Positions 1-64,000 of a stretch of 64,000 nucleotides of DNA are shown piece after piece (the first letter of the stretch is position 1; each line of letters begins with the position of its first letter). The translations under genes and the position numbers were made by a program. The stretch covers positions 43,041 to 107,040 of the forward strand of contig JAOKVV010000004.1 of assembly GCA_028336925.1 (NCBI GenBank). The letters run 5' to 3'. The notes beneath the pieces were generated by a model. That model had not been told where the DNA came from. It did not search any database and saw only the letters and a list, made by a program, of their open reading frames with translations. Source of the DNA: Vicingaceae bacterium. GTDB taxonomy: Bacteria > Bacteroidota > Bacteroidia > Flavobacteriales_E > Vicingaceae.

Positions 1-418
1 CTCCTTCGCAAAATGGCTCTAAATCTTTTATTTCAGCGCTGTTAATTCTTACGATTCCTTCGATTTCATTCTTTAAACCTGTATTGTAAATTTTATCTAA
101 AAAAGGCATTTCTGTTTCGTCAGTGGCAACTACTACCTTACCACAAACATCATGATGTACATTAAATTCTTTAGAAAAACGAACCAACTCGTGGCGTCCC
201 TTAACACAATTTACTGCCTTTTTAGAACCAGGCTTATAGTATAAACCTGAATGAATTACTCCAGAATTATGACCAGTTTGATGACCGGCTAATCGATCTT
301 CTTTTTCAATGAGTAAGATTTGCAGATTGGGGTATTTTCTTTGTAACTGATACAAAGTTGCTGCTCCTACTATTCCTCCGCCTATGATGGCTATATCGTA
401 AATTTTCTCGTTGCTCAA
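1..418 (-). CDS. lhgO: L-2-hydroxyglutarate oxidase LhgO-like, N-terminal part
   Basis: FAD-dependent oxidoreductase of the DAO family; the gene runs off the left edge, leaving 139 codons. The protein opens with a Rossmann dinucleotide-binding motif (IAIIGGGIVGAA, residues 9-20), an acidic end of strand 2 (LLIEKE), then the GHQTGHNSGVIHSGLYY segment typical of LhgO/L2HGDH enzymes, which oxidise L-2-hydroxyglutarate to 2-oxoglutarate and pass electrons to the membrane. The start is a TTG at 418-416: the in-frame stop TAG lies only three codons upstream (427-425) and no ATG occurs between. Read from the minus strand, so its promoter lies toward the MFS gene at 465. The family call is firm; substrate specificity is inferred from family. 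Confidence 0.85.
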   Translation of the reverse strand, partial: MSNEKIYDIAIIGGGIVGAATLYQLQRKYPNLQILLIEKEDRLAGHQTGHNSGVIHSGLYYKPGSKKAVNCVKGRHELVRFSKEFNVHHDVCGKVVVATDETEMPFLDKIYNTGLKNEIEGIVRINSAEIKDLEPFCEG

Positions 419-464
419 TGTGTTCTATTTTGAATCCCAAAATTAGGACTCTAATGTTTAAATT

Positions 465-1757
465 CTAAACCGCTTGAATATTTTTTTGTTTTGGAACTCT
501 CAATAATAAAAAGACGCCAATTATAAAATAAGCACCCAATGCAAAAATCGAGTTGCGCATTCCTCCTGTCATCCATTCAATAAGCCCAAAAGAGAATGTA
601 CCTATAACAATTCCAACTTTTTCTAGTACATCATAAAAGCTAAAATAGGATGCATGGTCTTTTGTTTCAGGCAGCAATTTTGCATAAGTAGATCGTGATA
701 GTGATTGAATGCCGCCCATTACAAAACCAACTATAGCTGCAATAATGTAAAACTCCATTGGCAAATGGATAAAATAAGCTCCTACGCAAACACCTACCCA
801 AATAACTAACGACACCATCAAAGCTTTTAAATTTCCAACTTTTCGGGATAGAAAAGAGAAAAAATATGACCCGCCTATAGCGATAAACTGTATAATTAGT
901 ACTGACACGATTAAACCCGTTTTAGCAGCACCATCAGCTCCCCAATTAATTTCTTTTGCTGCAAACAAAGTTGCCATAAGCATCACTGTTTGCACTCCCA
1001 TACTGTAAACAAAAAATGCCGCCAAGTATCTGCTGATTGAAGTTTGTTGCTTGATTTCATTGGCTACCTTTTTAAGTTCTCTCCAACCTCTCCATATTAA
1101 ATGATCTTCTTTTTCAGGAGGTGTTCCCACATGCTTGGGCAAACGCGCATAGGTAATCTGACTAAACCCTATCCACCAAATAGCAACCGAAACAAATGCA
1201 TACTTAGCAGGCATACCAAACACCATTATCCCAACCAAATTACCAATTAACAATATAGAACTACCCAAATAGCCTAAAGAATAACCTTTTGCAGAGATCC
1301 AATCATGGTCCTTTGGATCAGCAATAATGGGCAAATAAGAATTATAGAAAACAATGCTGCCCCAAAAACCAACACTTGCGGTCATTACCGGTAACATACT
1401 CCACTCTAAATTATTTACATCAAAGAAAAAAAGTGAAGCACAAGAAATTGCCCCCAAATAGCAAAAGAATTTTAAAAATGCTTTTTTGTTATCGATATAA
1501 TCAGCAACACCAGATAAAATTGGTGAGATAAAAGCTACTATCAAAAAAGCCATAGCACTTACGTAAGCATACAGCTCTGTGTTCTTAAATTGGTATCCCA
1601 AAAAAGTAACCAAATCAGAAGTTCCGTCGGGAGTAGTTGTGGTGGTAACCGCTTCGTAAAACATCGGAAATATAGCCGTTGTAATTACTAATGGATAAGC
1701 TGAATTGGCCCAATCATAAAAGGCCCAAGCATTAATTATTCTTTTATCTCCTTTCAT
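465..1757 (-). CDS. MFS transporter, UMF1 (Atg22-like) family
   Basis: A 430-residue inner-membrane protein with about twelve hydrophobic segments. It opens with the UMF1-type N-terminus INAWAFYDWANSAY, characteristic of bacterial relatives of the vacuolar effluxer Atg22, and carries the internal MGGIQSLSRSTYAKLLP segment typical of the second half of that family. The substrate is unknown; the eukaryotic relatives export amino acids, which is only a hint. It starts 22 bases after the dnaX stop on the same strand with no terminator visible between, so it is probably co-transcribed with dnaX. No truncation is seen. Confidence 0.88.
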   Translation of the reverse strand: MKGDKRIINAWAFYDWANSAYPLVITTAIFPMFYEAVTTTTTPDGTSDLVTFLGYQFKNTELYAYVSAMAFLIVAFISPILSGVADYIDNKKAFLKFFCYLGAISCASLFFFDVNNLEWSMLPVMTASVGFWGSIVFYNSYLPIIADPKDHDWISAKGYSLGYLGSSILLIGNLVGIMVFGMPAKYAFVSVAIWWIGFSQITYARLPKHVGTPPEKEDHLIWRGWRELKKVANEIKQQTSISRYLAAFFVYSMGVQTVMLMATLFAAKEINWGADGAAKTGLIVSVLIIQFIAIGGSYFFSFLSRKVGNLKALMVSLVIWVGVCVGAYFIHLPMEFYIIAAIVGFVMGGIQSLSRSTYAKLLPETKDHASYFSFYDVLEKVGIVIGTFSFGLIEWMTGGMRNSIFALGAYFIIGVFLLLRVPKQKNIQAV

Positions 1758-1779
1758 AATGGTCTATTTACTTTGGCAC

Positions 1780-3603
1780 TTAGATAAAATCTAAATCCAA
1801 TTTCTTTTTCAAATCTAACAAATTAGGATTACGATCAATCATTTTCTGAAACTTTTCAGCATCTGTATAAGCCTTTCGTTCAGTTAAATCTCTATTGATA
1901 GAAACCACAATAGTTACTTCTGAATTTTTTAAACGTTGACGCATCATCTCATGCATATCAGGTCTAAAAATCATTACTTCCTCTTCTTGACTTTTATTTT
2001 CAACTAGCATCTGCAACAAATTACCTTCTCGCTTAGGCATTCTCTCTCGCATTGCAGAAGTAACTAGTGAGCTACCTTCCTTTCCTTCTTTCTCTATTTC
2101 AGCCATCAATTCAGCCCAAACCGCCTTTAACTCTTCATCAGAAAATTCAGTAGACATTTTGGGGCCAGACGCCTTTTGCGCTTTCTCTTGAGATTCTTCA
2201 ACTTTTGGCTTATCATTGAGCATAGCGCCCAACGAGGCCGAAACCGATGGAATTTTGCGTTTCCCTCCAAATTTAGTACCTATTTTAACCGGTGCAGGAG
2301 GAGCATTATGGGTATTGATAGGTTCTGTTGGAATTTGACTTTCCGGCGGAACAATTGAATTATTTACTTTTAAAGGTGGAGCTACTGCGTTTTGAGGAGT
2401 TACAGATGTAGCTTGAGTAGAATTGCCACTAATTACTGATTTAGAGGGTTTTAAATTCTCAACTACTTTGAATCCATCATTTTTTTTTTGAACCGTAGTA
2501 TCTAAACCACCGTTTGTAATCGAACAAAGCTGCATTAGGCAGAGCTCAATGAGCAGCCGTTGATTCTTGGCTGCTTTATACTGCAAGTCGGCTTGGTTTG
2601 CTAGCTGAATTGCCTGCATCAAAAAATGACCATCTGCCGCCTTAGACTGTTCTAGATATTTTTCTTTGATCGATGCCCCTACTTCGAGCAACTGAACTGT
2701 AATTGGATCTTTACTCACCATCAGGTTTCTCAAATGTTCGGCTAATCCGACAATAAAATTATGCCCATCAAAACCTTTGTTTAATACATCGTTGTAGACC
2801 ATTAAAACATCTGGAATTTTATTTCCAAGTAGCATTTCAGTTACTTTAAAATAATAGTCGTAATCAAGAATGTTTAAATTATCAATCACATGGGCATAGG
2901 TCATGTTGCTCCCGGAAAAAGAAACAATTTGATCAAACATAGACAAAGCATCTCTCAATGCTCCATCTGCTTTTTGAGCAATAATATGCAACGCATCTTG
3001 CTCGGCCTTTATCTCTTCTTTTTCAGCAATACTGCCCAAATGATGTGCAATATCTTCTACCTGAATTCGATTAAAATCAAATATTTGACAACGGGAAAGG
3101 ATTGTTGGAATAATTTTATGTTTCTCAGTAGTTGCTAAAATAAAAATAGCATGCTTTGGAGGCTCCTCTAATGTTTTTAGAAACGCATTAAATGCAGAGG
3201 TTGAAAGCATGTGAACCTCATCAATGATGTAAACACGATGAGATCCCAACTGCGGAGCAAAACGAACTTGATCTACTAAATTTCTAATATCGTCAACCGA
3301 GTTATTGGAAGCCGCATCAAGCTCATAAACGTTTAGAGATTGCCCCTCGTTGAATGACTTGCAAGACTCGCACTTATCGCAAGCTTCTGTAGATGCTGTT
3401 CTATCAAAACAATTGATGGTTTTCGCCAAAATACGCGCACAAGTAGTTTTTCCAACTCCTCGTGGCCCACAAAACAAAAATGCTTGGGCCAGATGACCTG
3501 TTTTTATTGCATTTTTTAAAGTATTGGTAATGGACTGTTGACCAACCACTGTATCAAAAGTAGCCGGTCTATATTTACGTGCTGAAACAACAAAATTCTC
3601 CAT
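1780..3603 (-). CDS. dnaX: DNA polymerase III subunit gamma/tau
   Basis: Clamp-loader ATPase of the replisome, 607 residues. Walker A GPRGVGKT is at residues 46-53, four zinc-binding cysteines are at C65, C75, C78 and C81, the Walker B/DEVH segment is around 128-131, and a sensor-1/SRC segment (ILATTEKHKIIPTILSRC) follows. Domain III helices run to about residue 365. A low-complexity Pro/Ala/Lys linker (about 375-480) leads to a C-terminal tau-like domain with alternating charged helices. I see no obvious slippery frameshift heptamer dedicated to a short gamma form. A perfect TAnnTTTG promoter element lies at 3638-3631 on the minus strand, about 28 bases before the ATG. Confidence 0.97.
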   Translation of the reverse strand: MENFVVSARKYRPATFDTVVGQQSITNTLKNAIKTGHLAQAFLFCGPRGVGKTTCARILAKTINCFDRTASTEACDKCESCKSFNEGQSLNVYELDAASNNSVDDIRNLVDQVRFAPQLGSHRVYIIDEVHMLSTSAFNAFLKTLEEPPKHAIFILATTEKHKIIPTILSRCQIFDFNRIQVEDIAHHLGSIAEKEEIKAEQDALHIIAQKADGALRDALSMFDQIVSFSGSNMTYAHVIDNLNILDYDYYFKVTEMLLGNKIPDVLMVYNDVLNKGFDGHNFIVGLAEHLRNLMVSKDPITVQLLEVGASIKEKYLEQSKAADGHFLMQAIQLANQADLQYKAAKNQRLLIELCLMQLCSITNGGLDTTVQKKNDGFKVVENLKPSKSVISGNSTQATSVTPQNAVAPPLKVNNSIVPPESQIPTEPINTHNAPPAPVKIGTKFGGKRKIPSVSASLGAMLNDKPKVEESQEKAQKASGPKMSTEFSDEELKAVWAELMAEIEKEGKEGSSLVTSAMRERMPKREGNLLQMLVENKSQEEEVMIFRPDMHEMMRQRLKNSEVTIVVSINRDLTERKAYTDAEKFQKMIDRNPNLLDLKKKLDLDFI

Positions 3604-3630
3604 TCAATCCTTCTTCTGTATTTGGAAAAA

Positions 3631-3638
3631 CAAATATA
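3631..3638 (-). promoter_or_regulatory. Promoter -7 element for dnaX
   Basis: TATATTTG read on the minus strand matches the Bacteroidota primary sigma factor -7 consensus TAnnTTTG exactly. It lies 27 bases upstream of the dnaX ATG, leaving a short leader of roughly 23 bases. Confidence 0.6.
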
Positions 3639-3709
3639 TCATTATTCTTTTTTGGGTGGGTAGGTTGTTGAAAAGTTATAGAAGGAAATATTATAAAAGC
3701 CGGGGGCAT

Positions 3710-3751
3710 CTTTCCATTTGAGACGGGATGCATCGCGTCTCAGAAGGAAAG
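3710..3751. repeat. REP-like palindromic hairpin element
   Basis: The core at 3720-3741 is a 22-base palindrome (GAGACG...CGTCTC around GATGCATC) with a single mismatched pair. Outer arms CTTTCC (3710-3715) and GGAAAG (3746-3751) extend it to a 42-base hairpin with two mismatches and one G-T pair. A further inverted pair, AAAAGCC at 3695-3701 and GGCTTTT at 3785-3791, encloses it. The core word is of the kind dispersed in intergenic DNA of many Bacteroidota and cyanobacteria. There is no T-run directly after it on either strand, so it does not look like a plain terminator. Confidence 0.65.
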
Positions 3752-3895
3752 CGAATATTATCATTAAAAAACCACCCTAAAGTTGGCTTTTCTCTTTTCT
3801 TATTTAACGAGCTGCAAGTATTATGGATAATTACACACGGACTAAAAGTCTGCAGAAACGAAGTATAACGAACTCCATTTAAGCCCATTGTCTCT

Positions 3896-5137
3896 CTAAA
3901 AATCCCCATACAACAAATACTTACTCCTTACAACTTTTTGAAAGCGACTCAAATCGGCTTGCCAAGTAGCTCGAATTTCTTCGGCAGTCATTCCTGCCTC
4001 TATTTGGTGTTGCAGTTGTTTGGTTCCTGCCAATAATGCAAAAAAATTGGTGAAAAACTCACTCTTATTCGGATAGAAATTAAAGGCATCAATTAAATAC
4101 TGCAAATCCAATTGTCCGTTGTTTTTTAGCTCCAAAGATCGGGCAGAAAGCTCTCTACCGAAACACAATTCTCCATTTAACTTGGGCTCTTTAGCCCCAA
4201 ACATAGGCTTAGGCGTGAAGGCATAGGAATATAATCCAAAAGACGGATGCCCAAATAACTGAAATGGTTTCTCTGTGCCTCTTCCCACAGAAACTGGCGT
4301 GCCTTCAAAAAAGCATAAAGAAGGATATAGATAAATAGAATTCATATTCGGTAAGTTAGGAGAAGGCTTTTCAGGCAACTCATACCGCATTGTATGATCG
4401 TAAGCAGTCATTTTTACGACGTTCAAATCGCATTGAATTCCATTTTCTAGCCATTTTTCACCGTTAATCATTGAAGCATATTCACCCATCGTCATTCCAT
4501 GAACTACAGGAACAGGGTGTAAGCCAACGAAAGAGGTAAATTCTTTTTCCAATATTGGGCCATCAATATAATATCCATTCGGGTTTGGCCGATCCAACAC
4601 AATCAACGGAATATTATTCTCAGCACACGCCTCCATTACATAATGAAGCGTAGAAATATAAGTGTAAAATCGTGCACCTACATCCTGAAGGTCAAACACC
4701 ATCACCTCAACGCCTGAAAGCATGTCTTTAGATGGTTTCTTATCTTTTCCATACAATGAAAAAATCGGCAATCCAGTTTTTCCATCCAATGAAGAGCTTA
4801 CTTTTTCACCTGCATCTGCATCGCCTCTAAAGCCGTGCTCGGGACTGAATAGCTTGATAATTTCTACTTTCTTTGAAAGCAAAACATCTACTAAGTGGCT
4901 GCTCTTTATTAACGTAGCATGGTTACCAACTAATCCCACTTTTTTATTCGCTAATTGTGGTAAATAACTTGCTAAATTTTCAGCTCCTAAAGAAAATATA
5001 ACCGAACTATTTTCAGAAGCTTTCACAACATCATTTTTACCTACATTAACCTCGTTATTAGCACATGCCACTTGTAAAAAAAGTAAACTATAGAAAAAAA
5101 TCAGGTATAAAAATGGTCGTTTCTTAAATCGTTTCAT
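3896..5137 (-). CDS. namZ: DUF1343 lipoprotein, NamZ/YbbC-like exo-N-acetylmuramidase
   Basis: A 413-residue lipoprotein: basic N-terminus, hydrophobic stretch and lipobox LQVAC with C25 as the acylated cysteine. The body is a full DUF1343 domain, with the family segments VGLVGNHATLI, LFSPEHGFRGDADAGE, VMVFDLQDVGARFYTYIS and LDRPNPNGYYIDGPI. Characterised members (Bacillus subtilis YbbC/NamZ, Tannerella NamZ) remove terminal MurNAc from peptidoglycan fragments, so a role in cell-wall recycling in the periplasm or at the cell surface is likely. Its start region is divergent from the permease at 5170. Length is typical. The enzyme activity is inferred from the family. Confidence 0.88.
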   Translation of the reverse strand: MKRFKKRPFLYLIFFYSLLFLQVACANNEVNVGKNDVVKASENSSVIFSLGAENLASYLPQLANKKVGLVGNHATLIKSSHLVDVLLSKKVEIIKLFSPEHGFRGDADAGEKVSSSLDGKTGLPIFSLYGKDKKPSKDMLSGVEVMVFDLQDVGARFYTYISTLHYVMEACAENNIPLIVLDRPNPNGYYIDGPILEKEFTSFVGLHPVPVVHGMTMGEYASMINGEKWLENGIQCDLNVVKMTAYDHTMRYELPEKPSPNLPNMNSIYLYPSLCFFEGTPVSVGRGTEKPFQLFGHPSFGLYSYAFTPKPMFGAKEPKLNGELCFGRELSARSLELKNNGQLDLQYLIDAFNFYPNKSEFFTNFFALLAGTKQLQHQIEAGMTAEEIRATWQADLSRFQKVVRSKYLLYGDF

Positions 5138-5145
5138 CTTATTAT

Positions 5146-5153
5146 TACATTTG
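5146..5153 (+). promoter_or_regulatory. Promoter -7 element for the permease at 5170
   Basis: TACATTTG is an exact TAnnTTTG match 16 bases upstream of the TTG start at 5170. It supports the TTG as the true start, because the reading frame has a stop at 5125-5127 and no ATG between that stop and 5170. Confidence 0.6.
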
Positions 5154-5169
5154 TAGCAAACACTTTCAA

Positions 5170-6393
5170 TTGAATTTCGAACTATTTACAGCCAGAAAAA
5201 TCCTCAAAGGTAGCAACGAAGGTAATCGTTTTTCGGCACCTATTATACGTATTTCAATTTTAGCCATCGCTTTAGGTGTAGCTGTAATGATTATTGCTAT
5301 GGCGATTGTAAATGGTTTTCAAACCGAAATTCGCAATAAAATTGTCGGATTTGGAGCACACACTTCCATTACTTCTTACAATACCCAGAATCAACTTGAC
5401 CCTAAACCAATTGACCGAAATCAAGATTTTCTGCCCAAAATTCAAAACCATGAAGCAGTCAATAACATTCAAGTATTTGCTTCGAAAGGTGGCATTATAA
5501 AAACTGAAAAAGACATTTATGGTGTAGTACTGAAAGGTGTAGGGAGCGATTATGACTGGTCTTTCTTTAATCAAAACCTTGTTGCTGGGCATAAAATCAC
5601 TATATCTGATACCAATAGAAATGATAGTATCTTAATCTCTGAGTACATTGCAAACAAACTATACTTAGCCGTTGGAGATGAAATTCGGATGTATTTTATA
5701 CAAGAACCTCCTAGAGTTCGAAAATTCTCAATTGCAGGTATTTACAATACAGGTTTTGGTGAAATGGATGAACTGTATGTGATTGGAGACATTCAACACA
5801 TCCAAAAATTAAATAATTGGTCTGATAACTTAGTAACAGGCTTTGAAGTTTCCGTAAATGATTTCGAAAAGCTAGATGAAGTAGATGAGTTTATCTACCA
5901 CAACATTGGATACAACTTCACCTCCACCAGCATTAAAACGGCCAGAGCTGATATATTTAACTGGCTTGACTTGCAAGACATCAACGTTTTAGTCATTATT
6001 ATACTTATGTTGCTCGTAGCGGGAATTAATATTATCTCGGCGCTTTTAATTATGGTTATTGAACGCACCAACATGATTGGAATTTTAAAAACCGTTGGGG
6101 CTAATAATTCAAGCATCCGTCGTATTTTCTTGTATAGCGCTACCTATCTAATAGGTGTTGGTCTATTTTGGGGTAACCTTATCGGGATTTCATTTTGTGT
6201 ATTGCAACAGCAATTTCAATTTTTCAAATTGGATGAAGAAGCCTATTACATTGATCGTGTGCCAATCGAAATCAATGTGATAGAAATAATTGCACTCAAC
6301 TTGGGAACATTAATAATAAGTGTGGCCATTTTGGTAATCCCCTCTTTAATCATTTCTAAAATTACGCCAGCTAAAGCGATTAAGTTCGATTAA
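5170..6393 (+). CDS. FtsX/LolC-LolE-like ABC transporter permease
   Basis: A 407-residue inner-membrane protein with the MacB/FtsX layout: an N-terminal membrane helix (about residues 25-48), a periplasmic domain of about 210 residues, then three membrane helices at about 268-295, 315-345 and 370-400. The loop ERTNMIGILKTVGANNSSIRR is the FtsX-family coupling segment next to the ATPase, and the N-terminal FTARKILKGS resembles lipoprotein-releasing permeases. It probably works in lipoprotein sorting to the outer membrane. No ATPase gene is adjacent; a LolD-type ATPase lies at 59543. The start is TTG: an in-frame stop precedes it and no ATG is available. Confidence 0.85.
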   Translation: MNFELFTARKILKGSNEGNRFSAPIIRISILAIALGVAVMIIAMAIVNGFQTEIRNKIVGFGAHTSITSYNTQNQLDPKPIDRNQDFLPKIQNHEAVNNIQVFASKGGIIKTEKDIYGVVLKGVGSDYDWSFFNQNLVAGHKITISDTNRNDSILISEYIANKLYLAVGDEIRMYFIQEPPRVRKFSIAGIYNTGFGEMDELYVIGDIQHIQKLNNWSDNLVTGFEVSVNDFEKLDEVDEFIYHNIGYNFTSTSIKTARADIFNWLDLQDINVLVIIILMLLVAGINIISALLIMVIERTNMIGILKTVGANNSSIRRIFLYSATYLIGVGLFWGNLIGISFCVLQQQFQFFKLDEEAYYIDRVPIEINVIEIIALNLGTLIISVAILVIPSLIISKITPAKAIKFD

Positions 6394-6443
6394 TAAGGTT
6401 AAAAATAGCTTGAATTTCGCTTCTATTTGGGTTAATTAAATGA

Positions 6444-6451
6444 TACTTTTG
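6444..6451 (+). promoter_or_regulatory. Promoter -7 element for cystathionine beta-synthase
   Basis: TACTTTTG is an exact TAnnTTTG match, 26 bases before the ATG at 6478. Confidence 0.55.
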
Positions 6452-6477
6452 TAATCGGTAAAAACGAAAGAAAGATC

Positions 6478-7842
6478 ATGAAATACTTCAATAATATCAT
6501 CGAAACAATTGGAAATACTCCACTTGTAAAATTGAACAAAACAGTAGAAGGTGTGCCTGCTTTAGTATTGGCCAAAGTAGAAACATTTAATCCAGGTCAT
6601 TCCATTAAAGACCGAATGGCTTTAAAAATGGTAGAAGATGCTGAAAAGTCAGGTGTTTTAAAACCAGGTGGAACCATTATTGAAGGAACCTCAGGAAACA
6701 CAGGTATGGGACTAGCCCTAGCAGCAATTGCTAAAGGGTATAAACTAATTTGCACCATGGCCGATAAGCAATCACAAGAAAAGATTGATATCTTAAGAGC
6801 AATGGGAGCTGAAGTTATTGTTACACCAACTAATGTAGCTTCAGATGACCCTAGATCTTACTATTCTGTTGCTAGAAAACTAAATGAAGACATTCCTAAT
6901 TCTTTTTACCCCAACCAATACGACAATTTATCAAACCGTACTGCTCATTATGAGCAAACTGGTCCTGAAATTTGGGAACAAACTGAAGGTAAAATCACAC
7001 ACTTGGTTGTAGGTGTTGGAACAGGTGGAACTATTTCCGGAACTGCCAAATACTTAAAAGAACAAAATCCAAATGTTAAAATATGGGGAATAGATACTTA
7101 TGGGTCAGTATTTAAGAAATATCACGAAACTGGTGAGTTTGACGAAAATGAAATCTATTCTTACTTAACAGAAGGTATTGGAGAAGATATTTTACCTGAG
7201 AACGTAGATTTTAAATTAATTGATAAATTCGAAAAAGTAAGCGATAAAGATGGCATGCTCATGACTAGAAGACTAGCCAGAGAAGAAGGTCTATTTATGG
7301 GGAACTCAGCAGGTAGTGCAGTTGCAGGATTGCTTCAGTTAAAAAATGAACTCACCCCTGATGATGTAGTCGTAGTTATTTTCCATGATCACGGAACCAG
7401 ATACGTAGGAAAAATCTTTAACGATGATTGGATGCGGGATAGGGGCTTCTTAGATAAAGAGAAAGCGAGAGCGCTAGATTTAATCAAAAATCATAAAAAC
7501 AAAACATTAGTTACTGTAAACGATCAGCACACAATTTCGGAAGTAATCGCAGTGCTTACGAAGTATAATATTTCTCAAGTACCTGTTAAAAACGAAGAAG
7601 GAGACTTTGTTGGATCAATCAACGATACAGAGTTATATGCTGCACTAATCAAAAACCCAAAAATGGGAGAAGATAAGGTCAGCTCTGTAATGGGTAAAGC
7701 CTATCCCTTTGTAGAAGCAAATGCAACCATCGAAGATGTTTCTAAACTAATCGATAAAAACTCACGAGCAGTTTTAATAAAGGATGCAGCAGGAATATCT
7801 CACATTATTACCATTCATGATGTGATTGATTCATTGAAATAA
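6478..7842 (+). CDS. cbs: Cystathionine beta-synthase
   Basis: A PLP-dependent enzyme of 454 residues. The fold-type II catalytic domain occupies residues 1-325, with the PLP lysine K44 in HSIKDRMA, the phosphate-binding loop EGTSGNTG near 69-76 and the GTGGTISG loop. Two CBS domains follow (about 335-454), giving the domain order of eukaryotic-type cystathionine beta-synthase rather than a plain cysteine synthase. It condenses serine or O-acetylserine with homocysteine or sulfide; which reaction dominates cannot be told from sequence. It is followed after 11 bases by the BtuF-fold protein gene, so the two probably share a transcript. Confidence 0.93.
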   Translation: MKYFNNIIETIGNTPLVKLNKTVEGVPALVLAKVETFNPGHSIKDRMALKMVEDAEKSGVLKPGGTIIEGTSGNTGMGLALAAIAKGYKLICTMADKQSQEKIDILRAMGAEVIVTPTNVASDDPRSYYSVARKLNEDIPNSFYPNQYDNLSNRTAHYEQTGPEIWEQTEGKITHLVVGVGTGGTISGTAKYLKEQNPNVKIWGIDTYGSVFKKYHETGEFDENEIYSYLTEGIGEDILPENVDFKLIDKFEKVSDKDGMLMTRRLAREEGLFMGNSAGSAVAGLLQLKNELTPDDVVVVIFHDHGTRYVGKIFNDDWMRDRGFLDKEKARALDLIKNHKNKTLVTVNDQHTISEVIAVLTKYNISQVPVKNEEGDFVGSINDTELYAALIKNPKMGEDKVSSVMGKAYPFVEANATIEDVSKLIDKNSRAVLIKDAAGISHIITIHDVIDSLK

Positions 7843-7853
7843 AATCATTTAAG

Positions 7854-8624
7854 ATGATTCAATTAAAAGATCAGATGGGGAGCTTGCTTAATTTTAAGCA
7901 GGCTCCTTTGTGTATTGTGTCGTTGGTTCCTTCTATCTCAGAGCTTATTTGGGATTTAGGTTTACACGATGAGTTGGTAGGTGTAACTAAGTTTTGCATC
8001 CACCCGGAAAATCTTCGAAAAGATAAAGCAATTGTAGGTGGCACCAAAAACGTAAAGATAGAACGTTTGTTGGCATTAAACCCAGATTTTGTAATAGCCA
8101 ACTTAGAAGAAAACACCAAAGAAGAAATCGAAATAATTTCTAAACTTATCCCTACTTACATAAGCGATATTAACACGGTAGAGCAAATGCTCCAGTTCAT
8201 CAATGACATTGGATTGATTTGTAATCGTGAAAAAGAAGCAGAAGAAATAGCTAAAAAAGTATCCGAAACTATGGCAGCAATTCCTTCAAAACCTAAAAAC
8301 AAAAAAGCCATTTATCTCATTTGGAATGAACCATTCATGAGTATCGGTGGCGATACGTTTATTTCTCACATTATGCAGCAAGTTGGATTTGAAAACTGCT
8401 TAAAAGAAATAGACCGTTACCCGACTCTTACCTTTGAAGATATTCAACAAATCTCTCCTGACGAAATTTGGCTTTCGTCTGAGCCATTTCCATTTAAAGA
8501 AGCTCACCAAAAAGAGTTACAAAATATATTTCCCTATGTTACAGTTCGCTTGGTAGATGGAGAAGCATTTTCATGGTACGGCAGCCGTATTTTTAAATTA
8601 AAAGATTACCTCTCCTCTTTTTAA
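7854..8624 (+). CDS. BtuF/TroA-fold helical-backbone metal receptor without signal peptide
   Basis: A 256-residue member of the periplasmic binding protein family for cobalamin, haem or siderophore-type ligands. The family segments SLVPSISELIWDLG, VGVTKFCIHP and NPDFVIA are present, followed by the long connecting helix and second lobe. Unusually, there is no signal peptide or lipobox: the chain begins directly with a short soluble segment. The protein is therefore predicted to be cytoplasmic, as in a known Bacteroidota subgroup of this fold. No permease or ATPase is adjacent. It follows cbs by 11 bases. A ligand role is not assignable; a link to a corrinoid or metal cofactor is only speculation. 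Confidence 0.8.
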   Translation: MIQLKDQMGSLLNFKQAPLCIVSLVPSISELIWDLGLHDELVGVTKFCIHPENLRKDKAIVGGTKNVKIERLLALNPDFVIANLEENTKEEIEIISKLIPTYISDINTVEQMLQFINDIGLICNREKEAEEIAKKVSETMAAIPSKPKNKKAIYLIWNEPFMSIGGDTFISHIMQQVGFENCLKEIDRYPTLTFEDIQQISPDEIWLSSEPFPFKEAHQKELQNIFPYVTVRLVDGEAFSWYGSRIFKLKDYLSSF

Positions 8625-8684
8625 TGAAACGCAATCAACTCTTCCCATAAAATTTTAATAACTTTATTCGAATTATTTAGACCA

Positions 8685-10964
8685 ATGTTCAACCGTTTTC
8701 ATTACATCGCAATCCTTATTTTCTTGCCGCTTTTTAGCTTCGGGCAAAAGGTAGGTGTAGTATTAAGCGGAGGTGGAGCAAGCGGAGCAGCCCATATTGG
8801 AGTACTTAAAGCATTAGAGGAAAACAACATTCCAATAGATTATATCACCGGAACCTCAATAGGAGCATTGGTGGGCGCGTTGTATGCATCAGGAAAAACA
8901 CCTAACGAAATTGAAGCGCTTTTTATATCCGATGATTTTATAAAATGGTCTAATGGGGTTACACTGGAAAAATATACTTTTTTCTATAAGGAAGAAGAAC
9001 CAAGCGCCGAAGTAGTTAATGTTGATTTTAATTTGGATACACTATTCGAAGCCAACCTCCCAGTTAGCTTTATCTCTTCGGTACCAATCGACTTTGGCCT
9101 AATGCAACTATTTGCAGCTCCATCGGCTGCTGCCAACTATAATTTTGATAGCTTAATGATTCCATTTCGGTGCATAGCAGCCGACATAACCAATGGAGCT
9201 GAATATCCATTTTACTCCGGTAATATAGCCACTGCAGTGAGAGCATCGATGGCTTATCCATTTTATTTATCGCCTATCAAGCACAATGGCAGTTTACTCT
9301 TTGATGGAGGGTTGTATAATAACTTTCCATCAGATATCATGTATCATGACTTTATGCCAGATTTCATCATTGGCAGTAATGTTTCTCGCAAGGATCCAAC
9401 ACCGATGGAAGATAATTTAGTGTCGCAAATAAAAAGTATGTTAAGTAAAGAATCAAACTACACTCTTGAATGCGCCGACGGAATTATCATAAAACCTGAA
9501 ATAGAAGAAATAACATTATTAGATTTCGATCAGAACTATAAAGCTATTCAAGAAGGATATAAATCAGCTCTAGCTAGCATCGACTCTATTAAACTTAAAA
9601 TAAAGGATTTTAGAAAACTAGAGGATTTAGATACCAAAAGAAAAGCATTTTTAAACAAGAACAAGGCTCTTAAATTTAGAAATGTCAGTATTTCAGGTAT
9701 TGACGAACAGCAGACTAACTATATCTTTAATAGAGCACTCAGAAAGAAACCTTATTTTGAATTTGATAAATTAGAGCAATCCTATATGCGACTTTTATCA
9801 GACAGAGGGATAAAGTCTATTTACCCCGATACCAAATTTGATACAGCGTCAGGGTATTATGACCTCAATTTGGATATAAAAAAGGAAAAAAGCTTCCAAG
9901 TAGAATTTGGTGGTATTATTGCTGCACGACCCATTAATACAGGATATGTTGGACTTCGGTACAATAGACTAAAAAAAACAAACTTGACATTAAGTGGCAA
10001 CACCTACTTTGGGAAACTACACAGTGCAGCTAAAATTGCAGGCAGAATTGAATTTCCAAACAGGCTTCCAATCTATACGGAAATTAGCTATACAGCAACA
10101 AAGTGGGACTTCTTTAATAGTTCTACCACCTTATTAGAAGATGTAAACCCCTCCTACTTGATTAATAATGAAAATTTTGTTGATCTAAAGTTTGGAACTC
10201 CAATAAGATTTAAAGGAAAATTTGAACTTGGGGCTACCTTATTTGAATTAGAAAATGAATATTACCAAAACAATAGTTTCTTAAGAACAGATACCGCTGA
10301 TATTAACTTATTTCGAGGATTTAGCCCTTACTTTAGTTATAGCAGAAATACATTAAATCAAAAGCAGTTTGCGAACTCAGGCAGCCAATTGGAACTGAAG
10401 GCTAGATGGGTATATGGAGATGAAAAAAATATACCAGGATCCACCTCCTTAGAAACAGAAAGTATTACAAAAAAGAGAGATTGGTTCGAATTGCGATTTA
10501 AATATCAAAATTATTTCTTCAACAAAAATAAATTTAAGTTAGGCGCTCAAATAGAATTTATTTCTACCAACCAACCTTTCTTTGATAACTATACCGCAAC
10601 AGTTTTAATTGCTCCTTCCTTTCAACCATTACCTGAAATGAGCACGCTATTCCAATATCAGTATAGAACTCATTCATACAGTGCTATTGGTCTAAAAACT
10701 ATTTATTCATTTACTAAAAAACTAGATTTAAGAGTAGAAGGGTATATTTTTCAACCCTATCAAGAAGTTATTGATAATTCTAAAAAAGCAGGATATGGCG
10801 AAATTCTGTCTACTCGAGATTTTATTGGGACCATAACAGCTGTCTACAATACCCGAATTGGACCAATCGCGGCATCGTTTAATTATTACGACAGCGCAGT
10901 AAACCAATATAAATTCCTATTGCACTTCGGCTATATATTATTCAACAAGAAAGCCCTAGAGTAA
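8685..10964 (+). CDS. Patatin-like phospholipase with POTRA and C-terminal beta-barrel (type Vd autotransporter-like)
   Basis: A 759-residue protein with a signal peptide ending near FSFGQ (residue 21). The patatin domain has the oxyanion loop SGGGASG (28-34), the nucleophile elbow GTSIG with S58, and the catalytic DGG motif with D207, so the Ser-Asp dyad is intact. A POTRA-like segment follows (about 330-405), then about 350 residues of alternating aromatic/polar strands typical of an outer-membrane barrel, ending with a strand close to the C-terminus (LLHFGYILF). The layout matches PlpD/FplA-type (type Vd) proteins, whose lipase domain is exposed at or released from the surface. No terminator is seen; it converges with the MacB-like gene. 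Confidence 0.9.
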   Translation: MFNRFHYIAILIFLPLFSFGQKVGVVLSGGGASGAAHIGVLKALEENNIPIDYITGTSIGALVGALYASGKTPNEIEALFISDDFIKWSNGVTLEKYTFFYKEEEPSAEVVNVDFNLDTLFEANLPVSFISSVPIDFGLMQLFAAPSAAANYNFDSLMIPFRCIAADITNGAEYPFYSGNIATAVRASMAYPFYLSPIKHNGSLLFDGGLYNNFPSDIMYHDFMPDFIIGSNVSRKDPTPMEDNLVSQIKSMLSKESNYTLECADGIIIKPEIEEITLLDFDQNYKAIQEGYKSALASIDSIKLKIKDFRKLEDLDTKRKAFLNKNKALKFRNVSISGIDEQQTNYIFNRALRKKPYFEFDKLEQSYMRLLSDRGIKSIYPDTKFDTASGYYDLNLDIKKEKSFQVEFGGIIAARPINTGYVGLRYNRLKKTNLTLSGNTYFGKLHSAAKIAGRIEFPNRLPIYTEISYTATKWDFFNSSTTLLEDVNPSYLINNENFVDLKFGTPIRFKGKFELGATLFELENEYYQNNSFLRTDTADINLFRGFSPYFSYSRNTLNQKQFANSGSQLELKARWVYGDEKNIPGSTSLETESITKKRDWFELRFKYQNYFFNKNKFKLGAQIEFISTNQPFFDNYTATVLIAPSFQPLPEMSTLFQYQYRTHSYSAIGLKTIYSFTKKLDLRVEGYIFQPYQEVIDNSKKAGYGEILSTRDFIGTITAVYNTRIGPIAASFNYYDSAVNQYKFLLHFGYILFNKKALE

Positions 10965-10980
10965 ATCTCAAAGCTGAATC

Positions 10981-12222
10981 CTATTCATATCGCAACGACT
11001 CTATTGGGTCTAAATCTGCTGCTCTCTTTGCCGGATAAATACCGGCTACCACTCCAACAATTACGCAAAGAATTACTCCTAAAATCATCCAATCCCACGG
11101 AATAATAAAGCCTGCACCAACAAACCCAGCGACAACATTTCCAATAATGATACCCATAACAATCCCTACTGCTCCTCCAATTTGGCAAACAATAATGGCT
11201 TCCACTAAAAACTGCATAAGAATAAACCGACTACTAGCCCCAAGCGCCTTTCGAACCCCAATTTCTTTTGTGCGCTCAGTAACGGTTACTAGCATAATGT
11301 TCATCAATCCGATTGCCGCTCCAAGCAAAGTAATAAAACCAATTATATATGCTGAGAAGCTCACCATTGATAAATTTTCAATCAGCAAACTTGAAACACT
11401 GTCTGATCGTGTCACATCAAAAGACTCTTCTTCCTTAATGTCGTCGCCACGAACCACCCTAAAAGTTCCTTTTGCTTCTCCAATAGCGCCATCTAATTCC
11501 TCGGGAGATTCTACCATTGTGTTAATAAGGTAAGAGGTACTTGCTGAGGAAAAATATTGTCGTGCGTTTTGCAGTGGAATTAGCGCATTTTTATCAGCAC
11601 TGAAACCCATGCTACTCCCTTTCTCTTTTAAGACCCCAACTACTCTATACTTACTAGCACCTATAGAAATAATTTTGTCTATGGCTTCTTCCTTACTACC
11701 AAATAGAGTGGTTCGTATTTCATGACCGATAATTACGGCATGAGCTCCGGAATTGACTTCAGACAAAGAAAAGTTTCTACCCTCAGCTATTTCATAACCT
11801 GAAGTAATGGTATAGTTTTCGTCGCATCCAAAAACGAAAATATTGGGATTCGTTTTTTCCGATTTGTATTTCAACGTTGCTGTAGCAGTAGCCCGAGTGC
11901 TAATAGAAACGGTGGACGGATAAGAAAACTGCTCTTTAAAATCTTTTGCATTCTGAAAGTCGATAATAGGATAAACTTTAGCTCGTTTCCCTCTCTTACC
12001 CATTCTGATATTACTTCCTTCATTCTTTATAGAGAAAGTATTAGACCCCATGCTACTAAAATTACTGCTAATGGAACTTTTTATTGCATCTATTGAGGTA
12101 AGAATCCCGACTAAAGCACATATTCCAATTGCTATAATTAACACAGTAAGAACAGTTCGCAGCAATTGAGTTTTTACTGATTTAAAAGATTCCTTTATAT
12201 TTTCTAAAACGACGTCTTGCAT
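10981..12222 (-). CDS. MacB/FtsX-like ABC transporter permease
   Basis: A 413-residue permease of the MacB_PCD plus FtsX type: a first membrane helix near residues 22-45, a periplasmic domain of about 220 residues, and three C-terminal helices with the coupling loop VTERTKEIGVRKALGAS. The final AKRAADLDPIESLRYE is the usual C-terminus of the family. It probably forms an efflux or mechanotransmission pump with a separate ATPase, none of which is adjacent. An in-frame ATG at 12261 would add 13 residues; I prefer the second ATG at 12222 because family members begin shortly before the amphipathic ENIKESFKSVK segment. The choice of start is uncertain. Confidence 0.85.
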   Translation of the reverse strand: MQDVVLENIKESFKSVKTQLLRTVLTVLIIAIGICALVGILTSIDAIKSSISSNFSSMGSNTFSIKNEGSNIRMGKRGKRAKVYPIIDFQNAKDFKEQFSYPSTVSISTRATATATLKYKSEKTNPNIFVFGCDENYTITSGYEIAEGRNFSLSEVNSGAHAVIIGHEIRTTLFGSKEEAIDKIISIGASKYRVVGVLKEKGSSMGFSADKNALIPLQNARQYFSSASTSYLINTMVESPEELDGAIGEAKGTFRVVRGDDIKEEESFDVTRSDSVSSLLIENLSMVSFSAYIIGFITLLGAAIGLMNIMLVTVTERTKEIGVRKALGASSRFILMQFLVEAIIVCQIGGAVGIVMGIIIGNVVAGFVGAGFIIPWDWMILGVILCVIVGVVAGIYPAKRAADLDPIESLRYE

Positions 12223-12364
12223 GTCCCAAATGGATTTAATAACAATATTACTAAATATCAATTCTAGACCTATATTAAATGTGAAGAACGGTTTTAAAAA
12301 TGGTTGAAAATCGTTAAATTCGCAACCTTTAAATTAACTTTAATAACGCATTAACAGAAGAAAC

Positions 12365-14635
12365 ATGGCTTTTGATATAGAAATGATTAAAGCGGTTTAT
12401 GAAGTAATGGGAGAACGCATTGAAGCGGCTCGCAAAATTGTAAACCGTCCATTAACTTTAAGTGAAAAAATTCTTTACAGCCACTTGGACCAAGGTATTC
12501 CAACGGAAGAATTTCAACGTGGAAAATCTTACGTGGACTTCAAACCAGACAGAGTAGCTATGCAAGATGCGACTGCTCAAATGGCTTTGTTGCAGTTTAT
12601 GCAAGCCGGAAAAAAGAAAGTTGCTGTTCCTTCTACGGCTCATGCTGATCACTTAATCCAAGCTAAAATTGGTGCGGATAAAGATTTGCAAGAATCGCTA
12701 AACAAAAACAATGAGGTTTTTAACTTCTTAAGTTCTGTTTGTGAAAAGTATGGTATTGGTTTTTGGAAGCCAGGTTCAGGTATAATTCACCAAGTAGTAT
12801 TGGAAAATTACGCATTCCCTGGTGGAATGATGATTGGAACTGACTCGCACACAGTAAATGCAGGTGGACTAGGAATGGTTGCTGTAGGTGTAGGTGGTGC
12901 TGATGCGGTAGATGTAATGGCCGGTATGCCATGGGAACTAAAGTTTCCAAAATTAATTGGAGTTAAATTAACAGGCCGATTAAACGGATGGACTTCTGCT
13001 AAAGATGTTATCTTAAAGGTAGCAGGAATTCTTACCGTAAAGGGTGGAACAGGTGCTATTGTTGAATATTTTGGGGAAGGTGCTAGAAACCTTTCTTGTA
13101 CAGGAAAAGGAACCATCTGTAACATGGGTGCTGAAATTGGTGCTACGACTTCTACTTTCGGTTATGACGATTCTATGCGTCGATATTTGAAAGCTACTGA
13201 TAGAGCTGATGTAGTCGCTTTAGCTGATGAAGTTGCTGATCATTTGACCGGCGATAACGAAGTGTACGCAAATCCAGAAAAATATTTCGATCAGGTAATC
13301 GAAATCAACTTAGATACATTAAGTCCTCATGTAAACGGACCGTTTACGCCTGACTTAGCTACACCTGTAGCTGAAATGAGAGAAAAAGCAGCTAAGAATG
13401 ATTGGCCAACTGATATTGAGTGGGCTTTGATTGGTTCTTGTACTAACTCTTCCTATGAAGATTTAACGCGTGCAGCGTCTATCGTAGAAGATGCATTTAA
13501 CAAAGGCGTAAAACCAGTTTCTAAATTAGGAATTAACCCAGGATCTGAGCAAGTAAGATTTACAGCTGAGCGAGATGGATTAATGGATACATTTAATAAA
13601 TTTCCTTCAGTAACTATATTTACCAATGCCTGCGGACCATGCATTGGTCAGTGGGACAGAGCAGGAGCTGAAAAAGGAGAAAAGAACTCTATCGTTCACT
13701 CTTTTAACAGAAACTTCTCTAAGCGTGCTGATGGTAATCCAAACACTCATGCTTTTGTAACTTCTCCTGAAATGGTTGCAGCTATTGCCATTAGTGGAAA
13801 TTTAGGATTTAACCCAATTACCGATTCGCTAACGAACACAAAAGGCGAAAAAGTAATGTTGGCTGAGCCAAAGGGAATGGAATTACCTGACTTAGGCTTT
13901 GCAGTAGAAGATAATGGTTACCAAGCTCCTTCAGCAGATGGCAGTGCAGTAGTAATTAATGTAGCACCAGATTCAGACCGCTTACAATTATTAGAGCCTT
14001 TCCCAGCATGGGATGGTAAAAATATTAATGGTGCCAAGCTATTAATCAAAGCTTTTGGAAAATGTACAACTGATCATATTTCTATGGCAGGACCATGGTT
14101 GAGATATAGAGGTCATTTGGATAATATTTCAGACAACTGCTTGATTGGTGCTGTGAATGCATTTGGCAAAGCAACTAATGAAGTAGTAAATCAACTGTCA
14201 GGAGAAAAAGGTGCTGTACCTGCAACTGCTAGAGCTTATAAAGCGGCAGGTGTTCCTTCAATAGTTATTGGAGATCATAACTATGGTGAAGGCTCTTCTA
14301 GGGAGCATGCAGCTATGGAGCCACGTCATTTAGGTGTAGTAGCGGTAATTGTTAAGTCATTTGCTCGTATCCACGAAACCAACTTGAAGAAGCAAGGTAT
14401 GCTCGGATTAACATTTGCGACAGAAGCAGACTACGATAAAATTCAAGAAAACGATACCTTTAACTTTATTGATTTAGCAGATTTTGCTCCTGAAAAGCAA
14501 TTGACTTTAGAGTTAGTTCACGCTGATGGATCAAAAGAACAAATTAAATTAAATCACACCTACAATGCTCAGCAAATAGCATGGTTTAAGGAAGGTTCTG
14601 CATTGAATTTGATTAAAAAACAGAATAATGCTTAA
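12365..14635 (+). CDS. acn: Aconitate hydratase (mitochondrial-type)
   Basis: A 756-residue TCA-cycle enzyme that interconverts citrate and isocitrate. The 4Fe-4S ligands are C359 in GSCTNSS and C423/C426 in ACGPCIG. The swivel domain with [20 protein letters not shown] is complete at the C-terminus. Length and N-terminal sequence match the mitochondrial-type aconitases usual in Bacteroidota rather than AcnA or AcnB of enterobacteria. It is transcribed alone, divergent from the permease gene, and followed by a strong terminator at 14657-14692. The isocitrate dehydrogenase gene lies about 3.8 kb downstream, so two consecutive TCA steps are encoded near each other. Confidence 0.97.
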
Positions 14636-14656
14636 TTATTGAGCTAAAATTTTTCT

Positions 14657-14692
14657 AAATCCCCATTTTCATCAAGAGAATGGGGATTTTTT
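14657..14692 (+). terminator. Rho-independent terminator after acn
   Basis: AAATCCCCATT (14657-14667) pairs perfectly with AATGGGGATTT (14679-14689) across an 11-base loop and is followed by a T-run to 14692. Confidence 0.85.
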
Positions 14693-14768
14693 ATTTGTTA
14701 AGAATGACGAATACGTTATCTTTATGGACTGGTATAATTATTGAAATAACAGATTCAAAAAAGATAAA

Positions 14769-15950
14769 ATGAAGAAAATACTCTACTCCATCGTTTCCTT
14801 AATAACTTTTGGAAGCTTCGCACAAGAAAATTTAGTCCCAAATCCCAGCTTCGAGCAAGTTGATGGAAAGATAAAAGAAGGTGGAAAAATTGAATTAGCA
14901 TACCCATGGGTTTCTGCTACAATAAAACCGGTAGATCTATATAGCGCAAATGCTAAGGCCGATGAGTTTTCAGTTCCCGAGAACGCATACGGAGAAGAAA
15001 AAGCACAAGATGGTAGTAACTATGTAGGAATAAACTTCTATGGTTACCGCGGAAGATCTCCTAAATCCTACCTACAAACTGAACTCAACGGAGAGTTGGT
15101 AGCAGGGAAAACTTATTGCGTAAAGTTTTTTGTTAGCTTTTCAGACCGCTCAAAATATGCTTCTAATAATATTGGAGCACATCTATCAACTGAAGCTATA
15201 AATTCATCTGATGAAGGAGATTTAAATTTTAAGCCTCAAATTATGAAGCTAAGAAACACTCCAGTAATTAAACAATTTGACTGGACTCCAATTTGCGGAA
15301 ATTATACCGCTACCGGAGGAGAAAAATACATTACAATTGGGAACTTCTTTAGTGAAGAAAACACAACTACAGAACGAGTAAAACAATCAAGGGAATTTAC
15401 AGGAGCACAAAAAATGGATGGTTACTATTTTTTAGATAACGTATCTGTAATCGATATGGAAGGACAGCCTGCAAGTACTTGTGTTTGCGAAAAAATTGCC
15501 GGAGGCTCATTAGAGACAGAATTCAAATCATTCTCCACCTCTGAGAAAGATAAGGCATCTAACAAAGGAGATATCATCATCCTAAATTCTGATGGAACAA
15601 AAGGCATCAATCAAGGAAATGAGTCTAGATTGGATGAAAATAGCAGCTTTTCATTACTTGACCAAGAGATAAACTTTGAGGCTAATTCTAAGGAGGCTAC
15701 TGCAGAGCAAGTTGCTACACTAGACCTTATCGTAGATTACTTGAAAAAGAATCCAAATCAAAAAATAAAAGCAATTGGACAAGCTAATAAATCGGAAACG
15801 AGCGCTGAAAATTTAGCTAAAGGAAGAGCCTTTGGAATTAAAAAATATTGCGACACGAAGGGACTAACCGAGAGAGTCGTTTTAGATTTTAAATTACATG
15901 ATGACAACAACCCAAACAATAGAAAGGTTACTTTCGAATTTGTAGATTAA
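14769..15950 (+). CDS. OmpA-family protein with N-terminal jelly-roll-like domain
   Basis: A 393-residue secreted protein with a signal peptide ending near FGSFAQ (residue 19). Residues 20-235 form a beta-rich domain beginning NLVPNPSFEQ, the usual opening of carbohydrate-binding-like jelly-roll modules in Bacteroidota outer-membrane proteins, with paired cysteines (CVKFF, PICGNY). Residues 290-393 are an OmpA-C-like peptidoglycan-binding domain: INFEANS, a helix with DLIVDYLKKNP, and NLAKGRAFGIKKY supplying the expected arginine. It probably tethers the outer membrane or a surface complex to peptidoglycan. It is monocistronic, with a perfect terminator after it. Confidence 0.8.
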   Translation: MKKILYSIVSLITFGSFAQENLVPNPSFEQVDGKIKEGGKIELAYPWVSATIKPVDLYSANAKADEFSVPENAYGEEKAQDGSNYVGINFYGYRGRSPKSYLQTELNGELVAGKTYCVKFFVSFSDRSKYASNNIGAHLSTEAINSSDEGDLNFKPQIMKLRNTPVIKQFDWTPICGNYTATGGEKYITIGNFFSEENTTTERVKQSREFTGAQKMDGYYFLDNVSVIDMEGQPASTCVCEKIAGGSLETEFKSFSTSEKDKASNKGDIIILNSDGTKGINQGNESRLDENSSFSLLDQEINFEANSKEATAEQVATLDLIVDYLKKNPNQKIKAIGQANKSETSAENLAKGRAFGIKKYCDTKGLTERVVLDFKLHDDNNPNNRKVTFEFVD

Positions 15951-15970
15951 GACAAAACACAGTATTATTG

Positions 15971-16003
15971 ATGGTTGTAACCAATAGGTTGCAACCATTT
16001 TTT
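15971..16003 (+). terminator. Rho-independent terminator after the OmpA-like gene
   Basis: A 12-bp stem, 15971-15982 with 15987-15998, has one G-T pair and a 4-base loop (AATA), followed by six T residues. Confidence 0.85.
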
Positions 16004-16014
16004 ATACCCACCTA

Positions 16015-18324
16015 ATGAAATCGACCACTCTCTTCAGTCTATTTTTTCTTCTTTCTCACATGCTCATTTCACAGAATGAGACATTAATAGATATCGATAA
16101 TTTTGACCAACTATTAATGGAGGTAGAACTCCAAGAAGCTATTAATGAAGCTAGAATTGCTAAAAAACTTTCTGAAGTTTTACGAATAGAATCACTAGAT
16201 GCTGCAGCTTTTGACCAAGCCGAATACAATCAGAAAAACAATAAAGAAGGCCACGACCAAGATGATGAGGACCAAAAAGAGGTAACTCAAAGAGTGCGAC
16301 ATTTTGGAGGTATGTTTTATGAAATGGGTGAATTAATTTACACTGCATCAATCGGAATACCTATAAAGGTAAAATCTGGCGCAACGCCGTTAACAATTAG
16401 CAGCTACGAACAGGCAGCTACCATAGCTATTGAGGTCTGGTTAAAAAATGAAAATACAAAAACCATTTTACTTGACAGCAGCTATTATTCATTGGGCGTA
16501 GCAGCTAGTTTCAATACAGAACGCAATGAAATTTCTATCATTTCCATACTAGCATCTCCACCATTTGAGTTAAAAGGAGAAAAAGACCGAGTTGATGAAT
16601 ACGCGTTAAAGGAATACAATAAAACTATTTGTGATGGCTTCGTACGAACAAACTCGTTTCTACCTGAGCTACTTTCAGATAAAATAATTATTGAAGATAA
16701 AACTATCTATTTAATCAATAATGATCGGGAAGTATTAAGTGAAATTTTGAGTGATGGAAGGGATGGCTTTGCAGTAGACTTAATTTCTGCTGAACAGTTT
16801 CATTGCAATGGAGGAAACGGACTATTTCCAAGTAACTTTCATGAGGGACTACTTTTAAGACCTATAAAGGGAGCAACTTTAAACTACAAAACTCCTGAAG
16901 GCGAATACTTAGATCGTATAAAACTAGGCGAATTACCTCAAACCTACTCTACAAAAACAACAAATATAAATTTAATACTGTTTAAGGATGCTGTAGTATG
17001 CAACTACATTCCATTCAATAAAATGGATGCCAAAAATTTACATTGGATAGAACCTGAATGGGAATTAGATATCTCAGAGCAAACAAATGGGCTTATGGTA
17101 GATGTTACCAGTTACCCGACAGAAAACATTTTCGAAATAAAAACCTTCATTGAATCATTAAAAACAAATAATACAAAAAACGTCGATATCAACATTGCAA
17201 GCAGCCCTGTATTAACTGCATCAATTGATTCTATTAAACTTACGCTAAACAAAGCCACCCAAGAAATCGTAGATAAAGTAAAACTAACTTTTATAAATAA
17301 CGAAAATACAATAGCTGACTTTATATCAAACCGAATGATTGCCTTAGAAATCAAAGATTTAAATGAGGATGAAAAATGGCAAGCGATAAGAGAAACAGAC
17401 GACCAGGAACTCATTGAGTTCATAAGAAGGAACCACCATACAACCATAACGGTTACAACAGAAGCCGAGTTGGCTAACTACACATCAGAAGAACTAAAGA
17501 CCAACTACCTAACAGCTTTAGAAAACAATAAACTAAATACAGCAAAAACACTTCAATCTGAGCAAATAAGAAGACTCAAATCGGGCGATGAATCTGCAAA
17601 GTCAGGATTAGCTACAAATAATATAAAGCAAACAAAAGAAAACCTAACCCTTATTTCAAATGCAACAATTACAAGCCTTGAAATTAATTCTGACAATCTT
17701 ATTAATAGAGAAATGGTCCGAAAGACACTATTAGGGCTTTACCTAATTGATAAAACAAATCAAATAATTGCATATAACCTATGTCTTTCCATTTTATACG
17801 CATGGGAATTAGGAAAAAAAGCACCCGTAACCCCAAGTGAATGGGAAGAATACTATAAATCGGCTAGCGCAAATGGGGTAATTGATTCTGAGAAATTGAA
17901 AAAATTAAGCACTAATTTTCATTTATTATCAGCTGATTATTATTACGACAAGGGAAATATTCGAGAAAGGAAAAAGAGTTTGGAATCTGCTTATGCCAAT
18001 ATAATTTCATCGAAAAGCACCCTAAAAGAATCGATCATGTATGCCCAATATTTCATGTTTCAACTTCAAATTAACTGGGCTGCAACGATATTAAAAAAAG
18101 AATTAAAACGAGGCTTTGATCTTGAAGTAGCTGAACAATTAGTAAGTTTAGCTTCCTACCCGTCTTCAGAAATTAGTCCTACTGAAATCAGCGAATTACT
18201 ACATGCTATAAACCTAGCAGATCATGAGAGGTTTTGCAAAATATTTAAAGACCAGAAAGCAAACTACCTATTTTTAAAAGATTCATTAATCAAAGTAGAT
18301 TATTGCCGTGATTGTATAAATTAA
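16015..18324 (+). CDS. Large secreted protein with CAP/SCP-like N-terminal domain, function unknown
   Basis: A 769-residue protein with a signal peptide ending near LISQ (residue 20). Residues 25-190 resemble a CAP (SCP/PR-1) domain: an opening helix LLMEVELQEAINEARIAKKL, a DAAAFDQAEYNQ segment where the family has its first helix pair, and a YYSLGVAASFN...ISIISIL strand pair like the end of the domain. The histidine/glutamate set of CAP proteins is not obvious, so I rate the match moderate. Residues 200-400 are beta-rich with FHCNGGN; residues 480-769 are helical and TPR-like, ending with cysteines CRDC. It starts 11 bases past the terminator of the previous gene. No function is assigned. 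Confidence 0.75.
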   Translation: MKSTTLFSLFFLLSHMLISQNETLIDIDNFDQLLMEVELQEAINEARIAKKLSEVLRIESLDAAAFDQAEYNQKNNKEGHDQDDEDQKEVTQRVRHFGGMFYEMGELIYTASIGIPIKVKSGATPLTISSYEQAATIAIEVWLKNENTKTILLDSSYYSLGVAASFNTERNEISIISILASPPFELKGEKDRVDEYALKEYNKTICDGFVRTNSFLPELLSDKIIIEDKTIYLINNDREVLSEILSDGRDGFAVDLISAEQFHCNGGNGLFPSNFHEGLLLRPIKGATLNYKTPEGEYLDRIKLGELPQTYSTKTTNINLILFKDAVVCNYIPFNKMDAKNLHWIEPEWELDISEQTNGLMVDVTSYPTENIFEIKTFIESLKTNNTKNVDINIASSPVLTASIDSIKLTLNKATQEIVDKVKLTFINNENTIADFISNRMIALEIKDLNEDEKWQAIRETDDQELIEFIRRNHHTTITVTTEAELANYTSEELKTNYLTALENNKLNTAKTLQSEQIRRLKSGDESAKSGLATNNIKQTKENLTLISNATITSLEINSDNLINREMVRKTLLGLYLIDKTNQIIAYNLCLSILYAWELGKKAPVTPSEWEEYYKSASANGVIDSEKLKKLSTNFHLLSADYYYDKGNIRERKKSLESAYANIISSKSTLKESIMYAQYFMFQLQINWAATILKKELKRGFDLEVAEQLVSLASYPSSEISPTEISELLHAINLADHERFCKIFKDQKANYLFLKDSLIKVDYCRDCIN

Positions 18325-18374
18325 TTTTACTTATAGTAGCTATAAATCTATTTCATAAATAGGTGTTAAAAATG

Positions 18375-18382
18375 TAAATTTG
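18375..18382 (+). promoter_or_regulatory. Promoter -7 element for isocitrate dehydrogenase
   Basis: TAAATTTG is an exact TAnnTTTG match 55 bases upstream of the ATG at 18438, giving a leader of about 50 bases. Confidence 0.55.
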
Positions 18383-18437
18383 CGCTTTAAACTCTGTTTA
18401 AAGAACAGTCAATTAATTACCAAAGTAAATCATTTCA

Positions 18438-20663
18438 ATGTCACAAAAGATTATCTATACAGAGACTGATGAAGCTCCGGCTTTAGCAACCTACTCATTT
18501 CTTCCTATAATAAAAACATTTACAAAAGCGGCAAACGTTTCAGTAGAAACTAGAGACATTTCTTTAGCAGGCAGGATTTTAGCTGTTTTCCCTGAATACC
18601 TAAAAGCTGAACAAAGAATTGGAGATGCGTTAGCAGAGCTTGGTGAATTGGCAAAAACTCCCGAAGCAAACATTATAAAACTGCCCAACATTAGTGCCTC
18701 GGTTCCTCAATTGATGGCGGCTATCAAAGAACTTCAAGGGCAAGGATATACCATTCCTAACTACCCAAACACTCCATCAACTGAAGAAGAGAAAAAGATA
18801 AAAGCAACTTATGATAAAATCAAAGGAAGTGCTGTAAATCCAGTTTTGCGTGAAGGAAACTCAGATCGACGAGCTCCTAAGGCAGTAAAGGAGTTTGCTA
18901 AAAGAAATCCACACAGAATGGGCGCTTGGTCTAAAGACTCTAAATCACATGTAGCAACCATGGGTAAAAATGACTTTGCTACCAATGAAAAATCAATAAC
19001 GCTTTCACAAGATGATGATGTAAAAATTATTCATGTAGCAAATGATGGAAAAGAAACTGTTTTAAAAGCAAGTACACCAGTTTTAAAGAATGAAATTATT
19101 GACACTACTTTTTTAAGTAAAAAAGCATTAATTGAGTTTTTAGCCGATCAAAAAGCAGATGCAAAAACACAAGGAGTTTTATACTCATTACACATGAAAG
19201 CTACTATGATGAAGGTTTCTGATCCCATTATTTTTGGGCATGCGGTAGAGAGCTTCTTCCCTTCTTTATTTGAAAAGTATAGTGCAGACTTTAAATCAAT
19301 CGGAGCCAATGCAAATGATGGTTTAGGTTCTATCATCAATAAATTAAATCAATTAGACACGTCTAAAAAAGCAGAAATCTTATCTGCAATCGACGTAGAA
19401 ATGAGTAATGGACCAGCAATGGCTATGGTTAATTCTGATAATGGAATTACCAATTTACATGTGCCGAGTGATGTAATTATTGATGCTTCTATGCCTGCTA
19501 TGATTCGAAGCTCAGGGCAAATGTGGAATGCTGCTGGCGAACAACAAGATACTAAGGCAATTATTCCTGATAGCAGTTATGCTAGTATTTATGACGAAAC
19601 GATCCAGTTTTGTAAAGAAAATGGTGCTTTTGACCCTACAACTATGGGAACAGTTCCCAATGTGGGATTAATGGCTCAAAAAGCAGAAGAATATGGCTCA
19701 CATGATAAAACATTTGAAATAGCTTCTGATGGAGTTGTAAAAGTTGTTGCTAAAGATGGTAGTTCTTTACTCGAGCATACCGTTGAAGCCGGAGATATCT
19801 GGAGAATGTGCCAAGTAAAAGATGCACCAATTGAAAATTGGGTAGAACTAGCGGTAAATAGAGCAAGAGCAACTGGATGGCCAACCATTTTTTGGTTAGA
19901 TGAAAATAGAGCACATGATGCTCAAGTGATTTTAAAAGTAAATCAGTACTTAAAAAATCATGACACAACCGGATTGGATATTCAAATAATGTCTCCGGCA
20001 AAAGCCACAAGATATACGCTAGCTCGAGTAAAGAGTGGAGAAAATACCATTTCAGTTACCGGTAACGTTTTAAGAGATTATTTAACTGATTTATTCCCAA
20101 TCTTAGAATTAGGAACTAGTGCTAAGATGTTATCTATCGTTCCATTAATGAATGGCGGTGGTTTATTTGAAACCGGAGCAGGTGGATCAGCACCTAAGCA
20201 CGTAGAGCAATTTTTGGAAGAAAACCACTTAAGATGGGATTCATTAGGTGAATTTTTGGCATTAATTGTTTCATTAGCTCATTTAGCTGAGAATAACAAC
20301 AATAAACAGGCTCAAATTCTAGCAGACTGCTTAGATGAAGCTACAGGTAAATTTTTAATGAATAGTAAATCTCCATCTAGAAAGGTAGGTGAATTAGACA
20401 ACAGAGGAAGCCACTTTTATTTAGCACTATACTGGGCACAGGCATTAGCAAATCAAGCTATTGATGAGGATTTTGCAACAAAATTCACCAACTTAGCTGC
20501 AGAACTTGAAGCAAATGAGGTTAAAATAGTAAGTGAGTTAAATAATGCGCAAGGGGTAGCTATTAACATGGAAGGATATTATCATCCAAACAAAGAATTG
20601 GTAGCAAAAGCAATGCAACCTAGTGCTACATTAAACGCTATATTAGCTAAAGGGATAAATTAA
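18438..20663 (+). CDS. icd: NADP-dependent isocitrate dehydrogenase, monomeric type
   Basis: A 741-residue enzyme of the monomeric (IDH-II) family, recognisable by its length and by the opening [16 protein letters not shown], the central VKPSDPI-like segment ([14 protein letters not shown]), the [18 protein letters not shown] block and the [18 protein letters not shown] block. It oxidatively decarboxylates isocitrate to 2-oxoglutarate in the cytoplasm and supplies NADPH. It has its own promoter (18375) and a strong terminator (20684-20717), so it is monocistronic. There are no breaks or missing blocks. Confidence 0.96.
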
Positions 20664-20683
20664 GAATTAGTTTTATTCATAAG

Positions 20684-20717
20684 AGAGGTTTAGTTTTTTT
20701 ACTAAACCTCTTTTTTT
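20684..20717 (+). terminator. Rho-independent terminator after icd
   Basis: An 11-bp perfect stem, AGAGGTTTAGT (20684-20694) with ACTAAACCTCT (20701-20711), has a six-T loop and a T7 tail. Confidence 0.92.
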
Positions 20718-20786
20718 CTGGTAGACGTTTTTTTATAAAATATTCTCAACCCATCGTCACATCATAAATCCATACAAATCAATGAA

Positions 20787-20850
20787 TTTATAAAAAAATC
20801 ATGCTCTCCAAATAGTAGCTGAATAAACTGTAGCTTTTATAAAAAAATCA
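20787..20850 (+). repeat. Two 15-base AT-rich direct repeats
   Basis: The word TTTATAAAAAAATCA occurs at 20787-20801 and again at 20836-20850, 49 bases apart, in the AT-rich gap between the icd terminator and the next promoter. GTAGCT is also repeated between them. Possible regulator-binding or curved DNA; no factor can be named. Confidence 0.4.
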
Positions 20851-20927
20851 ATAATAATGAATTATCGACCTTTTTTTATAGCGCTACATTTAAGGTATTT
20901 TAATTCCTCTTGATTGCGGAGAATAAA

Positions 20928-20935
20928 TACCTTTG
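20928..20935 (+). promoter_or_regulatory. Promoter -7 element for the alpha/beta hydrolase
   Basis: TACCTTTG matches TAnnTTTG exactly. It overlaps an in-frame TTG at 20933, so that TTG cannot be the translation start; the ATG at 20954 is. Confidence 0.6.
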
Positions 20936-20953
20936 TTTGAAAGCAACACTGAA

Positions 20954-21616
20954 ATGCAAAATATATATTGCCTGCCAGGCCTAGGCGCGGATCACAGACT
21001 ATTCAGCAAATTAAAAGTAGGTACGAACCTAATCCCAATCAAGTACATCAATGCTGAGACAGCAGATACTGCAGAAACCTACGCAGAGAAATTACTCGAT
21101 CAGATAAAAGAAGACAATCCAATATTAATGGGTGTGTCTCTTGGTGGAATACTAGCCATAGAAATAAGTAAACGAGTTCCGGTACAAAAATTAATTTTGA
21201 TTTCTACCATAAAATCTAAAAATGAACTTCCTCCCTATTTTTCATTACTAGACCACCTGCCTTTCGACATTTCTAAAACAGCTGCATGGTTTAAGAATTA
21301 TGGTGAGTTACTAAAACCATTTTACAACAAAATAAACAAGGAGGAGATGGATTTATTTAAGTCTATGCTCATTGCAACACCTGATGATTTTATTAACTGG
21401 GGAGTTGGTGCAGTTTCTCATTGGAAAAACGAAACAATAGAAACAGACCACATTCACATCCATGGCAGTTATGACCTAGTTTTTCCAACGAAATGGGTGA
21501 ATAATTATACGGAAATAAAGAGTGGGTCTCATTTTATGGTGGTCGACAAAGCAGACCAAATTAGCCCCATCATCAATGAACAATTAAAAAGCGTAAATGA
21601 AAAAAGCCTTTCTTGA
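20954..21616 (+). CDS. Alpha/beta hydrolase
   Basis: A small soluble hydrolase-fold protein of 220 residues. The opening YCLPGLGADHRLF gives the oxyanion-side loop, and LMGVSLGGILAIEIS provides the nucleophile elbow G-x-S-x-G. A late aspartate (HGSYDLVFP) and the histidine of SGSHFMVVDKAD complete a plausible Ser-Asp-His triad. No signal peptide, so cytoplasmic. The substrate is unknown. The start is set by the promoter element at 20928-20935, which excludes the upstream TTG. The 3' end of the coding sequence forms one arm of the terminator shared with the convergent tpx gene. Confidence 0.85.
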   Translation: MQNIYCLPGLGADHRLFSKLKVGTNLIPIKYINAETADTAETYAEKLLDQIKEDNPILMGVSLGGILAIEISKRVPVQKLILISTIKSKNELPPYFSLLDHLPFDISKTAAWFKNYGELLKPFYNKINKEEMDLFKSMLIATPDDFINWGVGAVSHWKNETIETDHIHIHGSYDLVFPTKWVNNYTEIKSGSHFMVVDKADQISPIINEQLKSVNEKSLS

Positions 21617-21642
21617 TTGCGATGAAGCAACTAAGAAAGGCT
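21605..21642. terminator. Bidirectional terminator between hydrolase and tpx
   Basis: AGCCTTTCTT (21605-21614) pairs perfectly with AAGAAAGGCT (21633-21642). The left arm lies within the last codons of the hydrolase gene. An A-run precedes it (good T-run for the minus strand); the T-run on the plus strand is poor. Confidence 0.6.
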
Positions 21643-21663
21643 AACATTTAGTGTTTTATACCG

Positions 21664-22173
21664 TTATTTTAAAGCATCTACTGCTTTCATTACGTTGTCA
21701 TAATTAGGCTCATGCGTAATATCACCTACCAGTTCCAAAAAGGTAATTTTATTGTTTTTATCGACAACGAATACTGCTCTAGCATGCAATCCTTTTAGTG
21801 GGCCTTCCGTCATGTCTAAACCATACGCTTTAGAAAATTCATGGTATCTAAAATCAGATGCATTAGTTACATTCTTAATGCCTTCAGCCTCACAAAAACG
21901 ATTCATTGCAAAAGGTAAATCTTTAGAAATAATTAATCCCTCTACACCCGTTCTATCTTTCAGCTGTGTATTAAACTGACGCGTTTCCATCTGGCATATA
22001 CCTGTGTCTAAACTAGGAACCGCAATTAATACTTTTACCTTGTTGTCTATTTCGGAAAGTGTTCCTTCTGATAAATCAGATTTTACATATTTGAAATCAG
22101 GAGCATTATCTCCTACTTTTGGAAGGTTTCCCGATAAATTTACAGGACTACCTTTAAAATTTGTTTGATCCAT
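21664..22173 (-). CDS. tpx: Thiol peroxidase
   Basis: An atypical 2-Cys peroxiredoxin of 169 residues that reduces hydroperoxides with thioredoxin. The peroxidatic cysteine is C60 in PSLDTGICQMETRQFN and the resolving cysteine is C94 in NRFCEAEG, the normal Tpx spacing. The N-terminal segment GSPVNLSGNLPKVGDNAPDF is the family signature. No signal peptide is present, unlike periplasmic Tpx of some bacteria. It is transcribed alone on the minus strand and shares the hairpin at 21605-21642 as terminator. Confidence 0.96.
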   Translation of the reverse strand: MDQTNFKGSPVNLSGNLPKVGDNAPDFKYVKSDLSEGTLSEIDNKVKVLIAVPSLDTGICQMETRQFNTQLKDRTGVEGLIISKDLPFAMNRFCEAEGIKNVTNASDFRYHEFSKAYGLDMTEGPLKGLHARAVFVVDKNNKITFLELVGDITHEPNYDNVMKAVDALK

Positions 22174-22342
22174 AGTTATGTTTTTTATCTTAACAATTAT
22201 ATGCTAATGTGGTTCTCGAATTTAACCAATAATAAATAACATTACTCAATCCGTAAGAATGAAAAATAAATAAAACCCATTTTATTAAAATAAATTATCT
22301 AATATTGTATAAACAAACTACTTAAACAAACCCCAAACACAA

Positions 22343-23209
22343 TTGAAAAAGCATTTCTTATTATTTTTTCTAAGCCTTACCTTAGTTACCCACCTATCCA
22401 AGGCTCAAAAAACTGCAGACACTTCACCCTCAGGAGATTCGAAATCACAGGGAATATCCGTATCACCTGCACACTTTCACCTTTCAATTGAACCAGGCGA
22501 CCAAAAAACAAAAAAAATTGCAGTAACAAATAACACAGATAAAACTCAATTATTCCAAGTAAAAGTTTATGACTTTAACATGAATGGTAAAGGAAAAAGT
22601 AGTTTTATCCCTAAGGGAGAAGGAGAATACTCACTATCTAAGTATATGAACATCTCACCAACATTTTTTGAAGTCGCGTCAGGAGAAAAAAAAGAATTTT
22701 CATACACTGTTTCAATACCTGATTCAGATGAAGGAAATAGAGCCGCATGGTCTGTAATTATGATAGAACAGGCGGAGCCTAAAAAAGAACTATCACCAAT
22801 AAAGAAAAGTGCAGGCACTATAGCTCTAGGTGTTATCCCAACTTATGCCTTTGGTGTTTACATTTATCAAAACCCACCAAATGTTTCAGTTAATAAAGTA
22901 GAGATTACCGACTTTGCTTTTACAACTGATCAAGGATCAAATTTTATCAACATTGAAACTAAGAATATCGGTGATGGAATTGCTTATTGTAACTCCTATG
23001 TTGACCTTATTAATAATGAAACAGGCGAACAGAGAAGATTAGAAGTAAAACGTTTTACAATAGTTCCTTCTTTAATCCGAGATTTTAAATTTCAATTACC
23101 AGAACTTCAAAATGGGAGTTACACCGCGATAGGAGTGCTGGATTTTGAAAATGCCGAAGAAATACAAGCAGCAAAAATGCAATTCACAATAAACCAACCT
23201 ATTAAATAA
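22343..23209 (+). CDS. PapD-like periplasmic chaperone (two Ig-like domains)
   Basis: A 288-residue secreted protein that starts at TTG (no in-frame ATG fits the signal peptide) and has a signal peptide ending near LSKAQ (residue 22). Residues 38-145 form an Ig-like domain: ISVSPAHFHLSIEPGDQ, then KKIAVTNNTDKTQLFQVKVYD, and SPTFFEVASGEKKEFSYTVS, the same order as strands A1, B-C and D of PapD/FimC chaperones. Residues 180-288 form a second Ig-like domain. Gram-positive WxL-interacting proteins (DUF916 plus DUF3324) share this layout, so that is the alternative reading. It is first of a four-gene cassette with two small secreted beta-proteins and a barrel protein. No enzyme function is expected. 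Confidence 0.78.
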   Translation: MKKHFLLFFLSLTLVTHLSKAQKTADTSPSGDSKSQGISVSPAHFHLSIEPGDQKTKKIAVTNNTDKTQLFQVKVYDFNMNGKGKSSFIPKGEGEYSLSKYMNISPTFFEVASGEKKEFSYTVSIPDSDEGNRAAWSVIMIEQAEPKKELSPIKKSAGTIALGVIPTYAFGVYIYQNPPNVSVNKVEITDFAFTTDQGSNFINIETKNIGDGIAYCNSYVDLINNETGEQRRLEVKRFTIVPSLIRDFKFQLPELQNGSYTAIGVLDFENAEEIQAAKMQFTINQPIK

Positions 23210-23210
23210 A

Positions 23211-23999
23211 ATGATTAAAATGAAAAAACTAAATCTACTTCTCGCCAATATTCTTTTGATAGGTATTGGAGTATCAAATGCACAACTTATTGATGAAAAA
23301 GATGTAACCATAACTATGGACCTTCAACCGGTACTGCAGTTAGAAATGACTACATCGGACCAAATAGAATTTGTATTTGATGATATTAACGATTATTATG
23401 CAGGTATTACAAGATATGCAGCAACAGTTCTAAAAGTTAGTTCTACAGTAAGTTGGGATTTATACGCAGTAGGGAGATCTAATGGGAGCAATGGCCCAGA
23501 ATTTTGGGATCAACAAATCGATTATGGAAATAATAATGCTAATGCTATTCCTGATTTGCCATTATCATTATTAGAGCTTCGTCAAACACAACCAAATACA
23601 GGAGATGGAGCGGCAGTAGGTACATTCTCTGACTATTCTCAAGCGTTATCTGATGTAAATACTCCAAGCGCAGGCAATAGCTTATATGTAAATGCAGGTA
23701 CAAATACGCCTCCTACAACAAACGACAAATACATCGCAGGTCATGCAGGAACAACGGGTGTAGCAGGGGATGATTTTATGCCAGGCGGAAGCTACATGAC
23801 ACAAAATACGGTAAACTCAAACTATTACTATACAATTGATTACAGAATACTACCAGGCTTACCTGCAATTTTCCCAATGGCAGCTGATGCAGATGGAGCA
23901 ACATTTGAGGATTTAGAAACTGTAAATGGCGGTGGATCTTATGCAGAGCCAGGCGTATATACAATGTACGTGCAATATATATTATTAGAAGATCAATAA
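23211..23999 (+). CDS. Secreted beta-protein with W-x-L motif, putative major fibre subunit
   Basis: A 262-residue protein with a signal peptide ending at SNAQ (residue 25); the second ATG at 23220 is an alternative start. The mature part is beta-rich and low in charge. VSSTVSWDLYAV holds a W-x-L triplet at residues 82-84, and the chain ends with PGVYTMYVQYILLEDQ (247-262), an amphipathic strand at the extreme C-terminus. The protein of the gene starting at 24060 ends with the same pattern. The middle (about 95-215) is Asn/Gly/Thr-rich. The features fit a pilin-like subunit or a WxL-domain surface protein. It starts one base after the chaperone stop and is followed by a terminator-like hairpin. 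The name is inferred from context. Confidence 0.7.
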   Translation: MIKMKKLNLLLANILLIGIGVSNAQLIDEKDVTITMDLQPVLQLEMTTSDQIEFVFDDINDYYAGITRYAATVLKVSSTVSWDLYAVGRSNGSNGPEFWDQQIDYGNNNANAIPDLPLSLLELRQTQPNTGDGAAVGTFSDYSQALSDVNTPSAGNSLYVNAGTNTPPTTNDKYIAGHAGTTGVAGDDFMPGGSYMTQNTVNSNYYYTIDYRILPGLPAIFPMAADADGATFEDLETVNGGGSYAEPGVYTMYVQYILLEDQ

Positions 24000-24007
24000 G
24001 AATCGTT

Positions 24008-24040
24008 AAAAGGAATCACTTAAAACGTGATTCCTTTTTT
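24008..24040 (+). terminator. Strong hairpin inside the fibre cassette
   Basis: AAAAGGAATCAC (24008-24019) pairs perfectly over 12 bp with GTGATTCCTTTT (24027-24038) across a 7-base loop and is followed by T residues to 24040. It lies directly after the first small-subunit gene and before the second, so it should act as a partial terminator or 3'-end stabiliser within the operon. Confidence 0.8.
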
Positions 24041-24059
24041 ATCTATTAATCTAACATAT

Positions 24060-24671
24060 TTGAGAGCAAATTTACTCCTCTGTTCTATATCTTTATTCTT
24101 TACAAATTCACTTTACAGCCAAATACATTGTGGTTTAGTTGAAATTGAGCCAAACACAAGTATAAATAATTCAATAACGTTTGATAGTTTTCAGCGTTAC
24201 CAAGGAGGCTACACCATCAACAGTGCAGCTAGAATTAGAGTTAAAGTTGAAGATAAAAGTACACCTGATCCACTTTGCTCTTGGAGCCTTAGAATGATAG
24301 TGGACAATAATTCTGTAAGTGGAACTCCCATAGATGAATGGGAGGAGTTATACCTATATGGTTTAGGTAATAGTTCAAATCCGACAATTGATGCATTAGA
24401 AATTAGAGTAAGAAATGAATGCAGTACATCCCCTATAGATGGTGTATTTACTAATTTCAATAACGATCAGGATCTTATTGAAATAATTGCCCCATTACTA
24501 CCAATAACACCTGCGGGAAGTTGCACACTCAACGTGAATGGACCGGGGAGCTATCAAACTAATTATAATGAATTTAATTTTAATATTGATATTAGAGTAA
24601 AGCCAAATTTCACCTTCAATCCCGGGCTTTTTGAACTAAACATTAAGTTTATCTTAGAAGAAAACCCATAA
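24060..24671 (+). CDS. Secreted beta-protein with W-x-L motif, putative minor fibre subunit
   Basis: A 203-residue protein. A GTG at 24027 is in frame but forms the right arm of the hairpin at 24008-24038. The TTG at 24060 gives a standard signal peptide (MRANLLLCSISLFFTNSLYSQ), so I take it as the start. CSWSLRM carries W-x-L at residues 75-77 after a strand IRVKVED, and the chain ends with PGLFELNIKFILEENP, which aligns residue for residue with the end of the preceding subunit. Paired cysteines occur (C24, C73, and two later). Placed after the hairpin and directly before the barrel gene, it may be a tip or adaptor subunit. The role is inferred. Confidence 0.65.
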   Translation: MRANLLLCSISLFFTNSLYSQIHCGLVEIEPNTSINNSITFDSFQRYQGGYTINSAARIRVKVEDKSTPDPLCSWSLRMIVDNNSVSGTPIDEWEELYLYGLGNSSNPTIDALEIRVRNECSTSPIDGVFTNFNNDQDLIEIIAPLLPITPAGSCTLNVNGPGSYQTNYNEFNFNIDIRVKPNFTFNPGLFELNIKFILEENP

Positions 24672-24679
24672 TCCAAAAG

Positions 24680-27616
24680 ATGTCTTCTAGTAAATATACC
24701 CCTGTAATTAACTTACTAAAGCTAGTTTTAACTTTGCTACTTTCTGTTAATGCTATGAATAGCGTTGCGCAAGATAGCTTAATTAACAATCAAAATAAGT
24801 TAATTATAAACTTTAGAGACAGCACACAAGAATTAGTAAAAGGTCAATTAGTTACCAATGTTCTCCATATCATCAATCAAACTAATGAAACAAAAACTTT
24901 TGTATATGATATTTTACACCCTTCAGAGTGGACTCGACTAGATGACAAATTAGGGTACTCCTTGGAACAAGGTGATGAAATTTTCATTCCAATCATACTT
25001 ATCCCAAAACAAATAAGCAATACAAACACTGATATCTTCATCAATGCATATTTACTCGATGAGGAAAATCAACAAATTGGAAATGCTTACTTCTCCCTAT
25101 ATACAAAGAAGGAAGTTTCATGGGACGCTAGATCAATATCATCAGAAAGAATATACCTCAGGAATGGTGAAAAAAACACCACTATTAACTACCAGATCGT
25201 GAATACTGGAAATTTTGATCAGGAGATCATATTTTCCACAAATGCTTTAAGAAATAATATTATTTTAAAGGATAGTTCAGGAAGTAGACTCATAACTAAG
25301 CAACAAATAAAACTAAAAAGATATGAAGACACCATCTTTGACATTTCAGCCGAAGTCCTTCCTTTTATGGAAAGAAACTTTAAGAAAGTATCCGCTCTTA
25401 CTTATCAACCAAGTAGACTCACTGAGATAGAAAAATTTACATTATTCCTTCAAACAAATGAACCCAAACTTAAGGGGGAAAACCAATATTCTAGAAATAG
25501 TAAAATAGATATTTTGCGTTTAAACAGCCAAAAAGAAGTCAATCAATTTGGAGACAATCAATTGCCGCTAACAGTTGAAGCAAATATTCAAAATGTGTTA
25601 TCTGAATTCTCATTTATGAATATAAATGCAAGGGGTTTTAAACAACTTAATAAAGATGCTAGCTTATCCTATTTTGCTCAGCTCAACTACAATGAATCTT
25701 ATTGGAATAGTCAATCAATTATGAATTCGCCTTGGTATGTTGGGTATTTTGATGAAAGAAAAACCATTGAAATCGGAAATATATCAGGAAATATTAATGG
25801 TATTAATAATTTTGGAAAAGGCTTTAAAGTTTCCTACAAATATTTTGAAAATCAGAAATCAACAGTATACTATTTAAGAAACCCAACATTAGTTGGACCT
25901 TCACAAAACGAGTCTGTTGGTATAGAACATGAATCTAGGATTAATAATAACTTTAAAGTAATTGCAAAACTTGGTAGAAATATAAATCGAATAAGTGGCA
26001 ATGAAATTAATGCCTATTCAATTAGTCCAACCTTTACAATAAATAAAAACCATTCAATTAACTTACTTGCAACAATTACAGATAGACAGAAAATTGGATT
26101 AAGAAACACAGAAATTGGAAGCCTTTTTGGAGGTAGCTATTCAACTAACTACTTAGAAAAAAGAGCTAATTCTTCAATTACGTTTAGATTTAATGATAGA
26201 AAATTTAGCTCAGGCGGTTTTTCTAGAACGATTATTAATCAAAGAACCAGGTATACTATTAATAAAAAATGGAACTTTTTTATTAATAATAACTATCAAA
26301 AAATAGATTCAAGAAAGCAACTAAACACAAGTGTACCTCTACAAGAATATTTTTTCAATAATTTCTTTTTCTCAACAACAAGCAAAAATGGTACTTGGCA
26401 GCCAGGAGGATATTATAACGTAAACAATGTTCGCTTAAATAAAACACATAGTAGAGGAGTTTCATTTAGATATGCGACCTATAACTTTAAAAAAAATTCT
26501 CTAGTATCCCTTTTATTTAAAGCCGGATATAATGACCCGGTTGATTTTATAGACATCCCGAATTATTTCAACTTTGAATTTACGAGTATACTCAGATATA
26601 AAGTTTGGAATATCACTACCAGATATCATTATGGGGCACAGTCTATACCTGAATTACTTAATATGAGAGAGCAAAATTATACCGCTCAAAAACTAAGACT
26701 TTCAGCCAACAATCAATACCAATTTAAGAACCCAAAATATCTTTTTGAGAATACCTTATCCTATAATTTTACAAATCGCTTTAATAGCCATAACATTGGT
26801 CTATTCCCGCAAATCTTTTACTTTACTAATAATGGATATAGATTTGGATTAATGGTAAACTATAATCTAAGATCTAATAATTATTCTTCTTTATTTGATA
26901 ATTACCAGAATAACTCTATTGGAAGCAGTAATGACTTAGGAAATGTAACACAATCTACATTTAACCTTTCAATAAACATCAAAAAAGATTTTGGTATCCC
27001 ACTACCATTTTTAAAAAGCACCTCATCAACTGCAAAATTTAAAGTATTTTATGACTTAAATGGTAATGGACAATATGATGAAAATGAAATTTCAATTGAA
27101 AACACCGTACTTAGAATAAATGAATATGAAATAATTACTGATGAAAATGGTGAAGCGGGATTAACTAACTTGTCGTTTGGAACTTATCAACTAGGAATCA
27201 TTAGTTTAGATAAAATAAAAGGTTGGTTTCCTGAAATAGAAGATAGTATAGAGATATTCAATAGTAGAGTTATTTATGTGCCTTTCGTAAAAGGAATAAA
27301 AGTAATAGGAGAAGTTAATATTGATCAACAAAAGATAAGTATCGCAGATGAAAAGGATCAAATTAACCTTGAAAGAATCAAAATTACCGCCAATGGCAGA
27401 AGCGTATACAATACCTTAACCGATTCTGAAGGAAAGTTTGAATTTTATTTACCTGTTGGCCGTTATACTTTAACATTAGACGAAAGCATATTAGGTGATC
27501 GATTTAAGCTCGTAGAAAATAATATTGCAATAACACTAACTAAAAATAAAGAGGGATTATATTCCTCCTTTTATATTTTAGAGAAGAGAAGAAACATAAA
27601 TATTAAGACCTTTTAA
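24680..27616 (+). CDS. Usher-like outer-membrane beta-barrel protein
   Basis: A 978-residue exported protein with a signal peptide ending near NSVAQ (residue 31). Residues 35-265 are two Ig-like domains that resemble periplasmic chaperone or fibre modules. Residues about 300-775 are a run of alternating aromatic/polar strands with short turns (for example YFAQLNYNESYWNSQ), as in a large outer-membrane barrel. Residues 783-978 are two carboxypeptidase-regulatory-like beta-sandwiches, the first with a calcium-type loop DLNGNGQYDENE (792-803). Length and order match fimbrial ushers, including the alpha-type with a similar C-terminal module, but no diagnostic plug sequence is recognisable. It follows the second subunit by 8 bases. 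It could instead be an unrelated surface barrel. Confidence 0.7.
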   Translation: MSSSKYTPVINLLKLVLTLLLSVNAMNSVAQDSLINNQNKLIINFRDSTQELVKGQLVTNVLHIINQTNETKTFVYDILHPSEWTRLDDKLGYSLEQGDEIFIPIILIPKQISNTNTDIFINAYLLDEENQQIGNAYFSLYTKKEVSWDARSISSERIYLRNGEKNTTINYQIVNTGNFDQEIIFSTNALRNNIILKDSSGSRLITKQQIKLKRYEDTIFDISAEVLPFMERNFKKVSALTYQPSRLTEIEKFTLFLQTNEPKLKGENQYSRNSKIDILRLNSQKEVNQFGDNQLPLTVEANIQNVLSEFSFMNINARGFKQLNKDASLSYFAQLNYNESYWNSQSIMNSPWYVGYFDERKTIEIGNISGNINGINNFGKGFKVSYKYFENQKSTVYYLRNPTLVGPSQNESVGIEHESRINNNFKVIAKLGRNINRISGNEINAYSISPTFTINKNHSINLLATITDRQKIGLRNTEIGSLFGGSYSTNYLEKRANSSITFRFNDRKFSSGGFSRTIINQRTRYTINKKWNFFINNNYQKIDSRKQLNTSVPLQEYFFNNFFFSTTSKNGTWQPGGYYNVNNVRLNKTHSRGVSFRYATYNFKKNSLVSLLFKAGYNDPVDFIDIPNYFNFEFTSILRYKVWNITTRYHYGAQSIPELLNMREQNYTAQKLRLSANNQYQFKNPKYLFENTLSYNFTNRFNSHNIGLFPQIFYFTNNGYRFGLMVNYNLRSNNYSSLFDNYQNNSIGSSNDLGNVTQSTFNLSINIKKDFGIPLPFLKSTSSTAKFKVFYDLNGNGQYDENEISIENTVLRINEYEIITDENGEAGLTNLSFGTYQLGIISLDKIKGWFPEIEDSIEIFNSRVIYVPFVKGIKVIGEVNIDQQKISIADEKDQINLERIKITANGRSVYNTLTDSEGKFEFYLPVGRYTLTLDESILGDRFKLVENNIAITLTKNKEGLYSSFYILEKRRNINIKTF

Positions 27617-28064
27617 GATTGATGTTACATCGAAAATTGTAACTATTTTCTTTAAGTATTAATTCTCTCCTAAAGTTACAAATCTTAAGTTTTAAAATAC
27701 ATTGAAATGGCTGTCGGAGGAGCCCCAATTCAATGATTAAACTTTTATGGTAGCTGATAAGGAAAGAAAAATAACTTGCATTTTTAATTGGTCTAAACAT
27801 ATCTCCCTTTACCTTAAACAAAATTTCAAGGAATATTAGCTAAATTCAAAACCGATTGTGGTAAATAAATCAATCAAATAACTGCATAGAAGTCTATTAA
27901 TTGAACCAATTTATCGCTGAGATTACTTAGATAGTTAAATCGACCTTTTGCTTTAATATGAAAAGACTATTAAGTCCTTCTTGTTGATAAGTATCACTTA
28001 AGAAGTATTTGTTACTAATCAATTAATTCTATTTTTATCTTCAAGAAATCCTAATACAAGACCA
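27617..28064. other. 448-base gap without a convincing gene
   Basis: AT-rich DNA between the barrel gene and the PorE-like gene. I found no gene, no exact TAnnTTTG element and no T-tailed hairpin. A more GC-rich patch with a short GGCT...AGCC inverted repeat lies near 27709-27725. A 72-codon minus-strand frame (27821-27603) runs into the end of the barrel gene and lacks recognisable features. The gap could hold regulatory sequence for the downstream gene or the remains of a lost gene. Confidence 0.5.
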
Positions 28065-30695
28065 ATGTTTAGAATAATAGTATCCTCTCTATTAATTATC
28101 CTTTGCTTCAATAGCAATCTATATGCTCAAAAAACGTTCAGTAAAAAAGAAGAAAAATTACTAACACAAAAAGGAGAAGCTTATTACAATGATGAATATT
28201 ATCTAAAAGCTGCAAAAATATTTGAGCAGCTAAATAAGTCAAATCCTAAAGATTTGTATTATGAATTAATGGTTGGAATCTGTTACAGCTTCCTAAACAA
28301 CAAAAAGGAAAGCGCACTAGATATTCTCCTAACGGTAAAAAGCAAAAACCCTAATTACAACGAAGTCAATTTCTTTTTAGCTAGGGCTTATGCAGTAAAT
28401 CACCAATTTGATCAAGCGATCACGTGGTTTAATAAGTACCTCTCCAATCCTGATCTTTTGCCAGAGGATAGAGATAAAGCAAGATTACATATTGCCAATT
28501 GTAATAACGCGAAAGGAATTGTACCTGATAGTTTAGCGTTGGTCATTGAGAACATTGGTCCTCCAATTAATACAAAATATGAGGAATATGTCCCAATTAT
28601 TACGCCTGATGAACGTATATTAATTTTTACAGATCGCGGAGAAAAAAGTTTAGGAGGAAAAATGGATCGTTCCGGCAATTTTGATCCAAAAGGTGAGTAT
28701 TATGAAGACGTTTTAATTTCTTATAAATTAGGAGATAAATGGACTGATCCCAAAAGCATTGGCAGCAATATCAATTCGAGCAAACACGATGCTAGCATTG
28801 CTATATCAGCTAGTGGAAACAAGCTATTTACCTATAGAAGTAGCAATAAAAATGAAGGTGATATATATCTCAGTGAACTTAAGAAAGGAATGTGGACTAC
28901 ACCATCAGTCTTAAACTCTGAAATAAACTCTGAATCATGGGAAGGAAGTGCAAGCTTAACAAGTGATGAGAGAACATTGTACTTCACAAGTGAGCGACCA
29001 GGGGGTTATGGAGGTAGAGATATTTACAAAGCCGTGTTAAAACCAAATGGCCAGTGGGGAAATGTAATGAATCTTGGACCAAAAATTAATACTAAATATG
29101 ATGAAGATGCTCCATTCATTCATCCGGATGGAAGAACCTTGTATTTCAGCTCTAAAGGTCATAATAGTATTGGAGGTTATGACATCTTTTACACTTACTT
29201 AGATGAAAATGAATGGGACGCTCCCTCAAATGTAGGCTATCCTGTAAATACCATCGAAGATGACCGATATTATGTATTAACCGCAGATGGGTCTAAGGGA
29301 TATTATTCATCAGCAGGAAAAGATGACTCTTATGGCGGAAATGATATTTATGTAGTGAGCCCAGGGCACTTTGGTACACGACCAATCCTAGCATTAGTAG
29401 TAGGAGTTACAAAAGTAGACGGAAGAGAGGCTCCTGCAAAAATTATTGCAACTAATTTAGAAACAAATGAATACGAAAATAGTACTGTTTTAGATGAAAA
29501 AACTGGCCAGTTTATGATTTCTCTAATTCCAGGAAAAAAATATCGAATTGCTATCGAAATTGAGGGAGCAAAAACTACTTATGAATATATTGATGTTGAA
29601 TCTGTAGAAACATTCGTGCAGGTAAATCACAACATAGATTTATACACTGATGAAATACCTTTAACTGAGAAAAATATTTTAGAAAACGAAAAATCACAAG
29701 GCAGTTCATTACAAGACAAACTTAATGAGCAGATTATGCGTGTAAAGGAATTTGCAAGTGATAGTATAGAATATTCAAAAATTGATTTAAACAAACGTAT
29801 TTCTAAATTAGAAAAATACAATAGAGAGGTAAGGGAAGCATCACAAAAAGACAAATTATCAAGTGGTGGGTTAGAAGCTGCGAATACAAAACCAATAGCC
29901 GGTCTTTCTTTTAAAGTAGAGTTAGGCGCTTTTAAAGACACAAATGAATTTGACTTGTTGCAATTTACCAAATATGGTAAGATTTCAAGAACTCTATATC
30001 CCGATGGATTTTTTCGATATACTTTTGGTCCTTTTGAAACGCTAAAGGATGCTGAAAACTTTCGAGAAATGCTAATAGAAAAAGAACCTGAAACAGCTGA
30101 TGCTTTTATTACAGTTTTTGTTTTTGGTCAAAGAAAAACAGTTGAGGAGTTTACTGAGGAATATACCCTTTTTGGACTTGAACCTATTGAGAACGCTCTA
30201 TCTAAATCAGAAATTAATAGCCCCCCTATTAAGAATATTGATAATCTACCACAAAAGGAAGATGGAAATTTATTACAAAATATAGAGCTGAGAACCGACC
30301 CATGTGACAATTATACCCTAGATGCTTTTACAGCATTTATTTTAAAAGATATAAAAGTCGAAGCGAACTACAATCGTTTATTAGAATTAGTAGGATCAAT
30401 ATGTCACCCCGATTTACATTTTGAAGTTCAAATTGGTGCATACAGAAAGCCAAATAATTTTAAATATGATCACTTATTATCTTTCGGCGATCCGTTGATT
30501 AGAAACTACCAAGATGAAATTACCAGATTTACACAAGGTGATTTTAAACCCTTTGGACAGGCAGAGGTATTGAGGCAACAAATTATCTCGAAAGGAACAA
30601 AAGATGCATGGATTACTCCATTTTACAAAGGAAAGCGTCTGTTGATGCAAGACTTGGTGAAAGGAACGTATGAAAATGCTCTAGGACTTAACTAA
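28065..30695 (+). CDS. PorE-like protein: TPR, PD40 beta-propeller, carboxypeptidase-regulatory-like domain, two SPOR domains
   Basis: An 876-residue exported protein with a signal peptide ending at LYAQ (residue 22). TPR helices span about 25-150. PD40/WD40-like propeller repeats span about 165-430, with DERTLYFTSERPGGYGGRDIY, DGRTLYFSSKGHN and GYYSSAGKDDSYGGNDIYVV. A carboxypeptidase-regulatory-like fold follows (440-530), then a charged coiled-coil-like linker (535-600) and two SPOR-like domains (615-690, FKVELGAF; 785-860, FEVQIGAY). The first three modules match PorE of the type IX secretion system, but SPOR domains replace its OmpA-like end, so peptidoglycan is probably still the anchor, through denuded glycan strands. 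Its stop overlaps the stop of the convergent helicase gene. Confidence 0.82.
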   Translation: MFRIIVSSLLIILCFNSNLYAQKTFSKKEEKLLTQKGEAYYNDEYYLKAAKIFEQLNKSNPKDLYYELMVGICYSFLNNKKESALDILLTVKSKNPNYNEVNFFLARAYAVNHQFDQAITWFNKYLSNPDLLPEDRDKARLHIANCNNAKGIVPDSLALVIENIGPPINTKYEEYVPIITPDERILIFTDRGEKSLGGKMDRSGNFDPKGEYYEDVLISYKLGDKWTDPKSIGSNINSSKHDASIAISASGNKLFTYRSSNKNEGDIYLSELKKGMWTTPSVLNSEINSESWEGSASLTSDERTLYFTSERPGGYGGRDIYKAVLKPNGQWGNVMNLGPKINTKYDEDAPFIHPDGRTLYFSSKGHNSIGGYDIFYTYLDENEWDAPSNVGYPVNTIEDDRYYVLTADGSKGYYSSAGKDDSYGGNDIYVVSPGHFGTRPILALVVGVTKVDGREAPAKIIATNLETNEYENSTVLDEKTGQFMISLIPGKKYRIAIEIEGAKTTYEYIDVESVETFVQVNHNIDLYTDEIPLTEKNILENEKSQGSSLQDKLNEQIMRVKEFASDSIEYSKIDLNKRISKLEKYNREVREASQKDKLSSGGLEAANTKPIAGLSFKVELGAFKDTNEFDLLQFTKYGKISRTLYPDGFFRYTFGPFETLKDAENFREMLIEKEPETADAFITVFVFGQRKTVEEFTEEYTLFGLEPIENALSKSEINSPPIKNIDNLPQKEDGNLLQNIELRTDPCDNYTLDAFTAFILKDIKVEANYNRLLELVGSICHPDLHFEVQIGAYRKPNNFKYDHLLSFGDPLIRNYQDEITRFTQGDFKPFGQAEVLRQQIISKGTKDAWITPFYKGKRLLMQDLVKGTYENALGLN

Positions 30696-32109
30696 AAAAT
30701 CGATCATTAAAATTGAGCAGGTAAAGCTTAGAAGTAGCTCGGGTCATAGCTGTATATAACCAACGCATATAACCTACATCTACCATTTCTTCTGTTAAAT
30801 ATCCTTGATCTACAATCACGTTTTTCCACTGCCCACCTTGAGATTTATGGCAAGTGATGGCATAAGCGAATTTTATTTGAAGTGCATTAAAATACGGGTT
30901 CTTTTTTAAGAGCTCGTATTTTTTTTGTCTACTTGGCTCATCTGCATAATCTTCCATTATGGTATCAAACAATCGCTGAGAATCTTCAGGCAATAATGCA
31001 GGACTTTCAGAAGCTAAAGAGTCTAAAAGTAACTTTACTTCTACAGGCTGCTCATCCGGGTAATCGACTAACCGAATAGTGGCATCTACAAATCGAAATC
31101 CATATAATTCTTCCGTATTACCTAAGCGCAGTATCTCGGCTATATCTCCATTGGCAATAAAACCAGCTTTTGACTTTTCGTCTAGCCAGAAATAATTATT
31201 CTTTACGATCATGATGTATTCACCTGTAGCAATCTCGTCTTCCATCCATCTTATTCGTTGGCGGATTTCTCCATTAAACAAATTGGCTCGTTTATTGGAC
31301 CGACAGATAACAATAGTGTCATCCTCACCATCGTTAGAATAAGCCGTATTTAATACATCTTCTAAATCTTCGCCCGTAATTTTAATAACATCGGCATATG
31401 GATCTACTTCAAATAGAATTTCCATTACATTACCCATCAATGCAGCTCTTAATTTGGTCGCATTATAAAGAATACCAGATTCCTCTTTCTGCCTTACTAC
31501 CTCCTTTAATTCTGCCCCTTTTAAATCAATTGGGTAGTTTAGCTTAAGCTGTTTAGGTTCCAGAGCGGGGCTTATATCCATTCCTACAGGCGGCAATTGG
31601 GCGATATCCCCAATAAATATGAGCTTGCAGTTATGTCCACTAAAAACGTACTCCATCAAATCATCCAGCAAACTGCGACTAGCAACAAATTTACCGGCTG
31701 ATAAACCACCAACATCAGAAATCATAGAAGCCTCATCAACTATAAAAATTGTATTCTGACTTTTATTCACAGCTAATGTAAATCTAGCGATACCATCAGC
31801 ACCTGGTTTTATTTGATAGATGGCTTTATGAATAGTAAATGCTCTTTTACCTGAGAAGTTAGAAAGTACTTTAGCCGCCCGCCCGGTAGGTGCCAGCAAC
31901 TGAGACTGCAATCCAATCTTAGGTAATGATCTAACCAAAGCACCTACAGTGGTGGTCTTCCCTGTTCCTGCGTATCCTCGGATAATGTAAACCCAGTGAC
32001 CATTTTGTTTGGTAACAAACCGACTCATCCGATCAATTAAGACCATTTGATCATTAGTAGGCGCATGCCCCATCTGTGAAATAAATAAGTCGGTAAAGGA
32101 GTTAGACAT
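30688..32109 (-). CDS. RecD-like superfamily 1B DNA helicase
   Basis: A 473-residue ATP-dependent 5'-3' helicase of the RecD/Dda type. Walker A is GYAGTGKT at 45-52, Walker B is IFIVDEASMI near residue 125, motif III is FIGDIAQLPPVG, and the C-terminal UvrD_C_2 block has AYAITCHKSQGGQW and YTAMTRATSKLYLLNF. There is no RecBC partner nearby, and the N-terminal extension of full RecD2 proteins is absent, so it resembles the short stand-alone helicases common in Bacteroidota. The 3' end overlaps the convergent PorE-like gene by 8 bases. Confidence 0.9.
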   Translation of the reverse strand: MSNSFTDLFISQMGHAPTNDQMVLIDRMSRFVTKQNGHWVYIIRGYAGTGKTTTVGALVRSLPKIGLQSQLLAPTGRAAKVLSNFSGKRAFTIHKAIYQIKPGADGIARFTLAVNKSQNTIFIVDEASMISDVGGLSAGKFVASRSLLDDLMEYVFSGHNCKLIFIGDIAQLPPVGMDISPALEPKQLKLNYPIDLKGAELKEVVRQKEESGILYNATKLRAALMGNVMEILFEVDPYADVIKITGEDLEDVLNTAYSNDGEDDTIVICRSNKRANLFNGEIRQRIRWMEDEIATGEYIMIVKNNYFWLDEKSKAGFIANGDIAEILRLGNTEELYGFRFVDATIRLVDYPDEQPVEVKLLLDSLASESPALLPEDSQRLFDTIMEDYADEPSRQKKYELLKKNPYFNALQIKFAYAITCHKSQGGQWKNVIVDQGYLTEEMVDVGYMRWLYTAMTRATSKLYLLNFNDRFFS

Positions 32110-32192
32110 GAAAACTTTTAACTTGCTAAAGAGATGATAAAGGTAAGAGAACTATTAATGATTTATTAATTTTAACTGACCATAAAAAATTG

Positions 32193-32200
32193 TAGTTTTG
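32193..32200 (+). promoter_or_regulatory. Promoter -7 element for the 32274-36090 gene cluster
   Basis: TAGTTTTG is an exact TAnnTTTG match, 73 bases before the ATG at 32274. The genes from 32274 to coaD are spaced tightly enough to form one operon under this promoter. Confidence 0.55.
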
Positions 32201-32273
32201 TAGAGCTTTGAAAAAAGCTTTCTGCCTACCTTTAGCAGTCAAATTCATTATAACAGATAAATACATTTAGGAA

Positions 32274-32855
32274 ATGAAAATCGCGATTCAAGCATTACTT
32301 TTAGTGGCAGCAGTTGTCCTTGCATACCTTGTTTATGATAGTGTTAATAGCAGAATAGTATTCGAACAGAAACTAGCAGAGCGCCAAAGTGTAGTGGTAG
32401 AAAAACTAATCAACATTAGAACAGCACAAACTGAGTTTAAAGCAGAGAAAAAACGTTATGCGAAAACATTTGATGAATTATTCAACTTTGTAAAATATGA
32501 TTCCCTTTCGTTGATAAAAGCGATTGGTACTGTGCCAGATTCATTAACAGAAGCACAAGCAGTAGAAATGGGAATCGTAAGCAGAGACACTACAATGATT
32601 GCTGTTATCGACACGGTATTAAAAGGAATTAATATCGATTCATTGAAATTCATTCCTTTCTCAGAAGGTGAAGTTTTTAAAATTGATGCGTCGAAAATTG
32701 AAAAGAATAAAGTAAGTGTAAACGTATTTGAAGTTTCAGCAAAATACGGTCAATTCTTAAAAGGGTTGAATACGAAAAATGAGAATGTTGATTTAGATAA
32801 AGACCTAAAAGTGGGTTCTATGGAGGACCCAACAACTAGTGGAAACTGGGAATAG
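32274..32855 (+). CDS. Conserved single-pass membrane protein, function unknown
   Basis: A 193-residue protein with one N-terminal membrane helix (about residues 4-23) not followed by a signal-peptidase site, then a long helix with NIRTAQTEFKAEKKRYAKTFDEL, and a mixed periplasmic domain with strands toward the C-terminus. The arrangement is the lollipop shape of type IV pilins and pseudopilins, although no G-F-x-x-x-E cleavage motif is present, so I do not call it a pilin. It is the first gene of an operon with DUF3822, rsmD and coaD, and its end overlaps or abuts the DUF3822 gene. Confidence 0.7.
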   Translation: MKIAIQALLLVAAVVLAYLVYDSVNSRIVFEQKLAERQSVVVEKLINIRTAQTEFKAEKKRYAKTFDELFNFVKYDSLSLIKAIGTVPDSLTEAQAVEMGIVSRDTTMIAVIDTVLKGINIDSLKFIPFSEGEVFKIDASKIEKNKVSVNVFEVSAKYGQFLKGLNTKNENVDLDKDLKVGSMEDPTTSGNWE

Positions 32856-32862
32856 TAAGATT

Positions 32863-33720
32863 ATGACAGGAATTCACGAACCTGTATTTTATCAATTCGA
32901 TCAGTCAAGAACTGAAGAATCAAAAAATAATTACCATCTATCGCTACAAATTGGCATAGATGGTTTTTGTTTTGCCCTCTTTCATTTACAAGAGCGAAAG
33001 TATATTGGCATTGGCGAATACGCAATTAAAAACAATTCTACCATTAAACTAGAAGAGCTCATTCAATCCATACTCGAAAGTGATACATGGTTGAAAGGTA
33101 GTTTTAAATCAGTGTCTGTTAGTCTTGAACAACCAAAGAACACCCTAATCCCTTCTGCTCTTTTTGACGAGAATCAGTTAAATAATTACTTATCAATTAA
33201 TACAGGAAAGCATCAAATAGAAGGAGCCACATTTGATTTGTTATTGCAAACGGAAACAGTCAACTGCTATGAAGCAGATAAAGATCTTTGCAAACTGATT
33301 TCTAGATACCACCCAGCAGCTTCTTTCAGTCATCAAACTTCTGTATCAATTGAATCTGCAGCACAGACAGCTTACAAAGGTTCAACTATCCACCTTCAGT
33401 TTAACCGCACAAGTATAGATTTAACTGCATTTAAAGAAGGGAAGCTGCAACTTCAAAATAGATTCAATTACAAAACCTCTGAAGATGTTATCTATTACTT
33501 ACTATATGTGATGGAACAATTAAGCATGAGTCAAGAAGAAACACTACTATCCATCTCAGGGAATATCGTTAAAGACAGTAATGTTTATCAATTACTATAT
33601 AAATATATCAAAGAAATTAAGTTAGTAGAGCTACCGACTCATGTTGACTATTCTCAACCGCTCCGACTAGTCGAACCACATCAATACTACCTTTTAATAC
33701 AACAATATCTGTGCGCATAA
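32863..33720 (+). CDS. DUF3822 family protein
   Basis: A 285-residue soluble protein of the Bacteroidota-specific DUF3822 family, recognised from its size, its actin/ASKHA-like beta pattern (LSLQIGIDGFCFALFHL near the start; IHLQFNRTSIDLTAFKEGKL mid-chain) and its conserved position directly upstream of rsmD. The biochemical role is unknown; the ASKHA-like look is my reading. A GTG at 32839 is in frame but would overlap the previous gene; the ATG at 32863 avoids this. It overlaps the start of rsmD by 10 bases, which suggests translational coupling. Confidence 0.8.
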   Translation: MTGIHEPVFYQFDQSRTEESKNNYHLSLQIGIDGFCFALFHLQERKYIGIGEYAIKNNSTIKLEELIQSILESDTWLKGSFKSVSVSLEQPKNTLIPSALFDENQLNNYLSINTGKHQIEGATFDLLLQTETVNCYEADKDLCKLISRYHPAASFSHQTSVSIESAAQTAYKGSTIHLQFNRTSIDLTAFKEGKLQLQNRFNYKTSEDVIYYLLYVMEQLSMSQEETLLSISGNIVKDSNVYQLLYKYIKEIKLVELPTHVDYSQPLRLVEPHQYYLLIQQYLCA

Positions 33721-34244
33721 TAAGTGGAATTTATAAGGGAAAAAGGCTTTCTGCCCCAAAGAATTTACCTGTAAGGCCAACAACGGACTTTGCTAAAGAG
33801 GGATTATTTAACATTCTAAATAGCCGAATAGACTTTGAAGGCATTTCTGTTTTAGATCTTTGTGCAGGTACAGGAAATATTTCATTGGAATTTGCTTCGA
33901 GAGAGGCTAGTTTAGTTACCTCTGTTGACCAAGATAGAGGCTGTATAAACTTTATTAGAAAAACTGCTGAGGAATTAAATTTCAATCAAATTAGAGTTAT
34001 TCGAGGAGATATTTTTAGCGTAGTTAAAAAATCACTCGGAGAATACGATGTTATTTTTGCTGATCCTCCTTTTGGTATAAAAGGAAGTAAAGAGCTGCCT
34101 GATGAAATTATAAAAAGCACCCTATTAAAGCAAGATGGAATCTTTATAATGGAACACCCAAAAGACATCAATTACGAACAACATGAAAATCTTGTTTTAA
34201 CTCGTAAATTTGGGAATGTTCACTTTAGTTTATTCCAACATTAA
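33711..34244 (+). CDS. rsmD: 16S rRNA (guanine(966)-N(2))-methyltransferase
   Basis: A 177-residue class I methyltransferase that methylates the N2 of G966 in 16S rRNA of the small subunit. It has the family start MRIISGIYKGKRL, the PTTDFAKEGLFNIL substrate loop, the SAM-binding motif LDLCAGTGNIS and the catalytic motif ADPPFG (family consensus NPPY or DPPY). It starts at GTG (33711), overlapping the DUF3822 stop; the position is fixed by the conserved N-terminus. Confidence 0.95.
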   Translation: MRIISGIYKGKRLSAPKNLPVRPTTDFAKEGLFNILNSRIDFEGISVLDLCAGTGNISLEFASREASLVTSVDQDRGCINFIRKTAEELNFNQIRVIRGDIFSVVKKSLGEYDVIFADPPFGIKGSKELPDEIIKSTLLKQDGIFIMEHPKDINYEQHENLVLTRKFGNVHFSLFQH

Positions 34245-34256
34245 AAAATAACGACT

Positions 34257-34709
34257 ATGAAAATAGCAGTATTTCCAGGTTCATTTGACCCAATCACATT
34301 AGGGCACATTGATGTCATTGAACGATCGTTACCTTATTTCGATCAAGTTATTATAGCTGTTGGATTTAATAGTACTAAAACTAGTGGTCTCTTCTCTGTA
34401 GAAAATCGATTAAAGCAAATTTCGGCTGCTACCAAGCACTTATCCAACATCACTGTGGTTTCTTACGAAGGGCTTACCATCGATTTTTGTAAGAAAAACA
34501 AGGCAACAACCATTATTAGAGGACTGAGAAACACGGTAGATTTCGAGTTTGAAAAGTCAATAGCTCAAATGAATAAAAATTTAGCTCCAGAAATTGAGAC
34601 CCTGTTTCTATTTACCGATCAAAAACTAGCGGCAATAAATTCATCAATTGTGCGTGATATAATTCGAAATGGTGGAGATGCAAATCAGTTTCTCCCGTTT
34701 GAACTTTGA
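34257..34709 (+). CDS. coaD: Phosphopantetheine adenylyltransferase
   Basis: A 150-residue nucleotidyltransferase of coenzyme A synthesis that transfers AMP to 4'-phosphopantetheine. The T/HxGH motif is TLGH at residues 14-17 in GSFDPITLGHIDV, and the second signature is SSIVRDIIRNGG, with S/T and R for ATP binding. Length is normal. It lies 12 bases after rsmD, an order conserved across Bacteroidota, and 10 bases before the TlpA-like gene. Confidence 0.97.
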   Translation: MKIAVFPGSFDPITLGHIDVIERSLPYFDQVIIAVGFNSTKTSGLFSVENRLKQISAATKHLSNITVVSYEGLTIDFCKKNKATTIIRGLRNTVDFEFEKSIAQMNKNLAPEIETLFLFTDQKLAAINSSIVRDIIRNGGDANQFLPFEL

Positions 34710-34719
34710 TTTTTCTATT

Positions 34720-36090
34720 ATGCGATTATTACTTTTACTAATCACTTCACTTATTTTTGTAACTAGCTATGCTAATGAAACAATCATAAAAGGTAACATT
34801 AAAAATTTTGAAGACAAAACGATTAGACTTACAGCTATTAGCGACTACTTTACCAATACTGAAGTAAAGCTTGCAACGAAAACAATTAAAAATGGAACTT
34901 TTCAGTTTTCAACAACTGTCGAAGGTGTAGTGCAAGTAAAGCTAACAATCGAGGATAAATCTACCCAACTATACATTGAAGAAGGAAAAGTATATAACAT
35001 CAGCTTAAGCTTTGACGAAGAGTGGAATAGAAATAAAATTTACGACAAAGAATTAAGTATTGCTTTTAGCTTTCCTCAAACGGATGATGTAAACCAATTA
35101 ATCAAAAAGTTTAATGGTGAATATTCTGATTTTTTTGAGAAAAATGCAGTGCTTTTAGCAAGAAAACAAGGGGAGAAATCTGTAGAAGAATTTGTAGCAG
35201 CAGTTACCAATAAAACAGTTTATAATTCCAACCAATTTGTAAAAACTTATGTAGAATATACCTGTGCAGGGCTTAAAGATGCTGCATACTTTAGTAAAAG
35301 TAAACTTAATGCGCAATACTTAAATAATCGCAAAATAAACTACGACAATAAAGAATATGTCTATTTCTTTAATCAGTTTTATGACAATAAGTTTAAGCGA
35401 TTAATTTTAGGAAGTAAAGGTTCTGAGTTTTTAAAACTTCTTACACTTGAGAATAATACCCCACAAGCCATCAAGTTAATTCAAAGTGAGCTAAAAAATG
35501 AAAGTACCATCTTTGCTGAATTATTTTTAATAAAAGGGATTTACGACGTTTATTTTGAGGGTATTTTCAATCAAAAAAGTGCGTTAAAAATATTGACAGA
35601 AGTTAGCAAAAACGGAAAATCAAAGGAAAACAAGCATATAGCAAGTAATATTCTTACTATGCTAAGTTTTTATGGAAAGGAAATAAAAGCTCCTACTTTT
35701 GAACTTTACAACCATAAAGATGAACTGATCAGTTTATCAGAATATAACGGAAAATATGTTTATTTGAACTTTTGGGCTTCTTGGAACATTATTTCTGTAA
35801 AGCAAATGCAAATTATTCGTGTATTGCAGCAGCGACATGGAGAAAAAATCGCCTTTATTAGCATTAATTTAGACGATAATAAAGCTGATTATAAAGCAGC
35901 TGTAGATCGATTTAAATTCAACTGGACGACGCTACATTATGGAAACGACTTTACGGTAAAAGAAAATTATCAAGTAAAAACAATTCCTTCTTATGTTCTT
36001 ATTGGTCCGGATGGAACTATCATCAGTAATGAAGCTATAAGACCTGACGACTCAGGGGCAGAGTTATTTCTTCACAACCTCACTAAATAA
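34720..36090 (+). CDS. TlpA-like thioredoxin-fold protein lacking the CxxC cysteines
   Basis: A 456-residue exported protein with signal peptide MRLLLLLITSLIFVTSYAN. A DUF4369-like beta domain (about 22-120) and a helical middle precede a C-terminal thioredoxin fold (about 330-456). At the active site, where the family has WCxxC, it has WNIIS: residues N356 and S359 stand in for both cysteines. The cis-proline segment TIPSYVLIGPDG is intact. It cannot therefore be a thiol-disulfide reductase, but may bind peptides or partners. An upstream ATG at 34669 lies inside coaD and gives no signal peptide, so the ATG at 34720 is chosen. It overlaps the convergent NUDIX stop by 8 bases. Confidence 0.85.
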   Translation: MRLLLLLITSLIFVTSYANETIIKGNIKNFEDKTIRLTAISDYFTNTEVKLATKTIKNGTFQFSTTVEGVVQVKLTIEDKSTQLYIEEGKVYNISLSFDEEWNRNKIYDKELSIAFSFPQTDDVNQLIKKFNGEYSDFFEKNAVLLARKQGEKSVEEFVAAVTNKTVYNSNQFVKTYVEYTCAGLKDAAYFSKSKLNAQYLNNRKINYDNKEYVYFFNQFYDNKFKRLILGSKGSEFLKLLTLENNTPQAIKLIQSELKNESTIFAELFLIKGIYDVYFEGIFNQKSALKILTEVSKNGKSKENKHIASNILTMLSFYGKEIKAPTFELYNHKDELISLSEYNGKYVYLNFWASWNIISVKQMQIIRVLQQRHGEKIAFISINLDDNKADYKAAVDRFKFNWTTLHYGNDFTVKENYQVKTIPSYVLIGPDGTIISNEAIRPDDSGAELFLHNLTK

Positions 36091-36691
36091 GACTTTCGAG
36101 TAATTTTTGAATTGAGGCATAAGTATTTGCTGTTACCTTTTCTAACTTTTTAGGATTAATCCATTCTACTTTTTCTATTCCTTCTTCAGTTTGTGGAACT
36201 AATTTTTGTCCATCAACACCAGACATTTTATACCAATAGGTCGGTTTTAAAACCACCTCATCATTCATCCAATAGATGTGATAGGTAGTCGGCAATCCTT
36301 GACCTAACCTTGCGTTTAACAAGCCACACTCCTCCTCTACTTCACGCACTGCAGCTTCCTGAATTTCTTCATCCTTTTCTACTTTTCCTTTAGGTAAATC
36401 CCATTTACCATTTCTGAAAATAAAAAGCCATTCCCCTATTTGGTTTTCTACAATTCCCCCTGCAGCCGGTACTACTTTTAAGGTGGCATGCAACTCATTC
36501 CAGATTAAATCTAAATCGGCTACTAACAAGATAAAATGCTCTGAATTATGCACATCTTTAAGTCGATCGACAATCGACAACACTTGACTCAAATCACTTA
36601 TATATAAATTATTATACGGAAGAAAAAAATTATCAACTTTTGATTTTTGTTGAAAAGTAATAGAAGACTGATTGATAAAAACTTGATACAT
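36083..36691 (-). CDS. NUDIX hydrolase
   Basis: A 202-residue protein. The C-terminal two thirds are a NUDIX domain with the box GKVEKDEEIQEAAVREVEEECG (GX5EX7REUXEEXG), preceded by AAGGIVEN and the FRNGKWDLPKG strand. The N-terminal 65 residues are a separate small domain seen in Bacteroidota homologues. The substrate is unknown; the family hydrolyses nucleoside diphosphates linked to other groups. The start is the ATG at 36691, because one at 36718 would run into the divergent pyrE; the two start codons are then seven bases apart. A proximity to pyrE suggests nucleotide metabolism, but this is weak evidence. Confidence 0.88.
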   Translation of the reverse strand: MYQVFINQSSITFQQKSKVDNFFLPYNNLYISDLSQVLSIVDRLKDVHNSEHFILLVADLDLIWNELHATLKVVPAAGGIVENQIGEWLFIFRNGKWDLPKGKVEKDEEIQEAAVREVEEECGLLNARLGQGLPTTYHIYWMNDEVVLKPTYWYKMSGVDGQKLVPQTEEGIEKVEWINPKKLEKVTANTYASIQKLLESLI

Positions 36692-36694
36692 TTG
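36687..36694 (+). promoter_or_regulatory. Promoter -7 element for pyrE, overlapping the NUDIX start codon
   Basis: TACATTTG is an exact TAnnTTTG match that ends only 4 bases before the pyrE ATG (36699). The CAT inside it (36689-36691) is the complement of the NUDIX start codon. Transcription from it should begin at or within a base or two of the pyrE ATG. Confidence 0.6.
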
Positions 36695-36698
36695 CAGT

Positions 36699-37340
36699 AT
36701 GAATGTTACGAATAACACAGCCTTAAAAGTGGCTGAATTTCTATTGCAAATAAAAGCAATTAAGTTAAATAATGCCGAGCCGTTTACATGGGCTTCAGGC
36801 TGGAAATCGCCAATCTACTGCGATAATAGAAAAACACTATCCTACCCACCAATCAGAACCTACATACGTCAACAATATGTTGATAAGATTAGAGAAGCTT
36901 TTGGTTCACCAGATATAATAGCAGGAGTAGCCACAGGTGGAATAGCCCAAGCTGCTCTTATCGCTCAAGAAATGGACCTTCCAATGATTTATGTTCGCTC
37001 ATCATCAAAAGGACACGGACTACAAAACCAAATAGAAGGTGCTATAGAAAAAGGACAAAAAGTTGTAGTAATAGAAGATCTTATTTCTTCAGGTATGAGC
37101 AGCCTTAAAGCAGTTGATGCTTTAAGAGAATTTGGAGCAGAAGTAGTTGGTATGGTTGCAATTTTTACCTATGGTTTTGATGTAGCAAAGAAAAATTTTG
37201 AAGATTATAAATGTCAATTAGAAACTCTCACTGACTATGAACATTTATTAGAAATTGCGGTAAGCACAACTTACATCAAAAAAGAAGACGTAGAATCATT
37301 AAAAGAATGGAGAGCAAATCCATCCGTTTGGAAACAATAA
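36699..37340 (+). CDS. pyrE: Orotate phosphoribosyltransferase
   Basis: A 213-residue enzyme of UMP synthesis that joins orotate to PRPP. It has the family segment FTWASGWKSPIYCDNRKTLSYP, the PRPP-binding motif VVVIEDLISSG, and a conserved IAGVATGGIAQAALIA loop. Length is normal. It is followed after 6 bases by an SRPBCC-domain gene. The ATG lies 4 bases after a perfect -7 element, so the mRNA is probably leaderless. Confidence 0.97.
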   Translation: MNVTNNTALKVAEFLLQIKAIKLNNAEPFTWASGWKSPIYCDNRKTLSYPPIRTYIRQQYVDKIREAFGSPDIIAGVATGGIAQAALIAQEMDLPMIYVRSSSKGHGLQNQIEGAIEKGQKVVVIEDLISSGMSSLKAVDALREFGAEVVGMVAIFTYGFDVAKKNFEDYKCQLETLTDYEHLLEIAVSTTYIKKEDVESLKEWRANPSVWKQ

Positions 37341-37346
37341 GAAACT

Positions 37347-37748
37347 ATGATTATAGAAACAACGACAGTAAATACTGCAAATAGCCAAGATGCAGTTTAC
37401 ACCTTTTTAGCCGATTTAAATAATTTAGAGCAGTTAATGCCTGAAGGTAAAATCGAAAATTGGAAATCAGATGTAGACAGTTGTCAATTTGGAATTAAAG
37501 GAATGGCAACTATTGGTTTAAAAGTAATTGATCGTAAGCAGACGAATGAAATCAACATTGAATCATTTGGTAAAGCGCCTTTTAAATTCAAACTAAACAT
37601 ACACATAGAAGAAGTGGATGCGAATAATGCGCAAGCTAAAATGATTTTTGATGGAGATGTAAATCCATTTATGAAAATGATGGTAGAAAAGCCATTGACT
37701 AACTTCTTTAATATGCTAACAGCTAAGGTTGGCGAGCTTAAATTATAA
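37347..37748 (+). CDS. SRPBCC-family (START/CoxG-like) protein
   Basis: A 133-residue soluble protein with the helix-grip layout: strand, AVYTFLADLNNLEQLMP helix pair, a long antiparallel sheet and a C-terminal helix (PFMKMMVEKPLTNFFNMLTAKV). Such proteins bind hydrophobic ligands; the ligand here is unknown. It is co-directional with pyrE, 6 bases downstream. Its 3' end overlaps the convergent birA stop by 11 bases. Confidence 0.8.
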   Translation: MIIETTTVNTANSQDAVYTFLADLNNLEQLMPEGKIENWKSDVDSCQFGIKGMATIGLKVIDRKQTNEINIESFGKAPFKFKLNIHIEEVDANNAQAKMIFDGDVNPFMKMMVEKPLTNFFNMLTAKVGELKL

Positions 37749-38493
37749 ACTTAAGCTCCTTCATTCCATAAACTTCTGTCTGCCCATCACCATTCTCAAG
37801 ACAAAGATTTCCAAGCGAATTCACTTGAATTATTTTTCGGAGAATTCGCTTTTCTTTTACTTCAAAATGTGTCCATTTATTGTAAAATAGTAGTTTTCGA
37901 TAGTATTCTTCGTCAATAATTTGGTAAGCACCTTCCTTTAACTTCATATACCAAAACTCTAAATTATTGAGCAATTTATTGAGTATTAAAGATGTTTCCA
38001 TTACCTTTCCAAAGAGAAGCCTTAAGGAAGTGGCAGAATCATCGTAAACACCAAAATCTAACTGATTTACATTTAATCCGATTCCTACTATGGATGATTC
38101 CAAACAGTAACCTCTTAAGTTATTTTCAATTAAAATGCCACATACTTTTTTATCCCCTACATAGATATCGTTTGGCCATTTAATTTTTGCATTTGTAATT
38201 GTGATTTCATTCAGAAAAGAAACAATGCCTAACGCCACCACTTTACTCAAGTAAAATTGCATTTCTAAAGGTAAAGCTGTGGGTGTAAGAATAAGGCTAA
38301 AGAGTAAATTCTGTCCCTTTTCAGAATACCAAGAAGTGCCCATTTGCCCGCGACCTTTGGTTTGAAAGTTTGCAGTAATTATAGCACCCTCAAGTACTTT
38401 TTGATTTTTTAACAAGTCTTGAGCATGGATATTAGTTGAATCAACTTCGTCAATTTCTATTAGTTGGCGTCCAAAGAATTGTCTATCTATCAT
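37738..38493 (-). CDS. birA: Biotin-[acetyl-CoA-carboxylase] ligase (monofunctional)
   Basis: A 251-residue biotin protein ligase that activates biotin as biotinyl-AMP and attaches it to the carboxylase carrier. The biotin/ATP loop GRGQMGTSWYS (usually GRGRxG) and the KWPNDIYVGDKKVCGILIEN segment are clear. There is no N-terminal helix-turn-helix, so it is not a repressor like the E. coli enzyme. The ATG at 38493 is 83 bases from the divergent rsfS ATG. An ATCCTTTG sequence 4 bases before the start could be a poor -7 element. Confidence 0.93.
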   Translation of the reverse strand: MIDRQFFGRQLIEIDEVDSTNIHAQDLLKNQKVLEGAIITANFQTKGRGQMGTSWYSEKGQNLLFSLILTPTALPLEMQFYLSKVVALGIVSFLNEITITNAKIKWPNDIYVGDKKVCGILIENNLRGYCLESSIVGIGLNVNQLDFGVYDDSATSLRLLFGKVMETSLILNKLLNNLEFWYMKLKEGAYQIIDEEYYRKLLFYNKWTHFEVKEKRILRKIIQVNSLGNLCLENGDGQTEVYGMKELKFII

Positions 38494-38546
38494 AAAACAA
38501 AGGATTTGTAATGAGCAATATTAAGCGTTTCTCAACATTAATTCGT

Positions 38547-38554
38547 TACTTTTG
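38547..38554 (+). promoter_or_regulatory. Promoter -7 element for rsfS
   Basis: TACTTTTG is an exact TAnnTTTG match 22 bases before the ATG at 38577. Its position shows that an upstream in-frame ATG at 38511 is outside the transcript and is not the start. Confidence 0.6.
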
Positions 38555-38576
38555 TTCCATTAATTTAAACACAAGA

Positions 38577-38954
38577 ATGGCTAAAAAAACGATCATAGAC
38601 GAATCGCAATTATTGACTGACAACATAGTAAGAGCAATACAAGAAAAAAAGGGTGATAACATAGTATGTTTGAACCTTAAAAACATAGATGCTGCAGTAA
38701 CTGACTTCTTTGTAATTTGTGACGGAACTTCAAATACTCAAGTCTCAGCAATCAAAGATTCTATAGAAAAAGAAGTACGTGAAGCGTTAGGCGAAAAAGC
38801 GTGGCATGTAGAAGGAACGGATAATGCAGAATGGATTTTGATGGATTACGTAAACGTAGTAGTACATATTTTCCAAAAAGAAACAAGAGGCTTCTTTAAC
38901 ATTGAAGGCTTGTGGGCGGATGCAGAAACAACTAACATCCCATCGATTAACTAA
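38577..38954 (+). CDS. rsfS: Ribosome silencing factor RsfS
   Basis: A 125-residue protein of the RsfS/Iojap family that binds ribosomal protein uL14 and keeps the subunits apart in poor growth conditions. The hallmark segments are present: DFFVICDGTSNTQVSAI, WHVEGTDNAEWILMDYVNVVVHIF and the aromatic end GFFNIEGLWADA. The start at 38577 (MAKKTIIDESQ) is supported by the promoter at 38547 and by the family's usual length. It is followed 36 bases later by ftsH, an order common in Bacteroidota. Confidence 0.95.
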   Translation: MAKKTIIDESQLLTDNIVRAIQEKKGDNIVCLNLKNIDAAVTDFFVICDGTSNTQVSAIKDSIEKEVREALGEKAWHVEGTDNAEWILMDYVNVVVHIFQKETRGFFNIEGLWADAETTNIPSIN

Positions 38955-38990
38955 GAAGACTTTTCAATTTCAATATTTATTTCTAGCGAA

Positions 38991-41054
38991 ATGGCGAATA
39001 ATAAAACTCCGAAAGGAAAACAATCTAAAAAACAATTTAATTTTTACTGGATTTATGTCACTATAGGTGTTCTATTGATTGCATTAAATCTATTTAGCTA
39101 CAGCTCAGGTTCACAAAAAGTAACTTGGGATAAGTTTGTGAATGAAATGCTAAGGGAGCAAGAAGTTAGCCGCTTAGTAGTAGTAAATAATGAACTTATT
39201 GTAGAAATATTTTTAACGAAAGAAGCTTTAGAAGCTGAGAAATACAAAGATTTAAAAAAGGGAACGTTTAGCAATTCTGGTTCTCCACAATTCTATCTAT
39301 CAATCGGTTCAGTAGACCAATTTAGCCGCGACTTAAACAGAGTGCAAGAAGATTTGCCTGAAACAGCTCAAGTGAATCCTGAGTATGATCAACGTAAAAA
39401 CTGGACAGGTGAAATTTTGAGCTGGGTCCTTCCAATCGTTATTATGATTGGACTTTGGGTGTTCATCATGAAAAGAATGTCAGGCGGAACAGGTGGCCCA
39501 GGTGGACAAATATTTAACATTGGAAAATCGAAAGCAACGCTATTTGATAAGGAAAAGAATGTAAAAGTTTCTTTTAACGATGTAGCAGGATTAGATGAAG
39601 CGAAAGTAGAAATTCAAGAAATCGTTGAATTCTTAAAAAATCCAAAGAAATACACCGAATTAGGTGCAAAAATTCCAAAAGGAGCATTATTGGTAGGCCC
39701 TCCGGGAACAGGTAAAACTTTATTAGCAAAAGCAGTAGCAGGTGAAGCTCAAGTGCCATTCTTTAGTCTCTCAGGTTCAGACTTTGTAGAAATGTTTGTA
39801 GGAGTTGGAGCATCTAGAGTTAGAGATTTATTTAAGCAAGCCAAAGAAAAAGCCCCTGCAATTATCTTTATTGATGAAATCGATGCAATAGGTCGTGCAA
39901 GAGGAAAAGGTGCAGCTCAAGGTGGTAATGATGAACGTGAGAATACGTTGAATCAATTACTAACAGAAATGGATGGTTTTGGAAGTAATTCTGGAATTAT
40001 TATTTTGGGTGCTACTAACCGCGCAGAAATATTGGATCGAGCATTGCTTCGTCCGGGTCGATTTGACCGTCAGATTTCTGTAGACTTACCTGAATTAAAT
40101 GAGCGAAAGCAAATTTTTAAAGTTCATGTAAAGACTCTTAAGATTGATAATACAGTTGATATTGAGTTTTTATCTAAGCAAACTCCAGGTTTTTCAGGAG
40201 CTGATATCGCTAACATTTGTAACGAGGCAGCTTTAATAGCAGCGAGAAGAGATAAGAAAGCAATTGATCAGCAAGATTTCTTAGATGCGATAGACCGAGT
40301 AATAGGTGGATTAGAGAAGAAAAATAAGATCATCACCAGCGATGAGAAAAAGGTTATTGCATTCCATGAGGCAGGTCACGCAGCTGTAAGTTGGTTAGTA
40401 AAATTTGCCAATCCTTTAGTAAAAGTAACCATAGTGCCTAGAGGAAGATCTTTAGGAGCAGCATGGTATTTGCCAGAAGAAAGACAGATTACGACTACAG
40501 AACAGTTAATGGATGAAATGTGCGCTGCATTAGGTGGTAGAGCAGCTGAGGAGATAATCTTTGGTAAAATTTCAACAGGTGCATTGAGTGATTTGGAGAA
40601 AATTACCAAGCAAGCCTATGCGATGGTTTCTATTTATGGCTTAAATGATAAAGTAGGAAACATCAGTTATTATGATTCTACAGGCCAAAATGAATACAGC
40701 TTTAGCAAACCTTACAGTGAAAAAACTGGTCAATTAATCGACGAAGAAGTAAGTAAAATGATTGAGGCTGCTTATGTGAGAACCAAAGGTATCTTACTGG
40801 AGCGTAAAGAAGAATTGACTAAATTAGCTGAATTACTACTAGAAAAAGAAGTTATTTTTAAGGAAGATGTCGAAAATATTTTTGGAAAGCGCCCGGTAGA
40901 ATTTGATGTGGAGCGAGTAGAAAAATTAAAGCTAGAGCAAATAATTGCTGATAAAGAAACTTCAAGACAATTAGCGCAAGAGGCAGAGGAGAAAAAGGAA
41001 GCAGAAGAGAAGAAAAAGGAAGAAGAAACTGCTGAGGCATCAAAGAAAAGTTAA
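38991..41054 (+). CDS. ftsH: ATP-dependent zinc metalloprotease FtsH
   Basis: A 687-residue membrane protease that degrades membrane and regulatory proteins. Two N-terminal membrane helices (about 20-40 and 140-160) flank the periplasmic domain. The AAA module has Walker A GPPGTGKT at 236-243, an [10 protein letters not shown] Walker B and the second region of homology GRFDRQI. The zinc site HEAGH is at 459-463. The tail is a highly charged Glu/Lys-rich helix. It is followed 13 bases later by a DUF2007 gene and then cdsA, so it belongs to an envelope-maintenance operon. Confidence 0.97.
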
Positions 41055-41067
41055 TTAAAACATCACT

Positions 41068-41283
41068 ATGACTGATAATTGGATTAAAATCTTCGGAGCA
41101 GCGCAGGCGTTCATTGTGGAAATGTACAAAGGCATGCTCGAAGAAAATTCAATTAAATCGGTTCTTGTCAATAAAACTGACTCGATGCATCTGCATTTAA
41201 ACAATGCAGATGTAGAGTTATATGTTCAGAAAGAAGATGTTTTAAAGGCGAAACGACTAATCGAAAAAAATCAGTTTGAATAA
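41068..41283 (+). CDS. DUF2007 domain protein
   Basis: A 71-residue soluble protein of the DUF2007 family, sometimes described as putative signal-transducing. The chain fits the ferredoxin-like pattern: strand FGAAQAFIVE, helix MYKGMLEENSI, strand KSVLVNK, and C-terminal helix EDVLKAKRLIEKNQFE. The function is unknown. It is placed between ftsH and cdsA, and its last 8 bases overlap the TTG start of cdsA. Confidence 0.85.
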   Translation: MTDNWIKIFGAAQAFIVEMYKGMLEENSIKSVLVNKTDSMHLHLNNADVELYVQKEDVLKAKRLIEKNQFE

Positions 41284-42106
41284 TTTTACCCAACGTGCAT
41301 TAACAGGAATCATCTTTGTATTGGTTCTTTTAGGAGCAATTGCCTTAAGTGAATACGCATCTGCAATTCTTTTCTTCTTCATTATATTACTTGGAACTAG
41401 AGAATTCTATAGTTTTTTTCAAACAGAAGATGTCGCGCCTCAAAAAACAACAGGTATTGTAAGTGCATTAATTTACTTTATTCTTACCGTTTTTATCAAT
41501 CAAGGGCAACTTGGGAGCACAGCACTTTTTGCGCTTGTTCCAATCACATTCTTCATCTTTCTAAAAGAACTGTATAGAAATAAGCCCACACCAATAGCAA
41601 ACATATCTTACACATTGCTAGGCATTATATACGTGGCACTGCCGATGACATTGCTATATGAGTTATCATTTATAAACGACAATCAATTTGGTGGAGAGTA
41701 CAATTATCAAATTGTATTGGGTTTCTTCTTTTTACTTTGGGCAAATGATACAGGAGCGTATCTAGTCGGCAGAAAATTGGGCAGAACTAAATTATTCGAG
41801 CGAATCTCTCCAAAGAAAACATGGGAAGGCTCTATTGGCGGAGGACTAATGGGTTTAGGAATAGGCTACATGAATGCACTGCTATTCCCCGATTTGTCAT
41901 TAATAAATTGGTTAGTTGTTGCTCTAATAGTATTAATTTTTGGCTCATTGGGCGATTTAGTAGAATCGATGTTTAAAAGAAGTTTAAACATCAAGGATTC
42001 AGGGAAACTACTTCCGGGCCATGGTGGCTTATTAGATCGATTTGATGGCATATTTATAGCCGCTCCAATAGTTTATACCTACCTGCGATTTATATTTGCA
42101 ATTTAG
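41276..42106 (+). CDS. cdsA: Phosphatidate cytidylyltransferase
   Basis: A 276-residue inner-membrane enzyme that makes CDP-diacylglycerol from phosphatidate and CTP. It has about eight membrane helices and the family signature near the C-terminus, from SPKKTWEGSIGGGL to KDSGKLLPGHGGLLDRFDG. It starts at TTG (41276), inside the DUF2007 gene; no ATG is available before the first membrane helix. It is followed by the phosphatidylserine decarboxylase gene, giving two steps of phosphatidylethanolamine synthesis side by side. Confidence 0.95.
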   Translation: MNNFTQRALTGIIFVLVLLGAIALSEYASAILFFFIILLGTREFYSFFQTEDVAPQKTTGIVSALIYFILTVFINQGQLGSTALFALVPITFFIFLKELYRNKPTPIANISYTLLGIIYVALPMTLLYELSFINDNQFGGEYNYQIVLGFFFLLWANDTGAYLVGRKLGRTKLFERISPKKTWEGSIGGGLMGLGIGYMNALLFPDLSLINWLVVALIVLIFGSLGDLVESMFKRSLNIKDSGKLLPGHGGLLDRFDGIFIAAPIVYTYLRFIFAI

Positions 42107-42138
42107 TATCTTCACAACCGAATATTTTATAATAAATC

Positions 42139-42798
42139 ATGACATTTCATAAAGAAGGTTACCCAAGCATTATATTGGTACTTATTGTATCTGCGATAAT
42201 TAATTATTTAACGCATACTTTCTTAAGTGACTATCCATGGGCAACTTATTTAGGATACACAGTTTCTACTTTTCTAATTATCGTAATTCTTCAGTTTTTT
42301 AGAAGCCCAAACATTAAGGTTACACCAAACGATAATCACATTATTTCTCCTTGCGATGGAAAAGTGGTGGTAATTGAAGAGGTTCAAGAAACAGAATTTA
42401 TCAATGAAAAAAGAATTCAGGTTTCTATTTTTATGTCGCCGATTAATGTGCATAACAACAGATACCCAATAGCAGGAACATTAAAGAATTTTAAATATCA
42501 CCCTGGTAAGTTTTTGGTAGCTTGGCATCCAAAATCTTCTACAGAAAATGAGCGAACCTCAGCCTTGGTTGAAGATTCTAAAGGAAGAAGCGTATTGTTT
42601 CGTCAGATTGCAGGTGCATTGGCTAGAAGAATTGTATTCTACGGTAAAGAAGGAGATAAAGTAGAACAAGGATCTGAATGTGGATTTATTAAATTCGGCT
42701 CTAGAGTAGATTTATTTTTACCGATTGGCACCAAAATTAATGTAGCATTAGAGCAGAAAGTAACAGGAGGAATTGATGTAATTGGTGAATTTCAGTAG
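42139..42798 (+). CDS. psd: Phosphatidylserine decarboxylase (short type)
   Basis: A 219-residue pyruvoyl enzyme precursor that makes phosphatidylethanolamine. Two N-terminal membrane helices (about 8-28 and 33-55) precede the catalytic part with SPCDGKVVVIEE, IFMSPINVHNNRYP and the autocleavage site F-G187-S188-R. The short form with GS, rather than LGST, is the one typical of Bacteroidota. It lies 32 bases after cdsA and is closed by a perfect terminator. Confidence 0.94.
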   Translation: MTFHKEGYPSIILVLIVSAIINYLTHTFLSDYPWATYLGYTVSTFLIIVILQFFRSPNIKVTPNDNHIISPCDGKVVVIEEVQETEFINEKRIQVSIFMSPINVHNNRYPIAGTLKNFKYHPGKFLVAWHPKSSTENERTSALVEDSKGRSVLFRQIAGALARRIVFYGKEGDKVEQGSECGFIKFGSRVDLFLPIGTKINVALEQKVTGGIDVIGEFQ

Positions 42799-42821
42799 TC
42801 ACAGAATATAGTTTATTTGAA

Positions 42822-42849
42822 AGGGCTTTGGAAAACCGAAGCCTTTTTT
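42822..42849 (+). terminator. Rho-independent terminator after psd
   Basis: A 10-bp stem, 42822-42831 with 42836-42845 (two G-T pairs), has an AAAA loop and a T-run to 42849. Confidence 0.88.
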
Positions 42850-42866
42850 CTTTTGCTACTATTTTT

Positions 42867-43105
42867 AACCGCAAAGGGCGCAAACCTGTCCGACCTCTGG
42901 CGGAAGTTTTCACAAAGGGCGAAATGGAAAATTTCACTTGCCTTGATGAGCGATTTCAAATTTACCTCTCCTGCTTGCTTTTGTCGTGTTAAGCGGAGTC
43001 GAAACACAACAAAACCCTAAAAATTAAACACATAAAAGCTCTCGCTATAATAAGTAATACTCCAAAAACTTTGCCTATCCAACGACTCCGCTCAGGATGA
43101 CAAAG
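42867..43105. repeat. Bacteroidota interspersed-repeat patch
   Basis: Most of the 353-base gap between psd and the YjjG gene. CAAAGGGCG occurs at 42872-42880 and 42913-42921 within wording (AACCGCAAAGGGCGCAAA) common in intergenic DNA of this phylum. A hairpin follows: 42979-42990 with 43003-43014, 12 bp with one mismatch. Its loop holds AGCGGAGTCG (42992-43001), which is the exact inverse of CGACTCCGCT at 43083-43092, itself part of the dispersed word CGACTCCGCTCAGGATGACA. No gene here: a 67-codon frame is a by-product of the repeats. Confidence 0.6.
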
Positions 43106-43151
43106 AATAATACAAATGAGCTTGGGGATTTAAATCAACTTTAAAGAACTA

Positions 43152-43847
43152 CTATAATATCCCTTTCAGCTCTATCAGACCTTTGATATGATGAGTTGGT
43201 TTTATAATCGATTTCTTTGGAAAATCAGCTAAGTAAACACTGTCCATTCCTGCTTTTTGAGCGCCAACAATATCGGCTTCAAAATCATCGCCGATCATAA
43301 TGCTATGTTTTGCTACTGCCCCACTTCGATCAAATGCATGCGTAAAAATATCTTGATGTGGTTTCGCTTTTCCATACAATTCTGAGATGATCACTTCTTT
43401 AAAAAACTGTTCAATTCCTGAGTTTTTTAACTTGACGAATTGAGCTTCCTTAAATCCGTTGGTAATGATATGTAAATGATAACGATCATTCAAGTATTCT
43501 AATGTAGTAAGCGCATCTGGTAATAAATGAGGTTTTACGCTGCATGTTTCTACATAACGATCATTAAACTTTAAGGCCATTTTTTCATCATCAATATGAA
43601 AGTGCTGCAAGGCTAAATGAAAACGCAATTGACGCAATTCGTCCTTAGTCACTTTTCCTACACGATAACGTGCCCATAAATCATGGTTTACCACTCTGTA
43701 AACTCCAATAAACTCATCAAAACTTGGTACATTTTTATGTGCCAACTCAAATTCGTGGTACAAATCGTGAATGGTTTCTAAAGAGTTTCGCTCAAAATCC
43801 CAAAGTGTTCGATCTAAATCAAAGAAAACGTGATCGTAGTTTGCCAT
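43152..43847 (-). CDS. yjjG: YjjG-like noncanonical pyrimidine nucleotidase (HAD family)
   Basis: A 231-residue HAD phosphatase. Motif I is FFDLDRTLWDF with nucleophile D10 and acid/base D12, motif II is IITNG, motif III includes K in YGKAKPHQDIF, and motif IV is MIGDDFEAD. The cap is of the helical C1 type. The YjjG subgroup dephosphorylates nucleotides such as UMP and dUMP, which fits the position after upp. The ATG at 43847 lies one base past the upp stop and is preceded by AAAAGGAG, an unusually good Shine-Dalgarno for this phylum. An ATG at 43865 is in frame but less likely. Confidence 0.87.
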   Translation of the reverse strand: MANYDHVFFDLDRTLWDFERNSLETIHDLYHEFELAHKNVPSFDEFIGVYRVVNHDLWARYRVGKVTKDELRQLRFHLALQHFHIDDEKMALKFNDRYVETCSVKPHLLPDALTTLEYLNDRYHLHIITNGFKEAQFVKLKNSGIEQFFKEVIISELYGKAKPHQDIFTHAFDRSGAVAKHSIMIGDDFEADIVGAQKAGMDSVYLADFPKKSIIKPTHHIKGLIELKGIL

Positions 43848-43848
43848 C

Positions 43849-44502
43849 TTACTCCTTTTCGCCAAATGCTAAATCACCTGCATCTCCCAAACCAGGAACG
43901 ATATACGATTGAGCAGTTAACTCTTCATCCAAAGCAGCTAACCAGATAGTCACGTTATTAGGTAGGTTTCTTTTAGCATATTCTAAGCCTTCTGTACTTC
44001 CAATAACAGCAACAATATGAACGTGTGATGGCTTACCTTTAGCTAATAATGATTTATAGGCTAAAACCATTGAAGCTCCTGTTGCCAACATAGGATCTGA
44101 AAGAATCAATGTCTTTTTCTCGATAGAAGGACACGCCAAATATTCTAATTCAATATCAAAACTACCATCTTTATGATGCTTCCTATAAGCAGAGATAAAC
44201 CCGTTTTGAGCTGCATCAAAATAGTTTAACAAACCTTGATGCAAAGGCAAACCTGCTCTTAAAATAGTAGCAATTATAGGCTGCTGTTTAAAAACAAACT
44301 CATTTGAAACACCCAGGGCGGTTTGTACTTCCTTCTTTTCATAAGACATAGTCTTACTAATTTCATAGGCAAATATCTCTCCCACTCGCTCCAAATTTCT
44401 TCTAAAACGCATGCTATCTTTTTGAATATTTACATCTCTGATCTCAGCCATAAATTGGCTTGCGATAGACAATTCCTTATCTAATAGTTTAACCTTTGCC
44501 AT
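43849..44502 (-). CDS. upp: Uracil phosphoribosyltransferase
   Basis: A 217-residue pyrimidine-salvage enzyme that makes UMP from uracil and PRPP. The PRPP loop is LILSDPMLATGASM, the uracil-binding end is IVPGLGDAGDLAFG, and RAGLPLHQGLL is also present. Length is typical. A near-match to the -7 consensus (CATATTTG) lies about 15 bases before the ATG on the minus strand. The gene is coupled to the nucleotidase at 43152. Confidence 0.96.
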   Translation of the reverse strand: MAKVKLLDKELSIASQFMAEIRDVNIQKDSMRFRRNLERVGEIFAYEISKTMSYEKKEVQTALGVSNEFVFKQQPIIATILRAGLPLHQGLLNYFDAAQNGFISAYRKHHKDGSFDIELEYLACPSIEKKTLILSDPMLATGASMVLAYKSLLAKGKPSHVHIVAVIGSTEGLEYAKRNLPNNVTIWLAALDEELTAQSYIVPGLGDAGDLAFGEKE

Positions 44503-44578
44503 GTGAAATTATTTTTTACAAATATGCCTATTTTATTTATTGGATACCCTATGATTATAAGATAAATGACGGTTTTAT

Positions 44579-45883
44579 TTACTTTGTTGCTGTTTCGAGT
44601 AGATAACTATAAATCGCTTTCCATCCTACCCAAATATCCTCATCAGAAAGGCTCTCATTGTGCCATAAACTAATAAATGTTCCATCTACCGCCTTAACCT
44701 CATTCACCATTTCATCTATCGCTTCCTTAGCTTCTTCTAAGGTGTAATCATAATAAAATTTAAGACTCGCATCCATAATTGCAAACGGAAAAACCTTTAA
44801 TTCAGTAGCCGTTTCTAGGTCTAAATCATAAAATAAATGGGGTACACAAATACTTGCTCTAAAGCCGATAGTTGCTGCATATCCCATAGAATAATCCTCC
44901 TGAATATCAAAATGGATTAAATTTCTGTAGGTATCTGGCAGGGTAAGCTTTAAAAAGTGCTGCCGACTTTTGGTTACGTCACGCTTTAATACTCCGGCCA
45001 ATCGCTTAATCTCTTTTTCTAATTTATCTACATTTTGATTAGAAATAAAGCCTGGATGAATTCCTATATCGGCTACATCTGCAGTAGATTTAATTAAATA
45101 TTGAAATTTCCGACTTTCAAAAGGCACATTCTTATCGTTCAATCCATAATCAGCCACTAAGAAAAAGTAGATAGGACGAACATTAAACTGCTCGTGAACA
45201 TGATTCAAATGATCAAACGTATCATACGGGTCGTGCTTTAAACCAAAAACTACTTTTTGTTGCTGCGCCAGTTTCTTAAACTGAAACTTCATTCCCAATT
45301 TAGCCGCGGCTCCCAAAGTTCTAACTATTCCCTTCTGGCGATAAGCATACGCATTATCTACATCCAAGGTGGGAATAAAATGATAACTCCTTTTATCAAA
45401 TTTCAAATCTGGATAAACTAATAACAATTTACCTTTCAATCTTTTTGCCCATAAATTAACGAGTGGCCGTTTAATAAATCGGTTCTTTACCGCTATACTT
45501 TCTTTTGGATCAAATCGATCATATAAATCACGAATGTGTGGCAAATACTCTTCGTATCTAGAAACTAGATAAAAGGATAAAGCAAACAAATCAAAAGGAA
45601 ATAATGACGTCTCTTTTGTTTTAAAGAAAGCGGGCAAACCATCTACTTCGATCACTTTTAGCTCCTGTTCCTCTATACCAGTTTGAAAAAGAAAATCGAC
45701 TGAAGTGAGATGAACCTCATCATCCAATGGGCGAAAGCAATACGACATTTTTGGTCCTTCATATAACCTAAACTGATCTTTATCATCAGTAATAATGACC
45801 TTTAAGCCAAGGATATTCGACAAGACCAAATCGAGTGTATACTTCACTCGATTGGTAATTTTATGGGTGTAAATTAATATCAT
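44579..45883 (-). CDS. Polysaccharide deacetylase-like family protein
   Basis: A 434-residue soluble protein. An N-terminal domain (about 1-165) seen in Bacteroidota homologues precedes a NodB-like deacetylase fold with TLDVDNAYAYR (Asp pair), ADIGIHPGFIS (the histidine motif) and a C-terminal FISLWHNESL strand with histidine. These give the usual Asp/His metal site in a diverged form. The substrate is unknown. Its ATG directly follows the radC stop (TAA then ATG), so the two are translationally linked, although their functions need not be. Confidence 0.82.
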   Translation of the reverse strand: MILIYTHKITNRVKYTLDLVLSNILGLKVIITDDKDQFRLYEGPKMSYCFRPLDDEVHLTSVDFLFQTGIEEQELKVIEVDGLPAFFKTKETSLFPFDLFALSFYLVSRYEEYLPHIRDLYDRFDPKESIAVKNRFIKRPLVNLWAKRLKGKLLLVYPDLKFDKRSYHFIPTLDVDNAYAYRQKGIVRTLGAAAKLGMKFQFKKLAQQQKVVFGLKHDPYDTFDHLNHVHEQFNVRPIYFFLVADYGLNDKNVPFESRKFQYLIKSTADVADIGIHPGFISNQNVDKLEKEIKRLAGVLKRDVTKSRQHFLKLTLPDTYRNLIHFDIQEDYSMGYAATIGFRASICVPHLFYDLDLETATELKVFPFAIMDASLKFYYDYTLEEAKEAIDEMVNEVKAVDGTFISLWHNESLSDEDIWVGWKAIYSYLLETATK

Positions 45884-46582
45884 TTAGAGTAAGCCTTCAT
45901 CTGCGAAGCTAAGGTACTTATTGTCGGCAAAAATTAAGTGGTCTAATATGGGAAGATCGAGAATTATCCCAGCTTCTTTTATCTTTTTGGTCAATTGCTT
46001 ATCAGCTTCACTTGGTTTTAGGTTGCCCGATGGATGATTATGACAAAGAATAATTGAAGACGCTAATTTATCAATGGCCATTTTAAATACAATCTTGGCA
46101 TCCACTACTGTTTGACTCACACCACCTTTGCTGATGTTTACTTTTTCAAGTATCTGGTTACCCCGATTTAATAGCAATACCCAAAACTCTTCGTGAGGTA
46201 AATCATCCATTACTTCTCGCATATAGTCAAACACTACACTGCTGTGAGTTATTTTCACTCGTTTTATGGGGTCGCTTTCTTTTCTTCTTTTCCCTAATTC
46301 TAATGCAGCCGCTATGGAAATAGCTTTGGCTTCTCCTATTCCATTAAATTTTTGAAGTTCAACGACACTTACCTTTCCCAACTGATTCAGATTGTTTGAG
46401 GCAGATGATAGAATCCGTTTAGATAAATCAACAGCAGACTCATCCCTACTCCCGGAACCAATCAATATGGCTATTAATTCTGCATCACTCAAAGTAGTTT
46501 TACCTTTTATTAGTAATTTCTCTCTTGGGCGATCTTCTTCTGCCCAAGCTTTTATTCCTAAATGCTTATCGATGTCCTCCAT
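45884..46582 (-). CDS. radC: RadC family protein (JAB/MPN domain)
   Basis: A 232-residue protein. An N-terminal helix-hairpin-helix region (about 30-95, with FNGIGEAKAISIAAALELG) precedes a JAMM metalloprotease-like domain whose zinc ligands are H181, H183 and D194 in CHNHPSGNLKPSEAD. Despite the historical name, a role in DNA repair is not established. The purL terminator lies upstream (46627-46661), so radC must have its own promoter in 46583-46626, where I see no exact consensus. Confidence 0.93.
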   Translation of the reverse strand: MEDIDKHLGIKAWAEEDRPREKLLIKGKTTLSDAELIAILIGSGSRDESAVDLSKRILSSASNNLNQLGKVSVVELQKFNGIGEAKAISIAAALELGKRRKESDPIKRVKITHSSVVFDYMREVMDDLPHEEFWVLLLNRGNQILEKVNISKGGVSQTVVDAKIVFKMAIDKLASSIILCHNHPSGNLKPSEADKQLTKKIKEAGIILDLPILDHLIFADNKYLSFADEGLL

Positions 46583-46626
46583 ATAGGTTAAAGATAAGGG
46601 AATAAATTATTTAAAGAAAATAGAGC

Positions 46627-46661
46627 AAAAAAAGCATCCCTCCTTTCGGAAGAATGCTTTT
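46627..46661 (-). terminator. Rho-independent terminator after purL
   Basis: AAAAGCAT (46630-46637) pairs with ATGCTTTT (46654-46661), with further partial pairing inside. The plus-strand A-run 46627-46633 is the T-run on the transcript of the minus strand. Confidence 0.85.
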
Positions 46662-46684
46662 ACTTTTTTATCTATTTAGCCGAA

Positions 46685-48922
46685 TTAGCTATTCAATCTA
46701 TTCTCTAAAGCTGTTTCAAATTGGTGTTTCGCATCCGCTACAGTACCAAATGAATCTCCATCGATTAGCATTTCTTTTCCTACTACTGTACCAAGGAAGG
46801 TATACTCTAAACCTGAAGCTACCATATGCTCTACAAACTCATCTTGATTGTCGGGGTTGATAGACGCCACGACTCTACTCTGAGCTTCGCCGAATAAGTA
46901 AGCATCTTTTCTAAAGTCGCTATCTGTTTCAACAGAGAATCCAAATCCATTTGGCATACCTGCCTCTAATAAAGTAATGAATAAACCACCATCTGCAACA
47001 TCATGCGCTGAGTTTAACATACCTGCTTGAATCAACGTATTTACCTGATTCTGCAATGCGTGCTCCTCATCCAAATTAAAGTATGGAGAAGGTGATTGCT
47101 TTACTTTATGGTAAGAATATAAATATTCAGATGAGTTGATGTCGTTTTGAGCTCCACCAATCATATAAATTAAATCTCCTTCATTTTGAAAAGCCAAAGA
47201 AGTAATGAATTTCTTATCCGTAACAATCCCCATCATACCTATGGTAGGAGTTGGGAATACTGGCACATCTTTTCCATTCTGCATACTCTGGTTGTAGAAA
47301 CTCACGTTTCCGCCAGTTACAGGAGTTTTGAATTTCTCGCAACTCTTTTTCATTCCTTTGATAGCTCCTACAAACTGCCAGTAAACTTCTGGGTTGTATG
47401 GGTTACCAAAATTCAAACAGTTGGTAATTGCTGATGGCTCACCACCTGAACAAACAATGTTTCTAGCTGCCTCTGCTACTGCAATAGCACAACCTTCTTC
47501 AGGGTTGGCATTTACGTATCGCGCATTACAATCTACGGTGAAAGCCAACGCTTTATTCAATCCTTTGATGTTTACGATACCTGCATCAGTCGGTTTATTG
47601 GTACTCATATTAATCGTTCCTACCATTGAGTCGTATTGCTCAATTACCCACTTTTTAGAAGCGATGTTCGGATGATTAATTAAGAAGTAAGCCACTTCTT
47701 TTAAGTCTTTTGCCTCCTCCACTGATTCTATCTTAAACTTTTGAGATTCTGCAAAATAAGCAGGCTCCTTGTATTCTCTTTCATAAATTGGAGCTCCACC
47801 GCCCAATACTAAAGACTCAGCAGGCACATGAGCAACTAATTTACCACCCATATAGTACTCTAATTGTCCGCCTTCGGTTACTTCACCGATTTGCTCACAA
47901 TTCAAATCCCATTTATCAAAAATGGCTTCTACCTCAGCTTCTCTTCCTTTCTTCACTACTACCAACATACGCTCTTGAGACTCTGACAATAAAATCTCAA
48001 ATGGCTTCATCCCTTCTTGGCGTGTAGGTACTTTATCTAAGTCAATGGTCATCCCGAATCCTTCTTTTCCACTCATTTCTGATGTAGAACACGTAATTCC
48101 GGCTGCACCCATATCTTGCATTCCGATAATTGCATCGGTTTCAGCTAATTCTAAAGAAGCTTCCAACAATAATTTCTCTTGGAATGGATCACCAACTTGT
48201 ACCGCTGGCAAATCATTTGCTGACTCTTCAGTAATATCTTTAGAAGCAAATGCTGCTCCGTGAATTCCATCTTTACCGGTAGCAGAACCAACTATATAAA
48301 CTGGGTTACCAACTCCGTAAGAAGTCGCAGAAATCATTTTATCTGCTTTCATAATTCCCGCAGACATTGCATTTACCAATGGGTTTGTATTGTAGCACTC
48401 ATCAAAGAATACTTCACCACCTACTACCGGAATACCAAATGCATTACCATAACTTCCAATTCCTTTTACCACACCTTTCATCAACCATTTAGTTCGATCA
48501 GAATCAATAGAACCAAAACGCAATGAATTTAATTGAGCAATCGGACGAGCTCCCATGGTAAAGATATCACGGTTGATACCACCTACACCAGTCGCCGCTC
48601 CTTGAAAAGGCTCCAATGCTGAAGGGTGGTTATGTGACTCAATTTTGAATGCACACGCTAATCCATCGCCTATATCTACTAAACCTGCGTTTTCTTCACC
48701 AGCTTCGGCCAACATATGCGGACCTTCCTTTGGTAATTTCTTTAACCAAGTAATGGAGTTCTTGTAAGAACAGTGCTCCGACCACATTACAGAGTAAATA
48801 CTTACTTCTGTAAAGTTGGGCGTGCGTCCCAATATTTGCTTGATTTGTTCAAATTCTTCAGGTAGTAACCCTAATTCAATTGCCGTTTCTACGGTTGCTT
48901 CGTTCAATGTATTGTCTTCCAT
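46685..48922 (-). CDS. purL: Phosphoribosylformylglycinamidine synthase subunit PurL
   Basis: A 745-residue ATP-dependent enzyme of de novo purine synthesis (FGAR to FGAM), of the small form that acts with separate PurQ and PurS. It has the family start segment [14 protein letters not shown], the glycine-rich [10 protein letters not shown]-type loop ([21 protein letters not shown]), and the repeat-related second half with [10 protein letters not shown]. PurQ and PurS are not in the window. A perfect -7 element lies at 48956-48949 on the minus strand, and the gene ends with a strong terminator, so it is transcribed alone. Confidence 0.97.
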
Positions 48923-48948
48923 TTTTTGAAGATGTGGTTAGTAAGCTG

Positions 48949-48956
48949 CAAAAGTA
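48949..48956 (-). promoter_or_regulatory. Promoter for purL
   Basis: TACTTTTG on the minus strand is an exact TAnnTTTG match, with a TTG 20 bases further upstream as a plausible -33 element. It gives a leader of about 23 bases. Confidence 0.65.
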
Positions 48957-49036
48957 AAATTTTGATTCCCATCTACCAACCTAATTAATGCATATTTTTC
49001 ACCAATCGTTTACTATTTTAAACATTCATTTAGTAC

Positions 49037-49044
49037 TACTTTTG
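49037..49044 (+). promoter_or_regulatory. Promoter -7 element abutting the start codon of the gene at 49049
   Basis: TACTTTTG is an exact TAnnTTTG match and ends 4 bases before the ATG at 49049, the same spacing as at pyrE. It predicts a leaderless mRNA. Confidence 0.55.
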
Positions 49045-49048
49045 AATC

Positions 49049-50347
49049 ATGACTTTAGCAATACAAATTAGTGTATTTTTAGCGTTTCTAGTTTGGTTCA
49101 TTTACCTCATCAAACGGCTTAAATTCTTTCAGTTAGAAGGCATCAGGTCAATTTATCTGGTATTCGCATTCCTGCTTAAAGTTATCATTGGAACAGGACT
49201 TTGGGCACTTTACACCTACCACTACACCGATCGGGCTAATGCTGATATTTATAAATACTTCGATGATGGCCTCCATCTATTTAATCAGTTAAAAGGAAAG
49301 CCCCTATTGGCTGCTAAGTGGTTTTTCGGTTTTGAAAACCAAGAAATAACAGAAATCTTAAAAGGAACCATGAACTGGTCACGGGAGTATAATTTTGGCG
49401 TATTGAATGATAACCGAACCATGATTCGATTTAATTTTTTAGTCAACTATCTTTCTTTTGGTTTTATTCACTTGCACACCCTTTTCATCAATTTTCTTTC
49501 ATTCGTGGGGCTTATCGCGCTGTATAAAGTTGTCAATAAACAATTGACCTTGCCAAAATCAGCTTTACTGTTTGCTCTTTTTCTCATCCCATCTGCACTT
49601 TTATGGGGCTCGGGAATTTTAAAAGAAGGATTCCTGCTCTTTTCATTGGGCATATTCGTTTATGGCTTCTTTAATTGGCTCGATGAATTTTCAACTAAAA
49701 ATAACCTTCTATTATTCATTGGAACTGGCTTAATGCTCATCATCAAACCCTACGTTTTCCTATCAATAATTCCTTTTGCCATTGCTGCTGCAATCACCAA
49801 ACGACTTAGCGTAAAACCGCTATTGGCTTACTTAGGAGTTGTACTAATCGGATTTGCGATTATTGTTGTTGTTCAGCTATTGGGCATTTTTGATTTATTT
49901 GATTTATTGCAGCAAAAACAAACGGCATTTTATAATGTAGCCATGATGAATGAGGCGGGAAGCGTAATTTCTGCTCCTCCTATTCAAACGCCATTAATGG
50001 CCATTTTTGCCATTCCGGAGGTGCTTACTACCGTTTTGTTTCGGCCATTTATTACAGAAATCAATTCCATCCTTTATGCACTAGCTGCGGCTGAAAATTT
50101 ACTTCTTCTAGGCCTAATTACCTTGATGATTTTCTTTTTCAAACACCCAACTCGCAAGCAGCTCAACTTTGCATTTTTTGCACTTTTTTTCACGCTTATT
50201 TTAGGAACTTTAATTGGATGGACAACTCCAATTTTAGGCGCTGTAGTTCGATATAAAGTCCCATTTTTGCCTTTTATATTTTCGCTCATTTTTTCATGTA
50301 TTGATTTCAATAAAATCAATCACAAATTCAACCTATCTATCCGATGA
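49049..50347 (+). CDS. Polytopic membrane protein, function unknown
   Basis: A 432-residue protein with about ten to eleven hydrophobic helices, starting with TLAIQISVFLAFLVWFIYLI, and a loop of about 60 residues after the second helix with YTDRANADIYKYFDDG. The Asp-rich loop after an early helix and the overall pattern resemble GT-C glycosyltransferases or O-antigen polymerase-type proteins, but no motif is decisive, so I leave it unassigned. Its stop overlaps the start of the amidohydrolase gene (ATGA), so the two form an operon. Confidence 0.75.
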   Translation: MTLAIQISVFLAFLVWFIYLIKRLKFFQLEGIRSIYLVFAFLLKVIIGTGLWALYTYHYTDRANADIYKYFDDGLHLFNQLKGKPLLAAKWFFGFENQEITEILKGTMNWSREYNFGVLNDNRTMIRFNFLVNYLSFGFIHLHTLFINFLSFVGLIALYKVVNKQLTLPKSALLFALFLIPSALLWGSGILKEGFLLFSLGIFVYGFFNWLDEFSTKNNLLLFIGTGLMLIIKPYVFLSIIPFAIAAAITKRLSVKPLLAYLGVVLIGFAIIVVVQLLGIFDLFDLLQQKQTAFYNVAMMNEAGSVISAPPIQTPLMAIFAIPEVLTTVLFRPFITEINSILYALAAAENLLLLGLITLMIFFFKHPTRKQLNFAFFALFFTLILGTLIGWTTPILGAVVRYKVPFLPFIFSLIFSCIDFNKINHKFNLSIR

Positions 50348-51975
50348 AGAATCTGATAATCGTTCTAACAACTTTACTTTTTATGACTTCTTGCTATAAA
50401 TCAGAAACAGTCGATTTAATTATTCATAACGCCACCATTTACACCATGGACGAAGCTAATTCTATGGCGGAAGCAATGGCAGTGAAAGATGGAAAAATTA
50501 TTGCCATCGGACCAGAGAATCAAATCATGAATAAATACTTTGGCGAGAAGACCATTGATGCCGGCACTCGGCCGGTTTACCCAGGTTTCAACGATGCGCA
50601 TTGCCACTTTTTTTGGTATGGCCGTTCTTTTCAAGAAGTAGATTTGACAGGCGCTAAAAGTTGGGATGAAGCCATACAGCGAGTAGCAGATTTCGCCAAA
50701 GGAAAAGAGTTAAAATTCATTGGTGGAAACGGATGGGATCAAAACTTATGGGAAGGACAAACTTTTCCAAGCAAACATAAATTAGACAGTCTATTCCCGA
50801 ATACGCCAGTATTATTAAAACGGATAGATTCTCATGCGGCTATAGCTAATCAAGCTGCGTTGGATTTGGCAGAAGTAACAGAAAGCACCAAAACAGAAGG
50901 TGGAATCTTTAAGCAAGAAAATGGAAAACTGACAGGCCTTTTAGTCGATATGGCGATTACCTATGTAGAGCAAAAATTACCGCGTTATTCGGATGAAGAG
51001 GATAAAAAATCATTGCTAACTGCTCAGGAAAAATGTTTTGAAAAAGGATTAACGACAGTTGCCGATGCCATGCTAGAAAACAAGATGATTCACCTCATCG
51101 ATGACCTACAGAAAGAAGGCAAACTAAAAATGCGCATCTATGGCATGGCAACTCCTTCTGAAGAAAATTTAGCCGAATATTTATTGGATTCTGCCTACAA
51201 AACAGACCGTTTACACATTGGTGCGATCAAATTTTTTGCAGATGGTGCATTGGGTTCTCGAGGTGCTAAACTGATTGAGCCGTATTCTGATGATTCTACC
51301 AACTCAGGTTTATTCCTGAACGATTCTACCTATTTGCAAGAAATGGCGCATAAAATTTACGAATCGGGATTGCAGATGAACACCCATTGCATTGGAGATG
51401 ATGCCAACCGATTGATGTTGAAAATTTATGGAAATGCCTTAAAGCAAGTAAACGACCGACGATGGAGAATCGAGCATGCACAAATCGTTCATCCTGATGA
51501 TGTGGAACTGTTTCGCAAATACACCATTATTCCATCGGTGCAACCAACACATGCCGTTTCGGATATGGATTGGGTAGAAGACCGCTTGGGAGCAGATCGA
51601 TTGAAAAGTTCTTATGCATTTAAAACCTTGCTTTCACAGAATGGATTATTGCCATTGGGAACAGATTTTCCGATTGAAAAAATAGACCCATTATTGACCT
51701 TTTACACCGCAGTTGCTCGAAAAAATACAAAAGGACTTCCTGAAAATGGATTTTTGCCTGAAGAAATCTTAAGCCGATTAGAAACCTTAAAAGGAATGAC
51801 TATTTGGCCGGCAATTGCCAGTTTTGAAGAAAATGAAAAAGGTAGCTTGGAAGTGGGTAAGTACGCCGACTTTATTTTAATGGACAAAGATATCATGACC
51901 ATTGAAGAAAGTGACATTTTAAAGACTAAGGTGATGTATACAGTTATCGGTGGTGAGGTGGTTTATGGGAATTAA
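50344..51975 (+). CDS. YtcJ-like amidohydrolase lipoprotein
   Basis: A 543-residue protein of the amidohydrolase family 3. The N-terminus has a lipobox (FMTSC, C17), so it is anchored in the envelope. The metal-binding HxH is in GFNDAHCHFFWYG. Later ligands are in NTHCIGDDA and IEHAQIVHP, and an aspartate in LGTDFPIE completes the site. The small beta domain holds both ends of the chain (VDLIIHNATIYTMDE; FILMDKDIM). Relatives hydrolyse amides or related bonds; the substrate is unknown. It overlaps the preceding membrane-protein gene by 4 bases. Confidence 0.9.
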   Translation: MKNLIIVLTTLLFMTSCYKSETVDLIIHNATIYTMDEANSMAEAMAVKDGKIIAIGPENQIMNKYFGEKTIDAGTRPVYPGFNDAHCHFFWYGRSFQEVDLTGAKSWDEAIQRVADFAKGKELKFIGGNGWDQNLWEGQTFPSKHKLDSLFPNTPVLLKRIDSHAAIANQAALDLAEVTESTKTEGGIFKQENGKLTGLLVDMAITYVEQKLPRYSDEEDKKSLLTAQEKCFEKGLTTVADAMLENKMIHLIDDLQKEGKLKMRIYGMATPSEENLAEYLLDSAYKTDRLHIGAIKFFADGALGSRGAKLIEPYSDDSTNSGLFLNDSTYLQEMAHKIYESGLQMNTHCIGDDANRLMLKIYGNALKQVNDRRWRIEHAQIVHPDDVELFRKYTIIPSVQPTHAVSDMDWVEDRLGADRLKSSYAFKTLLSQNGLLPLGTDFPIEKIDPLLTFYTAVARKNTKGLPENGFLPEEILSRLETLKGMTIWPAIASFEENEKGSLEVGKYADFILMDKDIMTIEESDILKTKVMYTVIGGEVVYGN

Positions 51976-52112
51976 TGATTTGAATAAAAGAAACATACAG
52001 AACTAATAATAGAACTTCGAGTAAACTATCATTTTTTCATTTGTAATAATTGTTACACAAGTAACCAAGATTGGATAGTAGTTTTACGTCTCAACAATAA
52101 AACACCCAACAA

Positions 52113-53741
52113 ATGAATTTCATTAAGTTACTTTCCATTTCTACTGTATTTTTTTTATCAAGTTTAGGTTTTTCGCAAACAGCCCCATTTCAAATAAGTA
52201 TCGAGCCAATAACAATTCCAGGCCTTGGAGGCATTCAATCCTTTGCATATGGACAACATAATGGCAAGTGGCTCATAGTTGGAGGTCGCTTAGACGGATT
52301 ACATCAGAGGCAGCCTTTCGCTGCTTTTGATATCGCAGGTCATAACAACCAAATAATTATTGTTGACCCTGTTAATCAACAAAAATGGTCTGCACCTTTA
52401 ACTTCACTTCCTGTAGCCATTCAAGAGCAGTTAAGCTCTACCAATATGCAATTTTATCAAGAGGGCGATTATCTATATTGCATAGGAGGTTATGGATACA
52501 GTTCGACTGCAGGAGATCACACCACCTACAGCAACTTAACAGCCATAAAGGTTTCTGATGTTATCAACGCGGTCATTAATAATACCAGCTTCACCAATTT
52601 CTTTAGACAAATTACAGATGCGCAATTTCAAGTAACAGGTGGAAGTTTGAAGAAGATAGACAGCACCTATTATTTATTGGGAGGTCAAAAATTTATAGGA
52701 AGGTATAACCCAATGGGACCTTCACACGGACCAGGATTTATTCAAGAATACACTAATTCGATTAGAAAATTTAACATATCAGACAATGGCACAACGATTA
52801 CGATCAGTCATTTAAGTCCATTTGTAGATGCAGCAAACCTGCACCGAAGAGATTATAATGCTAAAGCACAAATCCTACCGAATAGAGCTGAAGGAATTAC
52901 CCTATTTTCAGGCGTTTTTCAGCAATCAGCAAACTTACCATTCTTGAGTTCTGTAACAGTAGATGCTAATTCATATGCAGTAGACAGCGCATTCCAACAG
53001 TACTATAATCATTACCACTGCCCTACCCTACCATTCTATTCTGAGCTTGAAAACGAAATGCATACCGTATTCTTTGGCGGAATAGCGCAGTTTTATGACA
53101 GCTTAGGTGTTTTAGTTCAAGACAATAATGTGCCTTTTGTTAACACGATAGCAAGAGTTACGAGAGATTCTGCAGGGAATATGGCTGAATATAAATTACC
53201 AATAGTAATGCCAGCTTTATTAGGTTCAGGGGCAGAATTTATTCCCAACACTACCTTTCCCAAATATAACAATGGAGTATTAAAATTAGACAGCCTGACT
53301 ACTGATAGTGTGTTGATCGGTTATATTTTTGGAGGAATTAGCAGTACACAACCCAACATTTTCTTCATCAATAATGGAACTAAAAGCTCGGCTAGCAATC
53401 AGCTCTTTAAAGTATATGTAAAAAAGCCTAGTCCGTTGTCTGTTGATGACTTAAACCTATCAAGCGTAAGTCTGCTTAACCTTACCATCTACCCAAATCC
53501 AAACGATGGAGAACTGAACATTCAGTTCAATTTATTAAGAAAAGAAGACGTTTCTATTTCTATCCTAGATGCAAAAGGATCATTGATTGATAAGATTGCT
53601 CTGCCCAATTCAAATTCAGGAGAGAACGAATTCAAAAAGAATATCACTGATTTAACCCGTGGTAGCATATACTTCATTACTGTAGAAACTTCGACTGAGA
53701 AGATTACACATAAGTTAATTGTTAAAAATAAAAGACATTAA
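52113..53741 (+). CDS. Secreted kelch-like protein with type A T9SS sorting domain
   Basis: A 542-residue exported protein with a signal peptide ending near LGFSQ (residue 21). The body is a probable beta-propeller with kelch-like repeats (WLIVGGRLDG, YLYCIGGYGY, YYLLGGQKFIG, HTVFFGGIAQ, LIGYIFGGISS). The last 80 residues are a Por-secretion-system type A domain: LTIYPNPNDGELNIQF, VSISILDAKGSLI, and a C-terminal KITHKLIVKNKRH. It should cross the outer membrane through the type IX system. The TAGTTTTA upstream is a near match to the -7 consensus. The ligand or enzymatic role is not identifiable. Confidence 0.87.
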   Translation: MNFIKLLSISTVFFLSSLGFSQTAPFQISIEPITIPGLGGIQSFAYGQHNGKWLIVGGRLDGLHQRQPFAAFDIAGHNNQIIIVDPVNQQKWSAPLTSLPVAIQEQLSSTNMQFYQEGDYLYCIGGYGYSSTAGDHTTYSNLTAIKVSDVINAVINNTSFTNFFRQITDAQFQVTGGSLKKIDSTYYLLGGQKFIGRYNPMGPSHGPGFIQEYTNSIRKFNISDNGTTITISHLSPFVDAANLHRRDYNAKAQILPNRAEGITLFSGVFQQSANLPFLSSVTVDANSYAVDSAFQQYYNHYHCPTLPFYSELENEMHTVFFGGIAQFYDSLGVLVQDNNVPFVNTIARVTRDSAGNMAEYKLPIVMPALLGSGAEFIPNTTFPKYNNGVLKLDSLTTDSVLIGYIFGGISSTQPNIFFINNGTKSSASNQLFKVYVKKPSPLSVDDLNLSSVSLLNLTIYPNPNDGELNIQFNLLRKEDVSISILDAKGSLIDKIALPNSNSGENEFKKNITDLTRGSIYFITVETSTEKITHKLIVKNKRH

Positions 53742-53810
53742 TAAACTATTTAACACTTCAATTGAGTTGTATGATGAAAGGGCTTTTAAGTAATGCTTTT
53801 TCAAGACTTT

Positions 53811-53837
53811 TTAGGCATTATTTTAATGCCTAATTTT
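53811..53837 (+). terminator. Perfect hairpin between the T9SS cargo gene and DUF4399 gene
   Basis: TTAGGCATTA (53811-53820) pairs perfectly with TAATGCCTAA (53824-53833) across a TTT loop, followed by only four T residues. It is probably the terminator of the upstream gene, but may also be a leader element of the gene at 53861. Confidence 0.55.
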
Positions 53838-53860
53838 AACACAAATAAAAATCAACAACT

Positions 53861-54379
53861 ATGAAAAAAATCAACATTTTAGCAATGGCTCTAGGTTTAT
53901 TTGCTGCTTCTTGCGGCGATGCTCCAAAAGCAACGGAAGAAAATGAAATGACACACGATGAAATGCATGACCATGATGGACATGACCATGACCACGATGC
54001 AATGACAGAGAAGGCCGCAGATGCTGAGCCAGCAGCTATTCCTGAAGGAGCGCGCGTATTTTTCGCCAATTTAGAAGGTGGACAAAAAGTAACTTCTCCT
54101 TTTATCGTGCAATTTGGTATTGAAGGAATGGAAGTTGAACCTGCAGGCGATTTAAATGAAGGCAAAGGCCATCATCATGTGATTATTAATGGTACTGCTA
54201 TAGATAGAGGCACAATGGTTCCGGCTGATTCGCTAAACATCCACTACGGAAAAGGCCAAACAGAAACTGAATTAGATTTACCTGAGGGTGAGCATACATT
54301 AACCATGCAATTTGCTGATGGATACCACCAAAGTTATGGTGAGCAAATGAGCGCTACCATTAATGTAATTGTAGAGTAA
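53861..54379 (+). CDS. DUF4399 lipoprotein with His/Asp-rich segment
   Basis: A 172-residue lipoprotein (lipobox FAASC, C18). Residues 32-46 are a run of His/Asp/Glu (HDEMHDHDGHDHDHD), likely to bind metal ions. The DUF4399 domain (about 65-172) has RVFFANLEGGQKVTSPFIVQFG, GKGHHHVIIN and a final EHTLTMQFADGYHQSY. The function is unknown. The upstream hairpin at 53811-53833 and the terminator at 54399 make it a single-gene unit. Confidence 0.87.
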   Translation: MKKINILAMALGLFAASCGDAPKATEENEMTHDEMHDHDGHDHDHDAMTEKAADAEPAAIPEGARVFFANLEGGQKVTSPFIVQFGIEGMEVEPAGDLNEGKGHHHVIINGTAIDRGTMVPADSLNIHYGKGQTETELDLPEGEHTLTMQFADGYHQSYGEQMSATINVIVE

Positions 54380-54398
54380 TAAAAACTAAATAACAAAT

Positions 54399-54441
54399 AA
54401 GCCGCAAGGAACATTCATTATGTGTTTTTTGTGGCTTTTTT
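54399..54441 (+). terminator. Rho-independent terminator after the DUF4399 gene
   Basis: AAGCCGCAA (54399-54407) pairs with TTGTGGCTT (54429-54437) with one G-T pair; a long loop and a T-run to 54441 follow. It converges with the gene at 54449. Confidence 0.7.
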
Positions 54442-54448
54442 ATGCTCT

Positions 54449-56173
54449 TTAACGAAGAAGTGTTAAAGTTCCCTTTCGATTATATTTTCCGGAAATCAAG
54501 TACACATAAGTACCCGACTGAACATCTGCTCCTTTATATTCTCCATTCCACTCAAAATAACAGTCATTTGATTCAAATAGCAATTCGCCCCATCGATTGA
54601 AAATCAATATTTTTATGTCAAATGGTGTATTAAAAGTCAATTTAAATTCATCGTTTACGCCGTCTCTGTTTGGTGTAAACACATTAGGAACAAATAGATC
54701 ACCACCATCAGCTGACACTGTAATTAATTTCACTTCCTTGCTCTCACAACCATTAGTTCCGATCACTCTTAATGTTACTTGATAAGTTCCAGGTAAAAAT
54801 GTGTGAATTGGATTCTGTTGAGAAGAGGTATTACCATCTCCGAAGTCCCAAGAATATTGATTGGTTGCATTACCATTGGCTGTAAAAGTAAATTTCAAAC
54901 TGTTGATCGGATCGCTAGTAAATGTAAAATCAGCATTAACCTTAATCACATTTACAGTAGCGTCTACTATAGTATCGCAACCACTCGGATTAGGCTTTAT
55001 ATATCTAATGGTAGTAGCATTTGAGATGGAAAGCCCATTTACAATTACAGCTTCTCCATCACAGATAGTATACGACTCTGTAATTATAATCGGACTATTT
55101 ACAGCTATAGTAATAGTATGAATACTGTCACATCCACCGGATAAAACGGTAGTGTCTGCATAAACACCCGAAGTAGAAATTATTTGTCCGTTAAAATTAT
55201 AAGTCTCCCCTTGGCATAAATCAATGTTTGCTGCCGTATTTATGGCTCCATTAATAGTAAGAATAGTGGTTAGTAAGGTATCACAGCCACCTGTAGTGCT
55301 GCTGATCGTATCCAAATAGGTTCCTGCAACAAACTGATATGCGCCCTGTAAAAAAACTGAATCACCCTGACAAATAGAAATCGCAGCACTTTTTTGTTTA
55401 AAGTTATCGACATTAACAGTATATACAACAATGCTATCACACTTATTAAATGCAGGAAGTGTATCCCTATAAGTTCCCGATTGTTTTACATACCTTCCAT
55501 TTATGAGCACACTATCACCTTGGCAAAATGACAAATTAATAGTTTGTTGTGTATTAAAAGGATTAAAACTATTCCCTCCGCTCAAACAACTAACTGAGCT
55601 AACGGTCCATCCCAGCACGTTTACCGAAGAAGACGATGGCCATGAGTTATTAGAAAACCCATTAGTAGATGTATAACGAATACAGTTATCACTATTCCTA
55701 GTTATTTTATTTTTAAATAACCCCTTAGAGGTACCATCTATTTTAGGAGCTACATCAATTCCAAAACAATTAATCATATCTACAAACTGCGAGCTCATAT
55801 GATTAGTCGCGGCCGGCCCTATAGTAATTGCAACACCGTCATTATCATTAGTTCCAGCAGTAATATTTGTCAAAACAATTGTATTTGAGCAAGGCATGGT
55901 AAAATCAGAAGGATTATTGGCTATGGTTATGGTTTGATTGGAAGCCAAACTGCCTGATAGCTGCTCACTCGCAACAAAGGTTGATGTCCCATTTGTAAAA
56001 TAATGAAAATAATAATTCGAGAGGTTAATGGAGCGAGAGGTCGGATTATAAACTTTAATCGCAAATCCTGAACCAGAACTCCAGTCGACAAATTCGGTGA
56101 TTATTAAATCATTTAATTGGGCTTTCAGCGTTACTGAAAAGAATAGTAGAAAAGATAAAAGTAGTTTGCTCAA
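54449..56173 (-). CDS. Large secreted protein with lamin-tail-like and PKD domains and type B T9SS C-terminus
   Basis: A 574-residue exported protein. It starts at TTG (56173); no ATG precedes the signal peptide SKLLLSFLLFFSVTLKAQ. A lamin-tail-like domain (about 20-160) is followed by four repeats of 50-60 residues, each with a C-x-G-[DE]-x-[VY] start and a CD[ST]I end (FCQGDSVLINGRYV, ICQGDSVFLQGAY, LCQGETYNFNG, ICDGEAVIVNG). A PKD domain (about 395-480) and a gliding-motility-associated/CHU C-terminal domain (VPNVFTPNRDGVNDEF, FNRWGELLFES) finish the chain. The type B signal means export by T9SS. It is likely an adhesin; the role is inferred. Confidence 0.87.
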   Translation of the reverse strand: MSKLLLSFLLFFSVTLKAQLNDLIITEFVDWSSGSGFAIKVYNPTSRSINLSNYYFHYFTNGTSTFVASEQLSGSLASNQTITIANNPSDFTMPCSNTIVLTNITAGTNDNDGVAITIGPAATNHMSSQFVDMINCFGIDVAPKIDGTSKGLFKNKITRNSDNCIRYTSTNGFSNNSWPSSSSVNVLGWTVSSVSCLSGGNSFNPFNTQQTINLSFCQGDSVLINGRYVKQSGTYRDTLPAFNKCDSIVVYTVNVDNFKQKSAAISICQGDSVFLQGAYQFVAGTYLDTISSTTGGCDTLLTTILTINGAINTAANIDLCQGETYNFNGQIISTSGVYADTTVLSGGCDSIHTITIAVNSPIIITESYTICDGEAVIVNGLSISNATTIRYIKPNPSGCDTIVDATVNVIKVNADFTFTSDPINSLKFTFTANGNATNQYSWDFGDGNTSSQQNPIHTFLPGTYQVTLRVIGTNGCESKEVKLITVSADGGDLFVPNVFTPNRDGVNDEFKLTFNTPFDIKILIFNRWGELLFESNDCYFEWNGEYKGADVQSGTYVYLISGKYNRKGTLTLLR

Positions 56174-56196
56174 ACCTTAATTAATTTATTTAAGTA

Positions 56197-56204
56197 CAAA
56201 AGTA
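56197..56204 (-). promoter_or_regulatory. Promoter -7 element for the type B T9SS cargo gene
   Basis: TACTTTTG on the minus strand is an exact TAnnTTTG match, 23 bases upstream of the TTG start at 56173, supporting that start. Confidence 0.6.
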
Positions 56205-56310
56205 AGACTACATTCGTTAAGGTAATATAAAAAATGCATTATTTATCAGCTCTTTAAAATTAAAATTAAAAAATTACGTACGTATTTATACATAATCAAA
56301 AAAAATGTTT

Positions 56311-56318
56311 TACATTTG
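56311..56318 (+). promoter_or_regulatory. Promoter -7 element of the candidate small RNA
   Basis: TACATTTG is an exact TAnnTTTG match. There is no coding region for 200 bases after it, but a hairpin begins 5 bases downstream. Confidence 0.6.
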
Positions 56319-56321
56319 AAT

Positions 56322-56416
56322 TGTAATCAGGAATGGTTACAGCCTTTCTAGAGGTTCATAATTCAGTAGTAGTTTTTTAGGGAATGGGAAAAGCGGATCG
56401 TAGATTCGCTTTTTCT
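56322..56416 (+). ncRNA. Candidate small RNA of about 95 nt with three hairpins
   Basis: Hairpin 1 is GTAATC (56323-56328) with GGTTAC (56335-56340) around an AGGAAT loop. Hairpin 2 is 56341-56346 with 56351-56356 around TCTA (two G-T pairs). A single-stranded middle of about 32 bases follows. Hairpin 3 is a terminator: 56389-56399 with 56403-56413, 11 bp with one G-T pair and a three-base loop, then a T-run. The unit lies in a 347-base gap and has its own promoter at 56311-56318. It might belong to a known Bacteroidota family such as Flavo-1 or 6S; I cannot confirm which. It could instead be the attenuated leader of the M13 peptidase gene. Confidence 0.6.
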
Positions 56417-56520
56417 ATTTTATGTAAAATCCTCTTTTTTCAACCTTCGATCACCTTTTAGGTAAAAAACATCATTTTCTTCTATCAAAAAGTTAAGTTT
56501 GTTCTCAAATTTAAATCACC

Positions 56521-58566
56521 ATGAAGAAAATATACTTACTACTTCCTGCAGCTTTTTTAATGGCGTGTGGGCAAGCTCCAAAAGAAGAGAGCGCAATAGA
56601 GGCTGCTATACCAAATGGCTTTGAACTTTCAAACTTAGATACTACCGCAGCTCCTTGCGATAACTTTTACCAATATGCAATAGGCGGATGGTTAAAGGAT
56701 AACCCAATCCCTTCGACTGAAAGCCGGTGGAGCAGTTTTAACGTAGTTACTGAAGGCAACAACACTCGACTAAGAGCTATCTTAGACGAATACTCAGCGT
56801 TAACTGACACAAAAAAAGGAACCAAAGAGCAACAAATTGGTGATTTCTACAAAAGTGCAATGGATACCACTAAGCTTACTGAGCTCGGTGCAACTCCAAT
56901 CACTCCATACATGGAGCAAATTGCTGCGGTAACATCAAAAGAAGAATTAATTCATTTGGCTGCTAATTTTAGCACAATGGGTGTAGGTTCAATGTTTGGA
57001 ATGTACATCGGGCAAGATGACAAAAACAGTGCAGCCTACATTACCCACATTTACCAAAATGGACTTACGTTACCTGATAGAGATTATTACTTAAAAACAG
57101 ACGAAAAGTCAAAAAGTATAAAAGCAGCTTACGATGAGCATATTCAAAAGATGTTTACACTTTTAGGTGATGATGAAGCAACAACTACAAAGAAGGCTGA
57201 AACGGTAATGAAAATTGAATCTGCTTTGGCTGAAATTTCGATGAGCCGAGTGGAAAGAAGAGATCCTGACAAAACATACAACAAGTTTACTTTTGCTGAT
57301 TTCAAAACCGAATTCAAGGGTATTGATTGGGATGGCTATATCGGAACGATGGGCTTATCGAATGTAGAAGATATCATTGTGGGACAACCTGAATTTATAA
57401 AAGGAGCCATATCATTTTTAGACGAATTCTCCATTGAAGAGTGGAAAACATACATGCAATGGCATTTAGTGGATAACATGGCTTCTTATTTAGGTGATAA
57501 TTTTGAGCAGCAAAACTTTAGCTTCTTCGCGACTACTTTAAGAGGTACTAAAGAAATGAAGCCAAGATGGAAAAGAGCTTTAGGTACTGTAAACGGTAGC
57601 TTAGGTGAATTATTAGGAAAGGCTTTTGTAGAGCGTCATTTCCCGGAAAAAAGCAAAGCTGAAGTAAGCCAAATGGTAGAGAATTTAAGAGCTGCTTTTA
57701 AAGTTAGAATTGAAAACCTGACCTGGATGGGAGATTCTACAAAAGAGAAAGCATTAGAAAAACTAGCTTCTTTTAATAAGAAAATTGGTTACCCAGATAA
57801 ATGGACAGACTACAGTAGCGTAGAAATCACTGATAACTTTGCGCAAAATATCATCAATGCACGAAAGTTTAACTTTCAGGATATGATAAGCAAATTAGGA
57901 AAGCCAGTAGATAAAGGCGAATGGTACATGAGCCCTCAAACGGTAAATGCTTACTACAGTTCTTCTCAAAATGAAATTGTATTCCCAGCAGGAATTTTAC
58001 AGCCTCCTTTTTATGATAAAGATGCAGATGCAGCGATTAATTATGGTGGAATTGGCGCTGTAATCGGACATGAATTTACACATGGTTTTGATGACCAAGG
58101 TAGCAAGTATGACTCAGAAGGAAACTTGAAAAACTGGTGGACAGAAGCAGATCGAGTTGCTTTTGATGAGCGCGCGAACAAAGTAGTAGAGCAGTTTAAT
58201 AACTTTGAAGCGTTAGATAGCGTATTTGTGAATGGTAAATTGACTCTAGGTGAAAATATTGCTGATTTGGGTGGTTTAATTTTAGCTTATCACGCTATGG
58301 AGAAATCATTTGAAGGCAAAGAAGCTCCAGGTAAAATAGATGGTTTTACGCAACAACAACGTTTCTTTTTAGGATGGGCTCAAGTATGGCACATGAACAT
58401 GACGGAAGAAGAGTTAAGAAACAGAATTATTACTGATCCTCATTCTCCAGGCGAGTACAGAGTAAGAGGTCCATTAGCGAATCTTACTGAATTTAGTGAG
58501 GCATTTGGTTGTGAAGCTAACAGCCCAATGGTAGCGCCAGATTCTACTAAAGCAGTTATTTGGTAA
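56521..58566 (+). CDS. M13-family (neprilysin/PepO-like) zinc metallopeptidase lipoprotein
   Basis: A 681-residue lipoprotein (lipobox FLMAC, C16). The zinc motif HEFTH is at 517-521 in VIGHEFTHGFDDQG, and the third ligand is E578 in ENIADLGG, with the NAYYSSSQNEIVFPAGIL substrate segment before it. Both M13 domains are complete. It probably degrades peptides in the periplasm or at the outer membrane. The 347-base upstream gap contains the candidate small RNA, whose terminator would block or attenuate any transcript from that promoter; another promoter between 56417 and 56520 is not obvious. It ends with a strong terminator. Confidence 0.94.
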   Translation: MKKIYLLLPAAFLMACGQAPKEESAIEAAIPNGFELSNLDTTAAPCDNFYQYAIGGWLKDNPIPSTESRWSSFNVVTEGNNTRLRAILDEYSALTDTKKGTKEQQIGDFYKSAMDTTKLTELGATPITPYMEQIAAVTSKEELIHLAANFSTMGVGSMFGMYIGQDDKNSAAYITHIYQNGLTLPDRDYYLKTDEKSKSIKAAYDEHIQKMFTLLGDDEATTTKKAETVMKIESALAEISMSRVERRDPDKTYNKFTFADFKTEFKGIDWDGYIGTMGLSNVEDIIVGQPEFIKGAISFLDEFSIEEWKTYMQWHLVDNMASYLGDNFEQQNFSFFATTLRGTKEMKPRWKRALGTVNGSLGELLGKAFVERHFPEKSKAEVSQMVENLRAAFKVRIENLTWMGDSTKEKALEKLASFNKKIGYPDKWTDYSSVEITDNFAQNIINARKFNFQDMISKLGKPVDKGEWYMSPQTVNAYYSSSQNEIVFPAGILQPPFYDKDADAAINYGGIGAVIGHEFTHGFDDQGSKYDSEGNLKNWWTEADRVAFDERANKVVEQFNNFEALDSVFVNGKLTLGENIADLGGLILAYHAMEKSFEGKEAPGKIDGFTQQQRFFLGWAQVWHMNMTEEELRNRIITDPHSPGEYRVRGPLANLTEFSEAFGCEANSPMVAPDSTKAVIW

Positions 58567-58590
58567 CCCAAGCAATTGATTATAATTATC

Positions 58591-58626
58591 AACTCCTTTT
58601 CGATTCTTCGGAAAGGAGTTTTTTTT
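58591..58626 (+). terminator. Rho-independent terminator after the M13 peptidase gene
   Basis: AACTCCTTT (58591-58599) pairs perfectly with AAAGGAGTT (58612-58620), followed by a T-run to 58626. Confidence 0.9.
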
Positions 58627-58703
58627 GATTACAGAATAACTTAATGATGACAAACCCACCTTTTAATTACAGACTATATCTATCAAAAAAGTAAATTCGC
58701 CAA

Positions 58704-59492
58704 ATGAATCAGCTGCATGCTATTTATCATTTTATCCGCCATTTAATAGTTTCTAATAAACGAGGACACGGTGTGCACTCCCCTTTTGTGTATCAATTTG
58801 TGAAAAACGTAATTGATAACCAAGCGCAATATTATATTTTTCAAGACATTGAATCATTACGTGCCAAATTATTATTAACCGATCAAGAAATCGCGGTAAC
58901 GGATTTAGGTGCTGCCTCAAGAACCACCAAAAAAAGCAAACGTAAAATTAATGCGATTGCCAAAAGTGCGCTAAAGCCCAAAAAACAAGCACAGCTATTA
59001 TTCCGCATAGCTAATTACTTTCGCCCAAAAAATAGCATTGAATTAGGAACCTCATTTGGCTTAAGCTCACTGTATTTATCTCAATGGAGTGCTAAAAATC
59101 AACTCACTACCATAGAGGGCTGTCCCAATATCGCAAAAGTGGCACAGCTCAATTTTGATAAACTCAATGTAAAAAATATTACTTCTTTGGTTGGTGATTT
59201 TAACCACCACCTCCCTACTCTTCTCAAGCAATTGAAGACCGTTGATTTAGTCTACTTTGATGGGAACCATAAGGAAGAAGCTACGCTAAACTATTTTGAG
59301 ACATGCGTTCCATTCTCTCATAACAATAGCGTATTTATCTTTGATGATATTTATTGGAGTAAAGGGATGACTAATGCTTGGAAAAAGATAAAAGCTGATT
59401 CACGGGTAACTTTAACCATCGATACTTATTACATTGGACTGGTATTTTTCAGAAAAGAACAACCAAAAGAAGATTTTACCGTTTATCATTAA
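58704..59492 (+). CDS. Class I SAM-dependent methyltransferase
   Basis: A 262-residue soluble protein with a helical N-terminal extension (GHGVHSPFVYQFV) typical of a Bacteroidota group, then a Rossmann methyltransferase core: SIELGTSFGLSSLYLS for SAM binding, LTTIEGCP with the acidic end of strand 2, VDLVYFDGNHKEE and FIFDDIYWSKGM. The pattern is close to O-methyltransferases of the catechol type, but the substrate is unknown. It is followed 50 bases later by the ATPase gene; no terminator lies between them. Confidence 0.86.
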   Translation: MNQLHAIYHFIRHLIVSNKRGHGVHSPFVYQFVKNVIDNQAQYYIFQDIESLRAKLLLTDQEIAVTDLGAASRTTKKSKRKINAIAKSALKPKKQAQLLFRIANYFRPKNSIELGTSFGLSSLYLSQWSAKNQLTTIEGCPNIAKVAQLNFDKLNVKNITSLVGDFNHHLPTLLKQLKTVDLVYFDGNHKEEATLNYFETCVPFSHNNSVFIFDDIYWSKGMTNAWKKIKADSRVTLTIDTYYIGLVFFRKEQPKEDFTVYH

Positions 59493-59542
59493 GTTGATTG
59501 AGATCGATTAGATTTCAATAAATTTGAATCAAATACCACGCT

Positions 59543-60250
59543 ATGGATCCAATTATTCAGATAAATAATCTCACCAGAAACTTCAAATTAGGTACAGAGC
59601 TGATTAAAGTTCTTAAAGGGCTAACTTTTGAGGTACAAAAAAATGAATATGTAGCATTAATGGGTCCATCGGGTTCCGGAAAGTCTACTTTAATGAACAT
59701 TATTGGGTGCTTGGATACTCCTACTGGTGGTGATTATATCTTAAACAACAAAAATGTAAGCAAGCTCACCGACAATGAATTGGCTGAGATTAGAAACAAA
59801 GAAATTGGTTTTGTATTTCAAACATTTAATCTACTTCCACGATCTACCGCTTTAGAAAATGTAGCATTACCGCTAATTTATGCTGGCAAAAACACTAAAG
59901 ATCGAAAAGAGATCGCCACAAATATGCTGACACAAGTTGGGCTAAGCGACCGATTAGACCACAAGCCCAACGAACTATCGGGAGGTCAGCGGCAGCGTGT
60001 GGCAGTGGCTAGAGCCATGGTTAATTCACCTTCTATTATATTGGCCGATGAGCCAACAGGGAATTTGGATACTAAAACATCTTATGAAATAATGGCCTTA
60101 TTTGATGATATTCACAAAAAAGGGAACACCATTATTTTGGTAACACATGAAGAGGATATTGCACAACATGCTCATCGAATTATTCGATTAAGAGATGGAG
60201 AAATAGAGTCGGATATCAAAAACGAAAACATTACTTTAGCGAGCCATTAA
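59543..60250 (+). CDS. LolD/MacB-type ABC transporter ATP-binding protein
   Basis: A 235-residue ATPase. Walker A is GPSGSGKS at 41-48, the Q-loop is [19 protein letters not shown], the signature is [14 protein letters not shown], Walker B is [12 protein letters not shown], and the switch histidine is in LVTHE. The [11 protein letters not shown] variant of the Q-loop region is characteristic of the LolD/MacB/FtsE group. No permease is adjacent; the candidate partners in this window are the permeases at 5170 and 10981, both without their own ATPase. Which it serves cannot be told from sequence. Confidence 0.93.
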
Positions 60251-60295
60251 ACAAAGCCAACAAAAAGGTTGTTTGAAGTACTAAAGATTAATAAA

Positions 60296-60844
60296 ATGAA
60301 AGTTTACACGAAAAAAGGTGATAAAGGAATGACCTCACTAATCGGAGGCACACGTGTTCCAAAACACCATTTACGCATAGAATCATACGGTACTGTTGAC
60401 GAATTAAACTCCTACATTGGGGTAATCCGCGATCATAAAATTGGGGAACACCCAACAGCCATTTTAATAGAAATTCAAGATCGATTATTTACCATAGGCT
60501 CCTTGTTAGCGGCTGATCCAGAAGGTTCAAAAATGAAATTACCTGAATTATCTGCATCAGACATTGAGTTTTTAGAAAATGAAATCGACAAAATGGATGA
60601 AGAGCTTCCACCCATGCGAAACTTTGTTTTGCCTGGAGGAAACCAAGCCATTAGCTTTTGCCATGTAGCACGATGTGTTTGCAGAAGAGCAGAACGAATT
60701 ACGGTCCATTTGAGCGAAGAATCTCCTGTAGATAAAACCATTATGCAATACCTAAATCGACTTTCTGATTATCTCTTTGTTTTGTCACGATATCTGACGA
60801 AAAAAATGGGTGCGCCAGAAACTCCTTGGGTTCCTCGACAGTAA
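60296..60844 (+). CDS. PduO-type cob(I)alamin adenosyltransferase
   Basis: A 182-residue enzyme that adenosylates cob(I)alamin with ATP. The N-terminal ATP loop is TKKGDKGMTSLIGG; DELNSYIG and the helix CRRAERITVHLS follow, then the C-terminal DYLFVLSRYL of the family. The start is the ATG at 60296; a TTG at 60269 is in frame but would add nine residues not seen in the family. It suggests cobamide use by the cell, although no methylmalonyl-CoA mutase is in the window. It lies 45 bases after the ATPase gene. Confidence 0.93.
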   Translation: MKVYTKKGDKGMTSLIGGTRVPKHHLRIESYGTVDELNSYIGVIRDHKIGEHPTAILIEIQDRLFTIGSLLAADPEGSKMKLPELSASDIEFLENEIDKMDEELPPMRNFVLPGGNQAISFCHVARCVCRRAERITVHLSEESPVDKTIMQYLNRLSDYLFVLSRYLTKKMGAPETPWVPRQ

Positions 60845-60930
60845 AAAATGGCTTATAACCGCCTTATTTTATTGAAATTAAATAAATAGTAATGATTTTA
60901 AAAAAATGTAATTTTTAAGAACTAAAAAAT

Positions 60931-60938
60931 TACATTTG
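60931..60938 (+). promoter_or_regulatory. Promoter -7 element for the DUF2795 gene
   Basis: TACATTTG is an exact TAnnTTTG match, 23 bases before the ATG at 60962. Confidence 0.6.
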
Positions 60939-60961
60939 CAAAAATCAAAAATTAGAAGATT

Positions 60962-61183
60962 ATGTACTGGACGCTTGAACTTGCTTCGAATTTAGAAGAT
61001 GCTCCATGGCCTGCAACCAAGGATGAGTTAATTGACTTTGCCATTAGAACTGGTGCTCCACTAGAAGTGGTAGAGAACTTACAAGTATTGGAAGATGAAG
61101 GTGAGTCTTATGAAACCATTGAAGATATTTGGCCTGATTATCCGACTAAAGAAGATTTCTTCTTTAATGAGGATGAATATTGA
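60962..61183 (+). CDS. DUF2795 domain protein
   Basis: A 73-residue acidic protein of the DUF2795 family, well conserved in Bacteroidota. The opening MYWTLELASNLEDAPWPATKDELIDFAIRTGAP and the end WPDYPTKEDFFFNEDEY are characteristic. It is soluble and has no known function. It has its own promoter and a strong terminator, so it is a single-gene unit, and its short size with strong signals suggests high expression. Confidence 0.92.
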   Translation: MYWTLELASNLEDAPWPATKDELIDFAIRTGAPLEVVENLQVLEDEGESYETIEDIWPDYPTKEDFFFNEDEY

Positions 61184-61201
61184 TAAATTAAGAACATCTA
61201 T

Positions 61202-61237
61202 AACCCCGTTTTAATATACTTGAAACGGGGTTTTTTT
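61202..61237 (+). terminator. Rho-independent terminator after the DUF2795 gene
   Basis: AACCCCGTTT (61202-61211) pairs perfectly with AAACGGGGTT (61223-61232), followed by T7. Confidence 0.92.
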
Positions 61238-61285
61238 CTGGTTACATTAACCACTGATAACAAACAAAAAGCGCATTAATTTAAC

Positions 61286-61293
61286 TACTTTTG
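61286..61293 (+). promoter_or_regulatory. Promoter -7 element for secA
   Basis: TACTTTTG is an exact TAnnTTTG match, 34 bases before the secA ATG at 61328. Confidence 0.6.
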
Positions 61294-61327
61294 GAGGTAG
61301 ATTTTTTAAGAAGAAGAGAATATATAT

Positions 61328-64000
61328 ATGTTAGGTTCAATCAATAAGTTATTCGGAAAAATACTAGGAAATAAATCCGATAGAGATATTAAATCATTAG
61401 CGCCATTAGTTGAAAAGATTAAGGCTGAGTATGCAAAACTTAGTAGCATATCAAATGATCAACTAAGACAAATGACGGTCGATTTTAAATCAACCATCAG
61501 AGCAGCTTATCAAGTAGAGCAAGATAAAATCAATCAGCTTAAGGCAGAAATAGACCACTTAGAGGATGTTGACAAAAAAGAAAATCTCTATAAAGAAATA
61601 GACGAGTTAGAGAAAAAAGTAGTCGACCAAATAGAAGCGACTCTTTTAGAGATTTTGCCACAAGCATTTGCTGTGGTAAAGGAAACCGCTCGACGATTTA
61701 CAGAGAATGTAAAAGTAGAAGTTAAGGCGAATGATATGGACCGTAATTTTGCTGCAAAGCGAGACAGCATAGAAATAATAGGCGACAAAGCTCTTTGGCA
61801 TAACAAATGGGATGCAGCGGGTACTGAAGTAGTTTGGAACATGATCCACTACGATGTGCAGCTAATTGGAGGTATTACACTTCACCAAGGTAAAATTGCT
61901 GAAATGGCAACAGGTGAAGGTAAAACGTTGGTTGCAACGCTTCCTGTTTACTTAAATGCATTAGCAGAAAGAGGTGTTCACTTAGTTACGGTAAACGACT
62001 ACTTAGCAAAACGAGATAGCGAATGGATGGGACCATTATTTGAGTTCCACGGAATGACTATCGATTGTATTGATAAGCATCAGCCAAATTCGGACGAAAG
62101 AAGAAAAGCCTACTTAGCCGATATTACCTACGGAACAAATAATGAGTTTGGTTTTGATTACTTGCGTGATAACATGGCAAGAACTGCAGATGATTTAGTT
62201 CAGAGAAAGCACCATTACGCTATCGTGGATGAAGTCGATTCGGTATTAATTGATGATGCAAGAACGCCATTGATTATTTCTGGACCTACTCCAAAAGGAG
62301 ATATTCATGAGTTTTATGAATTAAAACCGCGTATTGAAAAATTACATGCTGCACAGAAAAAATTAATCACCACTTTATTAGCCGACGCAAAGAAAGCTTT
62401 TCAAAGTGATGCCAATTTTGAAGGAAAAGAAGGCAAGAAAAAGGAAGAAGAAGCGAGTATGGCTTTGCTTCGTGCATTTAGAGGTTTACCAAAGAATAAG
62501 GCATTAATTAAATTTTTATCTGAACCGGGAATTCGAGCTAAACTGCAAAAAGTAGAGAACTATTATTTGCAAGATCAAGGTAAGGAGATGCACATTGTTG
62601 ATTCTGAATTATTTTTTACGATTGATGAGAAAAATAATACCATCGAGTTATCTGAAAAAGGATTAGATCTTATTTCATCAGAATCAGGCGATGATAAAGA
62701 GTTTTTCATTCTACCAGATATTAACTTATCCATAACAGACTTAGAAAAGCAAGCCATTTCTGATGAAGAGAAATTGGCTAAAAAGGAAGTGATTATTCAA
62801 GATTACTCGGTAAAAGCTGAGCGAATTCATACCATTAACCAATTACTGAAAGCCTATACTTTATTTGAAAAAGATACGGAATATGTGGTAATGGATAATA
62901 AGGTTAAAATCGTAGATGAGCAGACAGGTCGTATCATGGATGGCCGAAGATATTCTGACGGACTTCACCAAGCGATAGAAGCAAAAGAAAATGCAAAAGT
63001 AGAAGCAGCTACTCAAACTTATGCGACCGTAACCCTTCAGAATTATTTTAGAATGTACAACAAACTGTCGGGAATGACAGGTACAGCGGAAACGGAAGCT
63101 GGAGAATTCTGGGATATCTATGAATTAGATGTAGTGGTAATTCCTACTAATCGCCCAATTGCAAGAGATGACCGAGAAGATTTAGTGTACAAAACAACTC
63201 GTGAAAAGTACAACGCAGTAAGTGAAGAAGTGGTTCGCTTAGTAGCTGAAGGCCGACCGGTATTGGTAGGTACTACTTCAGTTGAAATTTCTGAATTATT
63301 GAGCAGAATGCTTAAAATGAAAGGAATTAAACACCAAGTATTGAATGCAAAGCTTCACCAAAAGGAAGCAGACGTAGTAGCAGAAGCTGGTAAAACTGGC
63401 GCTGTAACTATTGCAACCAACATGGCAGGTAGAGGTACGGATATTAAGCTGAGCCAAGAGGTAAAAGATGCCGGTGGACTTGCGATTGTAGGTACAGAGC
63501 GTCATGAATCTAGACGAGTGGATAGACAATTAAGAGGTCGTGCAGGTCGTCAAGGAGATCCTGGTAGTTCTCAGTTTTATGTTTCTCTGGAAGATAACTT
63601 AATGCGTTTATTTGGTTCTGATAGAATTGCCAAATTAATGGATAGAATGGGAATTGAGGAAGGTGAAGTAATTCAGCATTCAATGATTTCCAAGTCGATA
63701 GAAAGAGCTCAAAAGAAAGTAGAAGAAAACAACTTTGGTGTGCGTAAGCGATTACTGGAGTATGATGATATCATGAATTCTCAGCGTGAAGTAATTTACA
63801 AGCGAAGAAGAAATGCTTTATTCGGTGAGAGAATTAGTGTAGATATCGCAAATATGATGTACGACACATCAAATTCATTGGTAGGTGAAAACTTAGAGAT
63901 GCGCGATTTTGACAATTTCAAAATGGACGTAATTCGTAATTTCTCTATTGAATCTCCTGTGGATGAAAAAGGGTTTATTCAGGCGAACAATGATGAATTG
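61328..64000 (+). CDS. secA: Preprotein translocase ATPase SecA, truncated by the window edge
   Basis: 891 codons are present with no stop; the family in Bacteroidota is about 1,100 residues, so the C-terminal part (including the zinc-binding tail) is missing. The start ATG ([22 protein letters not shown]) matches the family. Walker A is in [14 protein letters not shown], then [21 protein letters not shown], the [19 protein letters not shown] block, and the C-terminal ATPase half with [25 protein letters not shown] and the [16 protein letters not shown] arginine finger. There is an insertion of about 110 residues between the first half and the preprotein-crosslinking domain, usual in Bacteroidota SecA. 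It is the motor of Sec export and supports all the secreted proteins here. Confidence 0.97.

Follow-up and report, generated by a model that had tools for sequence, protein, structure and literature searches.

A conserved four-gene operon of Bacteroidota that probably encodes a donor-strand surface pilus

Four consecutive genes of a Vicingaceae bacterium, lying at positions 22343-27616 of the window (the whole 64,000-nucleotide stretch of DNA that was analysed), probably form one operon for a donor-strand surface pilus; the probability of this reading is put at about 0.8. The products would be a chaperone, a shaft pilin, a terminal pilin without a donor strand and an outer-membrane assembly protein. 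The operon is conserved, its two pilins are homologous to each other, the first pilin is homologous to the filament proteins TLP-1 and TLP-2, and the chaperone is homologous both to pilus chaperones and to WxLIP proteins.

All four genes are on the forward strand. From 5' to 3' they encode the putative periplasmic pilus chaperone of WxLIP/PapD type (22343-23209, TTG start, 288 residues, two Ig domains), which keeps its position in relatives; pilin 1, the predicted shaft subunit (23211-23999, 262 residues); pilin 2, the predicted terminal and probably tip subunit (24027-24671, GTG start, 214 residues, four invariant cysteines); and the usher-like outer-membrane protein (24680-27616, 978 residues). 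A whole-genome search found the identical gene set and order in eight genomes, a contig end cutting one of them. When 84,980 species genomes were scanned with the pilin 1 alignment, 77 loci were obtained, the records of which are all labelled as Bacteroidota groups (Flavobacteriales, Bacteroidales, and records labelled Chitinophaga, Sediminibacterium and Sphingobacterium). Most of these loci keep the full four-gene set where the contig extends far enough; the variants have the chaperone gene moved between or behind the others, or a longer second subunit. The window's own genome, which is about 70% complete, holds one copy of the operon, and the viral contigs searched gave no match. The carriers include the cultured organisms Wenyingzhuangia heitensis DSM 101599, W. 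aestuarii DSM 105044, Flavicella sediminum and F. marina, so that the pilus proposal is directly testable.

More distant relatives were sought with a profile built from 17 chaperones (E <= 1e-6), which detected chaperone relatives in 88 of 395 sampled Bacteroidota genomes. Nine of the divergent loci were inspected. In four of them (L164, L167, L168 and L172) the chaperone match stands beside an usher-like match, with small secreted proteins near; the other five are incomplete, unmatched or masked by overlapping open reading frames. Divergent Bacteroidota operons have a classical layout, in which small pilins are accompanied by a chaperone, a protein that carries a pilin domain at its C-terminus, and an outer-membrane protein.

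Several features of individual loci were noted alongside. Pilin 1 is duplicated at L040:5654-7283, as two complete tandem genes in a single operon, and tandem, near-identical small pilin genes (about 180 residues) lie upstream of the chaperone in two divergent systems (L129:1808-4520 and L130:11303-14530). In a Flavobacteriaceae MAG (L054:5588-6467 and 8050-11034) the chaperone and usher-like genes are each split into two open reading frames, through decay or sequencing errors. The gene that follows the operon in the window (28065-30695) lies outside the conserved four-gene set and encodes a TPR and PD40 propeller protein resembling PorE/CHU_0125; it has a sub-threshold SPOR match, and may perhaps be linked to the pilus through peptidoglycan. 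Elsewhere in the window, at 16015-18324, there is a gene for a 769-residue secreted protein that begins with a CAP (cysteine-rich secretory protein) domain and has a long C-terminal part lacking annotation.

The sequence-only reading of this DNA had started from the two small secreted proteins, in which it saw a common W-x-L triplet and a common C-terminal strand led by a PG pair. The open reading frames are where it placed them, and both features prove to be conserved in the two families. In pilin 1 the triplet is W-D-L (residues 82-84, 23454-23462); the W is found in 66 of 76 family members and is replaced by F in the other ten, and the D and L are invariant. In pilin 2 it is W-S-L (residues 86-88, 24282-24290), with the W in 68 of 68 members and the L in 67. 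The position given earlier for the first W, 82, is correct, whereas the W of pilin 2, reported as residue 75, is residue 86 counted from the GTG codon; W75 corresponds to a start lying 11 codons further downstream. The GTG start aligns with the start in a relative of the same genus. A W-x-L within the first 40% of both window proteins arises in 0.6% of shuffles. A single alignment column holds the triplet in 66 of the 76 pilin 1 and 67 of the 68 pilin 2 sequences, against about 13 members per family expected by shuffling. The C-terminal strands are PGVYTMYVQYILLEDQ in pilin 1 (23949-23996) and PGLFELNIKFILEENP in pilin 2 (24621-24668), and PG begins exactly 16 residues before the C-terminus in 64 of 76 and 43 of 68 members, respectively.

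The two families are related, as had been supposed: their alignments (76 and 68 sequences) match each other in hhalign with a probability of 99.6% (E 1.9e-24), and smaller alignments of 8-9 sequences still give 97.8%. The families being homologous, the shared W-x-L and C-terminal strand are genuine and were inherited from a common ancestor. No Pfam match to a pilin family occurs in any of the 76 and 68 members, spore coat U and DUF4402, named for comparison by the earlier reading, having been covered through Pfam only, and comparison of the pilins with the EcpA, CS1 and FimA types gave no homology (hhalign below 13%).

A direct link to filaments is provided by pilin 1. TLP-1 and TLP-2 are filament proteins solved by electron microscopy, and the depositions (9ikj and 9ikk) each contain 16 identical chains. 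We take them to be the CryoSeek pond-water filaments, TLP presumably being the name of the sampled pond. Against solved structures, the pilin 1 profile matches TLP-2 (9ikk) with E 6e-59 and TLP-1 (9ikj) with E 3e-57, and the single window sequence, residues 26-260, matches both with E 3e-44. The homology extends along the whole mature chain, and the deposited chains start at the predicted mature N-terminus of pilin 1 and carry a similar donor-like strand, VTVTMDLQPVLQL. TLP-1 and TLP-2 share 94.9% identity, and their identity with the window pilin 1 is about 40%; within the collection, the pilin 1 members closest to them are L084 (55%), then L077 and L085. The pilin 2 profile matches the same two structures weakly (E 3e-4). 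On this homology, pilin 1 is a filament subunit and a relative of TLP-1 and TLP-2. The sequence-only reading had offered as its alternative that the two proteins are pilins, the C-terminal strand completing a neighbouring subunit, and this is the better reading, given the full-mature-length homology of pilin 1 with the TLP proteins and the fact that a large outer-membrane protein is encoded next.

Pilin 1 has a predicted N-terminal donor strand, VTITMDLQPVLQL (residues 32-44, 23304-23342), in which hydrophobic residues alternate. A strict form of this alternating pattern is present at the N-terminus of 72 of 76 pilin 1 members and only 4 of 68 pilin 2 members; the pattern misses FimA and EcpA, is no general detector of donor strands, and is used here for the contrast between pilin 1 and pilin 2 only. 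In the profile alignment pilin 2 begins after the donor-strand segment of pilin 1, and from this pattern pilin 2 appears to have no free donor strand. In some pilin 2 members the N-terminus is longer and contains cysteines.

Natural gene fusions have the same bearing. In five relatives (L086 and L091-L094) the second gene encodes 441-461 residues, the N-terminal half being pilin 2 and the C-terminal half pilin 1. Where the two halves meet, about ten residues separate the final pilin 2 strand (for example, QPGVYRLDMNITIADD) from the equivalent of the pilin 1 donor strand (for example, LYSLTIEIQPILQL) that comes after it. This layout fits what donor-strand complementation predicts and would place pilin 2 before pilin 1 in the fibre, although the five fusions probably represent one or a few events. 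Among the divergent operons, L136 encodes one pilin with the donor-strand pattern and one without, and L129-L135 and L137 encode small pilins together with a protein of 340-480 residues that ends in a pilin domain, a layout similar to that of type 1 pili with FimH. Because of the contrast in donor-strand pattern, the fusions and these divergent layouts, the product of the gene at 23211 is probably the shaft pilin, and that of the gene at 24027 the terminal pilin, most likely located at the tip.

The upstream two-Ig protein had been suggested as a WxLIP-type partner of the two small proteins, and this assignment stands. It matches Pfam WxLIP_PGBD (DUF916) with 30.3 bits (cut-off 27.3), and 61 of 68 members of its family match this model at E <= 0.1. 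The same family was compared with classical (FimC-type) and alternative (EcpB/EcpE-type) pilus chaperones from E. coli K-12 and from enterobacterial and other plasmids; the hhalign match covered both Ig domains and had a probability of 95.4% (E 2e-8), or 98.0% (E 2.6e-13) when the divergent Bacteroidota relatives were included, the alignments spanning 194-215 columns. By the same method, alternative and classical chaperones match each other with 77%, reversed controls reach 0.2-0.3%, and the tandem-Ig region of the outer-membrane protein about 11%. The window protein itself stays below the Pfam PapD_N cut-off (13.3 bits against 23) and has no Pfam match to WxLIP_HBD (DUF3324), which is weak in 2 of 68 relatives. 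A divergent homologue, L171, passes PapD_N with 32.7 bits, and another, L172, is above the WxLIP_HBD cut-off; the chaperone family therefore bridges PapD and WxLIP. PDB matches of the chaperone profile to synaptotagmin C2 domains were set aside as generic beta-sandwich similarity.

In the chaperone, the segment GVIPTYAFGVYIYQ (residues 163-176, 22829-22870) is predicted to be the donor (G1) strand. It aligns with the G1 strand of FimC, QLAIISRIKLYY, and the QNPP immediately after the segment is kept in 67-68 of 68 members. The classical Arg8/Lys112 carboxylate anchor is absent, H44 and Y173 occupying those positions; the anchor Arg is retained in several divergent Bacteroidota chaperones. Non-classical chaperones lack the classical Arg/Lys anchor as well and use other anchors (PMC4654587). 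No C-terminal transmembrane helix is found in the window protein, the sequence of which ends in EEIQAAKMQFTINQPIK.

The protein encoded at 24680-27616 always accompanies the other three. Its N-terminal region is Ig-like and its middle rich in aromatic residues; at the C-terminal end there are two transthyretin/SpaA-like domains, with SdrD_B, SpaA and CarboxypepD matches at residues 785-935. The middle part (about residues 290-765) is predicted to be a barrel, for which the strand pattern is only suggestive. The whole protein is clearly related to its large counterparts in the divergent Bacteroidota systems (hhalign 100%, E 1e-57). Homology with ushers is undetectable by the searches made: there is no Pfam usher match, and hhalign gives 0.6-1.4% with six ushers of the classical and six of the alternative class, whereas the two classes match each other with 97.3%. 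Including the divergent relatives brought nothing beyond weak similarity of the C-terminal domains; one divergent homologue has a sub-threshold CooC_C match (25.5 against 29 bits). The protein occupies the place of the usher in the operon, and the role of an outer-membrane platform may be assigned to it on this basis.

Some usher-like proteins carry additional parts. Those at L055:8003-13342 and L060:7996-12513 have 1779 and 1505 residues, with N-terminal extensions of 550-800 residues made of charged, coiled-coil-like repeats (for example, RIAQERIIAEQIAQRKQDSINTAIAQQKAQREADSI), possibly a spacer that spans the periplasm. SPOR (peptidoglycan-binding) domains are fused to the C-termini of the usher-like proteins of L087, L074, L167 and L170, which suggests that the platform is anchored to the cell wall.

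From sequence, gene order and the natural fusions we infer donor-strand exchange, a tip position for pilin 2 and export of the fibre, and the process might be described as follows. The pilins would be exported by Sec, and in the periplasm the two-Ig chaperone would hold them, binding along the conserved C-terminal strand of each pilin and filling the gap in the incomplete Ig fold of the pilin with one of the chaperone's strands. The N-terminal strand of pilin 1, VTITMDLQPVLQL, would then displace the chaperone strand in a neighbouring subunit, giving rise to a filament like those of TLP-1 and TLP-2. Pilin 2, which would share the fold of pilin 1 but lack a free N-terminal strand, could act only as a strand acceptor and would end the fibre, most likely at its tip. 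The outer-membrane platform would receive the chaperone-pilin complexes and export the fibre.

Three other explanations deserve to be weighed. The filament might be real and the outer-membrane protein something other than an usher, such as an anchor or a porin, the fibres being put together on the cell surface or leaving the cell in some other way. The undetectable usher homology is in favour of this, as are the SPOR fusions in several homologues, which suggest anchoring to peptidoglycan; but the gene order, the constant presence of the protein in the operon, the homology of the chaperone, and the succession of an Ig-like N-terminal region, a barrel-like middle and C-terminal beta domains all speak for an assembly platform, and this alternative to an usher-like mechanism is considered unlikely. 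Still less likely is the proposal of the sequence-only reading, that both proteins are WxL-like domains in a Gram-negative cell. They would then form a surface complex that does not polymerise, held by the WxLIP partner, and the W-x-L conserved in both pilins and the WxLIP_PGBD match of the chaperone would be explained. Membership in the WxL family is, however, rejected. Pfam WxL (PF13731) finds nothing in the window's genome, with Lactococcus lactis as a positive control, and nothing among the 76 and 68 family members; the second W-x-L that defines the family is absent from the last 25 residues of all 144. The chaperone has no DUF3324 match, the operon includes an outer-membrane gene, and the homologues of pilin 1 include filament subunits. 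The WxLIP protein is predicted to supply a strand that completes WxL (PMC10599100), and for this reason the resemblance in fold and mechanism may be real: it is plausible, by analogy, that the system works as WxL and WxLIP do at that level.

The least credible explanation, to which hardly any weight is given, is one of the known fibre or secretion routes of Bacteroidota, with the pilins being type V fimbriae or cargo of the T9SS. The host phylum would agree with it, and the downstream protein encoded at 28065 resembles PorE/CHU_0125-type envelope proteins, but that gene is not part of the conserved set of four. A lipobox-like motif occurs in 1 of 76 pilin 1 and 0 of 68 pilin 2 members, and the pilins match neither fimbrillins nor the T9SS C-terminal domain; both candidates were rejected on these lipobox and profile tests.

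The donor-strand pilus that is the preferred reading resembles the chaperone-usher pili (FimC/FimD, EcpB/EcpC) in having a chaperone homologous across both Ig domains, pilins with an N-terminal donor-like strand and a C-terminal strand, a terminal subunit that seems to have no donor strand, and an outer-membrane gene within the operon. It differs from them in that its outer-membrane protein and pilins are not detectably homologous to theirs and that other residues stand at the classical carboxylate anchor. It also differs in host: a 2015 account gives the range of chaperone-usher systems as Proteobacteria, Cyanobacteria and Deinococcus-Thermus (PMC4654587), and the window system, in Bacteroidota, is outside it. 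The Gram-positive WxL/WxLIP clusters (PF13731, PF06030, PF11797) likewise combine a WxLIP_PGBD protein with two small secreted W-x-L beta proteins, but the window has no WxL profile match, a single W-x-L, a chaperone without a C-terminal membrane helix, and an outer-membrane gene. The type V pili of Bacteroidales (FimA/Mfa1) belong to the same phylum and are surface filaments of beta-rich subunits; they are derived from lipoproteins, unlike the window pilins, which have no lipobox or fimbrillin match. A more general and tentative proposal, held at rather less than even odds, is that these pili form a separate branch of donor-strand pili spread through the phylum Bacteroidota, with an exporter that does not descend from known ushers, and that, as the WxLIP-type chaperone would show, Gram-positive WxL/WxLIP surface complexes and Gram-negative chaperone-usher pili come from one ancestral chaperone-subunit system.

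The entries of TLP-1 and TLP-2 come without an operon; the window adds a chaperone, a second pilin and an outer-membrane protein. According to a 2026 review, filaments concentrated from pond water had not been conclusively identified, and proteomics and metagenomics had given no matching sequences (PMC12967142). If TLP-1 and TLP-2 are among those filaments, the operon supplies them with a phylum, a relative of the subunit, a chaperone and a probable exporter; it is the probable assembly machine for filaments so far known as structures without one. Pili that use PapD-type chaperones would extend to Bacteroidota, where the chaperone has a relative in 88 of the 395 genomes sampled, and the Gram-positive WxLIP proteins and the Gram-negative pilus chaperones, which have been studied apart, are linked by the family of the window chaperone.
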